Origin: an uncultured Sulfitobacter sp.
Lineage (GTDB): Bacteria > Pseudomonadota > Alphaproteobacteria > Rhodobacterales > Rhodobacteraceae
NCBI GenBank assembly: GCA_937138475.1
Contig: CAKZPD010000004.1
Location: 1 to 64,000, forward strand
Reading direction: 5' to 3'
Length of the DNA stretch: 64,000 nucleotides
Part shown: positions 1 to 64,000 of the stretch, in pieces
How positions within the stretch are numbered: the stretch's first letter is position 1
How the letters are laid out: each line of letters begins with the position of its first letter
Program-made: the position numbers and the translations under genes
The notes under the pieces: generated by a model
The model's database searches: none
Told to the model about the DNA's origin: nothing
The model's input: only the letters and a program-made list of their open reading frames with translations

Positions 1-879
<879 letters not shown>

Positions 880-900
880 TCCGGCCCTGTACCCGGCCTG

Positions 901-923
901 GCGCCCGGCCGGTGGCCGGGCGC
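901..923. terminator. Perfect GC hairpin downstream of eno
   Basis: A perfect 10-bp inverted repeat (GCGCCCGGCC and its complement) separated by GGT starts 21 nt after the eno stop. There is no T-run behind it on either strand, so it is terminator-like or an mRNA 3'-end stabiliser rather than a classical intrinsic terminator. It lies in the 223-bp convergent gap between eno and anmK; I see nothing else in that gap. Confidence 0.5.
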
Positions 924-1102
924 AAGCGCGGCCCAACAAGGCGGCCCGGCCAATGCCGCGCCTGTGTCACCTGCGGTTTTCGGGCCGCCCGGCGGGCGTT
1001 GCACCGGGCTGCGCCGTTGCGGGCGCGCCCCTTTTGCCGGCGTGCTTTTGTCCCGGCGTGCTTTGGCCTTTGCCGCCGCACAAACAGCCCCCCAGCGCCC
1101 GC

Positions 1103-2215
1103 CTAGGGCCAATCCAGCCGGCCACCGCACAGCGGCCGGGGCACCCGCGTTGTCGCCGGGCAAGACAGCGGTAGGCCGCGCGCCGCCCTCACAGCCAGAA
1201 ACGCAAAGGCCTGGGCCTCGAGCATATCGCCATCCAGGCCAACGGATTCAATCGCCGCGACCTGGCAGGGCAACTGCGCCGCAAGCCCTGCCATCAGCGC
1301 CCCGTTCAACCGCCCGCCGCCTGTCACCAACACCTGCGCTGGCGGCGCCGGACAATGGGCCAGCCCGCGCCGCACGCTGGCCACCGCCATGGCGGTCAGT
1401 GTCGCCGCCGCATCGGCGGTTTCCAAATCGAACACCCGTGCAGAAACATCCGCAAAATCGTTTCGGTCCAAGGACTTGGGCGGCGGCTTTGCAAAGAAGG
1501 GCGCGGCCAGGAAATCATCCACAAGCGCCCCGTCAACCCGCCCCGAGGCCGCCAGAACGCCGCCCCGGTCAAACGCCCCCAGCCCGCGCGCCTGCATCAG
1601 ATCATTGATCGGCGCATTGGCTGGCCCGGTGTCAAATGCCAATACCGCCTGCGCCGGATCGACGATCGCTGGATCGACATAGGTCAAATTGCCCACCCCG
1701 CCCAGATTAAGAAACACCAGCGGCGCCGTCGCCCCGATATATCGCGCGCAGGCGTGATGGAAAAACGGCGCCAAGGGCGCGCCTTCGCCGCCGGCAGCCA
1801 CGTCGTTGCTGCGAAAATCCCAGACCACCGGCAGGCCCAGCGCCCGCGCCAACGCCGCCCCATCGCCAATCTGCAAACTGCCGCGTCCGCGCGGTTCATG
1901 GGCCAGGGTTTGGCCGTGAAACCCGAGCAGATCAATCGGCGCGTCCGCCCCGCCCTGAAACCCGCCAAGCGCATGAACATGGGCCTGTTGCACCACCTGC
2001 GCCGCCGCCTGCACCGCCGGGCCATGCCATTGCCCCAAAGCCGCAGCCAAGATCGCCCGTTGATCCGCGCTGTAGGGGTGATAGGCGCTGGGGCCAAAAC
2101 CGCTGATCGTGATCCCGTCGGTCAGAACCACCGCCGCATCCACCCCGTCAAGCGAGGTGCCGCTCATGGCGCCCAACGCCCGCAGCGGCCCCGATTTCGC
2201 CAAGCTTTGGCCCAT
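1103..2215 (-). CDS. anmK: Anhydro-N-acetylmuramic acid kinase
   Basis: AnmK phosphorylates and opens the anhydro ring of anhMurNAc released by cell-wall turnover, giving MurNAc-6-phosphate for peptidoglycan recycling. The protein has 370 residues, normal for the family. The ATP-binding signature [12 protein letters not shown] is at residues 15-26, followed by the family stretches [28 protein letters not shown] and [13 protein letters not shown] place the start at the ATG at 2215, which has AAAGGAA a few bases upstream; the frame is open for 22 more codons, but that would consume the gap shared with tyrS. It is divergent from tyrS. NagZ, which works in the same recycling route, is encoded at 15646-16659. 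Confidence 0.95.
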
Positions 2216-2279
2216 GGTCTTTTCCTTTGCCGTGACACCGCCTATAGATGCCGTGCAATTCAACCCAAGAGCAAGAGCC

Positions 2280-3530
2280 ATGACCTATCATCCTAAATCT
2301 GACTTCATCGCTGTGATGATGGAACGCGGCTTTTTGGCCGATTGCACCGATTACCAAGGGCTGGACGAGGCGCTGCTCAAGGGGGTGCATCCGGGCTATA
2401 TCGGCTTTGATGCCACCGCCAAATCGCTGCATGTGGGATCGCTGATCCAGATCATGATGCTGCGGTGGTTGCAAAAGACCGGCCACAAACCGATCACCCT
2501 GATGGGCGGCGGCACCACCAAAGTGGGCGATCCCAGCTTTCGCGCCGATGAACGCCCCCTACTGGGGCCCGAACAGATCGACGCCAATATCGCCGGGATC
2601 AAACAGGTGTTCAGCGCCTATCTGACCTATGGCGATGGACCCGGCGACGCCCTGATGATCAACAACGCCGAATGGCTGGACGGGTTGAATTACCTTGAGT
2701 TCCTGCGCGACATCGGCCGGCATTTTTCGATCAATCGGATGCTGTCGTTTGAATCGGTCAAATCGCGGCTGGACCGGGAACAAAGCCTGTCGTTCCTTGA
2801 ATTCAACTATATGATTTTGCAGGCCTATGACTTTATGGAACTGCACCGGCGCTATGGCTGTATCTTGCAAATGGGCGGGTCGGATCAATGGGGCAATATC
2901 GTCAATGGTATCGACCTGACGCGCCGGGTGATCGACGGCGAGGTTTATGGCCTGACATCGCCCCTGCTGACCACGTCGGACGGCAAGAAAATGGGCAAAT
3001 CGCTGTCGGGCGCGATCTGGCTGAATGCCGATATGCTGTCGCCCTATGCGTTCTGGCAATTCTGGCGCAACACCACCGATGCCGATGTGGGCCGGTTCCT
3101 GAAGCTTTATACCGAATTGCCCGTCGATGAATGTGAACGCCTGGGCGCGCTGGCCGGATCCGAGATCAACCTGGCCAAGATACGTCTGGCCAATGAGGTG
3201 ACGGCGCTGCTGCATGGGGCCCAAGCCGCGCAGGCCGCCGAAACCACCGCCCGCGAGGTGTTCGAAAAGGGCGGTGTCGGCGATGATCTGCCCACCCTGA
3301 CGCTGAGCGCCAGTGAGCTGGGCGATGGGATCTCTGTTGTGCAGTTGATCGTCCGCGCCGGGCTGGCCGGATCCGGCAAGGAAGCCAAGCGGCTGATTTC
3401 CGAAAGCGGCGCGCGGCTGGATGATGCGCCGTTGACCGATGCCGGGCTGATGATTGACGCAGCCGCCTTGTCCAGCCCCATCAAGCTGAGCGCCGGCAAA
3501 AAGCGCCATGCGCTGGTGGTTCTTGGCTAG
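2280..3530 (+). CDS. tyrS: Tyrosyl-tRNA synthetase
   Basis: TyrRS charges tRNA-Tyr with tyrosine in the cytosol. The protein is 416 residues, the usual size of the bacterial TyrRS type with a C-terminal S4 RNA-binding domain. The class I ATP-binding signature appears as HVGS at residues 51-54 and the second signature as KMGKS at 237-241 (the DGKKMGKS context). The C-terminal 65 residues, with [18 protein letters not shown], form the S4 fold. The ATG at 2280 is chosen because the conserved N-terminus begins there; an upstream in-frame extension of 57 codons runs antisense through the anmK start and is not credible. The 64-bp divergent gap to anmK should carry both promoters. Confidence 0.97.
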
Positions 3531-3570
3531 CGCCAGATCGCGCTGGCCGCGCCTGAGGCCGGGGGCGGGT

Positions 3571-3603
3571 GCCTCCGGCGGGGATATTTAAGAACAAAAG
3601 AAG
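3571..3603 (+). repeat. Intergenic 33-bp repeat, copy 1 (forward)
   Basis: First of 13 copies in this window of an element whose forward form begins GCCTCCGGCGGGGATATTT and continues with AAGAACAAAAGAAG. This copy is intact and lies 40 nt after the tyrS stop and 10 nt past the end of the small minus-strand ORF at 3614-3724. Confidence 0.9.
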
Positions 3604-3613
3604 GCCGGGCGGC

Positions 3614-3724
3614 TTAAAGCGCGCAAAGCACGGCGAGGAAGCCGGCGCAAAGGGCCGTGGCCAGCAAAATGCCCAGCGCGACGCTGGGGCGCGGTGGGGG
3701 ATAGGGATACGAACGGCGTGGCAT
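3614..3724 (-). CDS. Possible 36-residue single-span membrane protein
   Basis: A short open frame on the minus strand encodes 36 residues: a basic, Pro/Tyr-rich start (MPRRSYPYPPPRP) followed by about 20 hydrophobic residues (VALGILLATALCAGFLAVL), then a TAA stop. This has the shape of a small single-span inner-membrane protein with an N-in signal. No good Shine-Dalgarno is visible upstream (AACGGGCAC before the ATG), which is the main weakness. It sits in the 239-bp gap between tyrS and the GNAT gene, and a repeat element follows its stop by 10 nt, the same placement seen after several real genes here. I do not recognise a family. Confidence 0.4.
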   Translation of the reverse strand: MPRRSYPYPPPRPSVALGILLATALCAGFLAVLCAL

Positions 3725-3769
3725 GTGCCCGTTAATAGAACCTTGAGGTTTACAAAGCCCTAATCAGGC

Positions 3770-4654
3770 ATGGGCGCGCCGGATTTGCAAGATCATCACA
3801 GTTTACAGCAGGATCCGGGATTTGAGCGGGCCTTGCAGTTGTGCGGCCAGACCCCTGTGCGGTTGCGCGGAGGGGCCTTGTTGCTGTGCCGCCGGTTTGT
3901 CTGGGGGCGCGCGGCCTTGCTGTCGCGGGTGGACATCACGCCGGGGCGTCTTGCCGATCTTTTGGCGCAGATGATCGCTTGCGGTCTGGGGCGCACGCCG
4001 GTGATCATTTCCCCCGAGGGGCGGATCGGGCTTGGGTTCTGCGGTGCATTGCCGTTGATGACGCCAGCCTTTACCGCGCAGATGGCCTTGCCGCTGACAC
4101 CTGCGCGCCTGCACCCCAAGTGGCGCAATCAGCTGCGCCGGGCCGAGGGCCACAGCACCGCCGTTCAGCACAGCCCCTTGCCCGCCACCCCGGACCATCC
4201 GCTGATCCGCGCCGAGGCGGCCCAGCGCCGCGCCCGCGGTTATGGCAATTGGCCGCTGCCGCTGACCATCGCCTTTGCCCGCTGTGCGCCGCAGCAAACC
4301 CATCTGTTCACCGCCGTGTCGCAGGGGCAGCCTGTTGCCTATATGCTGTTCTTGCAGCATGGCGCGACGGCCAGCTATCACATCGGGTATACCAGCGACC
4401 GCGGGCGCCGGCTGTGCGCCCATAACCTGCTGCTGTGGAACGCGGCCCAAGACCTGGCACAGCGCGGGGTGCGGCGGCTTGATCTTGGCCTGCTGGACAG
4501 CCGCAATGCCCCCGGCCTGGTGCGCTTCAAACTGCGCAGCGGTGCCCAGCCGCAGCAATTGGGCGGCACCTGGTTGCTTTGGCCCGCGCTCAGCCATCGT
4601 TTGCTTGGCTGGCAAGGTTTCAGTGGACATCCCGGCCCGCCTGCTGGTAACTGA
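3770..4654 (+). CDS. GNAT-fold N-acetyltransferase family protein (substrate unknown)
   Basis: A 294-residue protein resembling the FemAB/BioF2-type GNAT proteins common in Rhodobacterales. The recognisable part is the C-terminal half: WRNQLRRAE, the acyl-donor-side strand PVAYMLFLQHGATASYHIGY, then TSDRGRRLCAHNLLLWNAA and LDLGLLDSRNAPGLVRFKLR, which fit the acetyl-CoA binding loop and following helix. No signal peptide or membrane span is visible. The substrate cannot be told from sequence. It follows tyrS after 239 bp and precedes an SDR gene by 45 bp in the same direction. The start at 3770 has only a weak ribosome site, so the exact N-terminus is uncertain. Confidence 0.7.
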   Translation: MGAPDLQDHHSLQQDPGFERALQLCGQTPVRLRGGALLLCRRFVWGRAALLSRVDITPGRLADLLAQMIACGLGRTPVIISPEGRIGLGFCGALPLMTPAFTAQMALPLTPARLHPKWRNQLRRAEGHSTAVQHSPLPATPDHPLIRAEAAQRRARGYGNWPLPLTIAFARCAPQQTHLFTAVSQGQPVAYMLFLQHGATASYHIGYTSDRGRRLCAHNLLLWNAAQDLAQRGVRRLDLGLLDSRNAPGLVRFKLRSGAQPQQLGGTWLLWPALSHRLLGWQGFSGHPGPPAGN

Positions 4655-4699
4655 ACACACGTTCAAATGATCCGACATCACCCAGGGGGGCACACGGCC

Positions 4700-5455
4700 A
4701 TGGACCTTTCCACATCATCCGTAATCATCACCGGCGGCGCATCCGGCCTGGGCGAGGCCTCGGCCCGCCATTTCGCCAGCATGGGCGCACAGGTCACGAT
4801 CCTTGACCGCGATGCCGCGCGCGGCCCCCAGGTGGCCGAGGAAATCGGCGGATATTTCATCGAAACCGACGTCGCAGACGATGCCTCGGCCCAGCGCGCC
4901 ATCGCCTACGCGTGCGAGAAAATGGGCCGCATCACCGCCGCCCTTAATTGCGCCGGCATCGCCTATGCGATCAAAACCGTCGGCCGGGATGGCGCCCACC
5001 CTCTGGACGCCTATCGCCGCACCCTGGATGTCAACCTTGTCGGCACCTTCAACATCGCGCGCCTTGCCGCCCAGGCCATGGCGCAAAACGCCCCCGATGC
5101 CGATGGCGCCCGCGGGGTCATCATCAACACCGCCTCAATCGCCGCCTATGACGGGCAAAAGGGCCAAGCCGCCTACAGCGCATCCAAAGGCGGTGTCGTC
5201 GGCATGTGCCTGCCCATGGCGCGCGATCTGGCGCAATCGGGCATCCGGGTCATGACCATCGCACCGGGCCTCTTTTTGACCCCCATGCTTGCCGGTTTGC
5301 CCGACGACGCCCGCGCCCAACTGGCCGCCGATGTCCCCTGCCCGGCCCGGCTTGGCGATCCGGCCGAATACGCCCGCCTTGCGGCCTTCATTGTCACCGC
5401 AGGCTATCTGAACGGCGAAACCATCCGCATCGACGGCGCCCTCAGAATGCGCTAG
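4700..5455 (+). CDS. SDR dehydrogenase, 3-hydroxyacyl-CoA dehydrogenase type 2-like
   Basis: A classical short-chain dehydrogenase of 251 residues. The nucleotide-binding TGGASGLG is at residues 11-18, NCAG (the NNAG position) at 83-86, and the catalytic Ser146, Tyr159 and Lys163 are present in INTASIAAYDGQKGQAAYSASK. The sequence around PGLFLTPMLAGLP and the overall length resemble HSD10-type 3-hydroxy-2-methylbutyryl-CoA/3-hydroxyacyl-CoA dehydrogenases, which would put it in isoleucine or fatty acid breakdown; that substrate call is inference. The ATG at 4700 is preceded by an AGGGGGG ribosome site about 9 nt away; an in-frame ATG at 4667 is less likely. Confidence 0.85.
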   Translation: MDLSTSSVIITGGASGLGEASARHFASMGAQVTILDRDAARGPQVAEEIGGYFIETDVADDASAQRAIAYACEKMGRITAALNCAGIAYAIKTVGRDGAHPLDAYRRTLDVNLVGTFNIARLAAQAMAQNAPDADGARGVIINTASIAAYDGQKGQAAYSASKGGVVGMCLPMARDLAQSGIRVMTIAPGLFLTPMLAGLPDDARAQLAADVPCPARLGDPAEYARLAAFIVTAGYLNGETIRIDGALRMR

Positions 5456-5471
5456 GGGCGGCGCCCGCCCG

Positions 5472-5505
5472 CTTCTTTTGTTCGGTAAATATCCCCGCCG
5501 GAGGC
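5472..5505 (-). repeat. Intergenic 33-bp repeat, copy 2 (reverse)
   Basis: Reverse copy (CTTCTTTTGTTC then GGTAAATATCCCCGCCGGAGGC), one base longer than consensus. It starts 16 nt after the SDR stop and lies 33 nt beyond the uup stop, in a convergent gap. Confidence 0.9.
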
Positions 5506-5538
5506 ACCCGCCCCCGGCCCAGGGCGCTGCGGCCTGGA

Positions 5539-7350
5539 TCAGGCCTCGGCCTTTTCCTCAAGGCGCAACCACTCTTCTTCGCTGGCCTCCAGCCGGGCCT
5601 GCCGCTCCATCAACGCCTCGGTCGCTTTTTGAAATTTGACCGGATTTTCGGTAAACAGCGCCGGATCGCTCATCAGCTCTTGCAGCTTGGCGATCTCGGC
5701 CTCCAGGCGGGCAATCTCGGCGGGCAAGGCCTCCAGACGGTGCTTTTCGGTAAAGCTTAAACCGCTTTTGGCGGCAGTCTTGGCCGGGGTTGGCGCCGGC
5801 AGCTTCTTGCCGGTGGGCACAGGCCCTGCAACCGCCCCCTGATCGGTGCGCTGCGCCATATAATCGGACCAGCCCCCGGCATAAACCACCGCACGGCCAT
5901 CGCCCTCCATGGCAATCGTGGTGGCGGCCACCCGGTCCAGAAAATCCCGATCGTGGCTGACCAAAATCACCGTGCCGTCATAGCTGCCCAACAAATCCTG
6001 AAGCAGATCCAGCGTTTCCACATCCAGATCGTTCGTCGGCTCGTCCAGGACCAAAAGGTTGCTCTCACGGGCCATCAGCTTGGCCAGCAACAGCCGGGCG
6101 CGCTCTCCGCCCGACAGGGATCGCACCGGCGCACGCGCCTGCGCCTCGTCAAACAAAAATTCCTTAAGATAGCCGACAACATGTTTGGGCGCACCGCGCA
6201 CCATCACCTGATCGGCCTTGCCCGACACCCGCATTTCGGGATCGCCGGTCAAACTGTCCCACAGGCTCTGATCGGGGTCCAGCTGTGCGCGGGCCTGATC
6301 AAACAACGCCAAAGCCAGATTGGTGCCAATCCGCACATCACCGCTGTCGGGCGCCAAGGCGCCGATCATCATATTCAACAAGGTGGTCTTGCCCACCCCA
6401 TTGGGCCCCACCAAGGCGATGCGATCCCCGCGCTGCACAGTCAGGGAAAACGGCTTCAAGATCACCTTGTCGCCAAAAGCCTTGGCAACCTTGTCCAGCT
6501 CGATGACCTTGCGGCCCGATTTCGGCCCCGCCTCAAGCGCCATCGCCGCGGTGCCCTGCCGGGCAATCTGCGAGGCCCGCTGCGCCCGCAGCTCCTGCAA
6601 GGCACGCACCCGCCCCTGATTGCGCTTGCGCCGGGCGCTGATTCCCTCGACCGCCCAGCGCGCCTCGGCCTTGATCTTGCGGTTCAGCTTGTGGCGCTGC
6701 ATGTCCTCTTCGTCCCACACCTGATCGCGCCAGCTTTCAAAATGCTCAAAGCCCCGCTCCTGGCGCCGCACCGCCCCGCGATCCACCCACAGGGTCGCAC
6801 GGGTCAAGGCCCGCAAAAACGCCCGGTCATGGCTGATAATGACAAAGCCTTGCCGCGATTGCCGCAGCTCATCCTCAAGCCAGGCAATCGCTTCGATATC
6901 CAAATGGTTCGTCGGCTCATCCAGCAACATCAGATCGGGGGCCCCGGCCATCAGCCGTGCCAAAGCCGCGCGCCGCCGTTCGCCGCCGCTGGCGGTCGTG
7001 ACCGCGCGGGCCGGGTCAAACTTCAACCCCTCGCCGGCGCGCTCCACCTTATAAAGCTCGGATGCGTCCAGCCCCTGCATGGCAAAATCGCCCAGGGTGG
7101 CAAAACCGCCCAGATCGGGGTCTTGCTCCATATAACCAACCGACACCCCCGGCCCCGGCGTGACCAGCCCGCTGTCGGGTTCAACCAGCCCGGCCATAAC
7201 CTTCATCAAGGTGGATTTCCCAGAGCCATTGCGCCCAACCAGCGCCACCCGGTCGCCCGGATGCGCCACAAGATCCAGGTTTTCAAAAACCGGATCGCCA
7301 CCAAAGGTCAGGGATATGTTGCTAAGCTGCAAAAGCGGAAGTCGTGCCAT
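5539..7350 (-). CDS. uup: ABC-F family ATPase, Uup type
   Basis: A soluble 603-residue protein with two ABC nucleotide-binding domains and no membrane domain, as in the ABC-F family that acts on ribosomes. The first domain has GRNGSGKST near residue 39, signature SGGERRRAAL and Walker B LMLLDEPTNHLD; the second has GPNGVGKTT, LSGGERARLL and LLVLDEPTNDLD. Between them is the charged linker (KIKAEARWAVEGISARRKRNQ) and at the end a Glu/Lys-rich coiled coil from about residue 530, which is the Uup-type C-terminal extension implicated in nucleic-acid binding. In E. coli Uup affects precise transposon excision and ribosome function; the role here is inferred from family. It converges with the SDR gene. 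Confidence 0.93.
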   Translation of the reverse strand: MARLPLLQLSNISLTFGGDPVFENLDLVAHPGDRVALVGRNGSGKSTLMKVMAGLVEPDSGLVTPGPGVSVGYMEQDPDLGGFATLGDFAMQGLDASELYKVERAGEGLKFDPARAVTTASGGERRRAALARLMAGAPDLMLLDEPTNHLDIEAIAWLEDELRQSRQGFVIISHDRAFLRALTRATLWVDRGAVRRQERGFEHFESWRDQVWDEEDMQRHKLNRKIKAEARWAVEGISARRKRNQGRVRALQELRAQRASQIARQGTAAMALEAGPKSGRKVIELDKVAKAFGDKVILKPFSLTVQRGDRIALVGPNGVGKTTLLNMMIGALAPDSGDVRIGTNLALALFDQARAQLDPDQSLWDSLTGDPEMRVSGKADQVMVRGAPKHVVGYLKEFLFDEAQARAPVRSLSGGERARLLLAKLMARESNLLVLDEPTNDLDVETLDLLQDLLGSYDGTVILVSHDRDFLDRVAATTIAMEGDGRAVVYAGGWSDYMAQRTDQGAVAGPVPTGKKLPAPTPAKTAAKSGLSFTEKHRLEALPAEIARLEAEIAKLQELMSDPALFTENPVKFQKATEALMERQARLEASEEEWLRLEEKAEA

Positions 7351-7413
7351 CCTTGCCAGCTATGCCGCCCAGCGCGCCGCGTCAATGGCCCAAGTCGATG
7401 GCCCAAGCGCGTC

Positions 7414-7477
7414 CTGTATGATCCATACCCCCTTGGTGGATGATTTATCATCTGCCAAGGGGCGCAAAATCATACAG
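7414..7477. repeat. 64-bp imperfect palindrome between uup and the bamE-like gene
   Basis: A centred inverted repeat. CTGTATGAT (7414-7422) pairs with ATCATACAG (7469-7477), CCCCTTGG (7429-7436) with CCAAGGGG (7455-7462) and GATGAT (7439-7444) with ATCATC (7447-7452), all sharing the same axis at 7445/7446. Twenty-three Watson-Crick and two G-T pairs are possible across 31 positions, with one 6x6 internal mismatch. A partial second copy of the core (ATGATTTATCATC then CCA) follows at 7484-7500. It occupies most of the 180-bp gap and could be a bidirectional terminator, an operator or a degenerate mobile element; see findings. Confidence 0.75.
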
Positions 7478-7530
7478 CAATGAATGATTTATCATCCACC
7501 AAAAGGGCCCAAGCCGCCCCGAAAAAATCC

Positions 7531-8013
7531 TCAGCTGCCAAATGCCCCCGGATTGAACCGCCCGACATTGCCCAAAAGCTGGCGCAAGAAGGTCTTGTTC
7601 TCAACCCCCGAGCTGGTGACCCGCCGCGACAAGGGCACCACCTGCCCATCCTGCAGGCCAAAGGTCTCGATGTTGCGCACCGTGTCATCCGCCGCGAAAC
7701 TGATCGCCACGACCTCGCGTTCGCTGACCTGCGGCGCAAACAACCCGACCGAACGCACCCGCGACCGCACATAGTAAACGGCACCATCGCTCACCACACC
7801 CGCCGCCAACGCCGAGCCAAGCACCTCTTGCACCGTGGCGCGCGTGTCCACCCCAATGGTAATTTGCTCTATATCCTCGGGCGCGGGCACATAGCCATGG
7901 TTGGCGTATTGCGCCGAACACGCCCCAAGCCCCAGGCACAACACCCCCAAGGCCAGCGCCCGCCGCGCCACACGCCCCATTCGGCGGGGCCGCATCTGAT
8001 CGGTGGTCTGCAT
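7531..8013 (-). CDS. bamE: BamE-like (SmpA/OmlA) outer membrane lipoprotein
   Basis: A 160-residue lipoprotein precursor. Basic residues (RPRRMGRVARR) precede a hydrophobic stretch and the lipobox LGLGAC, with Cys32 as the lipidated residue. The mature part contains the SmpA/OmlA pattern: HGYVPAPEDIEQITIGVDTRATVQEVLGSAL followed by a strand-rich segment (AVYYVRSRVRSVGLFAPQVSEREVVAISF). BamE is an accessory part of the BAM complex that inserts beta-barrel proteins into the outer membrane. The start at 8013 has GAGGG upstream. It is divergent from the DUF177 gene with 89 bp between the starts. The family call is good; the precise BamE role is inferred. Confidence 0.82.
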   Translation of the reverse strand: MQTTDQMRPRRMGRVARRALALGVLCLGLGACSAQYANHGYVPAPEDIEQITIGVDTRATVQEVLGSALAAGVVSDGAVYYVRSRVRSVGLFAPQVSEREVVAISFAADDTVRNIETFGLQDGQVVPLSRRVTSSGVENKTFLRQLLGNVGRFNPGAFGS

Positions 8014-8102
8014 TTTATCTGCCCTCTTGCCCTTCGCCGCTGTGGCTTTTATCCCGCTTACACCAAGGAGCCGCTTCGGTTCAAGAAACGAAAGTCACCG
8101 CC

Positions 8103-8657
8103 ATGTCACGCACGCCCCCCTCTCCGACGGCCCTGCGGGTGTCCGAACTGCCGCAAAACACACCCACAGACTTTGCCCTGCGCCCCGCCGCTTCGCAGCT
8201 CAAGGAAATCGCAAAAGACCTGGAACTGCTGGGCCTGCGCAAACTGTCCTTTGCAGGCGACCTGCGCGCCGATGGCAAAAGCGACTGGAAATTGCAGGCA
8301 AAACTGGGCGCCACGGTGATCCAGCCCTGCGCCGTCACCCTAGAGCCGGTCACCACCCGCATCGACACAGCCATTGAACGCTATTTCAAAAGCGACCTGC
8401 ATGACATCGACGCCCCCGAATCCGAAATGCCCGAAGATGACACCATCGAACCGCTCACCCCGTGGATCGACCCCTTCGCCATCATGATCGAAGCCCTGGT
8501 CCTGGCCTTACCGCTTTACCCACGCAGCCCCGGCGCCGCCCTGGGCCAAGCTGTCTTCACCGCGCCCGGCCTCGCCCCGATGCGCGACGAAGACGCCCGC
8601 CCCTTTGCCGGCCTCGCGGACCTCAAAACCCGCCTCAAGCCCACAGACCCAGAATAA
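8103..8657 (+). CDS. DUF177 (YceD-type) protein
   Basis: A 184-residue acidic cytosolic protein of the DUF177/YceD family, which is nearly always encoded just before rpmF in proteobacteria. Recognisable parts are the Cys in VIQPCAVTLEPV, which follows the typical pattern of the domain, the acidic middle, and the conserved PLYPRSP segment close to the C-terminus. The family has been linked to rRNA and ribosome production, but the exact function is unsettled. Here rpmF lies 439 bp downstream, farther than usual, with two repeat elements between them. Confidence 0.85.
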   Translation: MSRTPPSPTALRVSELPQNTPTDFALRPAASQLKEIAKDLELLGLRKLSFAGDLRADGKSDWKLQAKLGATVIQPCAVTLEPVTTRIDTAIERYFKSDLHDIDAPESEMPEDDTIEPLTPWIDPFAIMIEALVLALPLYPRSPGAALGQAVFTAPGLAPMRDEDARPFAGLADLKTRLKPTDPE

Positions 8658-8679
8658 CCGGGGCGCGCGCCGTCGCCCG

Positions 8680-8712
8680 TTTCTTTTGTTCTTAAATATC
8701 CCCGCCGGAGGC
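8680..8712 (-). repeat. Intergenic 33-bp repeat, copy 3 (reverse)
   Basis: Intact reverse copy 22 nt after the DUF177 stop. Together with copy 4 it brackets 111 bp of non-coding sequence. Confidence 0.9.
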
Positions 8713-8823
8713 TCCCGCCGCGGGCCTCAGCCTCCGTCGGTGTATTTCCGGGCACGCCGTCTGCGTCCCCGGCTGCAACGCCGCGCAATACCTGACAGGC
8801 CGCGTGCGCGGCACAGTGCGGGA

Positions 8824-8855
8824 GCCTCCGGCGGGGATATTTGGAAACAAAAGAA
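8824..8855 (+). repeat. Intergenic 33-bp repeat, copy 4 (forward)
   Basis: Forward copy with the A-rich part altered to TTTGGAAACAAAAGAA. It faces away from copy 3. The rest of the 439-bp gap 8658-9096 holds the likely rpmF promoter and no credible gene. Confidence 0.85.
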
Positions 8856-8970
8856 CGCCAAGTTGGGGCGGCCTTGACCCAAGCGCCTGTCTGCCCTGCG
8901 CGTCATTTGCGAAAAATCGCTTGCGCCTCGTGCTATTCGCAGTATTTTGCGCCGCTTATCGCAATTAGGG

Positions 8971-8998
8971 TTGGACATGGTGCGGGCCAAGGCATAAA
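8971..8998 (+). promoter_or_regulatory. Candidate promoter for rpmF-plsX-fabH
   Basis: TTGGAC at 8971-8976 and CATAAA at 8993-8998 with a 16-bp spacer give a plausible sigma-70 type promoter about 100 bp before rpmF. This is pattern matching only. Confidence 0.3.
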
Positions 8999-9096
8999 CG
9001 CACGTCACGCCCGAACGGGAAACGATCCGAAACATGGCTTGGTGCTGATGCAAAACGCGTTGCGCCCGGCCCCGAACCGACGAAAAGGCCCAAGAC

Positions 9097-9303
9097 ATGG
9101 CTGTTCAACAGAATAAAGTTTCCAAATCGCGCCGCAACAACCGTCGCGCGCATGATTCGCTGGTTGCCGCGAATCCGAATGAATGTGCCAACTGCGGTGA
9201 GCTGAAGCGCCCGCATCACATTTGTGCTGCATGTGGTCATTATGACGACAAGGAAGTCGTTGCGCTGACAACAGAAGTTGATCTGGAAGACGACGCGGCC
9301 TAA
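9097..9303 (+). CDS. rpmF: 50S ribosomal protein L32
   Basis: A 68-residue basic protein of the large ribosomal subunit. It begins with [20 protein letters not shown], the family's characteristic N-terminus, and contains two CxxC pairs ([18 protein letters not shown]) that form the zinc ribbon in L32 proteins that retain the metal site. It is followed after 44 nt by plsX, a pairing conserved across bacteria that links ribosome and lipid synthesis. Identification is secure. Confidence 0.98.
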
Positions 9304-9347
9304 ACCTTTCCCATTCAGGGGCAAGGCTTAGGAGGGGCAGTCGCTTT

Positions 9348-10421
9348 ATGACGGCGCAGACCGATCAACCAGAGGCGAAGGCCGCGCGCATCATCATATC
9401 TGTCGATGCGATGGGTGGCGATCAGGGTCCGGCAACGGTGGTTGCCGGATGTGCTGTGTCGGCCGCCAAGAACCCGGATATATCATTCCTGCTGCATGGC
9501 CCTGGTGCGGTGCTGGCGCCTTTGGTTGCGCGGCGCAAATCCCTGGCCGGGCGCTGTGAGATCGTCGAGGCGCAGGGCGTTGTCACCATGGATGACAAGC
9601 CCAGCCAGGTGGTTCGCAACGGCAAGGGCACCTCTATGTGGTCGGCCATCGAGGCGGTGCGCGATGGGCGCGCTTCGGTTGCGGTGTCTTGCGGCAATAC
9701 CGGGGCGCTGATGGCGATGTCGATGATCCGGTTGCGCAAGCTGCCGGGGGTCAACCGTCCGGCGATTGCCGTATTATATCCCTCGACCAATCCGCAGGGG
9801 TTCAATGTGATGCTTGATGTCGGCGCCGATGTGCGCGCCGATGCCCAGGATTTGCTGCGCTATGCCTTGATGGGGATGTCTTATGCGCGCAATGGGCTGG
9901 GCCTGGCGCATCCGCGGGTCGGGTTGCTGAATGTCGGCACCGAGGAACACAAGGGCCGCGCCGAGCTGCGCGAGGCCTTTGATTTGATTCGCGATCAGCA
10001 GCACAGCGCCGGATTTGCCTTTGTCGGCTTTGTCGAGGGCGACGATATTTCCGGCACCGCCTGTGATGTGATTGTTACCGACGGCTTTACCGGCAATGTG
10101 GCGATCAAGACCGGCGAGGGCACGGCGCGGTTGGTCAGCACCCGCCTGCGCGAGGCGTTTTTGTTTTCGCCCCTGTCGCGTTTGGCGGCGGTTTTTGCCT
10201 TTCCGGCGCTGGGGCGGCTGCGCAAAAAGATCGACCCAAGCCGCGTGAACGGCGGGGTGTTTTTGGGATTGAACGGGACTGTGGTCAAATCCCACGGGTC
10301 GGCCGATGCAACCGGCGTTTCCGCAGCGATCAAGCTTGCGGCCCGGCTGTCGATGATGCAATTTAATGACAAACTTGCCGCCCGCGTGGCCGCTTTGCCC
10401 ACAGAGGAAGCAAAACCATGA
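9348..10421 (+). CDS. plsX: Phosphate acyltransferase PlsX
   Basis: PlsX converts acyl-ACP and phosphate to acyl-phosphate, the acyl donor for PlsY in phosphatidic acid synthesis. The protein has 357 residues. Typical stretches are ISVDAMGGDQGPATVVAG at the start, ASVAVSCGNTGALMAMS, VNRPAIAVLYPS, LLNVGTEEHKGRAELREA, GFVEGDDI and VTDGFTGNVAIKTGEG. It is a peripheral membrane enzyme without membrane spans, as seen here. Its stop overlaps the fabH start by 4 bp (ATGA), so the two are translationally coupled, matching their neighbouring roles in fatty acid and phospholipid synthesis. Confidence 0.98.
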   Translation: MTAQTDQPEAKAARIIISVDAMGGDQGPATVVAGCAVSAAKNPDISFLLHGPGAVLAPLVARRKSLAGRCEIVEAQGVVTMDDKPSQVVRNGKGTSMWSAIEAVRDGRASVAVSCGNTGALMAMSMIRLRKLPGVNRPAIAVLYPSTNPQGFNVMLDVGADVRADAQDLLRYALMGMSYARNGLGLAHPRVGLLNVGTEEHKGRAELREAFDLIRDQQHSAGFAFVGFVEGDDISGTACDVIVTDGFTGNVAIKTGEGTARLVSTRLREAFLFSPLSRLAAVFAFPALGRLRKKIDPSRVNGGVFLGLNGTVVKSHGSADATGVSAAIKLAARLSMMQFNDKLAARVAALPTEEAKP

Positions 10422-11389
10422 CTTTGCGCGCCACCGTCAAAGGGGTGGGTCATTACCTGCCCGAACGCATCGTTGAGAATGCGGAGTTCGAGAAGACCCT
10501 CGAAACCAATGACGCGTGGATTCGCAGCCGATCAGGGATCGAGCGGCGCCATTTCGCCGCCGAGGGCGAGACGACATCAATGATGGCGGCCCATGCGGCC
10601 CGCGCCGCTTTGGCCGATGCCGGGCTTGAGGCCGACGATCTGGATGCCATCGTTCTGGCCACATCGACGGCGGATTTGACCTTTCCCTCGGCCGCGACGA
10701 TGGTGCAGGCCCATTTGGGCATGACCGGCGGGTTTGCCTTTGACGTTCAGGCCGTTTGCGCGGGCTTTGTTTACGCGCTGAGCAATGCCAATGCGCTGAT
10801 CCTGTCGGGGCAGGCGCGGCGGGTGATGGTGATCGGCGCCGAGACCTTTAGCAAGATCATGGATTGGACCGACCGCAGCACCTGCGTGTTGTTCGGAGAT
10901 GGGGCCGGCGCCTTGCTGCTTGAGGCGACCGAGGGCAACGGCACCCCCGAGGATCGCGGCATCTTGTCCACGGACCTGCATTCGGACGGGCGTCACCGCG
11001 ATTTGCTGTATGTCGATGGCGGCGTGTCGACCGGCACATCGGGGCATTTGCGGATGCAGGGGAATCAGGTGTTCCGCCATGCGGTGGAAAAGCTGGCCTC
11101 GACCGCGTCCACCGCGATGGAGCGCGCCGGCGTCAGCGCAGATGACGTCGATTGGATCGTGCCGCATCAGGCCAATATCCGCATCATCCAGGGCACGGCC
11201 AAAAAGATGAACATCGGCATGGAACGCGTCGTCGTGACCGTGCAGGATCATGGCAACACGTCGGCGGCCTCTATCCCGCTGGCGCTGTCGGTTGGATACG
11301 GACGCGGCCAGATCAAGCCGGGCGATCTGATCGTGACCGAAGCCATAGGCGGCGGCCTGGCCTGGGGCGCGGTGGTTTTGCGCTGGTAA
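10418..11389 (+). CDS. fabH: 3-oxoacyl-ACP synthase III (KAS III)
   Basis: FabH condenses acetyl-CoA with malonyl-ACP to start fatty acid synthesis. The protein has 323 residues and carries the complete triad: Cys114 in QAVCAGFVYAL, His250 in VPHQANIRI and Asn280 in GNTSAAS. The glycine-rich FGDGAGALLLE and the C-terminal EAIGGGLAWGAV are also as expected. The start codon overlaps the plsX stop. FabI, a later enzyme of the same cycle, is encoded at 41543-42349. ihfA begins 103 bp downstream with its own promoter. Confidence 0.98.
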   Translation: MTLRATVKGVGHYLPERIVENAEFEKTLETNDAWIRSRSGIERRHFAAEGETTSMMAAHAARAALADAGLEADDLDAIVLATSTADLTFPSAATMVQAHLGMTGGFAFDVQAVCAGFVYALSNANALILSGQARRVMVIGAETFSKIMDWTDRSTCVLFGDGAGALLLEATEGNGTPEDRGILSTDLHSDGRHRDLLYVDGGVSTGTSGHLRMQGNQVFRHAVEKLASTASTAMERAGVSADDVDWIVPHQANIRIIQGTAKKMNIGMERVVVTVQDHGNTSAASIPLALSVGYGRGQIKPGDLIVTEAIGGGLAWGAVVLRW

Positions 11390-11440
11390 CGCCGGGCCGG
11401 TCGCGCGCCGGGCCATTTGCAGCCAATTAAGGTATTGATA

Positions 11441-11468
11441 TTGACTCGGAAATTGCCTGACTACTATT
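11441..11468 (+). promoter_or_regulatory. Candidate promoter for ihfA-merR
   Basis: TTGACT at 11441-11446 followed after 15-16 bp by TACTATT (11462-11468), in an AT-richer patch, gives a reasonable sigma-70 promoter ending 24 nt before the ihfA ATG. A ribosome site CAGGGGG follows. The spacer is slightly short. Confidence 0.5.
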
Positions 11469-11492
11469 GTTGGTGCAAATCAGGGGGATAAC

Positions 11493-11795
11493 ATGGCCGA
11501 AAAGACATTAACGCGCACGGACCTAAGCGAGGCGGTTTTCCGCGAGGTTGGCCTGTCGCGCAATGAAAGCAAGCAATTGGTGGAAACGGTGCTGGATCAT
11601 ATGTCCGACGCGCTGGTTAATGGTGAACAGGTCAAGATTTCCTCGTTTGGCACTTTTTCGGTGCGTGACAAGTCGGCGCGCATTGGCCGCAACCCCAAGA
11701 CCGGCGAAGAGGTGCCCATCAATCCCCGCCGGGTTCTGACCTTTCGCCCATCGCATTTGATGAAAGACCGCGTCGCGGACGGCAACAAGTCCTAA
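11493..11795 (+). CDS. ihfA: Integration host factor, alpha subunit
   Basis: A 100-residue HU/IHF-fold DNA-bending protein. The N-terminal helices include [18 protein letters not shown], then the beta arm with [27 protein letters not shown] and the [10 protein letters not shown] motif containing the intercalating Pro region. The alpha assignment rests on similarity to IhfA rather than HU (the [13 protein letters not shown] segment) and on the position just before a merR gene, which is the usual alphaproteobacterial order. IhfA pairs with IhfB, not encoded here, to bend DNA at promoters and in recombination. merR follows after 3 nt, so the two are cotranscribed. Confidence 0.95.
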
Positions 11796-11798
11796 CCG

Positions 11799-12755
11799 AT
11801 GAGCAAATCTGCCGACGCGTTTCGCACCATCTCGGAAGTGGCCGAGTGGCTGGGCGTGCAGACCCATGTGCTGCGCTTTTGGGAAAGCAAGTTCAATCAG
11901 GTCAAACCGGTCAAACGGGCCGGGGGGCGCCGCTATTACCGCCCTGCGGATATGCGATTGATCGGTGGTATCAAGAAACTGCTGCACGAAGACGGGATGA
12001 CCATCAAGGCCGCCCAGGCCTTGTTGCGCGACAAGGGCATTGCCCATGTGGCGGCTTTGTCGCAACCGCTTGAGGATGCGGCCGCCGCCCCCGTTGCACC
12101 GGCATCCGTCGATGGAACACCCCCCCAGGACAGCGGGACACAAGATAGCGGGACACAAGATAAGGCGCCACAAGATGAGGCACCACAAGATAAGGCGCCG
12201 CAGGATGCAGGCCCCCCACCGGCAATTGACGCCCCGCTGATCCTGGATACACCAACCGCGCCGCCCCAAGACGCCAGCCCCGCGCCGGATACGCCCGCCG
12301 AAACAGCCCCCGCCACAGGCCAAGGCATAAACCCCACGCCCGAAACGCCGGACGGTGCTGACAGCCCCGAACCCGGCCCCCAGCTGCTGCCCTCTGAGGC
12401 CCAAGACACCGCCGCAGAAGCCCCGCCCGCGCCCCGCGCCGATGCCACAGACGCCGGCGACACCACGGGCGGCGAAACAGACGCCGCGCCCCCCCCACCG
12501 GCCAGCGATCCGCAAAACATCCTGCCCAGCTTCATTCGCGCCCGCCAGGCCCCGCGGCCGAAACCGACGATCATCGCCATCGGCCCCCTGCCCCAGGAAA
12601 CCCAAATGCCCAGCGGTCCCGCCACCCTGTCATCTGCGCTTAAGCTGACACAAATCCCCCAAGGCGCCGCGCCGCAAATCACCGCCCTGCTGCAAGATCT
12701 GGCCGCTTTGCGCGACCGGATGGCGACGAATGACGCCCAAAACCGCAAAGACTAA
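11799..12755 (+). CDS. MerR-family regulator with long disordered Pro/Gln/Asp-rich tail
   Basis: The first 75 residues form a MerR winged helix-turn-helix ([25 protein letters not shown], then [21 protein letters not shown]). The rest of the 318 residues is low-complexity and rich in Pro, Ala, Asp and Gln, with a five-unit repeat of the type xxxQD at about residues 112-136. There is no metal-binding or drug-binding domain of the kinds seen in MerR or BmrR. The final 40 residues ([15 protein letters not shown]) may form an amphipathic helix. The ihfA-merR pair is conserved in alphaproteobacteria; the target genes are unknown to me. tRNA-Pro follows. Confidence 0.88.
12132..12206 (+). repeat. 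In-frame 15-bp tandem repeat, five units
   Basis: Five 15-bp units each ending CAAGAT or CAGGAT encode [20 protein letters not shown] and KAPQD in the disordered tail of the MerR protein. Because the unit is a multiple of three, copy number can change without frameshift. Confidence 0.9.
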
Positions 12756-12813
12756 GAAGAATGGCAATTCCCCCTTGCCACGGCCCGCAAATCGGGTATG
12801 AACGCCCCCATGT

Positions 12814-12890
12814 CGGGCTATGGCGCAGCCTGGTAGCGCGTCCGTCTGGGGGACGGAAGGTCGCAGGTTCGAGTCCTGCTAGCCCGACCA
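12814..12890 (+). tRNA. tRNA-Pro (anticodon GGG)
   Basis: A complete 77-nt cloverleaf: acceptor stem CGGGCTA pairing with TAGCCCG, D-arm GCGC/GCGC, anticodon stem TCCGT/ACGGA with loop CTGGGGG (anticodon GGG), T-arm GCAGG TTCGAGT CCTGC, discriminator A and an encoded CCA end. A second proline tRNA (UGG) is at 39466-39542. Confidence 0.97.
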
Positions 12891-12899
12891 CTATCCGAC

Positions 12900-12943
12900 A
12901 TATGCAAATCGCCCGTGCCGCAAGGTTGCGGGCGTTTGCATAT
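12900..12943. terminator. Long hairpin between tRNA-Pro(GGG) and dcd
   Basis: ATATGCAAA (12900-12908) pairs with TTTGCATAT (12935-12943) and CGCCCG (12910-12915) with CGGGCG (12929-12934), leaving a 13-nt loop and one bulged T. It starts 9 nt after the tRNA CCA end and stops 29 nt before the dcd ATG. There is no T-run, so it may be a processing or attenuation structure rather than a plain terminator. Confidence 0.6.
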
Positions 12944-12972
12944 CCAAAGGGCGTCACAAAGGGGGCGATGAT

Positions 12973-14049
12973 ATGAACGGTGTGCTGCCGAACCAATCCA
13001 TCCAACAGATGATCGACAAGGGCCAGATCCTGGCCAGCCCCGACATCCTGCCCGATCAAATCCAACCCGCCAGCCTGGACCTGCGCCTTGGCAAGGTCGC
13101 CTATCGGATGCGCGCCTCGTTCTTGCCGGGCAATGCGGTGCCTGTCGCCTCGCGGCTGGCCGAATTCGAAATGCACCGGGTTGATCTCAGCGACGGCGCA
13201 GTGCTGGAAAAGGGCTGTGTCTATGTGGTGCCGCTGCAAGAATCGCTGGCGCTGCCTCAAGATATCTCCGCCGTGGCCAACGCCAAAAGCTCAACCGGGC
13301 GGCTGGATCTGATGACCCGCACCATCACCGACCACGGCACTGAATTTGACCGGGTCGCCGCCGGCTATACCGGCCCGCTTTATGCCGAAATCTGCCCGCG
13401 CTCCTTTTCGGTTCTGGCACGTCAAGGCATGCGCCTGAACCAAATCCGCTTTCGCCGGGGGCAATCGGTGCTGACCGATACCCAGCTGACGCAACTGCAC
13501 GCGCAATCGCCCCTGGTCGATACCGCCCCGCTGATCGACCAAGGTCTGGGCTTTTCCGTCGACCTGCGCCCCCAAGGCTCAACCCTGGTTGGCTATCGCG
13601 CCAAACCCCACACCGGCGTGATCGACCTGGACAAGCTCAACCACTATCCGGTGCACGCCTATTGGGAAGAAATCCACAGCGCCAACGGCCAGATCATCCT
13701 TGACCCTGGCGCCTTCTACATCCTGGTCAGCCGCGAAGCGGTCTCGATCCCGCCACACTATGCCGCCGAAATGGCCCCCTATGTGGCAATGGTCGGGGAA
13801 TTCCGCGTGCATTACGCCGGGTTTTTCGACCCCGGCTTTGGCCATGACGCCGCCGGCGGCGCCGGCTCCCGCGGGGTGCTCGAAGTGCGCTGCCACGAAG
13901 CCCCCTTCGTGCTTGAACATGGCCAGGTGGTCGGCCGCCTGGTCTATGAACGCATGAGCGCCCCCCCCACCGCCCTCTACGGGGCTGGCATCGCCTCGAA
14001 CTATCAAGGCCAGGGGCTAAAACTCTCCAAACATTTCCACTCAGACTAA
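12973..14049 (+). CDS. dcd: dCTP deaminase, double-length alphaproteobacterial form
   Basis: The enzyme deaminates dCTP to dUTP for thymidylate synthesis. At 358 residues it is about twice the E. coli enzyme and belongs to the two-domain form seen in alphaproteobacteria. The N-terminal half has IQPASLDLRLG, SLALPQDISAVANAKSSTGRLDL and YAEICPRSFSVLARQGMRLNQIRF; the C-terminal half repeats the fold, with FYILVSREAVSIPPHYAAEM, FDPGFGH and GVLEVRCHEAPFVLEHGQ. The start has a run of G residues (AAAGGGGGCG) upstream. nrdJ, dgt and gpt in this window act on the same nucleotide pools. A repeat element follows the stop by 40 nt. Confidence 0.93.
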   Translation: MNGVLPNQSIQQMIDKGQILASPDILPDQIQPASLDLRLGKVAYRMRASFLPGNAVPVASRLAEFEMHRVDLSDGAVLEKGCVYVVPLQESLALPQDISAVANAKSSTGRLDLMTRTITDHGTEFDRVAAGYTGPLYAEICPRSFSVLARQGMRLNQIRFRRGQSVLTDTQLTQLHAQSPLVDTAPLIDQGLGFSVDLRPQGSTLVGYRAKPHTGVIDLDKLNHYPVHAYWEEIHSANGQIILDPGAFYILVSREAVSIPPHYAAEMAPYVAMVGEFRVHYAGFFDPGFGHDAAGGAGSRGVLEVRCHEAPFVLEHGQVVGRLVYERMSAPPTALYGAGIASNYQGQGLKLSKHFHSD

Positions 14050-14089
14050 CCCGCGCCGCGCACGCCGGTCCGGGCCTGCACCGCGCCCG

Positions 14090-14122
14090 CTTCTTTTGTT
14101 CAAAAATATCCCCGCCGGAGGC
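14090..14122 (-). repeat. Intergenic 33-bp repeat, copy 5 (reverse)
   Basis: Reverse copy with CAAAAATATCCCCGCCGG in the centre, between the convergent dcd and scpB genes, 40 nt past the dcd stop and 71 nt past the scpB stop. Confidence 0.9.
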
Positions 14123-14193
14123 TCCCACCCCAGCCACAGACACCGGCAGGGTTTAGGGGCAGGCCCTTGGCCTCAGGACTCAGGTCTCGGGAA

Positions 14194-14868
14194 TCAGGTC
14201 TGGGGCGCCTCATCCTCAAAAAGCTCGCTCTGCGCCAGATCCTCTTCTTCGGCCTCCAAAGGGTCGTTGCCGGCGGCATTGGGCATGCCCTCGGGGGGCA
14301 ACCGGTTGTCCAGCAACCCTGCCGATCGCAGCTCTTTCAGCCCAGGCAGATCGCGCACCGTCTCCAGGCCGAAATGATCCAGAAACTGCCCTGTAACGAC
14401 AAAGGTGACAGGCCGCCCAGGGGTCATCTTGCGGCGACCGAACTTGATCCACTCCAGCTCCAGCAGCTGATCAATGGTCCCGCGTGACACGCTGACGCCG
14501 CGTATCTCTTCGATTTCGGCGCGGGTGGTGGGCTGATGATAGGCGATGATCGCCAAGGTTTCGATGGCGGCCCGGCTCAGCTTGCGCATTTCGGTGGTCT
14601 CGCGCTGCATCAGATACCCCAGATCCGGCGCGGTGCGCATGGCAAACCCATCGCCCACCCGCATCACCTGAACCCCGCGCCCGGCATAGCGTTTGCGCAG
14701 CAATTCCAGCGCCTCGGCCGGCACACAGCCATGCGGCATCCGGCCGGTCATCTCGCGCAGGCTTACCGGTTCGGGCGATGCAAACAAGATCGCCTCGACC
14801 ATTCGCTCTTGTTCGGCCAGGGGCGGGGCTTGAAACAGGCTTTCTTCTGGCGGCGCAGATTGGGTCAC
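14194..14868 (-). CDS. scpB: Segregation and condensation protein B
   Basis: ScpB forms the winged-helix kite subunit of the SMC-ScpAB condensin complex that organises and segregates chromosomes. The protein has 224 residues: an N-terminal winged helix (MVEAILFASPEPVSLREM), then the very characteristic second domain LSRAAIETLAIIAYHQP, TRAEIEEIRGV and RPVTFVVTGQFLDHFGLE. The C-terminal 40 residues are acidic and low in complexity. Its ATG overlaps the scpA stop by 4 bp, indicating translational coupling of the two subunits, and the order nagZ-scpA-scpB is the usual one in this group. Confidence 0.96.
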   Translation of the reverse strand: MTQSAPPEESLFQAPPLAEQERMVEAILFASPEPVSLREMTGRMPHGCVPAEALELLRKRYAGRGVQVMRVGDGFAMRTAPDLGYLMQRETTEMRKLSRAAIETLAIIAYHQPTTRAEIEEIRGVSVSRGTIDQLLELEWIKFGRRKMTPGRPVTFVVTGQFLDHFGLETVRDLPGLKELRSAGLLDNRLPPEGMPNAAGNDPLEAEEEDLAQSELFEDEAPQT

Positions 14869-15653
14869 CGGGGTTTCTCCTTTTTTCGCAGCTCAATCGG
14901 GGCAAACAATGCGCTTTGGCGTATTTCAAGCTGACCTTCCTTAACCAACTCAAGCGAGGCCGCGAAGGTCGCCGCTGTGGCGGACCGCAGCCGCTGAGGA
15001 TCCCCCTCCCAGCCCTCGGGCAGATAGCTGGCAATCGCGGTCCAATCGCCGGCAAATCCGATCAACCCCCGCAGCCGCTCCAGGGCTTGCTCCATGGTAA
15101 AGACGCTGTCGCGATCCATCACAAAGGGCCGGAAATCATCGCGGGTGCGGGTGCGCGCATAGCCCTGCATCAAATCCAACAGCGTCGCCGAATACCGCAC
15201 ACGCCGCACCCGCGTTACATCTTCGCGCGCACCGCGGACAAAGAAATCGCGCCCCAGCTGGTCACGGGCCATCAGCCGCGCGGCGGCATCGCGCATGGCT
15301 TGCAGACGCTCTAGCTGGAACGCCAGATGCGCCGCCAGCTCTTCTCCGCTGGGGCCGTCTTCGCTGGGATCGGGGGGCAGTAACAGCCTCGATTTCAAGA
15401 ACGCCAGCCAGGCGGCCATCACCAGGTAATCGGCCGCCAGCTCAAGCCGCAGCGCCTTGGCGCGTTCCACAAACGCCAGATATTGTTGCGCAAGCGCCAG
15501 GACCGAAATCTTGCGCAGGTCCACCTTTTGGGTCCGGCTTAGCGTCAGCAACAGATCCAGCGGCCCTTCGAACCCGTCGACGTCGATGATCAGCGCCTCG
15601 GCGGCCAGGCGCTCGGCGACGGAAAGAGACAGTTGTTGGGGGCTGTCAGCCAT
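14865..15653 (-). CDS. scpA: Segregation and condensation protein A
   Basis: ScpA is the kleisin that bridges the SMC heads and binds ScpB. The protein has 262 residues. The N-terminal kleisin motif FEGPLDLLLTLSRTQKVDLRKISV is clear, followed by ADYLVMAAWLAFLKSRLLLP; the C-terminal winged helix contains FAASLELVKEGQLEIRQ. I start at the ATG at 15653; the frame continues 63 codons farther but only through the nagZ coding region, and the conserved N-terminus begins just after this ATG. The start overlaps the nagZ stop by 8 bp, so nagZ, scpA and scpB form one unit. Confidence 0.95.
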   Translation of the reverse strand: MADSPQQLSLSVAERLAAEALIIDVDGFEGPLDLLLTLSRTQKVDLRKISVLALAQQYLAFVERAKALRLELAADYLVMAAWLAFLKSRLLLPPDPSEDGPSGEELAAHLAFQLERLQAMRDAAARLMARDQLGRDFFVRGAREDVTRVRRVRYSATLLDLMQGYARTRTRDDFRPFVMDRDSVFTMEQALERLRGLIGFAGDWTAIASYLPEGWEGDPQRLRSATAATFAASLELVKEGQLEIRQSALFAPIELRKKEKPR

Positions 15654-16659
15654 GCGCTCCCGCTTCTTGTTGCAGCATCTCAAGCTGCGCAAGAGCGGCG
15701 GGAATGTCAATATCATCGGGGCTGCGCCGCTGCGCCAGGGCGGCCTGGGCCCGCGCCTGCGCCCGATCCGCCATTGCGCCCGCCGCCTCGGCGGTCTGGG
15801 CGCGCTCGGCCAGGGTGCCGTTGCAATGCAGCACAACATCACATCCGGCGGCCAGGGCCGCCTGCGACCGGGTGGCCAGATCGCCCTGCAACGCCTTCAT
15901 CGCGATGTCATCGGTCATGATCAGGTTCTCAAACCCGATCTGCTCCCGGACCAGGCCCATCACCTTGGCCGACAGCGTGGCCGGCACCAGCCCATCAATC
16001 GCGGTAAAGGCGATATGGGCGGTCATCGCCATGGGCAGATGGCGGAGCGCCCGGAACGGGGCGAAATCCTGTTCTTCCAGCGCCGCCAGCGGCGCATCGA
16101 CACGCGGCAGATCGAAATGGCTGTCGGCGACCGCCCGGCCATGGCCGGGAATATGCTTGAGCACCGGCAGAACCCCGCCATCCAGCATCCCTTGCGCGGC
16201 GGCAAAGCCCAGCTCGGCCACGGTTTGCGGATCCGCGCCCAGGCAACGATCGCGCAGAAACTCATGGGTGTGATCGCGGGCCACATCGACCATCGGCGCG
16301 CAATTGCTGTCAATGCCAAGGGCGTGCAGCTCGGCTGCGATCAAACGATAGCGCAGATAGATCGCCTTGCCGGCACCGGCGCCGGCGGCCTGCACAAACC
16401 GCAGCGGCGCAGGCCAGTCGCGCCAATGGGGGGGGCGCAGACGCTGCACCCGCCCGCCCTCTTGGTCGATGGTGATCAACGCGTCATGGCCGGCGGCCTC
16501 GCGCAGGTCATCGCACAGGGCACGCACCTGATCGGGCGTGTCGATATTGCGGGCAAAGAGGATAAACCCAAACGGGCGCACCGCACGAAACAGCGCGATC
16601 TCATCCGGGGTCAGCCGCAGCCCCTGTGCATCAAGGATCGTCGCGCCGAACCGGGTCAT
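15646..16659 (-). CDS. nagZ: Beta-N-acetylhexosaminidase NagZ
   Basis: NagZ is the cytosolic glycoside hydrolase family 3 enzyme that removes GlcNAc from anhydromuropeptides during peptidoglycan recycling. The protein has 337 residues. The signature KHIPGHGRAVADSHFDLP contains the Asp-His general acid/base pair, and MTDDIAM near residue 245 contains the nucleophile Asp. TIDQEGGRVQRL and GIDSNCAPMVDV are also typical. It acts in the same route as AnmK (1103-2215). It lies between the SPOR gene (10 nt upstream) and scpA (8 bp overlap). Confidence 0.96.
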   Translation of the reverse strand: MTRFGATILDAQGLRLTPDEIALFRAVRPFGFILFARNIDTPDQVRALCDDLREAAGHDALITIDQEGGRVQRLRPPHWRDWPAPLRFVQAAGAGAGKAIYLRYRLIAAELHALGIDSNCAPMVDVARDHTHEFLRDRCLGADPQTVAELGFAAAQGMLDGGVLPVLKHIPGHGRAVADSHFDLPRVDAPLAALEEQDFAPFRALRHLPMAMTAHIAFTAIDGLVPATLSAKVMGLVREQIGFENLIMTDDIAMKALQGDLATRSQAALAAGCDVVLHCNGTLAERAQTAEAAGAMADRAQARAQAALAQRRSPDDIDIPAALAQLEMLQQEAGAHG

Positions 16660-16669
16660 GGCTGTGTCC

Positions 16670-17623
16670 TTATTTGGTTTCTACGGGAATACAGTCGGCC
16701 TGTTCCGCCAGCAAAGCCGAACAAAAGCGCCGCGCATCTGCCAGATCAGTAAAGCCCATGGCGCGCAGCCGCCAAAACTGGCGCCCGCCTGATTGGGCCG
16801 CCTGGATGACGCGGGATTTGCCAAGCATATAGGGCGCAAAGCGGCTTTGCAGGCGGGTCCATTCGGCGCGCGCCACCTGAGGATCATCAAAGGCGCCAAG
16901 CTGGGCCACACGGGTGCCGGGCGGGATCTTGTCGGGGTCAATTTCGGGCGATGGGCTGGGCGGCGCCGGCTGGCGTGCCCAACGGGGGCGCAGCTTGGGG
17001 CGCAACGACACGCCAAGACCGCCGGGCGCGGACACCCGCAACACCTGAGCCTGGGTTTGAGATTGGATCGGGCCAGAGGTATCCCCAACAAGATCGGCCA
17101 ATACGCTGGCGATGGCCTCGGCCTGATCAAGGCCAGCCCGCGCGCCCGGATCATCAAAAGCACCCAGATCATCTGCGCCATCCGTGGCGCCGCTTGGGTC
17201 ATCCTGTCGCGCAGCGCCCTGTTGCAAAATCGCCACCATTTCTGGCTCGCTTGGCTGATCTTCGGCGGTCAAAGTCACCGGCCGGGGCGCCAGAACCAGA
17301 CGGTCTGCGGGCTTTTCCGCCGCCCCATCGGCGGCCACCGCATTCACGGCAAGCCCTTGATGCTGGGCCAGCAGCCCCCCCGGATCATCGGGGCGCACGC
17401 GCATCTCGCCGGCGGCGCGCTGGATCACCGGCAGGCCGGTCACATCCCGCATCACCAGCCGATACCCCCAGACAGAAACCCCGACCACCAAGGCCAAAGA
17501 CACCGCCGCAGCCGTTAGATTTGTCAATTGAATTAATGAGTTAGCCTGAACCCCCGGCGCATTTGCGCCATGATGCACACCACCATCCGCCGCCGTTTTC
17601 CGGGGCGCGTAAACCTCTGCCAT
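16670..17623 (-). CDS. SPOR-domain inner membrane protein
   Basis: A 317-residue single-span protein. After about 35 cytosolic residues comes a membrane segment (LTAAAVSLALVVGVSVWGYRLV), then a long Pro/Ala/Asp-rich periplasmic linker, and at the C-terminus a SPOR domain (TRVAQLGAFDDPQVARAEWTRL to RQFWRLRAMGFTDLADARRFC). SPOR domains bind denuded glycan at the division septum. The two Cys residues in the last 20 residues are typical of the domain. I start at the ATG at 17623, which has GCGAGG seven nt upstream, not at the in-frame ATG at 17656. The position between argS and nagZ is the normal one for this family in Rhodobacterales. Confidence 0.9.
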   Translation of the reverse strand: MAEVYAPRKTAADGGVHHGANAPGVQANSLIQLTNLTAAAVSLALVVGVSVWGYRLVMRDVTGLPVIQRAAGEMRVRPDDPGGLLAQHQGLAVNAVAADGAAEKPADRLVLAPRPVTLTAEDQPSEPEMVAILQQGAARQDDPSGATDGADDLGAFDDPGARAGLDQAEAIASVLADLVGDTSGPIQSQTQAQVLRVSAPGGLGVSLRPKLRPRWARQPAPPSPSPEIDPDKIPPGTRVAQLGAFDDPQVARAEWTRLQSRFAPYMLGKSRVIQAAQSGGRQFWRLRAMGFTDLADARRFCSALLAEQADCIPVETK

Positions 17624-17698
17624 CTTTGCCTCGCTGCCCGTGTGATACATTGCCACGCGGGTCTGCCTTGTCCTGACACACCGGCCAAGCCCGCTGGG

Positions 17699-19441
17699 TT
17701 AGCGCATCTCGTTTGCTGGTGTGACCCCAAGAATACCAAGACCGGCCGCAATTACAATTGCCGTGGCGCGGGCCAAAGCAATTTTTGCCAACGAGGCCGC
17801 CTGATCATCCTGCAAGAACCGCAGGGACAGATCGTCATTGCCGCGGTTCCAAAGGCCGTGAAAGCTGCCGGCCAGTTCATAAAGATAAAAGGCGACGCGG
17901 TGCGGCTCGTGGCTGCGGGCGGCGGTTTCCACCAGGCGCGGCCATTCCGCCAGCTTGGCGGCCATGGCCTGTTCGGCCTCGTGATCCAGGCGCGTCAGAT
18001 CGGCCCCCGCCAGCGCGGCATCCGAGATATCCAACCCGCTGTCCATCGCCTTGCGCAACACCGACGCCACCCGTGCATGGGCGTATTGCACATAAAACAC
18101 CGGGTTTTCGCGGCTTTGCTCAAGCACCTTGTCGAAATCGAAATCCAGCATCGCGTCGTTTTTGCGTGTCAGCATGACAAAGCGGGTCACATCCGGGCCG
18201 ACCTGATCAACCACATCGCGCAGGGTCACAAAGGTGCCCGCCCGTTTCGACATTTTGAACGGTTCACCATTCTTGAACAATTTGACCAGTTGCGTCAGCT
18301 TGATATCAAGCGGCACCTTGCCATCCGACAGCGCCGAAACAGCCGCCTTCATGCGTTTGACATAGCCGCCGTGATCGGCGCCAAACACATCGATCAGCGC
18401 GTCAAAGCCCCGGCTGACCTTGTCATAATGATAGGCAATATCCGGCGCGAAATAGGTCCAGCTGCCGTCGGATTTCATCACTGGTCGGTCCACGTCATCG
18501 CCATGGGCGGTGGATTTGAACAGGGTCTGGATGCGCGGTTCCCAATCCTCGGGGGTTTTGCCTTTGGGCGGCTCAAGCGTGCCCTCATAGATCAGCCCCT
18601 TGGCCTGAAGGTCGGCAATCGCCGATTCAATGCGCCCGGTCCCATAGAGCGACTTTTCCGAATAAAAGACATCCATTTCAACGCCCAACGCCTTTAGGTC
18701 GGCGCGGATCAGATCCATCATCGCATCGGTGGCAAAGTTGCGAATGGCCTCAAGCCATTGATCCTCGGGTTGATCCACATAGGCCGCGCCGACCTTGTCC
18801 CGAAGGGCTTGGCCCACTGCGATCAGATAATCGCCGGGATAGGTGCCATCGGGAAAGGCGACCTCTTGGCCATGGGCCTCAAGATAGCGCAGATAAACCG
18901 AACGGGCCAACACATCGACCTGTGCGCCGCCGTCATTGATGTAATATTCGCGCGTGACATCAAAGCCGGCGAAATCCAACAAGCTGGCCAGCGCATCGCC
19001 AAACACCGCGCCGCGGGTGTGCCCCACATGCAGCGGCCCGGTTGGGTTGGCCGAAACATATTCGACATTGACCCGCTGCCCGGCGCCAATGGCGGCCCGG
19101 CCAAAATCGGTGCCCTGTTGCAAGACCGTGCCGACGACCCCCTGCCAGACAGCCGCCGAAAGCCGCAAGTTCAAGAACCCCGGTCCGGCCACCTCGGCCG
19201 AGGTGATCCGGCCATCTTGCGCCAGCAAGCCCGCCAGGGTTTCCGCGATATCGCGGGGCTTTTGCCCGGCCGGCTTGGCCAGGACCATCGCCGCATTGGT
19301 GGCCATATCGCCATGGGCCGGATCGCGCGGCGGTTCGACCGTGACGTTATCTTGCACCAACCCGGCGGGCAGCTGCCCGGCGGCTTCCATCGTGGACAGG
19401 CACTCCAGCACAAGCGCGCGAATATCGGCAAAGAGGTTCAT
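17699..19441 (-). CDS. argS: Arginyl-tRNA synthetase
   Basis: ArgRS charges tRNA-Arg. The protein has 580 residues. The N-terminal additional domain ([16 protein letters not shown]) is followed by the class I signature in [21 protein letters not shown], the [10 protein letters not shown] equivalent of KMSKS, and the C-terminal anticodon-binding DALR domain that begins at about [19 protein letters not shown]. The start at 19441 has AAAGGAT upstream; a longer reading with 18 more codons lacks conserved sequence. It lies downstream of dgt (78 nt) and upstream of the SPOR gene (75 nt), all on the minus strand. Confidence 0.97.
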
Positions 19442-19519
19442 CTGATTTATCCTTTGGGCTTTGGCGCGGTTTATCATTCCCTTGGCGCGGGTCAACTGCC
19501 CCGACAGCCAAAGCAGCGA

Positions 19520-20656
19520 TTATCCCAGCAGCCGCTGATGTTCCTGAAGGGCAAACCGGTCGGTCATACCGGCGATATAATCCGAAACGATCCGCGCCAG
19601 CTGGACCTCGGTGCGGGCGTCCTCGACATCCTTGCGCCACTGTTTGGGCAGCAGCTCTGGGTTGGCCATGAAATGCGGAAACAAATCATGCACGACCTGC
19701 GTGACCTCGGCGCGCATCACCACCACGCTGGGTGCCCGATACATGCGATCAAACAAAAAGGCGCGTATCACCTTGAGATCATTGAAAATCTGATCCGAAA
19801 AGCGAATGACCGTGCGGCCAGCCATGCGAATATCCGTCACCGATTGGGGGTCCAGTTCGGCCAAACGCACCCGCGCAAAGGCGATCACATCCTCGACCAG
19901 CACCCCGAAAAACCGCCGCAGCGCCTCGTGGCGGCGCCGGTAATAATTCAACCCCGGATACAGATCGTCGACACGGGCAAAACAGTCATCCAAAATCGGC
20001 AACTGCGCCAGTTCGTCGGTTGAAAACAGCTCGGCGCGCAGGCCGTCGTGCAAATCGTGATGGTTATAGGCCACATCATCGGCAATGGCCGCCACCTGCG
20101 CTTCGGCGCTGGCGAATGTGTGCAGTTCCAGATCATGCTGGGCCGAATATTCGGCCAGCGCCCAAGGCAGATCGCCCGTCACCGGCCCATTGTGTTTGGC
20201 CAGCCCCTCAAGGGTCTCCCAGGTCAGGTTCAGGCCGTTAAACTCCGCATAGTGGCGCTCAAGATGGGTGACGATGCGGATGGCTTGGGCATTGTGGTCA
20301 AAACCGCCATAGGGCTGCATCAGCGCGCTCAGCGCGTCTTCGCCGGTATGGCCGAACGGGGTGTGACCCAGGTCATGCGCCAAGGCCACCGCTTCGGTCA
20401 GTTCCGGGTTCAGCCCCAAGGCGCCACAGATGGTCCGCGCCACCTGCGCCACCTCGATCGAATGGGTCAGCCGGGTGCGATAATAATCGCCCTCGTGTTC
20501 GATAAACACCTGGGTCTTGTGCTTAAGGCGCCGAAACGCCGAGGCATGGATAATCCGGTCGCGGTCGCGCTGAAAACACGACCGAAAGGTGCTTTCTTCC
20601 TCTGGCAAGCGGCGGCCACGGGCGCGCGCCGGATCCGAAGCATAGGGGGCGGTCAT
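19520..20656 (-). CDS. dgt: dGTP triphosphohydrolase-like HD protein
   Basis: A 378-residue HD-domain protein of the deoxyguanosinetriphosphate triphosphohydrolase-like family that removes triphosphate from dNTPs. The metal-binding residues are in HKTQVFIEHEGDYYRTRLTHSIEVAQ, AHDLGHTPFGHTGED (the HD pair) and IADDVAYNHHDLHDGL. The N-terminus begins MTAPYASDPARARGRRLPEEES, which is a common start for this family; the frame is open upstream but there antisense to erpA. It is divergent from erpA with 84 bp between the starts, and upstream of argS. Confidence 0.94.
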   Translation of the reverse strand: MTAPYASDPARARGRRLPEEESTFRSCFQRDRDRIIHASAFRRLKHKTQVFIEHEGDYYRTRLTHSIEVAQVARTICGALGLNPELTEAVALAHDLGHTPFGHTGEDALSALMQPYGGFDHNAQAIRIVTHLERHYAEFNGLNLTWETLEGLAKHNGPVTGDLPWALAEYSAQHDLELHTFASAEAQVAAIADDVAYNHHDLHDGLRAELFSTDELAQLPILDDCFARVDDLYPGLNYYRRRHEALRRFFGVLVEDVIAFARVRLAELDPQSVTDIRMAGRTVIRFSDQIFNDLKVIRAFLFDRMYRAPSVVVMRAEVTQVVHDLFPHFMANPELLPKQWRKDVEDARTEVQLARIVSDYIAGMTDRFALQEHQRLLG

Positions 20657-20740
20657 TCTGCGCTGGTCCTTGTAGCCTGTCTGCGCCCGTTCTATATTAC
20701 AGCCAACCCGCATTTGAAACCGAAACAAGGTGCCAAACCC

Positions 20741-21064
20741 ATGCAATTGCCCCCAAAAGTGACCCCGCGCGCCTTTGCACGCCTGGCCGAGATCGGGGCC
20801 AACCTTGATGGCAAGGCCCTGCGCGTCGCCGTCGAGGGCGGTGGCTGTTCTGGATTTCAATATGAGATCGCCCTCGACATCCCCAAAAACGACGATCTGA
20901 TCCTGGAAGGGGGCGGCGAAAAAGTCGTGGTCGATGCGGTGTCCCTGCCGTTTCTGGCCGGCGCCGTTATTGATTTCTCAGAAGAGCTGATCGGCGCGCG
21001 GTTTGTGATCGACAACCCCAATGCCACCAGCGCCTGCGGCTGTGGCACGTCGTTTTCCATCTGA
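20741..21064 (+). CDS. erpA: A-type iron-sulfur carrier protein
   Basis: A 107-residue HesB/IscA-type carrier that passes iron-sulfur clusters to target proteins. The three ligand cysteines are present: Cys36 in GGGCSGFQY and Cys99 and Cys101 in SACGCGTSFS. I call it ErpA-like because this stand-alone gene beside dgt is usually so annotated; IscA or SufA cannot be excluded because no isc or suf genes are nearby. The last 87 bp overlap the 3' end of the minus-strand gene that ends at 20978, an unusually long convergent overlap. Confidence 0.9.
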   Translation: MQLPPKVTPRAFARLAEIGANLDGKALRVAVEGGGCSGFQYEIALDIPKNDDLILEGGGEKVVVDAVSLPFLAGAVIDFSEELIGARFVIDNPNATSACGCGTSFSI

Positions 21065-22192
21065 CATCGGCATCGGTGCCGCACGGGCAAAGGCGCTGAA
21101 AAACCGATCAAAATCAGGGGCGGCGATTTCGGCCATGCCCAAGTGCCGGGCAGAATCGTGATCCAGCGCCGCAATGACGTGGCGGCGCATCCGTCGCCAA
21201 CTGGCGCTGCGTTTGCCCCCCATCTGATACAAACATTCTGACATCAACCGCATCGGGTTCAGGCGCGGCGCTGTGTCGTCGATGCGAAAGGCACCGCTGG
21301 GCAATTGCGGTGGCGCCACACCGGCCCCGGCAACATCGGCCCACCACAACCCCACCAGAAACGGATGATAGGCATCCCCCCCCATGGATGTCCCCGTGGA
21401 TGTCCCTGTAGGCGCCCCCGGCGATGTCCCCGGCACGGCGCGAAACATCCCCTGCCCGCGCGTCAGCCAGGCCTCCCACAGCGGGCTGGGCGTGCGCCCG
21501 CCAAATCGCAAGGCCAGACAGATTTCCGCCAACAGATCGAAATCACATTCCAAAAACGCCAGGGTTCCTGCAAATTCAAGGCTTTGCAACGCCTTATCCG
21601 GCAGATGCGCGGCCTGCGTTCCATACCGGGACAGATAAAACACGATATGTGTCAGCTCATAGGCGGCCTTTTTGTTGGGAATGGCAAACCCCTGCGGGCG
21701 CGCGATGAAATTCATCAACCGTGCGTGCAAGCCGGCATCGGGGGTCATGACCCCGCGCCGGGCCAACAGGTTTGCCGCCTCGGCCCGCTGCAAATCCGAC
21801 AGTTCGGCCTGCGCCAGCCCCTGGCCGTGTACCCAATGCGCCAGATGCGCGCCCTGATCGGTTCGGGATGTTTGCGCCCCCCCGCCACCACACAGGCCGG
21901 CAATGCCCAGATCCTCAAGATCCAGGCAGATGCTCAGGAAAAAGCGGTAATACTGCGGGAAAAACTGGGCCTTGTTGGGCAGATCGCGATAAAATTCCAA
22001 ATACGGCGCCAAGGCATCCGGTTTGGGCCGCGCCCCAAGCCGCGCCAGAATGCCAAGCACTTCGGCGTTTTCCTTCAGCCAATAAACATCACCAGCGGCC
22101 CGGCGCTGGCAGGCAAAGCTGCCAAGCAACCTTGCCTGCCAATCGGGCGCCGGTCTGGGCGCCTCTTGCCTGAATGGAACCACATTTGACAT
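20978..22192 (-). CDS. Unknown 404-residue partner of the repeat peptide
   Basis: I do not recognise an established function. The predicted protein is soluble, with no signal peptide or membrane span. Recognisable conserved-looking blocks are FPQYYRFFLSICLDLEDLG, PNKKAAYELTHIVFYLSRYG and LAFLECDFDLLAEICLALRF, suggesting an all-helical protein; the central GTSPGAPTGTSTGTSMGG is a low-complexity insertion encoded by short DNA repeats near 21384-21430. The ATG at 22192 has AAAGG about 9 nt upstream and lies 16 nt after the stop of the small peptide gene, so the two form an operon. The last 87 bp (29 codons including the stop) overlap erpA on the other strand. It could be a modifying, export or immunity factor for the peptide; this is inference from position only. 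Confidence 0.75.
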   Translation of the reverse strand: MSNVVPFRQEAPRPAPDWQARLLGSFACQRRAAGDVYWLKENAEVLGILARLGARPKPDALAPYLEFYRDLPNKAQFFPQYYRFFLSICLDLEDLGIAGLCGGGGAQTSRTDQGAHLAHWVHGQGLAQAELSDLQRAEAANLLARRGVMTPDAGLHARLMNFIARPQGFAIPNKKAAYELTHIVFYLSRYGTQAAHLPDKALQSLEFAGTLAFLECDFDLLAEICLALRFGGRTPSPLWEAWLTRGQGMFRAVPGTSPGAPTGTSTGTSMGGDAYHPFLVGLWWADVAGAGVAPPQLPSGAFRIDDTAPRLNPMRLMSECLYQMGGKRSASWRRMRRHVIAALDHDSARHLGMAEIAAPDFDRFFSAFARAAPMPMSDGKRRATAAGAGGIGVVDHKPRADQLF

Positions 22193-22208
22193 GGCGCCTT
22201 TGCCCCCT

Positions 22209-22415
22209 TCAGGCCGCTTGCTGCGCGCTCTGCGGCGCGGTCTGTGCGGCCATCGGATCGCAGCTGGTGGTAAACAGCCCGGTTCCACCGCCCATATGCC
22301 AATCGCCCGCCAAAGGCGTGCAGCTGGTGGTATAAAGATCGGTGCCGGCCCCCAAATGAAGGTCGCTGCGTGGCTCCCCCGAATTGGTGAGTTGCAGGTC
22401 TGTCGTTCTGTGCAT
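22209..22415 (-). CDS. 68-residue peptide with two TTSC repeats
   Basis: A short gene directly before the 404-residue partner. After a 17-residue lead it carries two 20-residue repeats (18-37 and 38-57) that match at 12 positions: D-x-H-x-G-x-G-T-x-L-(Y/F)-TTSC-x-P-x-A. The first 17 residues contain a weaker third copy of the start (DLQLTNSG). The tail is Ala/Gln-rich. Cys residues within Thr-Thr-Ser resemble the core of a ribosomally made, modified peptide, but no known modifying enzyme is next to it. AAGGA lies 8 nt before the chosen ATG; a GTG at 22523 in the same frame, with a stronger AAGGAGG site 7 nt upstream, would add 36 residues. A regulated structural or metal/signal peptide is also possible. 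Confidence 0.7.
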   Translation of the reverse strand: MHRTTDLQLTNSGEPRSDLHLGAGTDLYTTSCTPLAGDWHMGGGTGLFTTSCDPMAAQTAPQSAQQAA

Positions 22416-22515
22416 GGTGTTCATCCTTTTTACCGTCGCTCCCCCCTGAACAACCTTGCGCTTGCCGACGATTTCGCCAAGGGAAATCTTGTCATTAACA
22501 TTTATTAACAATGAG

Positions 22516-22524
22516 TTATCCACA
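22516..22524 (+). promoter_or_regulatory. Perfect DnaA box 1
   Basis: TTATCCACA, the consensus DnaA 9-mer, in the AT-rich 325-bp gap between the peptide gene and xthA. It overlaps the alternative GTG start of the peptide gene. The gap also holds TTAA at 22495 and 22505 and no other gene that I can support. Confidence 0.65.
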
Positions 22525-22574
22525 TAAACCCCTCCTTGTATCTGCCCCATTTTGATGCACGCCTTGCGGGAATT

Positions 22575-22582
22575 TTAACCAT
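22575..22582 (+). promoter_or_regulatory. CtrA-type half site
   Basis: TTAACCAT, the half site recognised by CtrA in Rhodobacterales and Caulobacter, lies between the two DnaA boxes. Sequence match only. Confidence 0.4.
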
Positions 22583-22591
22583 CAGGAAAAC

Positions 22592-22600
22592 TTATCCACA
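22592..22600 (+). promoter_or_regulatory. Perfect DnaA box 2
   Basis: A second TTATCCACA in the same orientation, 76 bp from the first, about seven helical turns. It lies 141 bp before the xthA start. Confidence 0.65.
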
Positions 22601-22740
22601 CCCCGCGCTTTGCCCCGGTTTCGGGTAAAAATCCCGGCAAACCCCGGCAAAACCCCCCGCTTGGGCGCGAATCACCCCCGCGCTCTCTTGCTCCGGGCCG
22701 CGCCATGGGCGATAGCTGGTTCAACAGGCAGGAGACCCGC

Positions 22741-23523
22741 ATGAAAATCGCCACCTTCAACATCAACGGCATCAAAGCACGGATCGGCGCCCTGACCGAT
22801 TGGCTGGACGAGGCCCAGCCCGATGTGGCGCTGCTGCAAGAAATCAAATCCATCGACGAAGCCTTCCCCCGCGCCCTGTTCGAAGACCGCGGCTATAACG
22901 TCGAAACACACGGGCAAAAGGGCTTTAACGGGGTCGCTATCTTGTCAAAACACCCGCTCGAGGACGTAACCCGCGGCCTGCCAGGCGATCCCGATGACAC
23001 CCAAGCCCGCTGGATCGAGGCCACAGTCATGGGCGCCCGGCAAGCTGTGCGCCTGTGCGGTCTCTACCTGCCCAATGGCAACCCGGCGCCGGGGCCGAAA
23101 TATGATTACAAGCTGGCGTGGATGACCCGTCTGGAACAGCGGGCCCGCAGTTTGCTGGCCGATGAAATCCCGTTTGTGATGGCGGGTGATTACAATATCA
23201 TCCCCCAAGCCGAAGACGCCGCCACCCCCGATGCCTGGACCGACGACGCACTGTTCCGCATCGAAAGCCGCACCGCCTTTCGCCGCCTGATCAACCTGGG
23301 GCTGACCGATGCCTTCCGCGCCGGCACCCAGGCGCCCGGCCACTACAGCTTTTGGGATTATCAGGCCGGGGCCTGGAACCGCAACAACGGCATCCGCATT
23401 GATCACCTCCTGCTCAGCCCGGCGGCCGCCGATATGTTGCAAAGCTGCACAATCGACAAAGACATCCGCGGGCGCGACAAACCATCGGACCATGTGCCGG
23501 TGTGGATCGACCTCGACTGCTAA
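22741..23523 (+). CDS. xthA: Exodeoxyribonuclease III
   Basis: ExoIII is the major AP endonuclease and 3'-repair exonuclease of base-excision repair. The protein has 260 residues of the endonuclease/exonuclease/phosphatase fold. Key motifs are MKIATFNINGIKARI, VALLQEIKS with the metal-binding Glu, LYLPNGNP, MAGDYNIIP with the catalytic Asp and Asn, and the C-terminal RIDHLLLS and SDHVPVWIDLD with the catalytic Asp-His pair. AGGAG precedes the ATG at 22741. It converges with the HNH gene, 6 bp apart, and an AlkA-like glycosylase, which would create its AP-site substrate, is at 25019-25642. Confidence 0.97.
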   Translation: MKIATFNINGIKARIGALTDWLDEAQPDVALLQEIKSIDEAFPRALFEDRGYNVETHGQKGFNGVAILSKHPLEDVTRGLPGDPDDTQARWIEATVMGARQAVRLCGLYLPNGNPAPGPKYDYKLAWMTRLEQRARSLLADEIPFVMAGDYNIIPQAEDAATPDAWTDDALFRIESRTAFRRLINLGLTDAFRAGTQAPGHYSFWDYQAGAWNRNNGIRIDHLLLSPAAADMLQSCTIDKDIRGRDKPSDHVPVWIDLDC

Positions 23524-23529
23524 GCCGCC

Positions 23530-24117
23530 TCAGGCCTGCAATTCGGCATCCCAATACAGAAAATCCATCCAGCTCTCATGCAGATGGCCCGGCGGGAACT
23601 TGCGGCCAATGTTGCGCAACTCTTCGGCGCCCGGCTGCCGCGGCGGCTTGCGCAGGCTCATCCCGGTGCGATGCAACGCCTTGGAGCCCTTGCGCAGATT
23701 ACACGGGCTACAGGCGGCCACGACATTTTGCCAACTGGTGACCCCTCCGCTGGCGCGCGGCACCACATGATCAAAGGTCAGCTCCCCCTTCGATCCACAA
23801 TACTGACAGCGAAATTCATCCCTCAAAAATAAATTAAAGCGCGTGAAGGCCACGCGCTTTTGAGGTTTTACATAATCTTTCAGCACCACCACCGACGGGA
23901 TCCTGATCTGGGTGCTGGGCGATCTGACAATATCGTCATATTCCGCCACAATATCCACCCGATCCAGCCAGGCCGCCTTGATCGCCTCCTGCCAGGGCCA
24001 TAACGACAGCGGATAATACGACAAAGGCCGATAATCAGCGTTCAACACCAAAGCCGGCCTATGCTTTAATGCGGCGGGTTTACGGGTAAATTCCGTTCGA
24101 AAGTCAGCGTCCATCAC
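23530..24117 (-). CDS. HNH endonuclease family protein
   Basis: A 195-residue protein with a standard HNH module: FRCQYCGSK (first CxxC), ELTFDHVVPRASGG with the catalytic His, then NVVAACSPCNLRKGS (Asn and second CxxC). The N-terminal part (RPALVLNADYRPLSYYPLSLWPWQEAI) is the conserved domain found in the widespread chromosomal HNH proteins of alphaproteobacteria that are not linked to mobile elements. The biological substrate is not known to me. The coding sequence includes a perfect hairpin followed by an AT-rich run at 23836-23860 (see findings). Confidence 0.9.
   Translation of the reverse strand: MMDADFRTEFTRKPAALKHRPALVLNADYRPLSYYPLSLWPWQEAIKAAWLDRVDIVAEYDDIVRSPSTQIRIPSVVVLKDYVKPQKRVAFTRFNLFLRDEFRCQYCGSKGELTFDHVVPRASGGVTSWQNVVAACSPCNLRKGSKALHRTGMSLRKPPRQPGAEELRNIGRKFPPGHLHESWMDFLYWDAELQA
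23836..23860 (-). other. Terminator-like hairpin inside the HNH coding sequence
   Basis: AAAGCGCGTG (23836-23845) and CACGCGCTTT (23851-23860) form a perfect 10-bp stem with a 5-nt loop. On the coding (minus) strand it is followed by AATTTATTTTTG, so it looks like an intrinsic terminator within codons for the segment KRVAFTRFNLFLR. Confidence 0.5.
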
Positions 24118-24304
24118 CTTGGCTCACCTTTTGCCGTTGTCACCGATACCCTGCCGCGCCACCAGCAGACAGCTTCACTATATCTCGTGGCAAAAGTCAG
24201 GCAAGCCCCGATATTCCACAAGATGTTCCAGCGCCGCTGCCCGGCCAATTTACCACAAACCGGCGCCGCCCTTGGTCAAGAAAGCGTGCGTCCGCTGTGC
24301 TGCC

Positions 24305-24337
24305 TTTCTTTTGTTCTTAAATATCCCCGCCGGAGGC
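24305..24337 (-). repeat. Intergenic 33-bp repeat, copy 6 (reverse)
   Basis: Intact copy, 19 nt beyond the stop of the esterase gene and in forward orientation relative to that gene. The rest of the 239-bp gap 24118-24356 shows nothing else. Confidence 0.9.
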
Positions 24338-24356
24338 TCCGCCCCCCGCAACCGGG

Positions 24357-25022
24357 CTAAAACCCCAGTTTGTCACGCAAAAACGCCAACGCCACCCCAA
24401 GGCCGTCTGGATCAATCCCATGGCCGGTGCCCTTCATGACATGGGCATAAACATCGCTCCACCCGGCGGCTTGCAACGCTTCGACGGCCTGCGGCAGGGC
24501 CGCCGGCGGCACCACATCATCCGCATCCCCATGCACCAACAGAACCGGCGGGCGCACCTGCGCCTCATCGGTCAGGCTCTCGGGGGACAGCAGGCGCCCC
24601 GAAAAGGCCACGATCCCCGCCACCGCATCCTCGCGGCGCGGCGCCACATGCAGGCTCATCATCGTGCCTTGCGAAAACCCGAACAAGGCCACCTGCTCGG
24701 GCAGCACATCCTCATCCACCATCAGCGCATCCAGAAACGCATTCAGATCCTCGACCGATTGCATCATGCCACGCGCCGATTCCTCCTCCGAGGAATTGTC
24801 AATCCATGGGATCGGGAACCACTGAAACCCCATCGGCGCCCCGGCGCAGGCCTCGGGGGCATCGGGCGCAACAAACAGCGTGTCGGGCAGATGTTCGCCC
24901 AGCGGGTCGGCCAAGCCCAGCAAATCCGCCCCATTCGCGCCATAGCCATGCAAGAACACCACCACGGACCGGGTCTCTCCCGAAACCGGTGCCCGGCGCT
25001 GTGCATTCAAAACCCGTGTCAT
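24357..25022 (-). CDS. Alpha/beta-hydrolase, carboxylesterase/phospholipase family
   Basis: A 221-residue cytosolic alpha/beta-hydrolase of the carboxylesterase/lysophospholipase-like family. The nucleophile Ser117 is in GFSQG, the acid Asp in VHGDADDVVPP and the His in KGTGHGID, so the triad is complete. The oxyanion region is VVFLHGYGANGADL. The real substrate is not predictable. The start overlaps the stop of the glycosylase gene by 4 bp, so cobK, the glycosylase and this gene form a coupled minus-strand run. Confidence 0.9.
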   Translation of the reverse strand: MTRVLNAQRRAPVSGETRSVVVFLHGYGANGADLLGLADPLGEHLPDTLFVAPDAPEACAGAPMGFQWFPIPWIDNSSEEESARGMMQSVEDLNAFLDALMVDEDVLPEQVALFGFSQGTMMSLHVAPRREDAVAGIVAFSGRLLSPESLTDEAQVRPPVLLVHGDADDVVPPAALPQAVEALQAAGWSDVYAHVMKGTGHGIDPDGLGVALAFLRDKLGF

Positions 25023-25642
25023 GTCAGATTATCCTTTTGCTTCCTCAGCCCGTAGTATGCAAACAACAGCCGCGCTGCAACCGACCGCCATGGCGACCAC
25101 TGCGCCGCCATCTGCCGCAAGGCGCGCTCGGACGGCCGCGCCCCAAGGTCAAACAGCAGCCGCGCCGCCTCTTGCAGCGCCAAATCCCCCGGCGCAAACA
25201 CATCGGCCCGCCCCAGCGAAAACATCGCATAAATCTCGGCGGTCCAGACCCCGATGCCCGGCACCTGCGTTAATGTCTCGATCACCTGCGCGTCGGGGGC
25301 CGTGCGCAGGGCGGCGTAATCAATCTCCGCCTCTGCCAGCGCCAGCGCATAGCGCGCCTTTTGCCGGCTCAGCCCCAGCGCCCGCAACGCCTCGGGCGAT
25401 TGTCTGATCAGCGCCTGCGCCTCGGTCAGACTTGCATCGCTTAACCTCGTCCAGATCGCCGCCGCCGACGCCAGGCTGACCTGCTGGGACACGATCGCAT
25501 GAAACAGCGCCGCGAACCCATCGCCGGATCGGCGCAGCGGCAACGGGGTCAGCTCCGGCAGCACCTGCGCAAAACGCGGCTCCTGCGTGGCCAGCCACGC
25601 CGCACCTTCGGCAATATCTTCCGGGCTATTGATTAATCGCAT
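25019..25642 (-). CDS. AlkA-like DNA-3-methyladenine glycosylase II
   Basis: A 207-residue HhH-GPD DNA glycosylase. The helix-hairpin-helix and catalytic loop are in LTQVPGIGVWTAEIYAMFSLGRADVFAPGD, with Asp153 as the catalytic residue (PGDLALQEA). It removes alkylated bases from DNA in the standard scheme, leaving AP sites for XthA (22741-23523). It lacks an Ada-like N-terminal region, and there is no iron-sulfur cluster motif. It overlaps the cobK stop region by 10 bp at its start and the esterase start by 4 bp at its end. Confidence 0.9.
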   Translation of the reverse strand: MRLINSPEDIAEGAAWLATQEPRFAQVLPELTPLPLRRSGDGFAALFHAIVSQQVSLASAAAIWTRLSDASLTEAQALIRQSPEALRALGLSRQKARYALALAEAEIDYAALRTAPDAQVIETLTQVPGIGVWTAEIYAMFSLGRADVFAPGDLALQEAARLLFDLGARPSERALRQMAAQWSPWRSVAARLLFAYYGLRKQKDNLT

Positions 25643-26376
25643 GTCCGGCCCAGACCCTCAAACCAACGCACCGCATCCGCGAACCCGCGCGCGACGCAGA
25701 CCCCCGGCGGCGGCGCAGGGCGGCGCACCATATAAACCGGCAGCCCAAGCGCCCGCGCTGCCATCAGCTTGGATGCGCTGGCCGCGCCGCCGACGTTCCG
25801 GCAAATCAGACCGCTCAGCCCAAGCTGTTTGAACAGGCTCATTTCATCTTCAACGCTGAACGGGGCCTGACCGAACTGAAACGTCAAAAAGGGCCAGGGC
25901 GGCGCGATGTCATGCTGCTCAAGCTGCCGCAGGAACACGCGATCGCCTGCAAACCGCTTAAACTCGGGGATCGACGCACGGCCGGTATTGGCCAGAACAC
26001 GCGCCCCTGCGGGCAGGGCCTGCACCGCTTGGGCGATGCTATCGACCGCATGCCAAATGTCCCCCGCCTGGGCCGTCCAGCACGGGCGCAAGACCCGCAC
26101 ATAAGGCAAGGACCGCCGCCCGCAAGCCTCGGCGATGCGCAGGCTTTGGCCCGCCTCGAACCCATGGCCTGCATCAATCACGGCGGCCAATGGCGTCCCG
26201 GCCACGACAGCGGCGACATCCTCGCAAATCTGACCTTCGGGCCGCGCCAGCCGATCCGGTTCACGCTGGCACACCGTCACCTGCTGACCCACTGCACGCA
26301 ATTCCCGCACGATCTGCGCCGCCTCGGGGGTTCCGGCAACAACCAGCACGGGATCAGGGGCGGGGGTGATCGACAT
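25633..26376 (-). CDS. cobK: Precorrin-6A reductase
   Basis: CobK/CbiJ reduces precorrin-6A (or its cobalt form) in cobalamin synthesis. The protein has 247 residues. The N-terminal VLVVAGTPEAAQIVREL is the glycine-rich start, and the second domain has VLANTGRASIPEFKRF and the family motif in [31 protein letters not shown]. The rest of the pathway is not in this window, so this gene is detached from the cob cluster. The B12-dependent ribonucleotide reductase nrdJ (35289-38939) is a local consumer of the product. An MFS gene starts divergently 75 bp away. Confidence 0.9.
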   Translation of the reverse strand: MSITPAPDPVLVVAGTPEAAQIVRELRAVGQQVTVCQREPDRLARPEGQICEDVAAVVAGTPLAAVIDAGHGFEAGQSLRIAEACGRRSLPYVRVLRPCWTAQAGDIWHAVDSIAQAVQALPAGARVLANTGRASIPEFKRFAGDRVFLRQLEQHDIAPPWPFLTFQFGQAPFSVEDEMSLFKQLGLSGLICRNVGGAASASKLMAARALGLPVYMVRRPAPPPGVCVARGFADAVRWFEGLGRTCD

Positions 26377-26451
26377 GGTGCGACCATAAACAGCATGGTG
26401 CCCCGCGCAAGACCCCTTGCAGCCGCAGCCATCCCGGATTACGGGAAATGC

Positions 26452-27675
26452 ATGACATTAATTGATGACAGCCGCGCCCGCCGCAACGTTGCCGTTCTGG
26501 TCGCCGCCCAGGCGTTTCTTGGCAGCCAGATCACCATGATATTCGTGATCGGCGGTCTTGCCGGGCAACAGCTTTCGCCCAATGTATGCCTGGCCACCCT
26601 GCCGATCTCGCTGATCGTCTTTGGCTCAATGACCACGGCGCCATGGCTGTCCTCGGTCATGCAGCGCTTTGGACGGCGCGCGGGGTTTGTCCTGGGCGCG
26701 ATCGGCGGGCTGCTCGGCGCGGCCCTCAGCGCCTATGCGGTGACCCAAGACAATTTCTGGATCTTCCTTGCCGGCAGCTATCTGACCGGCATCTATATGT
26801 CCTCTCAGGGGTTTTTCCGCTTTGCCGCCGCTGACCGGGCCTCGGACAGTTACCGGCCCAAAGCCATTTCCTATGTGATGGCCGGCGGGCTGATTTCCGC
26901 CGTGATCGGCCCGCAACTGGTGGGCTATATCACCAGCCACAGCGCCGATGCCACGGTGATGCGCTTCTTGCCGGTCTACTTTGTTGCCATGGGGTTGAAC
27001 GTGCTGGGCATGCTGCTGTTTGCCTTCCTCGATATCCCCACACCCGAACGGCCCAGCCAAGACAGCCCGCGTGGCCGCAGCCGGCTTGAGCTGCTGAAAA
27101 CCCCGCGCATCGCCGTCGCCGTTATCTGCGCCATGGTGTCTTACGCGCTGATGAACCTGGTCATGACCTCAACGCCGCTGGCGGTCGTGGGCTGCGGCTA
27201 TGATGTCGCGGATGCCTCGAATGTCGTGACCAGCCATGTGTTGGCGATGTTCGCGCCGTCGTTCTTTACCGGGCACCTGATCGCCCGCTTTGGCGTCGAA
27301 CGCGTCATGGGGCTGGGGCTGATCATCCTTGCAGGCGCAGGCGCCGTCGCCCTAAGCGGCGTGGCCCTTTCGCAGTTCTTTGTCGCGCTGGTGCTGTTGG
27401 GGCTGGGCTGGAATTTTGGCTTTATCGGGGCGACCACCATGCTGGCTTCGGCACACGCGCCCCATGAACGGGGCCGCATGCAGGGCCTCAATGACCTGTT
27501 GGTCTTTGGCGGTGTCACGCTGGCCTCGCTGGCCTCGGGGGGGTTGATGAACTGTTCTGGCGGTGATCCCGCTCAGGGCTGGGCCGCCGTGAATATGGCC
27601 ATGGTGCCGTTTCTGGCCCTGGCCGGGGGCGCGCTGATCTGGCTGATGCTTAGCCCCAAGACCCGCAACGCCTGA
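26452..27675 (+). CDS. MFS transporter
   Basis: A 407-residue polytopic inner-membrane protein with about 12 hydrophobic spans. The loop between spans 2 and 3 carries the GRRAGFVLG version of the MFS motif, and the central cytosolic loop (IPTPERPSQDSPRGRSRLELLKTPRI) separates the two six-helix halves. A second family pattern, HERGRMQGLNDLLVFGG, follows span 10. The substrate is unknown; similar proteins in Rhodobacterales are simply called MFS. The start at 26452 is supported by the onset of hydrophobic sequence; the longer frame upstream is antisense to cobK. Divergent from cobK. Confidence 0.88.
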   Translation: MTLIDDSRARRNVAVLVAAQAFLGSQITMIFVIGGLAGQQLSPNVCLATLPISLIVFGSMTTAPWLSSVMQRFGRRAGFVLGAIGGLLGAALSAYAVTQDNFWIFLAGSYLTGIYMSSQGFFRFAAADRASDSYRPKAISYVMAGGLISAVIGPQLVGYITSHSADATVMRFLPVYFVAMGLNVLGMLLFAFLDIPTPERPSQDSPRGRSRLELLKTPRIAVAVICAMVSYALMNLVMTSTPLAVVGCGYDVADASNVVTSHVLAMFAPSFFTGHLIARFGVERVMGLGLIILAGAGAVALSGVALSQFFVALVLLGLGWNFGFIGATTMLASAHAPHERGRMQGLNDLLVFGGVTLASLASGGLMNCSGGDPAQGWAAVNMAMVPFLALAGGALIWLMLSPKTRNA

Positions 27676-27738
27676 GCAAAGCATTCCCGCTGACCCCCAC
27701 GCCCAAACTGCGGTTGCCCTCAAGAAGAACCTGCGGGA

Positions 27739-27772
27739 GCCTCCGGCGGGGATATTTAAGGAACAAAAGAAG
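27739..27772 (+). repeat. Intergenic 33-bp repeat, copy 7 (forward)
   Basis: Forward copy with one extra G (TTTAAGGAACAAAAGAAG), 63 nt after the MFS stop. With copy 8 it forms a facing pair that brackets 85 bp. Confidence 0.9.
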
Positions 27773-27857
27773 CCAAATCATCAGATTAATCTTTGGCTGC
27801 GCCGACACCTGCCAGCGCCGCCAACCGCACCGCCATAGGATGGCACGCCACCTGATA

Positions 27858-27889
27858 TTCTTTTGTTTTGAAATATCCCCGCCGGAGGC
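27858..27889 (-). repeat. Intergenic 33-bp repeat, copy 8 (reverse)
   Basis: Reverse copy with TTTTGAAATATCCCC in the centre, 50 nt beyond the stop of the squalene/phytoene synthase-like gene. The 264-bp gap 27676-27939 otherwise shows no gene. Confidence 0.88.
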
Positions 27890-27939
27890 TCCCACAGGTT
27901 GCCGCGCATCCCGACAAAGGATTTGCGCGCGCCGTTTGC

Positions 27940-28713
27940 TCAGGACCAGCGCCACAGCGCCAGCGCCCGTTGCAACGGCGATATCGCAAGGGCATCGGCT
28001 GCAACCCGTCTGGGGCTGATATGCACCTGGCCCAGCAGGATTTCCCCGCTCCAGGCTTCGGTCAGGGCGGCGGCGGCACTGCGGCCCACAGCGCGGCGCA
28101 GGGGGCGGCGTTTCATGTGCTGCCGCGCCTCTTGGGCCAGGGCGCGGATCGCCTCGGGGCGCCCATCAAGGAGCGGGGTTTTACCAGCCGCTTCCAGGCG
28201 CGGAATGGCTTGGAAATATCGGGCCAGGCCGAGGGCCGCGCCAAGCCGCAGCACTTTGCTTTGGGCCGTCTCGGGCGCACCCAGCGCCCGAGCGGCGGCC
28301 CACATCAGCGCGCCAGATGTATCTTCAAGGTATTGGGCGAAATGCGCCGGGTCGTCGAAAGGGGCATCGTAGATATCCCAGCGCCGCGCCGCCACCAGGC
28401 GATCCAGTAACCGCGCGCCGGGGCCATCAAGGATATCGGCCAGGGGGCTGGCCACTTCGTGGGGCTGCGGCGCTTTGCCATTGGCGATATCGTCCAGCAT
28501 ATCGCGCCACCATTGCAGGCGCATCTCGGCGATCATCGGTTCCTTGCTGGCCCAGGGGGCGCGGGCGACCTCGAGGTTGAACGCATAGAGCGGGAACAGC
28601 ACCCGCCGCGCGGCCAGTGGCCCCATCATCGCCGCCGCAAAGCGGTCAGGATCGCCTTTTTCCACCAAGGCTGCACAGCGCTGCCAATCGCCGGCTTGGG
28701 CCGCCTTACGCAT
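27940..28713 (-). CDS. Squalene/phytoene synthase superfamily protein, NDUFAF6-like
   Basis: A 257-residue protein with the all-helical isoprenoid synthase fold of the squalene/phytoene synthase superfamily. The pattern MGPLAARRVLFPLYAFNLEVARAPW, MIAEMRLQWWRDMLDDI, LADILDG and RRWDIYDAPFDD is seen, but the canonical DxxxD motifs of true phytoene synthases are not clear, so it more likely belongs to the NDUFAF6-like group associated with respiratory complex I assembly. No carotenoid genes are near. The start at 28713 overlaps the cimA stop by 8 bp, so it is coupled to cimA. Confidence 0.75.
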   Translation of the reverse strand: MRKAAQAGDWQRCAALVEKGDPDRFAAAMMGPLAARRVLFPLYAFNLEVARAPWASKEPMIAEMRLQWWRDMLDDIANGKAPQPHEVASPLADILDGPGARLLDRLVAARRWDIYDAPFDDPAHFAQYLEDTSGALMWAAARALGAPETAQSKVLRLGAALGLARYFQAIPRLEAAGKTPLLDGRPEAIRALAQEARQHMKRRPLRRAVGRSAAAALTEAWSGEILLGQVHISPRRVAADALAISPLQRALALWRWS

Positions 28714-30316
28714 CGCGCAGCAGCTTCCAGCGGATGGCGTCCAGCAGCGCCTCGAATGACGCATCGACGATATTGGCCGAAACCCCCACCGTCGACCACC
28801 GCCGCCCCTGCCCGTCTTCGCTGTCGATAATGACGCGGGTCACCGCCTCGGTGCCGCCTTGGGTGATGCGCACCTTGAAATCAACCAGGTGCATGTCCTC
28901 GATCACGCTGGAATAGCGGCCCAGATCCTTGGCCAGCGCCTTGGCCAGCGCATTGACCGGCCCGCGATCCGATCCGGCCTCATCCAGGCTTTCGGAAACA
29001 GACAGCTTCTTTTCGCCGTCCACCTTCACCACCACGACCGCTTCGGACAGGCTGATGGTTTGGTTATACTTGTTTTTGCGCCGCTCGACCGTGACGCGAT
29101 AGCGTTTGACCTCGAAAAATTCGGGCATTTGGCCCAGTGCGTCGCGGGCCAGCAGCTCAAAACTGGCCTGCGCCGTATCATAGGCATAGCCTTCGGCCTC
29201 GCGCAGTTTGATCCGCTCAAGAATTGCGCCAAGGGCCGGATCCTTGGGCGCCACCGTCAGGCCGGCGCTTTCCAGACGTTTGCGCAGGTTCGATTGCCCG
29301 GCCTGGTTCGACATGGGGATGACCCGCGCGTTGCCGATTTGGCCGGGATCAACGTGCTCATAGGTGCTGGGGTCTTTCAAAATGGCGCTGGCGTGCAGCC
29401 CGGCCTTATGGGCAAAAGCCGATGACCCGACAAAGGCCGCCTGCTTGAGCGGCACCCGGTTCAGGATTTCATCCAGGTTGCGACTGACCCTGGTCAGACC
29501 TTTCAGCCCGGCAAGGGTGATCCCGGTTTCAAACTGGCTGGCATAGGGCGCCTTAAGCAGCAAGATCGGGATCAGCGTGGTCAGATTGGCATTGCCGCAG
29601 CGCTCGCCCAGACCATTCAGCGTGCCCTGCACCTGGCGCACCCCGGCGTTGATCGCTGCAAGACTGCAGGCCACGGCATTTTCCGTATCATTATGGGTGT
29701 GGATGCCAAGGCGGTCACCGGGAATGCCCGCCGCGATCACCTGGGCGGTGATACGCCCCACCTCGTCCGGCAGGGTGCCGCCATTGGTATCGCACAGCAC
29801 CACCCAGCGCGCCCCTGCATCCAGCGCCGCGCGCACCGTGGCCAGGGCATAGTCGGGATTGGCCTTGAACCCGTCGAAAAAGTGTTCGGCGTCAAACAGC
29901 GCTTCGCGGCCCTGGGCCACCAGATGCGCAACCGAGGCCGAGATATTCTCAAGGTTTTCCTCAAGCGATATGCCCAGCGCCGCGTGGACATGGAAATCAT
30001 GGCTTTTGCCGACAAGGCAGACCGCGCCGGTGCCGGCATTCAGCACAGCCGCCAGAACATCGTCGTTCTGCGCCGACATCCCGGCGCGTTTGGTCATGCC
30101 AAAGGCGGTCATGGTCGCGCGGGTGGCGGGGGCCTTGTCGAAAAAGGCGCTGTCGGTTGGGTTGGCGCCGGGCCAGCCACCTTCGATATAGTCAACGCCC
30201 AGATCATCCAGCGCAGCGGCGATCAGGTGCTTTTCCTCGGTGGAAAACTGCACGCCCTGGGTTTGCTGACCATCCCGTAGCGTGGTGTCATAAATATATA
30301 CGCGGTCTTTAATCAT
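28706..30316 (-). CDS. cimA: Citramalate synthase
   Basis: CimA condenses pyruvate and acetyl-CoA to citramalate, the start of a threonine-independent isoleucine route. The protein has 536 residues, of the LeuA/homocitrate synthase family: YDTTLRDGQQTQGVQFS at the start, CDTNGGTLP and GIHTHNDTENAVA with the metal-binding His pair, QGTLNGLGERCGNANL, and a C-terminal LeuA-type regulatory domain from about residue 400. The start has GGGGTGA upstream. A 20-bp AT palindrome lies between it and cysS. It is distinguished from LeuA by length and by the EKHLIAAALDDLGVDYIEGGWPG stretch, which is CimA-like. Confidence 0.93.
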   Translation of the reverse strand: MIKDRVYIYDTTLRDGQQTQGVQFSTEEKHLIAAALDDLGVDYIEGGWPGANPTDSAFFDKAPATRATMTAFGMTKRAGMSAQNDDVLAAVLNAGTGAVCLVGKSHDFHVHAALGISLEENLENISASVAHLVAQGREALFDAEHFFDGFKANPDYALATVRAALDAGARWVVLCDTNGGTLPDEVGRITAQVIAAGIPGDRLGIHTHNDTENAVACSLAAINAGVRQVQGTLNGLGERCGNANLTTLIPILLLKAPYASQFETGITLAGLKGLTRVSRNLDEILNRVPLKQAAFVGSSAFAHKAGLHASAILKDPSTYEHVDPGQIGNARVIPMSNQAGQSNLRKRLESAGLTVAPKDPALGAILERIKLREAEGYAYDTAQASFELLARDALGQMPEFFEVKRYRVTVERRKNKYNQTISLSEAVVVVKVDGEKKLSVSESLDEAGSDRGPVNALAKALAKDLGRYSSVIEDMHLVDFKVRITQGGTEAVTRVIIDSEDGQGRRWSTVGVSANIVDASFEALLDAIRWKLLRDA

Positions 30317-30345
30317 AATTTCACCCCATCATATATATATTTATG

Positions 30346-30365
30346 GTAAATATAATTATATTTAC
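30346..30365. repeat. 20-bp perfect AT palindrome
   Basis: GTAAATATAATTATATTTAC is a perfect palindrome in an AT-only patch (about 30327-30364) inside an otherwise GC-rich genome. It lies between the cysS stop (30377) and the cimA start (30316) and would be part of the cimA 5' leader or an operator. Confidence 0.7.
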
Positions 30366-30376
30366 ACGCGCCCGCA

Positions 30377-31747
30377 TTATAGGTCGTCCAGCAGATCGGG
30401 GTTGAAGTCAGCCATCGGCGCAAGCTGCACACCGGCTTTGGACATCTGAACCTGAACGCCGGCGGCGACCAGCATCGTCTTGAATGCGTCCACCTTGGCA
30501 AAATCCTTGTCCTGCATTGCCTGGGCACGCAAATTGGCGAGGTGATCCGCATAAGTGCCCAGATCCCCCCCCGGCCGCGCCGGGGCTTGGGTTTGCGTGA
30601 ACCCCATGAACGCCATCGCCGCCGCCAGTGCCGAGGCCGATTCAGCATCCGATTTCGCGGATTTCGCCAAGGCGTGCATTTCGCTTAAGGCCCGCGAGGT
30701 GTTCAGATCATCGCAAAGCGCGTCGATCACCGCCTCTGGCACCCCTGCCGGGGCAGCGCCCTGGATCAGCGCCCGCCAGCCGGCCAGGGTCTTGGCGGCC
30801 TCGTCGCGCTTGCGTTCGGTCCAGTCCATGGGTTTGCGATAATGGGTCGAGAGCATCACAAAACGAATGACTTCGCCGTCTACGCCCTGATCCAAAAGAT
30901 CGCGAACGGTGAAGAAATTGCCCAAGGATTTGGACATCTTCTTGCCTTCGACCTGCAACATTTCATTGTGAAGCCAGACATTGGCAAAGCCGGCGCCGGG
31001 ATGGGCGCAGCACGATTGGGCGATTTCGTTTTCGTGGTGGGGGAACATCAGATCATTGCCGCCGCCATGGATATCGAAATGCGCCCCAAGGCGGTCAAAG
31101 GCCATGGCCGAGCATTCGATATGCCAGCCCGGACGCCCGCGCCCCCAGGGGCTGTCCCAGCCCGGCGTATCTGCATCCGAGGGTTTCCACAGAACGAAAT
31201 CCATCGGATTGCGTTTGTAGGGGGCCACTTCGACGCGGGCGCCTGCGATCATATCATCAACGGAGCGCCCCGAAAGCGCGCCATACTCCGCAAAGCTGTC
31301 GACGGCAAAAAGCACATGACCTTGCGCGGCATAGGCATTCCCCGAGGCGATCAGCTGTTCGATCATCGTGATCATTTGCGGAATATACTGGGTGGCACGC
31401 GGCATGGCATCGGGCGCCAGCGCGCCGACGCAGGACATGTCTTCGAGAAACCAGCCGATGGTTTCTTCGGTGATCTGGGCAATTGTGCGGCCGCTTTGCG
31501 CGGCGCGGGCGTTGATCTTGTCGTCGACGTCAGTGAAATTGCGCACATAGCACACATGATCCGCCCCATAGACGTGGCGCAACAGACGATAGAGCATATC
31601 AAAGACGATCACCGGCCGCGCGTTGCCCAGATGCGCCCGGTCATAGACCGTCGGCCCACACACATACATCCGCAGGTTTTTCGGGTCGATCGGCTGAAAC
31701 GCCGTGCGGGTGCGGGTTTTGGAATCGTGCAGCGTGATCTGTGCCAT
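30377..31747 (-). CDS. cysS: Cysteinyl-tRNA synthetase
   Basis: CysRS charges tRNA-Cys. The protein has 456 residues, as expected for the class I enzyme. The ATP site is [16 protein letters not shown] (HLGN for HIGH) and the second signature is [11 protein letters not shown]. The zinc ligands are the first Cys of MYVCGP, a later Cys (IECSAM) and the [15 protein letters not shown] stretch with its His and Glu. It is upstream of cimA in the same direction with a 60-bp gap. On the opposite strand a long frame runs through it without coding features. Confidence 0.97.
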
Positions 31748-31841
31748 ATCGGTTTGGTCCTTGCAGCGGTCTTGGGGCGGGGCTTAGCAACTTCGGTCAT
31801 TGTTGAAAACATCAAACCGCGCCTGATCGCTGGGGATGGGA

Positions 31842-31875
31842 GCCTCCGGCGGGGATATTTAAGGAACAAAAGAAG
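31842..31875 (+). repeat. Intergenic 33-bp repeat, copy 9 (forward)
   Basis: Forward copy with TTTAAGGAACAAAAGAAG, in the 198-bp gap between the divergent cysS and aminotransferase starts. It is the only copy not close to a stop codon. Confidence 0.9.
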
Positions 31876-31945
31876 GGGGGATCGTGACGTTGACATTTGC
31901 GGCGGGCCGTGGCCCCACTGCGCGATGCGGCAAAAGGGGGGACCG

Positions 31946-33142
31946 ATGCAGGGATCACGGCGGATTGCGAATATCACGGGCGGCGGGTCGGATGGCTGGG
32001 AGGTGTTTTTGCGCGCCCGGCAGATGATTGAGGCAGGCACGCCGGTGGTGGAGCTGACCATTGGCGAGCATGACATTCGCACAGCGGCCCCGGTTTTGCA
32101 GGCGATGCACGGGGCGGCCATGGGCGGGCACACCGGCTATGCGGCGGTGCCCGGCACGCGGGCCTTGCGCGCAGCGGTGGCGGCAAGGGTCGAGGCGCGC
32201 ACCGGGGTTCCCACGCGCCCCGAGAATGTTCTGATCACCCCCGGCGGGCAGGCGGCGTTGTTTGCCGCCCATATTGCCACCTGTGATCCCGGCGACAGGG
32301 CGCTGTTTATTGATCCCTATTATGCAACTTATCCCGGCACAATTCGCGGCGCCGGGGCGGTGCCTTGCGCGGTTGCCGCACAGCCTGCCGATGATTTTCA
32401 GCCGCGCCGGGACGCGCTTGAGGCTGTGGCAGCGGGGGCGGTATCATTGCTGATCAACACGCCGAACAATCCCACCGGGGTGGTTTATGACCGCCAGACC
32501 CTGGAGGGGATTTGCGCCGTGGCGCGGCAGCATGATCTTTGGGTGATTTCCGATGAGGTCTATGACACGCAGATCTGGGAGGGCAGCCATCTGTCGATCC
32601 GGGCGATGGATGGCATGGCCGAGCGGGTTCTGGTGGTCGGATCGATGTCCAAGTCGCATGCGATGACCGGGTCGCGTTGTGGCTGGATTGTCGGCCCCGA
32701 GCAGGTGATCGCCGATTTGACCAATCTGGCCACGCATACCACCTATGGGGTGCCGGGCTATATTCAGGACGCCAGCAGCTTTGCGCTGGGGCTTGGCGGC
32801 GCATTCGAGGCCGAGATCGCAGCGCCCTTTGCCCGCCGCCGCCGCTTGGCCAAGAGCATTTTGGCCGCGCAGGACCAGGTGCGGTTGGTGCCGGCCCAGG
32901 GCGCGATGTATCTGATGCTGGACATTCGCGCCACGGGGCTGAGCGGCACGGATTTTGCCAATGCCCTGCTGGAGACCCATCATATTGCCGTCATGCCGGG
33001 GGAAAGTTTCGGCGCCGCCGCCGCCGGACATATTCGCGTGGCCATGACGGTTGAGGATCAGGTCTTTGGCCAGGCGCTTGGGCAGTTGTGCGCCTTTGCC
33101 GCCCAGTGCGCAGAGGTAAAAAACCGCCCAGAACAGGGATGA
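31946..33142 (+). CDS. Class I/II PLP-dependent aminotransferase
   Basis: A 398-residue fold-type I aminotransferase. The PLP Lys is K236 in GSMSKSHAMTGSRCGW; NTPNNPTGVVYDRQTL holds the cofactor-binding Asn and WVISDEVYD the Asp/Tyr pair. The C-terminal carboxylate-binding Arg is expected in GHIRVAMTVED. The start at 31946 follows an AAAGGGGGG ribosome site. The closest functional type is aspartate/aromatic aminotransferase, but the substrate is not fixed by sequence. Another aminotransferase of a similar class is at 42964-44175. mttB follows 205 bp downstream. Confidence 0.9.
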   Translation: MQGSRRIANITGGGSDGWEVFLRARQMIEAGTPVVELTIGEHDIRTAAPVLQAMHGAAMGGHTGYAAVPGTRALRAAVAARVEARTGVPTRPENVLITPGGQAALFAAHIATCDPGDRALFIDPYYATYPGTIRGAGAVPCAVAAQPADDFQPRRDALEAVAAGAVSLLINTPNNPTGVVYDRQTLEGICAVARQHDLWVISDEVYDTQIWEGSHLSIRAMDGMAERVLVVGSMSKSHAMTGSRCGWIVGPEQVIADLTNLATHTTYGVPGYIQDASSFALGLGGAFEAEIAAPFARRRRLAKSILAAQDQVRLVPAQGAMYLMLDIRATGLSGTDFANALLETHHIAVMPGESFGAAAAGHIRVAMTVEDQVFGQALGQLCAFAAQCAEVKNRPEQG

Positions 33143-33347
33143 AAGCGACCTTGCGTCGCAAACAGGCAAGACGGGCCGGTTCGGGGTGGCAGGGTGAAGG
33201 AAACCAACCCCGGAGCGCCCATGCAGGTGGATGTCTGTAAGATTACCTTGATTGTCCGGACCATCGGTGCCGAACGCGGGCGCGCGGCGCGGGGGCGCCC
33301 TGATTAGGCGCTTCTTCGCATTTGGACAGTAATTTTCGGAACATCAC

Positions 33348-34886
33348 ATGACACAGACAATGAACATCCGCAGCGGTGGTCGCGCCGCACGGCGGGCCGC
33401 GCGGGCCGCGCCGCTGGCCGCCAATCTACGCCCGGTGCGGGCCGGGCTTTCGGGCGGCAGCTATGGCCCGCTTAGCACGTTGGACATGGATCGCATCCAT
33501 CAGGCGGCGCTCGATGCGCTTGAGCAGATCGGCCTGGCGGATGCGCCGCCATCGGGGGTGGCCTATATGACCCAGGCCGGGGCGATCCTGGGCGATGACG
33601 GCCGCCTGCGCTTTCCGCGCGCCTTGATTGAAACCACGATTGCCCGTGCCAATCGCGCCCTGACCCTGCATGGCCGCGACCCCCGGCATGACCTGGAACT
33701 GTCGGGCACGCGTGTCCATTACGGCACCGCCGGCGCGGCCGTGCATCTGGTCGATGCTACCGGGCGCAATTACCGCGAATGTACGGTGCAAGATCTGCAT
33801 GACGCAGCGCGGATCACCGATGTTCTGGACAATATCCACTTTTTGCAGCGCCCGATGGTGTGCCGCGATATCCCCGACAACCTGGAAATGGATCTGAACA
33901 CGATCTATGCCTGCTGCGCCGGGACAACCAAACATATCGGCGTGTCCTTTACCGAACCGGACTTTGTCAAGCCGGGGCTGGAAATGCTGCACATGATTGC
34001 CGGCGGCGAAGACAAGTGGCGGGCGCGGCCCTTCGTTTCCAATTCCAACTGCTTTGTCGTGCCCCCGATGAAATTCGCCACCGAATCCTGCCTGGTGATG
34101 GAGGAATGCATTCGCGGCGGCATGCCGGTGCTGCTGCTGTCGGCCGGGCAGGCCGGGGCCACCGCGCCAGCCCCCATCGCCGGCGCCATCGTTCAGGCCG
34201 TGGCCGAATGTCTGGCCGGTCTGGTCTATGTCAACGCGGTCAAGCCGGGGCATCCGGCGATTTTCGGCACCTGGCCCTTTGTTTCGGACCTGCGCACCGG
34301 GGCCATGTCGGGCGGATCGGGCGAACAGGCCCTGCTGACGGCGGGCTGCGCGCAGATGCACCGCTATTACGACCTGCCGGGCGGCGCTGCAGCGGGGATC
34401 GCCGATGCCAAACTGCCTGATATGCAGGCCGGATGGGAACAGGCGATGTCCAACGTCATGGCCGGCATGTCGGGGCTGAACATGGTCTACGAGGCCGCCG
34501 GCATGCACGCCTCACTGCTGGGGTTCTGCCTTGAATCGCTGATCCTGGGCGATGACCTGATCGGCCAGGCCCTGCGCTGTGTGCGCGGCATCGAAGTGAC
34601 CGAAGACACCGTCTCGCTCGAGGTCATACGCAGCACCTGCCTGGGCGGTCCCGGCCACTATCTTGGCGCACCGCAAACCCTCAGCTTGATGCAAACGGAA
34701 TACATCTATCCGGCACTGGGCGACCGCAGCTCCCCCAAAGAATGGGAGGAACTGGGCAAACCCGATCTGCTCGCCAAGGCCACGGCCCGCAAACACGAGA
34801 TCCTCTCGGAACGCGCCGCCGCCCGCTTTGCTCCGGATCTCGATGCGCGCATCCGGGGCGCTTTCAACATCCACCTGCCGGCCTGA
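33348..34886 (+). CDS. MttB-superfamily methyltransferase without pyrrolysine
   Basis: A 512-residue protein of the trimethylamine methyltransferase (MttB) family. True archaeal MttB uses pyrrolysine encoded by TAG; this gene has no in-frame TAG, so it belongs to the non-pyrrolysine group that demethylates other quaternary amines such as glycine betaine (MtgB type) in the known cases. Family stretches include YTQAGAI-like AYMTQAGAILGDDG, FVSNSNCFVVPPM, LLSAGQAGATAPAP, FGTWPFVSDLRTGAMSGGSGEQAL and GLNMVYEAAGMHASLL. No corrinoid protein gene is adjacent. The substrate is inference. Confidence 0.9.
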   Translation: MTQTMNIRSGGRAARRAARAAPLAANLRPVRAGLSGGSYGPLSTLDMDRIHQAALDALEQIGLADAPPSGVAYMTQAGAILGDDGRLRFPRALIETTIARANRALTLHGRDPRHDLELSGTRVHYGTAGAAVHLVDATGRNYRECTVQDLHDAARITDVLDNIHFLQRPMVCRDIPDNLEMDLNTIYACCAGTTKHIGVSFTEPDFVKPGLEMLHMIAGGEDKWRARPFVSNSNCFVVPPMKFATESCLVMEECIRGGMPVLLLSAGQAGATAPAPIAGAIVQAVAECLAGLVYVNAVKPGHPAIFGTWPFVSDLRTGAMSGGSGEQALLTAGCAQMHRYYDLPGGAAAGIADAKLPDMQAGWEQAMSNVMAGMSGLNMVYEAAGMHASLLGFCLESLILGDDLIGQALRCVRGIEVTEDTVSLEVIRSTCLGGPGHYLGAPQTLSLMQTEYIYPALGDRSSPKEWEELGKPDLLAKATARKHEILSERAAARFAPDLDARIRGAFNIHLPA

Positions 34887-34935
34887 CCCACCGCCAAATC
34901 AACGCCCGCTTGGACCCTGCCCCACGGCACCGGCC

Positions 34936-34971
34936 CAGGCGGGCAGGGTCCAGGCGGGCAGGGTCCAGGCG
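34936..34971 (+). repeat. 15-bp tandem repeat after the mttB-like gene
   Basis: CAGGCGGGCAGGGTC twice plus a further 6 bp, immediately before repeat copy 10. It is in the 402-bp gap 34887-35288, which also contains repeat copy 10 and the hairpin region. Confidence 0.75.
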
Positions 34972-34978
34972 CCCGGCC

Positions 34979-35011
34979 CTTCTTTTGTTCTTAAATATCC
35001 CCGCCGGAGGC
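34979..35011 (-). repeat. Intergenic 33-bp repeat, copy 10 (reverse)
   Basis: Intact reverse copy 92 nt past the mttB-like gene stop. Confidence 0.9.
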
Positions 35012-35096
35012 CCCAAAGCGCCCCACACGACCAGCCGCCGGCGATTATCCCCCAAACCCTAACCCGCGCCTTCCATTCACCGCGCCGCACCACCCC

Positions 35097-35126
35097 AAAT
35101 AAAAAGCGGAGAGCAACGCTCTCCGC
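35097..35126 (-). terminator. Intrinsic terminator after nrdJ
   Basis: GCGGAGAGC (35106-35114) and GCTCTCCGC (35118-35126) form a 9-bp stem with a 3-nt loop. On the minus strand TTTTTATTT follows directly, a classical intrinsic terminator. It lies 162 nt past the nrdJ stop and would end any transcript that continues through the hairpin region. Confidence 0.8.
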
Positions 35127-35280
35127 CAAGGCTCGCCGTTCAGGCTCATTGTGTTCACCGCTCGCTGCTTGTTGCCTGCGGCCTGAACGTCGTCAGGGAC
35201 GAGCGCACCCGCCCCGTGTTTGCTGAAACGGCCCGGCCGTTTCAAAGGGCGCCCCACACCTGTGTCCATGTGGGGCGGCC
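35127..35280 (-). ncRNA. Possible structured 3'-UTR RNA downstream of nrdJ
   Basis: Three further inverted repeats lie between the nrdJ stop and the terminator: CGCCCCACA/TGTGGGGCG (35250-35258 and 35269-35277), TGAAACGGC/GCCGTTTCA (35224-35232 and 35236-35244), and CGTTCAGGC/GCCTGAACG (35137-35145 and 35181-35189). The order with the final terminator looks like a stable small RNA or a 3'-UTR-derived sRNA of nrdJ. I see no match to 6S, SRP or tmRNA. No promoter is assigned. Confidence 0.35.
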
Positions 35281-35288
35281 CGAATTTA

Positions 35289-38200
35289 TCAACTACACCC
35301 GCTGGTGCCGCCGCAGGTGTTGCACTTCATACAGGTGCCGTTGCGCACCAGCGTATAGTTACCGCATTCGCCGCAGGCCTCGCCCTCATAGCCTTGCATC
35401 TTGGCCTTGGTGCGGGCGTCAATCGCGGTGCTGGCCTGGCTGCTGCTGGCGGCGGCGGCCACGACTGCCGCGCCGGCGCCGGCTGAAACCGCGCTGTCCA
35501 CGGCGCCGCGCCGCACCTGGGTGTGCCCCCCCTGAAGCACCACCAGCTCTTGCGGCAGACGGTTGCGCAAATAGCCGGTCGAACTGATCTGCCGCAGCAC
35601 CTCAAGCGATTTGTTGGCGGCGCTTTCGCTGATCTCAGACACGTTCTGAACGCCTTCTTCCTCGGCGCCGCGGCCGATGGTGTCAAAGGTCGCCCCAGCG
35701 GGCTGCACATGCGCCAGATCGGTGCGGTCAAGGTAAGACACCGCCAATTCCCGGAAAATATAATCCAGAACCGACGTGGCATTCTTGATCGTCTCGTTGC
35801 CCTGAACCATGCCCGCAGGTTCGAACTTGGTAAAGGTAAAGGCGTCGACGAATTCCTCAAGCGGCACGCCGTATTGCAGGCCCACCGACACGGCGATGGC
35901 AAAGTTGTTCATCATCGCCCGAAAGCCCGCACCCTCTTTGTGCATGTCGATAAAGATCTCGCCCAGATTGCCATCGGCATATTCCCCGGTGCGCAGATAA
36001 ACCTTGTGCCCGCCGACGATGGCCTTTTGGGTATAGCCCTTGCGCCGTTCCGGCATCTTTTCGCGGTGGGATTTGACCAATTCCTTGATCACCACCTTTT
36101 CGATGACCTTTTCGGCCAGCACGGCGGCCTTTTCCTGCGGCGTGCCGCTTTCCAGAACCTCGGCGGCGTCCTCGTCATCTTCGACCAGGGCGGCGGCCAA
36201 AGGCTGGCTCAGCTTGGACCCGTCACGGTAAAGCGCGTTGGCCTTGATGCCCAGCGACCAGGACAGCTCATAGGCCTTTTGGCAATCTTCGATGGTGGCA
36301 TCATTGGGCATGTTGATCGTCTTGGAGATCGCGCCCGAAATGAACGACTGCGCCGCCGCCATCATATAGATATGGCTGTTGACCGACAGATACCGCTTGC
36401 CCTTTTTGCCGCAGGGGTTGGCACAATCGAAAATGGCCAGATGCTCAGGGTCAAGGTGCGGGGCGCCTTCCAGCGTCATGGTGCCGCAAACATGGTCATT
36501 GGCGGCATCAATATCGGCCTTGCTGAATCCCAGGTGCCGCAGCAGGTCAAAGCTGGGATCATTCAGCTTGGCGGTGGGAATGCCCAAAACCTTGGTGCAG
36601 AACTCTTCGCCCAGCGTCCATTGGTTGAACACAAAGCGGATGTCGAACGCCTGTTTCAGGGCGCCATCAACCTTGGCCAGCTCTTGCGGGCCAAAGCCGT
36701 GACCGGCCAGCGCTGTGTGATTGACCCCCGGCGCATTGCCGATGGTGCCATGGCCCACCGCATAGGCGACGATCTCTTCGATTTGCGCGGGGCTATAGCC
36801 CTGTTTGGCCAGCGCCGCCGGCACCGATTGGTTGATGATCTTGAAATAGCCGCCGCCCGCAAGTTTCTTGAACTTGACCAGGGCAAAGTCCGGCTCGATC
36901 CCGGTGGTGTCGCAATCCATGACCAGACCAATGGTGCCCGTAGGGGCAATCACCGATGTCTGGGCATTGCGGTATCCGTGCTTCTGGCCCAGCTCAAGCG
37001 CCTGATCCCAGGCCTTGGTGGCCAGATCAACCAGCCGCGCATCCGGGCAATTGGCGTGATCAAGGGCAACGGGCTTGACCTCAAGCGCCTCGTAACCTTC
37101 GGTCTTGCCATAGGCCGCGTTGCGGTGGTTGCGCATCACCCGCAGCATATGATCGGCATTGCGGGCATAGCCGGGAAAGGCGCCCAGTTCCGCCGCCATC
37201 TCGGCCGAGGTGGCATAGGCGGTGCCGGTCATGATCGCGGTCAACGCGCCGCACAGCGCCCGGCCTTCGTCGCTGTCATAGGAATGACCCATGTTCATCA
37301 GCAACCCGCCGATGTTGGCATACCCCAGCCCCAAAGTGCGGAAATCATAGGACCGCTGGGCAATTTCCTTGGACGGAAACTGTGCCATGGCAACCGAAAT
37401 TTCCAAGGTGATCGTCCAAAGCCGCGAGGCATGAATATAGTCTTCGGCCTGGAACACCCCATCCTTGAGGAAGGTCAGCAGGTTCATCGACGCCAGGTTA
37501 CAGGCGGTATCGTCCAGGAACATATATTCCGAACAGGGGTTTGATCCACGGATCGCCCCGTCTTCGGGGCAGGTGTGCCATTCATTGACCGTATCGTGAT
37601 ACTGAATGCCCGGATCGGCGCAGGCCCAGGCGGCATGGCCCACCTGTTCCCACAGATCGCGGGCGCGCACGGTTTTCACCACCGCGCCATCCACCCGGCT
37701 GATCAATTCCCAATCGGCATCCTTTTCAACCGCCTTCAGGAACGTATTCGTCACCCGGATGGAGTTGTTCGAGTTCTGCCCAGACACGGAATTATAGGCC
37801 TCAGAGTCCCAATCGGTGTCATAGGTGGGGAATTCGATGCTGGTATGGCCCTGCTTGGCGTAATCCAGCACCCGTTTGACATAGGTTTCAGGGATCGACA
37901 CCTTTTTGGCGGCGCGGATCGCCTGTTTCAGCTGGTCGTTCTTGGCCGGGTCATAGGCGTCCTCGGCGCGGCCATCCCAGGCCTTGATCGCCGCGAACAG
38001 CAGGTTCAGCTTTTGCTCGTGCATTTTGGAACCGGCAACGATGCTGGCAACCTTTTGTTCTTCGATCACCTTCCAATTGATGAAATCCTCGATGTCCGGG
38101 TGGTCGGCGTCAACGATGACCATCTTGGCCGCCCGGCGCGTGGTGCCGCCGGATTTGATCGCCCCGGCCGCGCGGTCCCCGATCTTGAGGAAGCCCATCA

Positions 38201-38939
38201 ACCCCGAGGATTTGCCCCCGCCTGACAGCCCCTCGCCTGCGCCGCGCAGGCTTGAGAAATTGGTGCCGGTGCCTGATCCGTATTTGAACAGGCGCGCCTC
38301 GCGCACCCACAGATCCATGATGCCGCCATCGCTGACCAGATCATCGGCCACCGATTGGATGAAACAGGCGTGGGGCTGGGGGCGCTCGTATGAGGATTTG
38401 GAACGCGTCAGTTCTTGGGTGTCGTTGTCAACATAGTAATGCCCCTGCGCCGGGCCATCTATGCCATAGGCCCAATGCAGCCCGGTGTTGAACCATTGCG
38501 GGCTGTTTGGCGCGGCACGCTGGCTGGCCAGCATATGGCGCATTTCATCGTAATAGGACTGGGCATCGGCCTCGGACGAGAAATAGCCACCCTTCCAGCC
38601 CCAATAGGCCCAGGCCCCGGCCAGACGGTCGAACACCTGCTTGGACGAGGTTTCGCCGGTGCGGGCCTCGCCCTCTGAGGCCGCAACCGAGCGCCACAAA
38701 AATTCGGGCACGCCTTTTTCCTTGACCCGCTTGGTCTTGACCGGAACGCCGGCCTTGCGGAAATATTTTTGCGCGATCACATCGCTGGCGACCTGGCTCC
38801 AGGATTTGGGCACTTCGACGTTGTCCAGATGGAACACCACTGTGCCATCGGGGTTACGAATCTCTGATACCGTTTGAACGAATTCGATATCCGAATACGC
38901 GTCCTGACCTGCCTTGGTAAATTTCCGTTCGATCTTCAT
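35289..38939 (-). CDS. nrdJ: Vitamin B12-dependent (class II) ribonucleotide reductase
   Basis: NrdJ reduces ribonucleotides to deoxyribonucleotides using adenosylcobalamin and no oxygen. The 1216-residue length and the C-terminal Cys-rich part ([30 protein letters not shown]), which recycles the disulfide, are typical of the long alphaproteobacterial type. The active-site block is [20 protein letters not shown] with the Asn-Cys-Glu set; PHACFIQSV provides an upstream active Cys and [14 protein letters not shown] follows. I start at the ATG at 38939 (GAGGC upstream). Its leader contains an NrdR-box-like site. cobK in this window belongs to the cofactor pathway. Confidence 0.97.
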
Positions 38940-39122
38940 TTGCGCTGCCTCGTTTCCAGCTTTACCCGCCAAGAAGCCACGCAAATCAGCGGGCCCCGAT
39001 GTAGTGCCAAGGCACAAAAGCAGCGCATGTATCGTTGACCAAGGCCATTGCCCTGACGATTACCATTGGATTCAAAGTCGGAATCATGTCCTGCCATGTG
39101 CCGTGTGACCCGCCCCTGCAAA

Positions 39123-39136
39123 CACTACATTTAGTG
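39123..39136. promoter_or_regulatory. NrdR-box-like palindrome upstream of nrdJ
   Basis: CACTACATTTAGTG has 12 of 14 bases in dyad symmetry and matches the CACTATAT-AGTG pattern of NrdR boxes. It lies 184 bp before the nrdJ start. I see no clear second box at the usual spacing, so it is a single-site candidate. Confidence 0.5.
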
Positions 39137-39189
39137 GCACGCCCCATCAGCCTGCACAAACTGACGTATTCCACCCTATCGCGTCAACG

Positions 39190-39209
39190 ATTTTTTTTGG
39201 TTTTTTTTG
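39190..39209. other. Double A/T tract in the nrdJ leader region
   Basis: Two runs of eight T are separated by GG on the plus strand (about 39190-39209), that is A-tracts upstream of nrdJ on its own strand, followed on that strand by TTGACG. They could be an UP-element or bent DNA. The remainder of the 526-bp gap 38940-39465 shows the NrdR-like site, the terminator below and no credible gene. Confidence 0.4.
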
Positions 39210-39412
39210 CCCCTGGCACCCTTGACCAATCGCAATTGGCAAGGCCCGGCGCCGGCGGTATTTTTTCATCCACAGGCCGCGGGTCATCCGGCCCAACTTT
39301 CGCCGGCGCATTTTCCAAGCCAAAGCCATAGCTTAGCGCCCCCTGCCCCGGTCACGCCGCAATCATGCACCGCTTTGCCCACAGAATCGCAGATCAACAC
39401 GGCCTGAAACGC

Positions 39413-39462
39413 AAAAACCACGCGGTTTCATCTGCAAGATGCAAAGAAACCGCGTGGTTTTT
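39413..39462 (-). terminator. 17-bp-stem terminator after tRNA-Pro(UGG)
   Basis: AAAAACCACGCGGTTTC (39413-39429) and its exact complement (39446-39462) give a perfect 17-bp stem with a 16-nt loop that has its own inner ATCT/AGAT pairing. It starts 3 nt beyond the tRNA 3' end. On the minus strand T-richness at the end of the stem (GGTTTTTGCGTTT) makes it an intrinsic terminator; T-runs exist on both sides, so it can work in both directions. Confidence 0.85.
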
Positions 39463-39464
39463 AA

Positions 39465-39542
<78 letters not shown>

Positions 39543-39584
39543 ACTGCGGCTTCTTTAGACCCTGATCGCGCCTTTGAAAACCCC

Positions 39585-40082
39585 CTAACAGGGCCAAGCC
39601 GCCGAGTTTTGAGAAAAAGTTGGATGCCGCAGCCGGTCCCCCGGTGCGATCCCAAGCCGCCGGGCCAAACCCCCGTTGATTTCCAACACATGCGTCAGCC
39701 CGGTGCCGCCAAATATTGGCGTTTCATCAAAGGGTTTTGCCATTTCGTGAATGTGCTGCACCACCCCTTGGGGGTCGATGAACAAAATATCCAGCGCCAA
39801 CGGCGTGTTGCGCATCCAAAACGACAGGGGTTGCGGCGCCGGGTAAACAAACAACATCCCCGCCGACAAAGGCAGGGTTTCACGGTGCATCAAGCCCCGA
39901 GCCCGAGCAACCTGGGTATCTGCGATCTCGACCGAGAATCGGGCCTCGCCGAAGGGGCCTTGGATCTGCACCTGGGCCGGATCACAGCCGCCCGCCGAGG
40001 CCCGAACCGCAGATTGCGCCGCAATCAGCAGCGCCGCAGCACAAATTAAGACCCGTGTGATTTGTTGATAGCGCCTTCCCAT
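39585..40082 (-). CDS. DUF192 family secreted protein
   Basis: A 165-residue exported protein of the DUF192 family. A basic start and hydrophobic segment (ITRVLICAAALLIAAQSAVRASA) form a signal peptide with likely cleavage near residue 29. The domain is recognisable by SVEIADTQVARARGLMHRETLPLSAGMLFVYP, SFWMRNTPLALDILFID and THVLEINGGLARRLGIAPGD. Its function is not established. The start at 40082 has GAGG upstream and overlaps the end of the cold-shock gene by 37 bp, so the two are translationally coupled. Confidence 0.9.
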   Translation of the reverse strand: MGRRYQQITRVLICAAALLIAAQSAVRASAGGCDPAQVQIQGPFGEARFSVEIADTQVARARGLMHRETLPLSAGMLFVYPAPQPLSFWMRNTPLALDILFIDPQGVVQHIHEMAKPFDETPIFGGTGLTHVLEINGGLARRLGIAPGDRLRHPTFSQNSAAWPC

Positions 40083-40597
40083 GCGACGACCTCGGCTGCC
40101 ATTTGCCCGCGCTTGCCGTCGATCACCCGAATGGCCAGGGCCTCGCCCGGTTGCAGATTGGACAAGCCCGAGCGATGCAGAACTTCGACATGCACAAAGA
40201 TATCTTCGCCGCGGCCAAAGACATTTGCAAACCCAAACCCTTTGCTTTTGTCGAACCATTTGACCCGCGCCGGCTCAAGCGGCGCAGCCGCCACCAGCGC
40301 CGGGTCCAGCTCGGCGATGTCGGCCAGCCGTCCGACCTCAAGCCCTTCGGGGGCCTGAAGCGCATTGATCTGCACCGCTTGCACCCCGCGCTCGGTGTCT
40401 TGCACCAGCAATTCCACCCGCGCGCCATCCGCCACCGAGCTTTGGCCAAAGTTCCGCAACACATTGACATGCAACAATATATCCGGGCCACCCGTGTCCG
40501 CGACAACAAATCCGAACCCTTTGATCGGGTCGAACCATTTCACCAAACCCGTCACGGGCCGCGATTTCGGCTCTTGCAGCATCTGTCCGTCGGTCAC
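40046..40597 (-). CDS. Two-domain cold shock protein
   Basis: A 183-residue protein with two cold-shock domains. The first has GLVKWFDPIKGFGFVVADTGGPDILLH, the second ARVKWFDKSKGFGFANVFGRGEDIFVH; both retain the RNP1 (KGFGF) and RNP2 (DIFVH or ILLHV) motifs for single-stranded RNA/DNA. Two-domain Csps of this size are usual in alphaproteobacteria. The GTG at 40597 is used as start; an in-frame ATG at 40582 is an alternative because neither has a strong ribosome site. It is upstream of the DUF192 gene, as in other Rhodobacterales. Confidence 0.93.
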   Translation of the reverse strand: MTDGQMLQEPKSRPVTGLVKWFDPIKGFGFVVADTGGPDILLHVNVLRNFGQSSVADGARVELLVQDTERGVQAVQINALQAPEGLEVGRLADIAELDPALVAAAPLEPARVKWFDKSKGFGFANVFGRGEDIFVHVEVLHRSGLSNLQPGEALAIRVIDGKRGQMAAEVVAWEGAINKSHGS

Positions 40598-40729
40598 AAA
40601 AATCTCTCTACTGTCAAAGTCACTTTACATACTCATGCGCGCATACGGCCGGGGTATACAACCTTAATCTAGGATGCCGGCCGCACAGATGATGACAAAT
40701 AGTCTGTCAGAATAATGCCTTACTATCCA

Positions 40730-40770
40730 CCGCCCATTCGATAGAACAGTGCGATCCTTCGATAGGGCGG
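40730..40770 (-). terminator. Weak hairpin after pdxH
   Basis: CCGCCC (40730-40735) pairs with GGGCGG (40765-40770) around a shorter TCGA pairing, and TTCGATAG occurs twice. It directly follows the pdxH stop on the minus strand. No strong T-run is present. The 174-bp gap to the cold-shock gene contains its unidentified promoter. Confidence 0.3.
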
Positions 40771-40771
40771 C

Positions 40772-41377
40772 CTAGGGATTAAGCCGCTGAACCTGCCACT
40801 GCGCCTCGGTCGACGGGCGGCGCCAGGCAAAGCGGTCATGCAGGCGAAATTCACCATCCGCCCAGAATTCGATCTCGAGCGGGGCAATCCGATACCCGCC
40901 CCAAAACGGCGGCCGCTTGGGCGACATTCCGTGGCTGGCCGTCACCCTTGCCACTTCGGCCACCAAGGCGGCGCGGCTGGCCAGGGGCTGCGATTGCTGC
41001 GACGCCCAGGCGCCCAGCCGGCTTTTGAGCGAGCGCGACGCAAAATAGGCATCGGCCTGCGGGCCATCCTCGCGCGTGACCAGCCCGCGCACCCGGATCT
41101 GACGCCGCAGCGATTTCCAATGCAGCACAAACGCCGCCTTGCCGGCCTGATCAATCTCGGCGGCCTTTTGGCTTTGGTAATTGGTGTAAAACACAAAGGC
41201 CGCGGCCTCGATTTCCTTCAGCAACACCATACGGACATTGGGCATTCCCGACGCATCCACCGTCGACAGCGCAATGGCATTGGGATCATTTGGTTCGCGG
41301 TCCTGCGCCGCCGCCAGCCAATCGCGCGCGATGGCAAACGGGTCATCCCCTGCAAATATTCCGGTCCGTCTGTCCAT
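40772..41377 (-). CDS. pdxH: Pyridoxamine 5'-phosphate oxidase
   Basis: PdxH oxidises PNP or PMP to PLP with FMN. The protein has 201 residues. Typical stretches are [37 protein letters not shown] (FMN binding), [14 protein letters not shown]-like [17 protein letters not shown], and the C-terminal [14 protein letters not shown]...[10 protein letters not shown] with the substrate-binding residues. The start at 41377 has AAAGGGGGG upstream; a longer reading only extends antisense to fabI. It is divergent from fabI. PLP is the cofactor of the two aminotransferases in this window. Confidence 0.96.
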
Positions 41378-41542
41378 GATGCCCCCCTTTGGTCTCTTTG
41401 CACCACAAGTGGCACAGCCTTGGCAAAGGTCAAGGGCCTGCCTGCCCCGACTTGCCTTGCTGGGGCTTGCTCGGCCTTGATGGCGCGCCTGCGATCCCCT
41501 AAAGGTCAAGGCAACAGCAATTTTGAAAAGCGGAACAGCGAT

Positions 41543-42349
41543 ATGTCGAATAACTTGATGGCGGGCAAACGCGGTCTGATCATGGGGCTGGCGAATGATA
41601 AATCCATCGCCTGGGGCATTGCACAGGCCTGTGCCGATGCGGGCGCCGAACTGGCGTTTTCCTATCAGGGCGATGCGCTGCGCAAACGGGTCGAACCCCT
41701 GGCCGCCAGCCTGAACAGCGACACCGTGCTGCCCTGCGATGTCAGCGACGAAGCCTCGATTGATGGGCTGTTCGCGGCGCTCAAGGACAAATGGGGCGAG
41801 CTGGACTTCATCGTCCATGCCATCGGGTTTTCCGACAAAAACGAATTGCGCGGCCGATATGTTGATACCTCGCGGGCCAATTTCAACCTGTCGATGGATA
41901 TCTCGGTCTATTCCTTTACCGCCGTGGTGCAGCGGGCCGAAAAAATGATGAAGCCCGGCGGCTCTTGCCTGACCCTCACCTATTACGGCGCCGAAAAGGT
42001 GATGCCGCATTACAACGTGATGGGCGTCGCCAAGGCCGCGCTCGAGGCCTCGGTGAAATATCTCGCCGAAGACCTGGGCAAGGATGGCATCCGGGTGAAC
42101 GCCATCTCGGCCGGCCCGATCAAGACGCTGGCCGCCTCGGGCATCGGTGATTTCCGCTACATTATGAAATGGAATGAATATAACTCGCCGCTGCGGCGCA
42201 ATGTCACCACCCAGGACGTGGGCAAGGCGGCACTGTTCTTGCTGTCCGATCTTGGCTCGGGCACCACAGGCGAAAACCTGCATGTCGATGCGGGATACCA
42301 TGTGGTCGGCATGAAAGCCGTCGACGCCCCGGACATCAGCAAATCCTGA
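41543..42349 (+). CDS. fabI: Enoyl-ACP reductase I
   Basis: FabI reduces enoyl-ACP in the last step of each fatty acid elongation cycle. The 268-residue protein is an SDR-like reductase: [17 protein letters not shown] at the start (NADH site), Tyr147 and Tyr157-x6-Lys164 ([22 protein letters not shown]), then [16 protein letters not shown] and the C-terminal [18 protein letters not shown]. The Tyr pair is the triclosan-sensitive arrangement. The start is the ATG at 41543. It is divergent from pdxH and 27 nt upstream of the phosphoribosyltransferase gene. Confidence 0.97.
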
Positions 42350-42376
42350 CCTCGCCCATTCGAAAGGCCCCAAGAC

Positions 42377-42892
42377 ATGAGCCCAAAAGACCCAAGCCGC
42401 CTGCCCCATGAAAAAGGGTTCCACATCAGCTGGGACCAAATCCACCGCGACAGCCGCGCCTTGGCCTGGCGTCTTGACGGACAGGGCGATGACAACGGCA
42501 GCTGGCGCGCCGTCGTCGCCATCACCCGCGGCGGCATGGCCCCGGCCATGATCGTCGCCCGCGAATTGGACATCCGCACCGTCGACACGATCTCGATCAA
42601 ATCTTATGATCATCAGCAACAGTCCGAGGCCAAAGTGCTCAAGGCCCCCCTGCCCGAACTGATGCAAGACGGCAGCGGCATCTTGATCATCGACGATCTG
42701 GTCGACAGCGGCAAAACCCTCGAAGTGGTGCGCAAAATGTACCCCAAGGCCCATTTCGCCACCGTCTACGCCAAACCCAGCGGCCGCCCACAGGTCGACA
42801 CCTTCATCACCGAGGTCAGCCAGGACACCTGGATTTTCTTCCCCTGGGACATGGCCCTTCAATATGTCGAACCCTATCGCGGCACGGACTGA
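42377..42892 (+). CDS. gpt: Xanthine phosphoribosyltransferase
   Basis: A 171-residue type I phosphoribosyltransferase. The PRPP motif is [16 protein letters not shown]; the N-terminal [25 protein letters not shown] resembles E. coli Gpt and the C-terminal [10 protein letters not shown] holds the base-binding Trp. Gpt converts xanthine and guanine to nucleotides in purine salvage. The distinction from hypoxanthine or other purine PRTases is made by this overall pattern and is fairly safe. fabI is 27 nt upstream. A repeat element follows the stop by 7 nt. Confidence 0.9.
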
Positions 42893-42899
42893 CACCGGG

Positions 42900-42931
42900 T
42901 TCTTTTGTTGCTAAATATCCCCGCCGGAGGC
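42900..42931 (-). repeat. Intergenic 33-bp repeat, copy 11 (reverse)
   Basis: Reverse copy with TTGCTAAATATCCCC in the centre, only 7 nt after the gpt stop and 32 nt before the next start. Confidence 0.9.
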
Positions 42932-42963
42932 CCCGTCCCCGGCCCCAACCGCCTCAGGTCGCC

Positions 42964-44175
42964 ATGACACACGCCAGCCGCACCCAATCCACCTTCTCTC
43001 CGCCCGTGATGGATGCGCGCAGCTGGCTGCACGGCCTGACCTTTTCGCCAGACCGCCCGTTGATCAACGTGTCTCAGGCCGCCCCGGTCGATCCCCCGCC
43101 CATGGCCCTGCGCGAAATCATCGCGCACAAGGCCCTGACCGACGATGACGCGCACCTCTATGGGCCGGTTCTGGGCCTAGACAGCCTGCGCTCGGCCCTC
43201 GCCGCACGCAACAGCGCGCTCTATGGCGCCCCGGTGGATTTCGCGCAGATCGCCATCACCTCGGGCTGCAACCAGGCCTTTGCCGCCGCCATCGCCGCAA
43301 CCTGCACCCAAGACGATCAGGTGCTCCTGCCCACCCCATGGTATTTCAATCACAAAATGTGGCTGGATATGTCCGGCGTGCACGCCGTGCCGCTGCCGGT
43401 CGGTGCCCGGATGCTGCCCTGCCCACACGAGGCCGCCCGCCTCATCACCCCGCGCACCCGCGCCATCGCACTGGTCAGCCCCAACAACCCGGCCGGGGTC
43501 GAATACCCTGCCGCCTTGCTGCGTCAGTTCTTTGACCTCGCCCAAAACCACGGGATCAAACTGATCCTCGATGAAACCTACCGCGATTTTCACAGCCAAC
43601 CGGGCGCCCCCCACGATCTGTTTACCCTGCCAGATTGGCCAGACACGCTGATCCACCTGTATTCCTTCTCCAAGGCCTATCGCCTGACCGGCCACCGGGT
43701 CGGCGCGCTCATCACCGGCACACAGCTGATCACCCAGGCTGAAAAATTTCTCGACACCGTTGCCATCTGTCCCACCCAGCTGGGCCAACACGCAGCGCTA
43801 TGGGGCCTTGAAAACCTCCAGGACTGGCTTGCCGGCGAACGCCAGGAAATCCTCAACCGCCGCCAAGCCATCGAAACCGGCTTTCCCGCGCTTGCTGCCA
43901 AGGGCTGGGTGCTCAAAGACGCCGGCGCCTATTTCGCCTATCTCGAACATCCGTTCGATATCCCCTCGGACCAACTGGCGCGGGACCTTCTGCACAGCCA
44001 ATCGGTGCTCTGCCTGCCCGGCACCATGTTCACGCCGCCCGGTGACCCGGCGGGCGCCCGCCATTTGCGCATCGCCTTTGCCAACCTCGATTGCGCCGGC
44101 ATCGACAGGCTCTACCAACGTCTCACCGCCTTCACGCCCCAGGCCCCCGCCCCAAATGGCCGTGCCCAATCATAA
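42964..44175 (+). CDS. Class I/II aminotransferase
   Basis: A 403-residue PLP enzyme. The PLP Lys is K237 in YSFSKAYRLTGHRVG; NNPAGVEYPAALL and LILDETYRDF give the cofactor Asn and Asp. ARHLRIAFANLD contains the substrate carboxylate Arg. The N-terminal half (PLINVSQAAPVDPPPMALREIIAHK, ITSGCNQAFAAAIAATC) is of the MalY/PatB to Asp-aminotransferase type; the substrate is not clear. It is separated from gpt by a repeat and is itself followed by a repeat 9 nt after the stop. Confidence 0.88.
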   Translation: MTHASRTQSTFSPPVMDARSWLHGLTFSPDRPLINVSQAAPVDPPPMALREIIAHKALTDDDAHLYGPVLGLDSLRSALAARNSALYGAPVDFAQIAITSGCNQAFAAAIAATCTQDDQVLLPTPWYFNHKMWLDMSGVHAVPLPVGARMLPCPHEAARLITPRTRAIALVSPNNPAGVEYPAALLRQFFDLAQNHGIKLILDETYRDFHSQPGAPHDLFTLPDWPDTLIHLYSFSKAYRLTGHRVGALITGTQLITQAEKFLDTVAICPTQLGQHAALWGLENLQDWLAGERQEILNRRQAIETGFPALAAKGWVLKDAGAYFAYLEHPFDIPSDQLARDLLHSQSVLCLPGTMFTPPGDPAGARHLRIAFANLDCAGIDRLYQRLTAFTPQAPAPNGRAQS

Positions 44176-44184
44176 CCACCCGGC

Positions 44185-44217
44185 CTTCTTTTGTTTAAAA
44201 ATATCCCCGCCGGAGGC
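44185..44217 (-). repeat. Intergenic 33-bp repeat, copy 12 (reverse)
   Basis: Reverse copy with TTTAAAAATATCCCC in the centre, 9 nt after the aminotransferase stop. The rest of the gap to the ppiD-like start at 44361 shows no gene. Confidence 0.9.
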
Positions 44218-44360
44218 CCCCGCCCTGCGCCAAACGCGCCGCGCTTAGCCCAAGGCGCGGGACACGGGCCGCCATGACCATCGCAGCCCTTGCCCCGCCC
44301 CCGCCGCCCGCGTAGACAGGGCGCCAAATGCAAACCAACCAGCTGCTTCAAGGGACGGAC

Positions 44361-46199
44361 ATGGCCAAAGGCAATAGCATCTCGAAAACCGCGATCTGGG
44401 TTCTTATGGGCCTGTTGATCCTTGGCCTTGGCGGCTTTGGCGCCACCAACCTCTCGGGCACTCTGCGCACCATCGGATCGGTGGGGGACAAGCCGATGGC
44501 GATTGATCTTTACGCGCGGATGCTTCAGCAGGAAATGCGCGCCATCCAGGATCAGACCGGCACGCCGCTAAGCTTCCAACAGGCACAGGACATGGGGCTG
44601 GACCGTGCCGTGCTCAACCGATTTGTCGAAACCCGCGCTCTTGATCACGAAGCGGCGCAGATGGGCCTGTCGGTAGGCGATGAAACCCTGCGCGGGCGCA
44701 TTCTGGATGTGCGGGCCTTCCATGGTATCGACGGCACATTTGACCGCGACACCTATCGCTTTGCCCTGCAACAGGCCGGGATCAGCGAAACGCAATTTGA
44801 AACCCAGCTGCGCGAAGAAGTCGCCCGCACCCTGCTGCAAGGCGCAATCATGGGCGGCACCCAGATGCCCGCCACCTATGTTGACACGCTGGTTGACTAT
44901 GTTGGGGAAGAACGCGACTTTGTCTGGACCAAACTGACCCAGGCCGATCTGCTCAGCCCTTTGCCGGCCCCGTCGGACGCTGATATCGCGGCCTATTATC
45001 AGGCCAATATCGCCGATTTCACCCTGCCCCAAACCAAAAGCCTGACCTTTGCCTGGCTGGCGCCAGAGATGATCGCCGATCAGGTCAGCGTCTCAGACAG
45101 CGAACTGCGCGCCGCCTATGACGCCCGCCGGGATGAATTCAATCAGCCCGAACGCCGCCTTGTCGAACGTTTGGCCTTCTTGGACACCGCCAGCGCCCAG
45201 CAGGCCCGCGCGGATCTTGATGCCGGCGCCAGCTTTTCCAGCCTGGTGGCCGCGCGCGGCCTGACCCTGGCCGATGTCGATCTTGGCGACGTGGGCCGCG
45301 ATGATCTGGACGCCGCTGCCAAGGCTGTCTTTGATGCCGAGGTCGGCCAGATCGTCGGCCCGCTGCCCAGCCCGCTTGGGATGGCGCTGTTTCGCATCAA
45401 TGGCGTCTTGCCCGCCCAGGTCATCACCCTGGACGATATCCGCAACGATCTGCTTCAGGAATTGTCCATGGAGGGCGCGGCGCGTTTGATTGATGCCCAA
45501 GCCGAAAGCCTGAATGACCTGATGGCCGGCGGCGCCACCTTGGAAGAGCTGGCCGCAGAAACCGACATGCAAATCGCCACCCTTGACTGGAGCGCCGACA
45601 CCCAGGACGGCATCGCCGCCTATGAGGCGTTCCGGATCGCCGCCGAGGCCGTCACAGCCGAGGACTTTCCACAAATCGAATTGCTGGAAGATGGCGGCGT
45701 CTTTGCGCTGAGGCTGGATGGGGTGCAACCGCCCCGCCCCGCCCCGCTTGAGGATGTGCGCGATCAGGCCGCGCAGGGCTGGCGTGATGCCCACACCGTC
45801 AAAGCCTTGACGCAACAGCTGCAAAAGCTGATGCCGCTTTTGTCGGGGGGCAGCGATTTTGCCACGCTGGGCTTTGACGCCGTTGCCGAAGAAAACCTGA
45901 TCCGCAGCAGCTTTGTCGCCGGCACCCCCCAGGGGTTCTTGCAAGACATCTTTGCCGCGGCCCCCGGTGACATCGTGATCAAAGACGGCCGCGATGGAAT
46001 CTTTGTTGCCCGCCTGGACCGCATTGCCCCGCCCAGCGACGACAGCCAGGCCCGCGCGCTGGCCGCCCAGGTCGAAGCACAGATCAACCAGGCCCTGGCC
46101 CAGGATCTTTATACCGCCTTTGCCGCCGATGTCCGCTTGCGGGCCGGCACCACAATTGATCAGCGCGCCTTGCAAGCGGTGCATGTGAACTTTCCCTAA
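44361..46199 (+). CDS. PpiD-like peptidyl-prolyl isomerase, membrane-anchored
   Basis: A 612-residue protein with a single N-terminal membrane span (TAIWVLMGLLILGLGGFGATNL) and a large periplasmic part, consistent with PpiD-type folding factors near the Sec translocon. The SurA_N-like helices (YARMLQQEMRAIQDQTG, LDRAVLNRFVETRALDHEA) come first, then a parvulin-like region around 270-370 (RLVERLAFLDTASAQQARADLDAGASF, LGDVGRDDL, VGPLPSPLGMALFRINGV), which appears degenerate. I start at 44361 because AAGGGA is seven nt upstream; the ATG 33 bp earlier is less likely. trpE starts 17 nt downstream, so the two share a transcript. Confidence 0.85.
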   Translation: MAKGNSISKTAIWVLMGLLILGLGGFGATNLSGTLRTIGSVGDKPMAIDLYARMLQQEMRAIQDQTGTPLSFQQAQDMGLDRAVLNRFVETRALDHEAAQMGLSVGDETLRGRILDVRAFHGIDGTFDRDTYRFALQQAGISETQFETQLREEVARTLLQGAIMGGTQMPATYVDTLVDYVGEERDFVWTKLTQADLLSPLPAPSDADIAAYYQANIADFTLPQTKSLTFAWLAPEMIADQVSVSDSELRAAYDARRDEFNQPERRLVERLAFLDTASAQQARADLDAGASFSSLVAARGLTLADVDLGDVGRDDLDAAAKAVFDAEVGQIVGPLPSPLGMALFRINGVLPAQVITLDDIRNDLLQELSMEGAARLIDAQAESLNDLMAGGATLEELAAETDMQIATLDWSADTQDGIAAYEAFRIAAEAVTAEDFPQIELLEDGGVFALRLDGVQPPRPAPLEDVRDQAAQGWRDAHTVKALTQQLQKLMPLLSGGSDFATLGFDAVAEENLIRSSFVAGTPQGFLQDIFAAAPGDIVIKDGRDGIFVARLDRIAPPSDDSQARALAAQVEAQINQALAQDLYTAFAADVRLRAGTTIDQRALQAVHVNFP

Positions 46200-46216
46200 G
46201 GCTGGTGTAATCCCCC

Positions 46217-47728
46217 ATGTCCCTGACCCCGTCCTTTGACAGCTTTGAACGTGCCTTCTCCAAAGGCGCCAACCAGATCGTCTATACCCGTTTGGCCGCC
46301 GATATCGACACACCGGTATCGCTGATGCTCAAGCTGACGGGGGCGGCCAAGGATGCCTTTGTGCTGGAATCCGTCACCGGCGGCGAGGTGCGCGGGCGCT
46401 ATTCCATCATCGGAATGAAGCCTGATTTGATCTGGCGATGTGATGGCACAAAGGCGGCCCTGAATCGCAGCGCCCGCTTTGATCCCGACGCCTTTGAGGA
46501 CACCGCAGCCGCGCCTTTGGACAGTTTGCGGGCGCTGATCGCCGAAAGCCGGATTGATCTGCCTGACGATCTGCCACAGGCCGCCGCCGGGCTTTTTGGC
46601 TATCTTGGCTATGACATGATCCGCCTGGTTGAACATCTGCCCCACGTCAATCCCGACCCGCTGGGCCTGCCGGATGCGCTGATGCTGCGCCCATCGGTGG
46701 TGGCGGTTCTGGACGGTGTCAAAGGCGAAGTAACCGTGGTGTCGCCCGCTTGGGTCCAAGACGGGCTTAGCGCCAAAGCCGCCTATGCCCAGGCCGCCGA
46801 GCGGGTGATGGACGCGGTGCGCGATCTGGAACGCGCCATGCCCGCCACCAGCCGCAACCTTGGCGAACCCGAGGTGGAAACCGCCCCGGTCAGCAATTTC
46901 ACCCACGACGGATATAAGGCAGCGGTCGAAAAGGCCCGCGATTACATCCGCGCCGGGGATATCTTTCAGGTGGTGCCCGCCCAGCGCTGGACCCAGCCCT
47001 TTCATCAGGCGCCCTTCGCGCTGTATCGCTCGCTCAGGCGCACCAACCCGTCACCCTTCATGTTCTATTTCAACTTTGGCGGCTTTCAGGTGATTGGCGC
47101 CAGCCCGGAAATATTGGTGCGCGTCTTTGGCAAACAGGTCACCATACGCCCCATTGCCGGCACCCGCCCCCGCGGCGCCACCCCCGAGGAAGATCGCGCG
47201 CTTGAGGCCGATTTGCTGGCCGACAAAAAAGAGCTGGCCGAACATCTGATGCTGTTGGATCTGGGCCGCAATGATGTCGGCCGCGTTGCCAAGATCGGCA
47301 GCGTACGCCCCACCGAGGAATTCATCGTCGAACGCTATAGCCATGTAATGCACATTGTTTCGAATGTGGTCGGCGAACTGAAAGAAGGGCATGACGCGCT
47401 GGATGCCTTTTTTGCCGGAATGCCGGCCGGAACGGTCTCGGGGGCGCCCAAGGTGCGCGCCATGCAGATCATCGACGAATTGGAACCCGAAAAGCGCGGC
47501 GTATATGGCGGGGGTGTCGGCTATTTCAGCGCAGGCGGCGATATGGATATGTGCATCGCGCTGCGCACGGCGGTGGTTCAGGATCAAAAGCTGTATATTC
47601 AGGCCGGTGGCGGCGTGGTGTTCGACAGCGACCCCGAGGCCGAATACCAAGAGACCGTTCATAAATCCAACGCAATCCGCCGCGCCGCAGCCGATGCGGG
47701 CCGCTTTGGCAACGGGGGCAACGGCTGA
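46217..47728 (+). CDS. trpE: Anthranilate synthase component I
   Basis: TrpE makes anthranilate from chorismate with ammonia supplied by TrpG (50407-50988). The 503-residue protein shows the Trp-feedback site region (LMLKLTGAAKDAFVLESVTGG), the chorismate-binding C-terminal block (FQVVPAQRW, RTNPSPFMFYFNFGGFQVIGASPEILVRV, RPIAGTRPRG, EEDRALEADLLADKKELAEHLMLLDLGRND) and GTVSGAPKVRAMQIIDELEP. It follows ppiD by 17 nt and precedes the aspartoacylase-like gene by 2 nt. In this window the trp genes are split, with two unrelated genes between trpE and trpG. Confidence 0.97.
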   Translation: MSLTPSFDSFERAFSKGANQIVYTRLAADIDTPVSLMLKLTGAAKDAFVLESVTGGEVRGRYSIIGMKPDLIWRCDGTKAALNRSARFDPDAFEDTAAAPLDSLRALIAESRIDLPDDLPQAAAGLFGYLGYDMIRLVEHLPHVNPDPLGLPDALMLRPSVVAVLDGVKGEVTVVSPAWVQDGLSAKAAYAQAAERVMDAVRDLERAMPATSRNLGEPEVETAPVSNFTHDGYKAAVEKARDYIRAGDIFQVVPAQRWTQPFHQAPFALYRSLRRTNPSPFMFYFNFGGFQVIGASPEILVRVFGKQVTIRPIAGTRPRGATPEEDRALEADLLADKKELAEHLMLLDLGRNDVGRVAKIGSVRPTEEFIVERYSHVMHIVSNVVGELKEGHDALDAFFAGMPAGTVSGAPKVRAMQIIDELEPEKRGVYGGGVGYFSAGGDMDMCIALRTAVVQDQKLYIQAGGGVVFDSDPEAEYQETVHKSNAIRRAAADAGRFGNGGNG

Positions 47729-47730
47729 TC

Positions 47731-48771
47731 ATGGCGCCGCGCGGCGTTTTTGAAATCGGTGGCTGTGTGATTGCGCCGGGCACGGTCGAAACGGTGCATC
47801 TGCCGGTGTCCACCTTGCCAGATCACACGCCGGTCAACCTGTCGGTGCAGGTTCACCACGGCAAGCGCCCCGGCCCGACAATGTTCGTCAGCGCCGCCGT
47901 CCACGGCGACGAGGTCATCGGCGTCGAAATCCTGCGCCGCTTGCTGCGGGCGCCGCAACTTGCCGCCCTGCGCGGCACGCTTTTGGCCATACCCATCGTC
48001 AACAGTTTTGGCTTTTTGTCGCGCTCGCGCTATCTGCCGGATCGGCGGGATTTGAACCGGTGCTTTCCCGGCCATCCCTCGGGATCACTGGGGGCGCGGC
48101 TGGCCGATATCTTTCTGCAAGAGGTTGTTCTGCGGTGTGCCTTTGGCATTGATCTGCATTCGGCTGCCATTCACCGCACCAACTTGCCGCAAATCCGGGT
48201 TTCGGCCAAGGATCCCGACACCCGCGAGATGGCGATGGCGTTTGGCGCGCCGGTTGTGCTGACCTCGCCGCTGCGCGAAGGATCGCTGCGCGCCGAGGCC
48301 GCCGCGCGCGGTACGCCTGTGTTGCTGTATGAAGCCGGCGAAGGGCTGCGGTTTGATGAATTGGCGGTTCGGGCCGGGGTGGCCGGTATTTTGCGGGTCA
48401 TGCGCGCCAAGGGCATGTTGCCGGCCAAGGGCATCGCCCGGCCCAAGGCGCCGCCCCATCTGTGCCAATCCTCGCAATGGTTACGGGCCCCGGCCGGCGG
48501 GTTGCTGCGCACCTTTCGGGCCGAAGGCGAAATCGTCGAAACCGGGGATCTTCTGGCCACGGTCTCGGACCCGTTCGGCGGTGTGGAAACCGATTTGATG
48601 GCACCCAGCCCCGGCATATTGATCGGCCGCGCCATTTTGCCGGTGGTCAACGAAGGCGATGCAATCTTTCATCTGGCCCGCCTTAGCCCAAGCGCAACCG
48701 GCAGCGCCGTTGACACCATCGTTGCCCAGCTTGAGGCCGATCCGCTGTTTGACGAAGACGAAATCATTTAA
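47731..48771 (+). CDS. Succinylglutamate desuccinylase/aspartoacylase family protein
   Basis: A 346-residue zinc carboxypeptidase-like enzyme of the M14/AstE-AspA family. The zinc ligands are His and Glu in FVSAAVHGDEVIGVE and His in GIDLHSAAIHR; SRYLPDRRDLNRCFPG provides the substrate-binding Arg and Asn pattern. The C-terminal part (APAGGLLRTFRAEGEIVETGDLLATV) is a biotinyl/lipoyl-like swivel seen in this family. The substrate is not known. It begins 2 nt after trpE on the same strand, so it is cotranscribed, and ends against the convergent YibQ-type gene. Confidence 0.88.
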   Translation: MAPRGVFEIGGCVIAPGTVETVHLPVSTLPDHTPVNLSVQVHHGKRPGPTMFVSAAVHGDEVIGVEILRRLLRAPQLAALRGTLLAIPIVNSFGFLSRSRYLPDRRDLNRCFPGHPSGSLGARLADIFLQEVVLRCAFGIDLHSAAIHRTNLPQIRVSAKDPDTREMAMAFGAPVVLTSPLREGSLRAEAAARGTPVLLYEAGEGLRFDELAVRAGVAGILRVMRAKGMLPAKGIARPKAPPHLCQSSQWLRAPAGGLLRTFRAEGEIVETGDLLATVSDPFGGVETDLMAPSPGILIGRAILPVVNEGDAIFHLARLSPSATGSAVDTIVAQLEADPLFDEDEII

Positions 48772-48792
48772 CCCATCGACCTTGCCGGCGGA

Positions 48793-50265
48793 TCATTCCT
48801 GGGCGCCAAGACGATCCTGCAACAGCGCCGACACCGGGGCCAGGGCCACCCGTTCGACTTGGGTTTGCAGCCCCCAGATCAGCAAGGCCGTGATGGTATC
48901 AGACCGCAAACGGCCCAGAACGATAACCCCATCATGCCGCGCGGCCTTTTGTGCCGCTTCGTCCAGGGTGCGCCGGATCGCATTGGGGGTTTCGTCATTC
49001 TTGTCGAAATCCTTGAACACCGACGCGATCGCCGCCTGATCGCCTGAAAAGTCCGGGCCAAGGGCCCCGCCGATCAACGCCCGGCCGGAAATGGCCGCCA
49101 AAGTGGCCAGTTGCGGCACATGGGCGGCACTGGCGCGCAGGCCGGGATCCAGAATGGCCACCGCTTCGGGCACGGCGCCCAACGCCTGGGCCATGCGGGC
49201 CTTGGCGTCGCCATTCAAATCGCCAAGCGCCACCACCTCATAGCCTTCGGCGCGGTGCCGTGCCATCCGACGGGACGCATCCGGCAGGCGCACATCCACC
49301 GCCACAGTCAACGGATACCGGAAACTGCGCAGGGCCGTCATCCCAATCGGCACATCCGACAAATCCTTGCCGTCATCAATCAACACAATCGACATCAGCG
49401 GCTTGCCGTTTGGATTGTCGAACGCCTGGGCGAAATCCTTGATCGCCCCGGTTTCGGGCATCACGCGCGGCGGCGCAACCGGCTGCACCACGGCTTGGGC
49501 GCTTTGCGGCTTGGGGGCCGTCCCCGACGGTTGGGGCAGCGCATCGCCGGGTGCGGGCGCAAGGGCTGTGCCATCGCCCTGTGGCGCCGGTGTGGTTGAT
49601 ACGGGGGCGGTTGATACAGGTGCGGTTGATGCAGGGGCCGTTGACGTTTGCGCCTGCACCGGCGCGGCGCTTTGCACCGACGGGCTGGGGCTGGGCGCGG
49701 GTTGCTCTGGTGGCATTTCTGCGGGGGATTGTGCCACAGTTTCTGTGGGGTCTTTGGCGGGGTCTTCGGCGGGGGCCCTGCCCAAAACCGGCGCCGTTTG
49801 CATGACCACAGCGCCAGGTGCCAAGGTGTTTGGCACATTGGGGGCAACCGGTTGCGCCGGCGCGCCGGGGGTGGTGGACCGGCCTGCCGCCAAGCCCAGA
49901 CCCGGCGCCAACGCGGGGCTCGCGTCGATCTTGGGGGCCTGCAACACCGGACGCGCCAAAACGGCGCCGCGATCGCCCGCGTTATCGCCCGTTTGTGGCA
50001 AACCGCCCGGTTGCGCAGGCGCCACAGGTTGCTGAGCGGCAGGTCGCGGCGATCCGGGCTGCGCAGCCCCTTGCGGAGCGTTTGTAATCGGGGTCTCTGC
50101 AACCGGGGCATTCGCCGCAGGCCGATCTGTTGCCGCCGGCGCACTTTGCCGCATCTGCATATCCCACACCGACACTGCGCCCAACGCCACAACGCCCAGC
50201 GCCCCGCCCCAGATTACTCCGCTCAGAAAGCCTTTTGCCACCGACCACGTCCTTCTAAATTGCAC
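48793..50265 (-). CDS. Divergent polysaccharide deacetylase (YibQ type) with Pro/Ala linker
   Basis: A 490-residue protein. An N-terminal span (GFLSGVIWGGALGVVALGAVSVW) anchors it in the inner membrane, then about 230 residues of Pro/Ala/Thr-rich linker carry a repeated ASTAPVSTAPVSTTPAP stretch, then the C-terminal 200 residues form the divergent polysaccharide deacetylase domain (SIVLIDDGKDLSDVPIGMTALRSF, VDVRLPDASRRMARHRAEGYEVV, ALIGGALGPDFSGDQ, GVIVLGRL). In relatives the catalytic His positions are altered, so enzymatic activity is uncertain. It is between the trp genes but on the other strand. Confidence 0.85.
   Translation of the reverse strand: MQFRRTWSVAKGFLSGVIWGGALGVVALGAVSVWDMQMRQSAPAATDRPAANAPVAETPITNAPQGAAQPGSPRPAAQQPVAPAQPGGLPQTGDNAGDRGAVLARPVLQAPKIDASPALAPGLGLAAGRSTTPGAPAQPVAPNVPNTLAPGAVVMQTAPVLGRAPAEDPAKDPTETVAQSPAEMPPEQPAPSPSPSVQSAAPVQAQTSTAPASTAPVSTAPVSTTPAPQGDGTALAPAPGDALPQPSGTAPKPQSAQAVVQPVAPPRVMPETGAIKDFAQAFDNPNGKPLMSIVLIDDGKDLSDVPIGMTALRSFRYPLTVAVDVRLPDASRRMARHRAEGYEVVALGDLNGDAKARMAQALGAVPEAVAILDPGLRASAAHVPQLATLAAISGRALIGGALGPDFSGDQAAIASVFKDFDKNDETPNAIRRTLDEAAQKAARHDGVIVLGRLRSDTITALLIWGLQTQVERVALAPVSALLQDRLGAQE
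49594..49638 (-). repeat. 15-bp tandem repeat in the YibQ-type linker
   Basis: Three units of about GGTTGATACAGGTGC (plus a partial one) encode the repeated STAPV segment of the linker. Unit length is a multiple of three. Confidence 0.85.
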
Positions 50266-50406
50266 GAGGGGGAATTTTCCTGCCCATTTTCGCTATTTGC
50301 GCAAAGATCACGCCCCGAGGCAACCCTCCTGCCTCTTGACCCTTGGGCACAAGCCTGAACAAGTAGGCGCACCAAGAAATCACCACCCTATGGGATCCTG
50401 CTGATC

Positions 50407-50988
50407 ATGCTGCTTTTGATCGATAACTACGACAGCTTCACCTATAATCTGGTGCATTACCTTGGCGATCTGGGCGCAGAGGTCGTGATTCACCGCAATG
50501 ACGCGCTGAGCGTTCAGGACGCCATCGCCCTGAACCCTGCGGGGATCGTCCTGTCGCCCGGCCCCTGCGACCCCGATCAGGCCGGTATCTGCCTGGCGCT
50601 GACACAGGCCGCTGCCCAGGCGCGTATTCCGTTGTTGGGGGTTTGCCTTGGCCATCAAACCATCGGCCAAGCCTTTGGCGGCAAGGTCGTGCGGGCCGAT
50701 GACATCGTGCACGGCAAGATGGGTGACATCCATCACAAAGGCGACGGGGTTTTCAGCGGTCTGCCATCGCCCTTTGCAGCCACGCGATATCATTCGCTGA
50801 TCGTTGACCGCGCAACCCTGCCCGATGCGTTGACCGTAACCGCGCAATTGGCCGATGGCACCATCATGGGGCTGGCCCATCGCGATCTGCCGATCAACGG
50901 GGTTCAGTTCCACCCCGAGTCGATCAGATCCGAACACGGCCATGCCCTGTTGCAAAACTTTCTTGACCAGATGAAGGCCCCCGCATGA
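50407..50988 (+). CDS. trpG: Anthranilate synthase component II (glutaminase)
   Basis: A 193-residue class I glutamine amidotransferase that feeds ammonia to TrpE and may also serve PabB. The nucleophile is Cys80 in [17 protein letters not shown]; the oxyanion region is [13 protein letters not shown] and the His-Glu pair is in [13 protein letters not shown]. Start at 50407. The stop overlaps the trpD start by 4 bp. Upstream a small hairpin GAGGCA/TGCCTC (50317-50335) precedes TTGACC (50336), a possible promoter for trpGDC-moaC-moeA. Confidence 0.95.
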
Positions 50989-52028
50989 GCGAAGCGCTAA
51001 AGCCCCTGATCGACGCGGCGGCCAATCGGCCGCTGACCCGCCCCGAAGCCGCCGAGGCCTTCACCATCCTGTTCGACGGCGAGGCAACGCCAAGCCAGAT
51101 CGGCGGCTTTTTGATGGCCCTGCGCACCCGCGGCGAAACCGTCGATGAATACGCCGCTGCGGCCAAGGTGATGCGCGACAAATGCAACGCGGTGCAGGCC
51201 CCCGCCGGCGCCATGGACATTGTCGGAACCGGCGGCGACGGCAAGGGCACGCTGAATATCTCGACGGCGACGGCCTTTGTGGTGGCCGGCGCCGGTGTGC
51301 CCGTGGCCAAACACGGCAACCGCAACCTAAGTTCAAAATCCGGGGCGGCGGATGCGCTGGGGCAAATGGGCATCAAGGTGATGGTCGGGCCCAAAGTGGT
51401 CGAGGCGGCGCTGCGCGAGGCCGGCATCGGGTTCATGATGGCGCCCATGCACCACCCGGCGATTGCCCATGTCATGCCCACCCGCGCCGAGCTGGGGACC
51501 AGAACGATCTTTAACATCCTTGGCCCCCTGACCAATCCTGCCGGCGTCAAGCGCCAGCTGACCGGCGCCTTTTCCCGTGCATTGATTCGCCCCATGGCCG
51601 AAACCCTTGGGGCGCTTGGTTCAGAAAAGGCGTGGCTGGTTCATGGCTCGGACGGCACGGACGAGCTGACCATCACCGGGATCAGCTGGATCAGCGCGCT
51701 GGACCCGTCGGGCGCTGTGACCGATTTTGAATTGCACCCAGAAGACGCCGGCCTGCCCCTGCACCCGTTCGAGGCGATAATCGGCGGCACACCCGAAGAA
51801 AACGCCCGCGATTTCAACGCGCTATTGGATGGAACGCCATCAGCTTATCGCGATGCGGTGCTGCTCAATGCCGCCGCCGCTTTGGTGGTGGCCGACGCGG
51901 CCAGCGATCTTAAGCAAGGTGTCGAAATGGCGCGGCATTCCATCGACAGCGGCGCCGCACGGGACAAACTGCGGCGTGTGGCGCAAATCACCCAACAACA
52001 CGGCGCCCCCCGCCCGGAGAGCAAATGA
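50985..52028 (+). CDS. trpD: Anthranilate phosphoribosyltransferase
   Basis: TrpD joins anthranilate to PRPP. The 347-residue protein has the PRPP-binding [33 protein letters not shown] set, [28 protein letters not shown] and the C-terminal [13 protein letters not shown]. It overlaps trpG and trpC by 4 bp each, showing coupled translation. Identification is secure. Confidence 0.97.
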
Positions 52029-52837
52029 CACAGACCATTCTTGATCAGATCAAAGCCTATAAGCTTGAGGAAATCGCCGCCGACAAGGCCAGCATATCGC
52101 GCGCCGACCAAGAGGCCGCAGCCCGCGCGGCACCGCCCGTGCGCCCCTTTGCTGAGCGCCTGTTTCAGGCGTCAAAGGCCGGGTATGGGCTGATCGCCGA
52201 GATCAAAAAAGCCAGCCCGTCCAAGGGCCTGATCCGGGCCGATTTCGATCCGGCGGCCTTGGCTGCGGCCTATGCGGCGGGCGGGGCCACCTGCCTGTCA
52301 GTGCTGACAGACACGCCCAGCTTTCAGGGCGCAAAGGAATATCTTGTGGCGGCGCGGGCGGCATGTGATCTGCCGGTGCTGCGCAAGGATTTCATGTATG
52401 ACACCTATCAGGTGGCGCAGGCCCGCGCGCTGGGGGCGGATTGCATCTTGATCATCATGGCCTCGGTGTCCGACGCCCAAGCACAAGAGCTGGAGGACGC
52501 CGCCCAAAGCTGGGGAATGGATGCGCTGATCGAAGTGCATGACGCCGACGAACTTGAGCGCGCAAAACAACTGAAAAGCCGCATGATCGGGGTCAATAAC
52601 CGCAACCTCAAGACCTTTGAAACCACGTTGGACACCACGCGCGTGCTGTCGAAAAATATTCCTGCGGATCGTTTGATCGTATCTGAATCGGGGCTGAACA
52701 CGCCGCAGGATCTGGCCGATATGGCCGCCTATGGCGCGCGGATTTTCCTGATCGGCGAAAGCCTGATGCGTCAGGCCGATGTAACCGCCGCAACCCGCAG
52801 CCTGCTGGCCCATCCCGCGACCGCCGGGGGGATGTAG
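52025..52837 (+). CDS. trpC: Indole-3-glycerol phosphate synthase
   Basis: TrpC closes the indole ring of indole-3-glycerol phosphate. The 270-residue TIM barrel shows [21 protein letters not shown] with catalytic Lys, [79 protein letters not shown] and [10 protein letters not shown]. The fused TrpF domain of enterobacteria is absent; trpF, trpA and trpB are not in the window. moaC follows after 1 nt. Confidence 0.97.
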
Positions 52838-52838
52838 C

Positions 52839-53312
52839 ATGGCGCTGACCCATTTTGACGGCAAGGGCGATGCCCATATGGTCGATGTCTCAGACAAGGC
52901 CGACACAGCGCGGGTGGCCTCGGCCCGGTGCTGGATCAAAATGCAGCCCGAAACCTTTCAGATCATCACCGATGGCCAGGCCCAAAAGGGCGATGTTCTG
53001 GGTGTCGCACGGCTGGCCGGAATCATGGCGGCCAAACGCACGGCAGATTTGATCCCGCTGTGTCATCCCCTGCCCATCACCAAGGTCGCGGTTGATTTGG
53101 TCCCTGATCCGGCTTTGCCGGGTATTACCATCACCGCCACCGTCAAGACCACCGGCAAGACCGGCGTCGAAATGGAGGCATTGACCGCCGCATCGACGGC
53201 GGCGCTGACGGTTTATGACATGTCAAAGGCGGTGGATAAGGGCATGGAAATTGGCGGGCTGAAGGTGATCCTAAAGGATGGTGGCAAATCCGGCCGCTTT
53301 GAGGCGGAATGA
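52839..53312 (+). CDS. moaC: Cyclic pyranopterin monophosphate synthase
   Basis: MoaC finishes the first step of molybdenum cofactor synthesis with MoaA. The 157-residue protein shows [36 protein letters not shown] with the active-site His and Pro region, [20 protein letters not shown] and [18 protein letters not shown]. It starts 1 nt after trpC and overlaps moeA by 4 bp, so molybdopterin genes are part of the trp transcript, an arrangement usual in this group. Confidence 0.97.
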
Positions 53313-54493
53313 TCTCGGTTGAACAAGCGCTTGCGGCGCTGTTTGATCTGGTTGAACCGCTGGGTGTTGAAACGGTGGACCTGCGGGCTGCCAATGGCCG
53401 GGTGCTGGCCAAAGACGCGGTCGCTGCGCGCGCGCAGCCGCCGTTCGCGGCCTCGTCCATGGATGGCTATGCCCTGCGTCTGGCCGAACTGGAACCAGAC
53501 GCCATGTTCAAGGTCATTGGCGAATCTGCCGCCGGTCGGGGATATCTGGGACAGGTGGGACCGGGCCAGACCGTTCGCATCTTTACCGGCGCCCCGGTGC
53601 CCGACGGCGCCGATGTGGTGGTGATTCAGGAACAGGTGACGCGGCGCGGCAATCTGATCACCCTGAACCATGGCGTTGATCGCAAAAGCAATATCCGCCC
53701 GATGGGCGCCGATTTCAAACCATCCGATCGGTTGCAGGCCCCGCGCCGCCTGGGGCCCACCGATCTGGCCCTGATGGCTGCGATGAACGTCGATCAATGC
53801 CAGGTCTACCAAGCGCCGGAAATCGCAATTCTGGCAACCGGGGATGAATTGGTGATGCCGGGGGGCACGCCCGGCCCGGATCAGATCATTGCCTCGAACG
53901 GGTTCGGCCTTGCCGCGATGTTGGAAAACCTTGGCGCCAAGACCCGCCTGTTGCCCATCGCCCAAGACACGGCGCCATCGCTGCGCGCCGCGATTGATCT
54001 GGCCCAAGGCGCTGATCTGCTGGTGACAATTGGCGGCGCTTCGGTGGGGGATCATGATCTGGTGGCCCAGGTGGCAGCAGACATGGGCCTGGCGCAATCG
54101 TTTTACAAGGTGGCGATGCGGCCTGGAAAACCCCTGATGGCCGGGCGCCTTGGGGCGATGCCGATGATTGGCCTGCCGGGAAATCCGGTGTCTGCCATGG
54201 TCTGTGGCTGGGTGTTCTTGGCCCCAATGGTGCGCGCCATGCAGGGGCTTGGCTTTGCTGCCGCGCCGCGCCGCCAAGCCCGCCTTGACCGCCCCCTGCC
54301 CGCCAACGGCCCGCGCGCCCATTACATGCGCGCCAAACGAACAGAGACAGGCATCGCCGGGTTTGACAACCAAGACAGCGCGCTTTTGACGGTGCTGGCC
54401 CAGGCGAACGCGTTGTTGATCCGCCCGCCCCATGACCCCGCGCGCGATATCGGCGACACGGTCGAATATATTCCGCTGTCAAACGCGCCATAG
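53309..54493 (+). CDS. moeA: Molybdopterin molybdenumtransferase
   Basis: MoeA inserts molybdate into adenylated molybdopterin. The 394-residue protein has the N-terminal [33 protein letters not shown], the central [15 protein letters not shown] and [15 protein letters not shown], and [27 protein letters not shown] near the end. The C-terminal domain follows. It overlaps moaC by 4 bp and ends 89 bp before lexA. Confidence 0.97.
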
Positions 54494-54523
54494 TCAGCCG
54501 ATGGGCAACCGGCGGGCAACTGG

Positions 54524-54552
54524 TTGACACAAAACAGGAACATCCGTAGAAC
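54524..54552 (+). promoter_or_regulatory. lexA promoter with overlapping SOS box
   Basis: TTGACA (54524-54529) and TAGAAC (54547-54552) are 17 bp apart. The direct repeat GAAC-N7-GAAC (54538-54552), the reverse complement of the Rhodobacter-type SOS operator GTTC-N7-GTTC, covers the -10 element, so LexA would repress its own gene. Confidence 0.85.
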
Positions 54553-54582
54553 AAAGCAACGATATCTGACAGGGGGCGGCAA

Positions 54583-55284
54583 ATGCTCACGAAAAAACAA
54601 CTTGATCTGTTGCAGTTCATTCACAAGCGCGTTCAGCGTGACGGGGTTCCGCCCAGCTTTGATGAGATGAAGGAAGCCCTTGATTTACGGTCGAAATCGG
54701 GGATTCACCGTCTGATCACTGCGTTGGAAGAACGCGGGTTCATCCGCCGGCTGGCCCATCGCGCCCGCGCCATCGAAGTTGTGAAATTGCCCGAGGCAAT
54801 CACCCAAGGCAGCAAACCAACGTTCACCCCAAAGGTGATCCAAGGCACCAAGCCCCAGGCCGACCCACCGCGCGGCGCCATGCCTGTTTCGGCGCTGCAC
54901 GCCATAGAGCTGCCGGTGATGGGGCGTATCGCCGCCGGCGTCCCGATCGAGGCCATTAGCCAAAGATCGCATTCCGTTGCCGTGCCGGGGCAAATGATCA
55001 GCGGACAGGGCGATCACTATGCGCTTGAGGTCAAAGGCGATTCGATGATCGACGCCGGGATCAACAATGGCGATGTGGTGGTGATCCGCGAAACCAATGT
55101 TGCCGATAATGGCGATATCGTTGTCGCCCTGGTCGAGGACCAAGAAGCCACGCTGAAACGCTATTTGCGCAATGGCAACACCATCGCGCTTGAGGCGGCA
55201 AACCCGGCCTATGAAACGCGCATCTATACCGAAGACAAGGTCAAGGTGCAGGGGCGTCTGGTTGGGCTGATCCGCACCTATTGA
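54583..55284 (+). CDS. lexA: SOS repressor LexA
   Basis: LexA represses the DNA damage regulon and is inactivated by RecA-stimulated self-cleavage. The 233-residue protein has an N-terminal winged helix ([38 protein letters not shown]), the cleavage site Ala118-Gly119 in [11 protein letters not shown], the nucleophile Ser154 in [10 protein letters not shown] and the base Lys192 in EATLKRYL. The LexA length of about 230 fits alphaproteobacteria. Its promoter carries the expected direct-repeat operator. The stop overlaps the convergent comEC end by 7 bp. Confidence 0.98.
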
Positions 55285-57323
55285 TCTGGGTCTGGCCAGT
55301 TGCTCCACAGACGGGTGCCCGTGACCTGCCGGGCAGATAAAACCCGCAGCCCCTCTGGCGCGGGAAAAAGCGCCAAGGCGCCGCTGTGGCGCAGGCGCGC
55401 CGGGTCAAATACCTCGCAGCCATCAAAGGCCCGTTCGGCCTTGACCGACAGCACCAATATCTCGGTCGCGTGACAGGCTACCAAGGCCCGCTGGGCCCGT
55501 TTTCCCGCCAGATGCCGCAGGCTGAGCCCGGTATCGCCAAGCGGCATCGCCGTGCTGTGCCAACGGGCGGCGGCGGTGGGTTGGTCCACCGGGTCGCCAT
55601 CGTTTTCCAACCAGCTTTTGGCGGCAAAACCGCCGCCGCGTTTACGGCTGAGGGCGCGGCCCTGCGGGGTCATGACCCCGGCGATAACCCCGTTGGGGGC
55701 GATCAGCGCCAGCGGGCGCGGCGATCCGGCCCACAGACCCAGGGCCGCCACCATCACCGCCACGCCGGCCCAACGCCCGCGCCCTTGCCACAAGATCACC
55801 ACCAAGGCCCCAACCGCCAGCATTGGCAGCACCGCCGGCATCGGCGCGGCGATAAAACTGCGGGCACCGTCCAGCCCGGCGACAAACCCCGCGACCGACA
55901 ATATCCAACGCAGACCCAGCCCCATAAGCCACAGCCCGATCCAATCCAGCCCAAAGGGCGCCAGGATCAGGGCCAGAACCGCGGCCGGTATGACCAATAC
56001 CCCCATCAGCGGCACCGAGGCGAAATTGGCAATCAGCCCATAGGACGACAAGGTATTGAAATGGGCCGCCCCAACAGGCGCCGTGGCAATGCCGGCAATC
56101 GCCGATGACGACAGCACGGCCAGCACCGCCAAAACCCCTTTGGGCAAGGGCAGCCGCCGCCCGCGCGTTGCGCCATAGACCGCCACCAACCCGGTGGTGG
56201 CGGCAAAGGACATCTGAAACCCCGGCCCCAGCAGCGATTCAGGTTGCAAAACCAGAACCGCCGTTGCCGCCATCGCCACCGACCGCAGGCTGATCGCACG
56301 GCGCCCCAGAAACACCGCAATCAACGCCGCCGCCGCCATGATAAAGGCGCGCTGGGTCGCGACATTCCCCCCCGACAACGCCAGATACACCGCCCCCGCC
56401 AACAGCGCCGCCAGCGCCGCAACCTTGCGCGCATCCACCCTAAGCGCCACGGGCGGCACCAGCGCCACCAGGATGCGGATCGCCGCAAAGACAAATCCGC
56501 ACAGCAACCCCATATGCAGCCCCGAAATCGCCAGCAAATGGGCGGTGTTGCTGGCCCGCAAATCTTGCAAAGCCTGCTGGCTGATGGCGCTGCGGTCTCC
56601 GGTTGTGACGGCGGCGGCAAAACCGCCTGTATCCCCCGGCAGCACCGCCTGTATCCGCCCCGAGGCCGCCATTCGCAGGCGAAACACCAGTAATTCCCAA
56701 CTGTCGCGGGGCGGCGGCGCAAGGCTGAGCAACGGCACCCGGTTATAGCCCACGGCCCCCAGGCGCAAAAACCAGGCGTGACGCTGAAAATCAAAACCAC
56801 GCGGTTCGGTCGGGCCGTTCGGGCCGGACAGATGCGCCGTGGTCATGACCCGCATCCCCGGCAAGGGCGTGACGCTTAGGCCCGTGGTATCGTGCAATGA
56901 AATGCGCACCTTGTGCGGCGTGCGTGCAGGGGCCGTACGCGCCAGGATCACCCGGTCAAGGGTCACACGCATGGCATCGCTGCTGCTGCGGTCAATGGCC
57001 ACCACGCGCCCCTCAAGCGGGCCATAATACCGCCAGCTAAGCACCGGTGCCGCAACGCTGTGGCTGCGGGCGCCGGCCAGCAAAAACCCGATCAACACCA
57101 CCATCACCGCCGACGCAAGCGGCGACAGACCCGGCCGCAACCTGCGCACCAACAGCGCGCACAACAGCACGCCCAACGCCGCCCCGGCGAAATGCGCGCG
57201 CCCTGGTTCAAAGCTCAGCGAGAAAAACCCCCCGACCCCGCAGGCCAGGAACACCGGCACCCACCCGTAAAGGTGGCCGCGCTGACAAAGCAGGGCATCT
57301 TCCAGCAGCGTCAATGCGCGCAT
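55278..57323 (-). CDS. comEC: ComEC/Rec2 competence-type membrane protein
   Basis: ComEC forms the inner-membrane channel for single-stranded DNA uptake. This protein of about 681 residues has the N-terminal DUF4131 domain ([19 protein letters not shown]), the competence domain with about ten spans ([60 protein letters not shown]), and a C-terminal metallo-beta-lactamase-like remainder. I start at the ATG at 57323, where the conserved start [18 protein letters not shown] begins; the in-frame ATG at 57377 has no ribosome site. It is divergent from gltX and convergent with lexA, the usual order in Rhodobacterales. Confidence 0.9.
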
Positions 57324-57393
57324 CCTTGCCCCCGTTCGCAGCACTGGATAGAGAGAAGCCAAGATTATCGCCCTCATCGTTACTGAAAGGTAA

Positions 57394-58818
57394 ATGCCGC
57401 CCATGTCCGCACCTGTCGTCACCCGATTTGCCCCATCGCCTACGGGATATCTGCACATTGGCGGCGCGCGCACCGCTCTGTTTAACTGGCTTTATGCGCG
57501 CGGGCGCGGCGGCAAATTTTTGTTGCGGATCGAAGACACCGACCGGGCCCGCTCTACCCCCGAGGCAACGGCGGCGATCTTGCAAGGCATGCAATGGCTG
57601 GGCCTTGACCACGACGGCGACATCATCAGCCAATTCGACAATGCCGCGCGCCACGCCGAGGTCGCGCACCAACTGTTGGCTGCGGGCAAGGCGTATAAGT
57701 GCTTTGCCACACAGGACGAAATCAGCGCCTTCCGCGAAGCCGCCCGCGCCGCAGGGCAAAGCACCTTGTTCCAATCGCCATGGCGCGATGCCCCCACAAC
57801 CAGCCACCCCGAGGCCCCCTACGTTGTGCGCATCAAAGCCCCGCAAAACGGCAGCACGGTGATCCGCGATCAGGTGCAGGGCGATGTGACCATCCGCAAC
57901 GATCAGCTTGATGACATGGTTTTGCTGCGGTCTGATGGCACGCCGGTCTATATGCTGGCAGTGGTGGTTGATGACCACGATATGGGGGTGACCCATGTCA
58001 TTCGCGGCGACGACCATCTGAACAACGCCGCGCGACAAATGATGATCTATGAGGCGATGGGCTGGCAGGTGCCGGTCTGGGCGCATATCCCGCTGATCCA
58101 CGGGCCCGATGGCAAGAAACTGTCAAAACGCCACGGGGCGCTGGGGGCGCAGGAATATCAGGCGATGGGCTTTCCCGCCGCAGGGATGCGCAACTATCTG
58201 GCGCGTCTGGGCTGGAGCCACGGAGATGACGAATTTTTCAGCGATGCCCAGGCCCGCGACTGGTTCGATCTGGGCGGGATCGGCAAAAGCCCGGCGCGGT
58301 TTGATCTGAAAAAACTGGAAAACCTAAGCGGCCAGCACATCGCCGTCTCGGATGACGCTGCATTGCGGCAAGAAACCGAGGCCTATCTGGCCGCTGCCGG
58401 CCTACCGGCCCTGAGCCCCGCACAATCGGCGGCCTTTGAACGGGCGGTCCATTGCACCAAGGAACGGGCCAAAACCTTGCCTGAACTTGTTGAAAAAACG
58501 CATTTTGCCCTGATTTCACGCCCGGTGGAGATGGACGAAAAAGCACAGAAGAACCTAAATTCGGTATCCCATGGTATGCTGAATGAATTGACGCCGCAGC
58601 TGCAAAATGCTAGCTGGACCAGAGATACCCTAGAGGACGTCCTAAATCGCTTTGCAGAAAGCCAGGGGACGAAGTTCGGTAAACTGGCAGGGCCGCTGCG
58701 CGCAGCCCTCGCTGGGCGCGCTGTAACCCCTTCGGTTTTCGATATGATGCTGGTGCTGGGCCAAGAAGAATCACTGGCCCGCCTTGCCGATGCCGCCGAG
58801 CGGCTGAAAGCGGCCTGA
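57394..58818 (+). CDS. gltX: Glutamyl-tRNA synthetase
   Basis: GluRS charges tRNA-Glu. The 474-residue class I enzyme has [20 protein letters not shown] (HIGG at 21-24) and [10 protein letters not shown] (KLSKR at 242-246), then the C-terminal anticodon-binding helical domain. The start may be the ATG at 57394 or the one at 57403; the AAAGG ribosome site at 57386-57390 does not decide clearly. Alphaproteobacteria often have two GluRS paralogues, one of which also charges tRNA-Gln; only one is in this window. gltA is 85 bp downstream. Confidence 0.95.
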
Positions 58819-58837
58819 ACCCTCAGGCGGAAAATTG

Positions 58838-58857
58838 GTCAAGGCGGGGGCCTTGAC
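58838..58857 (+). terminator. Hairpin between gltX and gltA
   Basis: GTCAAGGC (58838-58845) and GCCTTGAC (58850-58857) form a perfect 8-bp stem with a GGGG loop, 19 nt after the gltX stop. No T-run follows; it may be an attenuator or an mRNA processing site before gltA, which has AGGAAGGAAATAAA in front of its ATG. Confidence 0.45.
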
Positions 58858-58903
58858 GACGCAGCAGGAAAGCCTGTGGCGTGGATGACAGGAAGGAAAT
58901 AAA

Positions 58904-60199
58904 ATGGCCGAACATACGAAATCTGCGAAATTGACGATTGATGGCAAAGATTATGAATTGCCGATCTTCTCGCCCTCAGCCGGACCTGACGTTATCGACA
59001 TTCGCAAGCTTTATGCGCAAGCGGGCGTATTCACTTATGACCCCGGCTTTACCTCGACCGCGGCATGCGACAGCACCATCACCTTTATCGACGGCGACAA
59101 GGGCGAATTGCTGCATCGCGGCTATTCCATCGACGAGCTGGCGTCCAAATCGCATTATCTTGAGGTCTGTTATCTGCTGCTTTATGGTGAGCTGCCCTCG
59201 CCTGCGCAGCTTGAGGATTTCGAATCCCGTGTGACCAATCACACGATGATCCACGAGCAAATGATCAACTTTTTCCGTGGCTTCCGCCGCGATGCGCACC
59301 CGATGGCGGTTATGGTTGGCGTTGTGGGTGCCATGTCGGCATTTTACCACGACAGCACCGATATCAATGATCCATGGCAGCGCGAAGTCGCGTCGATCCG
59401 CCTGATCGCCAAAATGCCGACGGTGGCGGCAATGGCCTATAAATATTCAGTCGGGCAGCCTTTTGTGTATCCCCGCAACGAGCTGGACTATGCCTCGAAT
59501 TTCCTGCGCATGTGTTTTGCTGTGCCCGCCGAGGATTACGAGGTTAACCCGATCTTGTCCCGCGCCATGGACCGGATCTTTACCCTGCACGCCGATCACG
59601 AGCAAAATGCCTCGACGTCGACGGTGCGCCTTGCCTCGTCATCCAGCGCCAACCCCTTTGCCTGTATCGCGGCGGGCATTGCCTGCCTGTGGGGGCCAGC
59701 CCATGGCGGCGCCAATCAGGCCTGCCTTGAGATGCTGAATGAAATCGGCACGCCTGACCGCATTCCCGAATTCATCGCCCGCGCCAAAGATAAAAACGAC
59801 CCTTTCCGTCTGATGGGCTTTGGCCACCGGGTTTATAAGAACTTTGATCCCCGTGCGACGGTGATGAAGGAATCGGCCGACGAGGTGCTTGAGCTTCTGG
59901 GTGTGGAAAACAACCCGATCTTGCAGGTGGCAAAAGAGCTTGAGGCCGCCGCCCTGGCCGACCCCTATTTCACCGAGAAAAAACTGTTTCCGAATGTCGA
60001 TTTCTATTCGGGGATTATTCTTGAGGCCATGGGCTTTCCGACATCCATGTTCACCCCGATCTTTGCGGTTGCACGCACCGTCGGGTGGATTTCGCAATGG
60101 AAAGAGCAGATCAGCGATCCGCAGCTTAAGATTGGTCGCCCGCGCCAGCTGTATCAGGGCAGCACCCGGCGCCCCTATCAGGATATTGAAAACCGCTGA
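58904..60199 (+). CDS. gltA: Citrate synthase
   Basis: GltA condenses acetyl-CoA and oxaloacetate to open the TCA cycle. The 431-residue hexameric-type enzyme shows [30 protein letters not shown]-type start, [10 protein letters not shown], the catalytic His in [20 protein letters not shown], the His in [15 protein letters not shown] and the Asp in [16 protein letters not shown]. It ends with [21 protein letters not shown]. ccr, whose product feeds the ethylmalonyl-CoA pathway for acetyl-CoA assimilation, ends 3.6 kb downstream. Two hairpins follow the stop. Confidence 0.97.
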
Positions 60200-60205
60200 A
60201 ACGCG

Positions 60206-60237
60206 GTGCGGGCACGGGGGTTTGACCTTGCCCGCAC
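60206..60237. terminator. First hairpin after gltA
   Basis: GTGCGGGCA (60206-60214) and TGCCCGCAC (60229-60237) give a perfect 9-bp stem with a 14-nt loop, 6 nt after the gltA stop. No T-run. Confidence 0.5.
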
Positions 60238-60266
60238 AGACCAGCGATGGCCCAGTGGGGCACTGT

Positions 60267-60294
60267 GGCGGGTGCCGGGCGGCCCCGCCTTTTT
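60267..60294 (+). terminator. Intrinsic terminator of gltA
   Basis: GGCGGG (60267-60272) and CCCGCC (60284-60289) form a stem followed by five T, a classical intrinsic terminator 67 nt after the gltA stop. Confidence 0.65.
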
Positions 60295-60340
60295 CTTGGT
60301 TGATCGGCGGCGCCACAAGGCGGGCGGCGCGCTGCGGCGG

Positions 60341-60375
60341 GCCGGCGGTATATGGATATTTAAGAACAAAAGAAG
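60341..60375 (+). repeat. Intergenic 33-bp repeat, copy 13 (degenerate forward)
   Basis: The GC-rich half is altered (GCCGGCGGTATATG) but GGATATTTAAGAACAAAAG is intact. It lies 9 nt past the stop of the helicase gene and in reverse orientation relative to it. Confidence 0.75.
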
Positions 60376-60384
60376 GCAGTGGGG

Positions 60385-61911
60385 TCAGTCTGAACCGCTG
60401 AGGCTGAGCGCCGGGGCCGCGGTGGATTTCAGGTCATCGGTTTGCAGCCCATGGGTGGGTTTGGACAGCCGGTTGCGCACCACCCAGATCAACCGGTCTT
60501 GGGCGCGGGTGATGGCAACATAGGCCAGGCGTTTCCACAGGGGTTGCCCGGCCTCGACCCGGCCCATGCGGGCGGCGGCATAAAGATCGGGCGCAAAGAC
60601 CTGGACCGCATCCCATTGCGAGCCTTGCGCCTTGTGGATGGTCACGGCGGCGCCATGCAGGAAGGTGGCGCCCATGCGGGCGGCAAAGGGGATAAAGGGT
60701 TCCTCTTCGTCGGGCTTTTCGATCTTGACGATCGAGGCGGCGCTGACTTGCGGGTCTTCGGCGCCCATCACATGCAGGCGCGAAAACCCCGGTTTGCGGC
60801 CTTCGCCGAGATAGATGACCTGAGCGCCCTTGATCAGGCCGCGCGCCTCGAGATCGAGCCGCTTTTTGCGGTGTTTGAGCGGAAGCTCCAGCCCGTCACA
60901 GATCAATGGCTCGCCGGGGAGGAGGGCGGTTTCCGGGGCGCCGTGGACCTGCCGGAAGGCGTTGATCAGCCGGATGCGCGTGGCGTTGCGCCAGACCAGA
61001 ACCGGGCTGCGGGCCATCAGATCGACCTCGACCCGCTGCCCCCAGACCACGCGCGGATCCTGGGCGGCGCGGCTTTGCACCATATGTTCAAAATCCTCGA
61101 AACCCAGTTGGGGGTCGGCCAGAGCATGGGCCAGATCCAGGATCGGGTTGTCGGCTTCTTGTCTGTGGATGCGGCTGAGCGACAGGACACTGGGGCTGGG
61201 CAGGCTGTCGAACACCATGGCGCCCGACTGATTGACCGGGGCCAGCTGGGCCGGATCGCCAAAGAGCAGCAGTGTTGGAAAGATTTCCTGCAAGTCATCG
61301 AATTGCTTTTGGTCCAGCATCGAGCTTTCGTCGACAAAGCCGATGTCCAGCGGGTCTTCGCGGCGCTTCCAGCCGGTGATAAAGTCCGATCCGCGCAGCC
61401 CTGCGGCGGCCAGAGCCCCCGGAATTGATTTGTTGTTTTCGTAGAACGCCGCCGCCCGATCCAGCGCCAGATCGGTCAGCCCGTCGATCTGCGGCCGGGT
61501 GCCATTGCCGGCCAGCCATTCGGCGATCCGCTCGTATTCGGGATCATAGACCGGGGTATACAATATGCGGTGGATGGTCGTGGCCGGGACGCCGCGCATC
61601 CGCAGCACCGAGGCGGCCTTGTTGGTCGGCGCCAAAATCGCCAGCGTTCGCTTGTCTTTGCGTTTGCGCGATTCATAATCGCCCGAAACAATTTCAACGC
61701 CGGCGGCGGCAAGCGCTTTGTAAAGTTCGGCCAGCAGCAGCGTCTTGCCCGAGCCGGCCTTGCCGATCACAGCCGCGACCGAAGCTTTGCCAGACCGGGG
61801 CGGGGTCAACAGCTGATCATCCAGATCAACCCCCACCCCGCGCAGCATTTGCGTTACGGCATCAAAGGCTTGCGCCTGATCATCAGAAAGGGTCATCACG
61901 GGCTGGGTCAT
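60385..61911 (-). CDS. RecD-like ATP-dependent DNA helicase, UvrD C-terminal fold
   Basis: A 508-residue superfamily 1 helicase. Walker A is AVIGKAGSGKTLLLAEL at residue 50, followed by APTNKAASVLR (Ia), GFVDESSMLDQ (Walker B), LLFGDPAQLAPV (III), VLSLSRIHRQEADNPI (IV) and AVTIHKAQGSQWDAVQVFA with YVAITRAQDRLIWVV (V and VI). It lacks the RecB/RecC partners and is the stand-alone type. The substrate and partner are unknown. It follows luxI by 49 bp on the same strand, so it may be in the same transcript, which would be unusual for a quorum-sensing locus. Confidence 0.88.
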   Translation of the reverse strand: MTQPVMTLSDDQAQAFDAVTQMLRGVGVDLDDQLLTPPRSGKASVAAVIGKAGSGKTLLLAELYKALAAAGVEIVSGDYESRKRKDKRTLAILAPTNKAASVLRMRGVPATTIHRILYTPVYDPEYERIAEWLAGNGTRPQIDGLTDLALDRAAAFYENNKSIPGALAAAGLRGSDFITGWKRREDPLDIGFVDESSMLDQKQFDDLQEIFPTLLLFGDPAQLAPVNQSGAMVFDSLPSPSVLSLSRIHRQEADNPILDLAHALADPQLGFEDFEHMVQSRAAQDPRVVWGQRVEVDLMARSPVLVWRNATRIRLINAFRQVHGAPETALLPGEPLICDGLELPLKHRKKRLDLEARGLIKGAQVIYLGEGRKPGFSRLHVMGAEDPQVSAASIVKIEKPDEEEPFIPFAARMGATFLHGAAVTIHKAQGSQWDAVQVFAPDLYAAARMGRVEAGQPLWKRLAYVAITRAQDRLIWVVRNRLSKPTHGLQTDDLKSTAAPALSLSGSD

Positions 61912-61960
61912 GGCGCGACCCTACTTTGTCGCGCCGCGATGAACCAGCCAAAGCTTGCGT

Positions 61961-62608
61961 TTACCCCGCCTTGGCCAGCGCTTTTGGCGCACAGCTGCCA
62001 AAGGCCGGGTCAAAAGACTGATCGAACCACTGGCGCGACATTTGCGCGGAAATGCCCGATCGTTGGCCAACGCGGGCGTGGGCCTCGGGGGCAAAGGCCC
62101 AAAGCCCGACGGATATGCGCTCGCGGCCGTTGCCGGTGCTGCCCAGCACCTCGGGCGAGGCGCCAATCATCCGGTAAATCCGCGTCATCCGCGCATCAAA
62201 CACCCCGACAAAATGACGAATGCCAAATCCGGTCATGATTTCGCCGCCGCCCAGCATCAGCGCGGCGGCGGTTTTGCTGGGCGCCGCCCTGTTCAGACAA
62301 AACCGCGTGCATTCCCAGATCAGGGGGCTTTTGATCTGGGCGCCGGTCAGATGGGCAAAATGATCGTTGACCATCACCCGCCCGGTGGTTGGCAAAAACC
62401 GCATAGAGCCGCCATGCCCCCCCTCGGGGGTTTCCCAGATCACATACAGCGGGTTCAGCGCGTCATATTCATCGCGTTCCTCGCCATTGAAATTCACCTG
62501 CACATCCCAACCCAACCGGGTTTTGAACTGATCGGCGCGGTCCTTGAACATCCCGCGCGCCAGCTTTGGGAATTGGGAAAGTTGGTCGGCATAAATATAA
62601 CGCAGCAT
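61961..62608 (-). CDS. luxI: Acyl-homoserine lactone synthase
   Basis: LuxI-type enzyme that makes an N-acyl-homoserine lactone from S-adenosylmethionine and an acyl carrier. The 215-residue protein has the conserved residues of the fold: Arg and Phe in RGMFKDRADQFKTRLGWDV, Glu/Asp in ERDEYDALNPLYVI, the Arg in GSMRFLPTTGRVMVNDHF and the IWECTRFC motif. The acyl chain cannot be told from sequence. It lies 128 bp downstream of luxR on the same strand, and the helicase gene follows. Only one LuxI is in the window. Confidence 0.95.
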   Translation of the reverse strand: MLRYIYADQLSQFPKLARGMFKDRADQFKTRLGWDVQVNFNGEERDEYDALNPLYVIWETPEGGHGGSMRFLPTTGRVMVNDHFAHLTGAQIKSPLIWECTRFCLNRAAPSKTAAALMLGGGEIMTGFGIRHFVGVFDARMTRIYRMIGASPEVLGSTGNGRERISVGLWAFAPEAHARVGQRSGISAQMSRQWFDQSFDPAFGSCAPKALAKAG

Positions 62609-62736
62609 GGTTCGCCCCTTGTCCGTCTGTTGTGTCCGTGGATGGTTCAGGACCAGCAGTTAGCCAAAGAGCTGTTAACGATTTAGAACCGCGGCGCGCG
62701 GAAGCTGCGCGCGGTGGGGTAACGGACGCACGCGTT

Positions 62737-63456
62737 TCAGACCACAATCAACCCCCGGCTGATGGCGCGCGCAACGGCGTGAGTGGTGTTCAGCGCGCCC
62801 AATTTGAACCGGGCGCTTTCGATATAAACCCGCAGCGTGTGCTCTGAGATCGACAAGGTATTGGCCACCTGCGCCCGGCTGTATCCAATGGCCAAAAGCG
62901 TCATGGCATCAACCTCGCGGGGGGAGAGGGACTGCGCTTGTTCTGGGGCACGGTCGGTTTCGAACTCAAGCGCTTTTTGGTTGAAATAATGCCCGATCAA
63001 GATCAGATCGCGGCGATGTTCATTGGTCAGCGCGCTCCATTCTTCGTCAGAGCAGGTATGGTTGACGGTAAACAGTGCAAACTGACCGTTCGGGCCGCGA
63101 ATAGGCACCGAAAACCCCTGATTTCCGACACCAAAGTTCATCGCATCGACCAGAAAAGCCCGCGCTGCTTTGCTCGACCAATCCAGCCGCTTCCAATCGA
63201 CCGGATGGAAGCGTTGATAGCAACCGATCACGACAGGATCGACCCGCTGATAGTTTTGTTCGGTATAGTGTTGTGCCCATTCTATTGGATATGTCCCACA
63301 GCCATAGTGGTCTCCGGCGGAATCGACCCAGTGATAGATCATGTGATCGACATGATAGAGATCGCGCAGCATCACAATGGCGCTTTGCAGCCCGTCAAGC
63401 GTGTCCGCTTGCTCCAGCTCTTCGAGAATTGCCTCCACTTTCGAGTGTGTCACCAT
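62737..63456 (-). CDS. luxR: LuxR-type autoinducer-binding regulator
   Basis: A 239-residue quorum-sensing regulator: N-terminal autoinducer-binding domain with the usual Trp, Tyr, Asp, Pro and Gly pattern (IEWAQHYTEQNYQRVDPVV, DWKRLDW, FGVGNQGFSVPIRG) and C-terminal helix-turn-helix (SPREVDAMTLLAIGYSRAQVANTLSISEHTLRVYIESARFKLG). The start at 63456 is preceded by AAGGCGG; the gene overlaps the upstream 71-residue gene by 62 bp, so translation is coupled. A hairpin GCGCGC/GCGCGC (62694-62712) lies 25 nt past the stop. It presumably responds to the product of the adjacent luxI. Confidence 0.95.
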   Translation of the reverse strand: MVTHSKVEAILEELEQADTLDGLQSAIVMLRDLYHVDHMIYHWVDSAGDHYGCGTYPIEWAQHYTEQNYQRVDPVVIGCYQRFHPVDWKRLDWSSKAARAFLVDAMNFGVGNQGFSVPIRGPNGQFALFTVNHTCSDEEWSALTNEHRRDLILIGHYFNQKALEFETDRAPEQAQSLSPREVDAMTLLAIGYSRAQVANTLSISEHTLRVYIESARFKLGALNTTHAVARAISRGLIVV

Positions 63457-63610
63457 CAGGGCCGCCTTGAAGCTCCTCGTCGCGTGCGGAAATCTCGGCA
63501 TGTGCTATGATGGCCGTGTCATTCAATTGCTCGGCCAGCGCCGGCAGCCCATTCGCGGCTGCAAAGGTCTTGAGGTCCGCAAGCACGTCTAAAATCCAGT
63601 CACTTTTCAT
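63395..63610 (-). CDS. Small 71-residue gene overlapping luxR
   Basis: Starts MKSDWILDVLADLKTFAAANGLPALAEQLNDT, an amphipathic helical stretch, then AIIAHAEISARDEELQG and a polar tail. AGAGGTGA is a good ribosome site 6 nt upstream. Residues 52-71 overlap the start of luxR. The ordered N-terminal part looks like the conserved region and the tail like a translational-coupling segment. It is a plausible third component of the quorum-sensing locus; I do not know an established function. The upstream region holds a CtrA-type site and a palindrome. Confidence 0.8.
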   Translation of the reverse strand: MKSDWILDVLADLKTFAAANGLPALAEQLNDTAIIAHAEISARDEELQGGPDGDTLESGGNSRRAGASGHA

Positions 63611-63630
63611 ATAGATTCACCTCTCAACTG

Positions 63631-63645
63631 TTAACGAACCATTAA
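63631..63645. promoter_or_regulatory. CtrA-type site upstream of the quorum-sensing genes
   Basis: TTAA-N7-TTAA (63631-63634 and 63642-63645; TTAACGAACCATTAA) matches the full CtrA consensus. It lies 21 bp before the ATG of the 71-residue gene. Confidence 0.6.
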
Positions 63646-63693
63646 CACAACTATAACATGTAACCTTTGTTAAGGAATACTCGCGTTTTGATA

Positions 63694-63711
63694 CTCCCCC
63701 GATATGGGGAG
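63694..63711. promoter_or_regulatory. LuxR-box-like palindrome
   Basis: CTCCCC (63694-63699) and GGGGAG (63706-63711) are perfect inverted halves with a 6-bp centre (CGATAT), 18 bp in all, about 85 bp upstream of the small gene. Size and symmetry resemble lux boxes; binding is unproven. Confidence 0.5.
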
Positions 63712-63763
63712 GGAACAAATTTCATCCCCTTCAAATCATTCGCCCTACCTTTCAAAAAAGCAA

Positions 63764-63793
63764 AACCCGCGAATCTTGGGCGATTCGCGGGTT
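63764..63793 (-). terminator. Intrinsic terminator of ccr
   Basis: AACCCGCGAATC (63764-63775) and GATTCGCGGGTT (63782-63793) form a perfect 12-bp stem with a 6-nt loop. On the minus strand it is followed by TTGCTTTTTTGAAAGG, so it terminates the ccr transcript coming from the right. Confidence 0.9.
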
Positions 63794-63825
63794 GCCGGGT
63801 CAACCGACCGGTAATTCAGGGCGGA

Positions 63826-64000
63826 TTAACGGCGCGCCTCAAGCACATCCTCAAGCGTGCGCAGCCCGGTGCGTGGCGCCTGAACCAGCACCGACATATT
63901 GCCCGGCTTGTGCTGATTGCGCATCATCTTCATATGCGCCTCGGGCAAATCGGCCCAGTCAAAGACCTCGGACATGCACGGATCAAGGCGGCGCTCAACC
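63826..64000 (-). CDS. ccrA: Crotonyl-CoA carboxylase/reductase, C-terminal end only
   Basis: The last 57 residues of a minus-strand gene enter from the right edge, ending at a TAA at 63826. The reading (starting VERRLDPCMSEVFDWADLPEAH, then MKMMRNQHKPGNMSVLVQAP and LRTLEDVLEARR) matches the C-terminus of crotonyl-CoA carboxylase/reductase, the key enzyme of the ethylmalonyl-CoA pathway for acetyl-CoA assimilation. NQHKPGNM is the signature of the family end. Start and most of the gene are outside the window. The terminator at 63764-63793 follows its stop by 32 nt. Confidence 0.85.
   Translation of the reverse strand, partial: VERRLDPCMSEVFDWADLPEAHMKMMRNQHKPGNMSVLVQAPRTGLRTLEDVLEARR

Follow-up and report, generated by a model that had tools for sequence, protein, structure and literature searches.

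Paired DnaA boxes in the upstream region of a putative RiPP-like peptide operon of Rhodobacteraceae

Genes flanking the gap

The window analysed in this study is a stretch of 64,000 nucleotides from an uncultured Sulfitobacter sp., and the intergenic gap of interest lies between a precursor-DUF6902 operon to its left, on the minus strand, and xthA to its right, on the plus strand. The precursor gene (22209..22415, −) encodes 68 aa with two core-like repeats, GTDLYTTSCTP and GTGLFTTSCDP. It is accompanied by a gene (20978..22192, −) for a DUF6902 protein, the presumed precursor-modifying enzyme, which matched the DUF6902 profile with an E value of 2.7e-118. The divergent neighbour xthA (22741..23523, +) encodes exodeoxyribonuclease III. 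It must be noted that the DUF6902 frame overlaps erpA (20741-21064, +) in antisense at its C-terminus (20978-21064), and in a few genomes the match is limited to this overlap. Additionally, an HNH endonuclease gene (23530-24117, −), weakly similar to the HNH regions of IscB and Cas9d, adjoins xthA.

In relatives, the precursors consisted of a short leader, in many cases M-[TSN]-A-x-x-K, followed by two to approximately 20 repeats ending in a genome-specific core (e.g., FSSGSAP, FTSWSGP, FTSCAAP); that of the window has only two repeats. The core motif (window 22209-22415; L133-L162) was uniform within a genome and different between genomes, as if by concerted evolution. Comparison of the precursors with Pfam gave no family above the cut-off. 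DUF6902 was nearly confined to Rhodobacteraceae in the class sample and was not found in the literature searched. The family is related to DUF6895 (profile match of the window protein, E 8.1e-23), which, to judge from the title of a paper of 2026, includes a lasso-peptide epimerase (doi 10.1021/acscatal.5c08590). A sequence search for solved relatives of DUF6902 yielded a single chance-level match. The structure model of the window protein was confident (pLDDT 84), and Foldseek returned no match to it at E 0.001 or better. The best VIA-align result was with class II terpene cyclases (Z 11.6, rmsd 4.0 over 222 residues); this similarity is no greater than is usual among common helical folds, and no function was read from it.

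A leader with core repeats beside a gene for a modifying enzyme, a role presumed for DUF6902, is the arrangement expected of a RiPP operon. The locus resembles multi-core RiPP precursors and the lasso-peptide epimerase system of DUF6895 in having a leader and repeated cores next to a DUF6895-related enzyme, but it differs from known RiPP systems in that the operon has just two genes, no further RiPP enzymes in its vicinity and a precursor outside the Pfam families. The pair is probably a RiPP-like operon for a repetitive, modified peptide.

DnaA, CtrA and GANTC sites in the gap

The gap is AT-rich for this genome, as the initial annotation had stated, the G+C content of positions 22480-22600 being 39% compared with 62% for the 64-kb window. 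Two copies of the DnaA box TTATCCACA were confirmed in the same orientation and 76 bp apart: the proximal one at 22516..22524 (+; TGTGGATAA on the precursor's strand), at −109 from the precursor ATG, and the distal one at 22592..22600 (+), at −185. They are the only exact boxes in the window, where 0.10 were expected and 2 of 100 shuffles reached two. The whole genome contains 16 exact boxes vs. 13 copies of the reversed 9-mer. The rarity formerly attributed to this 9-mer holds therefore for the window and not genome-wide: single boxes are at about chance level in the genome, and it is the close pair that stands out.

The sequence TTAACCAT, which the initial annotation had taken as a CtrA half site, was indeed located between the boxes (22575..22582, +). 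By itself it is unremarkable, with 0.6 expected by chance in the window, and it was not kept in relatives, being found in just 2/62 genera. A possible link to CtrA lies in a different element, a full CtrA-type site that a subset of genera have close to the proximal box. In the window, this site (TTAA-N6-TTAAC, 22495..22509, +; 0.02 expected) lies 16 bp downstream of the start of the proximal box on the precursor strand. TTAA-N6-TTAA is the full CtrA motif of Caulobacter (PMC4287350); it was present in 11/62 genera and TTAA-N7-TTAA in 7/62, and other spacers occurred in 0-2. In seven of the genera that possess the proximal box, that of the window among them, TTAA-N6-TTAA began 16-27 bp downstream of the box start.

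A further site, the extended GANTC (CcrM/GcrA) motif TGATTCG, was found at 22668..22674 (−), at −259 from the precursor ATG, its usual slot being approximately −240. Neither this motif nor TTAA-N6-TTAAC had been named in the initial annotation. Among the genera with a proximal box, 31/40 carried GANTC in [−252,−228], while other palindromic pentamers numbered 0-8; within 300 bp of xthA, GANTC was present in 49/49 DUF6902 genera vs. 15/61 others. The site near −240 has the form (T/C)GATTCG and so agrees with the extended motif YGAKTCG of GcrA/CcrM promoters. In Caulobacter, TGATTCG is the extended motif tied to GcrA activation, and Brevundimonas showed no extended motif (PMC7987155). As a separate observation, YGAKTCG was scarce in the window (positions 1-64000), with 7 copies vs. 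38.8 expected, which fits counter-selection of GANTC sites.

Conservation of the boxes and their geometry

The upstream region of xthA was read in 110 genera of sampled Rhodobacteraceae, a box pair being defined as two or more boxes, each allowed one mismatch, at no more than 400 bp from xthA. Such pairs were kept in 35/48 genera bearing DUF6902 and in 0/61 genera without it (Fisher p 4.6e-18, uncorrected for phylogeny). Exact close pairs were located at 38 places in 395 genomes of the family, 27 of them at the xthA-DUF6902 locus (one of these, in G249, shows xthA only), and the reversed pattern gave two. Exact close pairs elsewhere, in other genera (L200, L201, L208, L210, L218, L219, L222, L226, and L227), had no rho, hemJ, or maf in the surrounding stretch examined, and there may be other DnaA-linked sites. 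In G141 (L221), a close relative of the HNH endonuclease gene was found next to a further exact box pair.

For the slot analysis, distances were measured from the start codon of the precursor in 62 genera; the automatic precursor finder missed 32 of the 80 named loci, and counts from that set are lower bounds. The proximal box occupied a slot with a median of −110 from the precursor ATG (IQR 109-112; 41 genera) and was on one strand. The distal slot, at approximately −186, was used in either orientation, and some genera had a middle box at approximately −164. In the genome of Ruegeria pomeroyi (L236), exact boxes stand at −185 and −109, with a GcrA-type motif at −238. A box started within [−116,−106] in 36/62 genera, and any other 11-bp window reached at most 1. 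An unbiased k-mer count over the 250 bp upstream of the precursor gave TGTGGATAA as the commonest 9-mer (36/62 genera vs. 0/61 controls; best shuffle, 4). A 9-mer beyond chance and a fixed position relative to the gene start, as expected of a DnaA-binding regulatory site, were thus both found. The proximal box was absent in 21/62 genera with a placed precursor, most of which had nothing close in the slot; therefore, control through it is not universal.

Same-strand spacings between boxes fell only into the classes 20-23, 52-54, 64-66, 74-77, and 86-89 bp, the class 74-77 being the commonest, with none between classes. They were collected from the sampled genera and from the 80 named loci, two sets that overlap. 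Pairs were present at 35 and 52 loci in the two sets, vs. 0-2 for shuffled motifs, although the loci are related by descent and the pair count is not a count of independent events. The classes of approximately 22, 53, 65, 76, and 88 bp correspond to helical turns, and such discrete classes are what binding by a protein to the same face of the helix predicts. The box-bearing control region is kept over many marine bacterial genera, and we consider that its sites are real, are very probably under selection and form part of the peptide operon.

These features bear on other explanations of the boxes. An origin of replication had not been claimed for the gap, correctly, given that the box cluster of the rho-hemJ/maf neighbourhood sits on another contig, C5, where mnmG-mnmE-rho-hemJ is followed by five boxes (up to one mismatch) within approximately 300 bp and then by maf-aroE. 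Escherichia coli datA and DARS are short clusters of DnaA boxes outside oriC, and the gap is like them in this respect. A datA- or DARS-like site for DnaA titration or reactivation, parked in a convenient gap, would account for clustered consensus boxes at the same site in many genera, and also for the location of the locus at 0.65-0.89 of the origin-to-terminus distance in six box-bearing genomes that are complete or nearly so (rho taken as origin marker; computed by hand). We nevertheless regard such a titration or replication-linked site, suggested initially, as unlikely: there are only two or three boxes, present only together with DUF6902 and at a rigid distance from the start codon, in a promoter geometry and a dependence on one gene family unlike those of datA and DARS. 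Additionally, the position of the locus follows the xthA neighbourhood, and it is in the terminus half of the chromosome, unlike an origin-proximal titration site.

Regulation of xthA had also been put forward; the peptide operon would then be adjacent by chance. The boxes lie between both genes, xthA is a gene of DNA metabolism (DNA repair) and it adjoins in 60/67 upstream stretches. This explanation is improbable, since none of the 61 xthA upstream regions without DUF6902 has a box pair and since the distance from the proximal box to the xthA ATG drifts (SD 37.8 bp) while that to the precursor ATG does not (SD 4.3 bp). Moreover, xthA has its own promoter-like CTTGC..CGATAG at approximately −57, independent of the boxes (strict pattern, 30/49 and 4/61).

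With respect to the binder, the variants TTGTCCACA, TTATCCCCA, and CTATCCACA, tolerated at the peptide promoter, are outside the simple E. coli consensus, as could be expected if a protein other than DnaA recognised the 9-mer. We give this little credit, given that the exact DnaA consensus is the most frequent form and that the DnaA of this genome carries the canonical box-recognition segment GRDHTTV; DnaA is the likely binder. Finally, the DUF6902 locus may plausibly have arisen once, and the tree of the sampled DUF6902 proteins is poorly resolved. It is nevertheless very hard to believe that the boxes have no regulatory role and simply descend from a single module inserted long ago, because the boxes, slots and helical spacing persist although DUF6902 proteins of relatives are only approximately 43-51% identical to that of the window and there is hardly any conservation between the boxes.

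A candidate cell-cycle promoter

The best reading, in which we have good though not complete confidence, is that the gap holds a DnaA-bound, cell-cycle-linked promoter of the RiPP-like operon. The DnaA-linked promoter for the peptide operon envisaged in the initial annotation is in agreement with pairs that occur only with DUF6902 and with fixed slots relative to the precursor ATG. The alignment downstream of the proximal box revealed a −35-like TTGAAA/TAGAAA at approximately +33, a weak −10-like stretch at approximately +57 and a conserved GtGcAAgCgT at approximately +64; the window's own core promoter is among the less conserved copies. From this we infer a promoter approximately 25-70 bp downstream of the proximal box, with transcription starting near −42 from the precursor ATG. 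A start there would place the centre of the proximal box approximately 60-65 bp upstream, a typical activator position, and DnaA would activate rather than repress.

According to this proposal, the gap would be the control region of the minus-strand precursor-DUF6902 operon. DnaA would be bound at the two boxes on one helical face, and its cooperative binding, or a small loop, would control transcription of the precursor and DUF6902. TGATTCG (CcrM methylation, GcrA), together with the full CtrA site in some genera, would link the promoter with the cell cycle; GcrA is encoded in the genome. Caulobacter cell-cycle promoters combine DnaA, GcrA, CcrM, and CtrA sites (PMC4287350), and the peptide locus is similar to mipZ P2 and podJ P2, where DnaA motifs lie approximately 50-85 bp upstream of the start together with GANTC, GcrA, and CtrA sites (PMC4287350). 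The extended GcrA/CcrM motif TGATTCG (YGAKTCK) is likewise common to both. In contrast, the Caulobacter targets are division and polarity genes, and here a repeat-peptide operon has consensus boxes, a strict helical spacing and an inferred start site. In addition, Caulobacter GcrA sites are near core promoters, whereas here TGATTCG is not inside the core promoter but approximately 200 bp from it (near −240 vs. a presumed start near −42).

Our literature search gave no paper joining DnaA boxes, Rhodobacter and precursor peptides. Judging from sequence comparison, we tentatively suggest, as a possibility somewhat short of an even chance, that Rhodobacteraceae possess a family of multi-core ribosomal peptides not described so far, and that the chromosome replication cycle gates their synthesis via DnaA and CcrM/GcrA, and in some genera CtrA, with the peptide being produced at a fixed point in every cell cycle. 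The genes that DnaA is known to control as a transcription factor are mainly those of replication, division, and polarity, and a rigid DnaA-box array before a repeat-peptide operon in dozens of genera would put the peptide product into the cell-cycle programme. With its natural helical phasing, the locus would in addition be a system for testing the control of transcription by DnaA, and the box array gives a first clue to the timing of synthesis of an unstudied peptide family.
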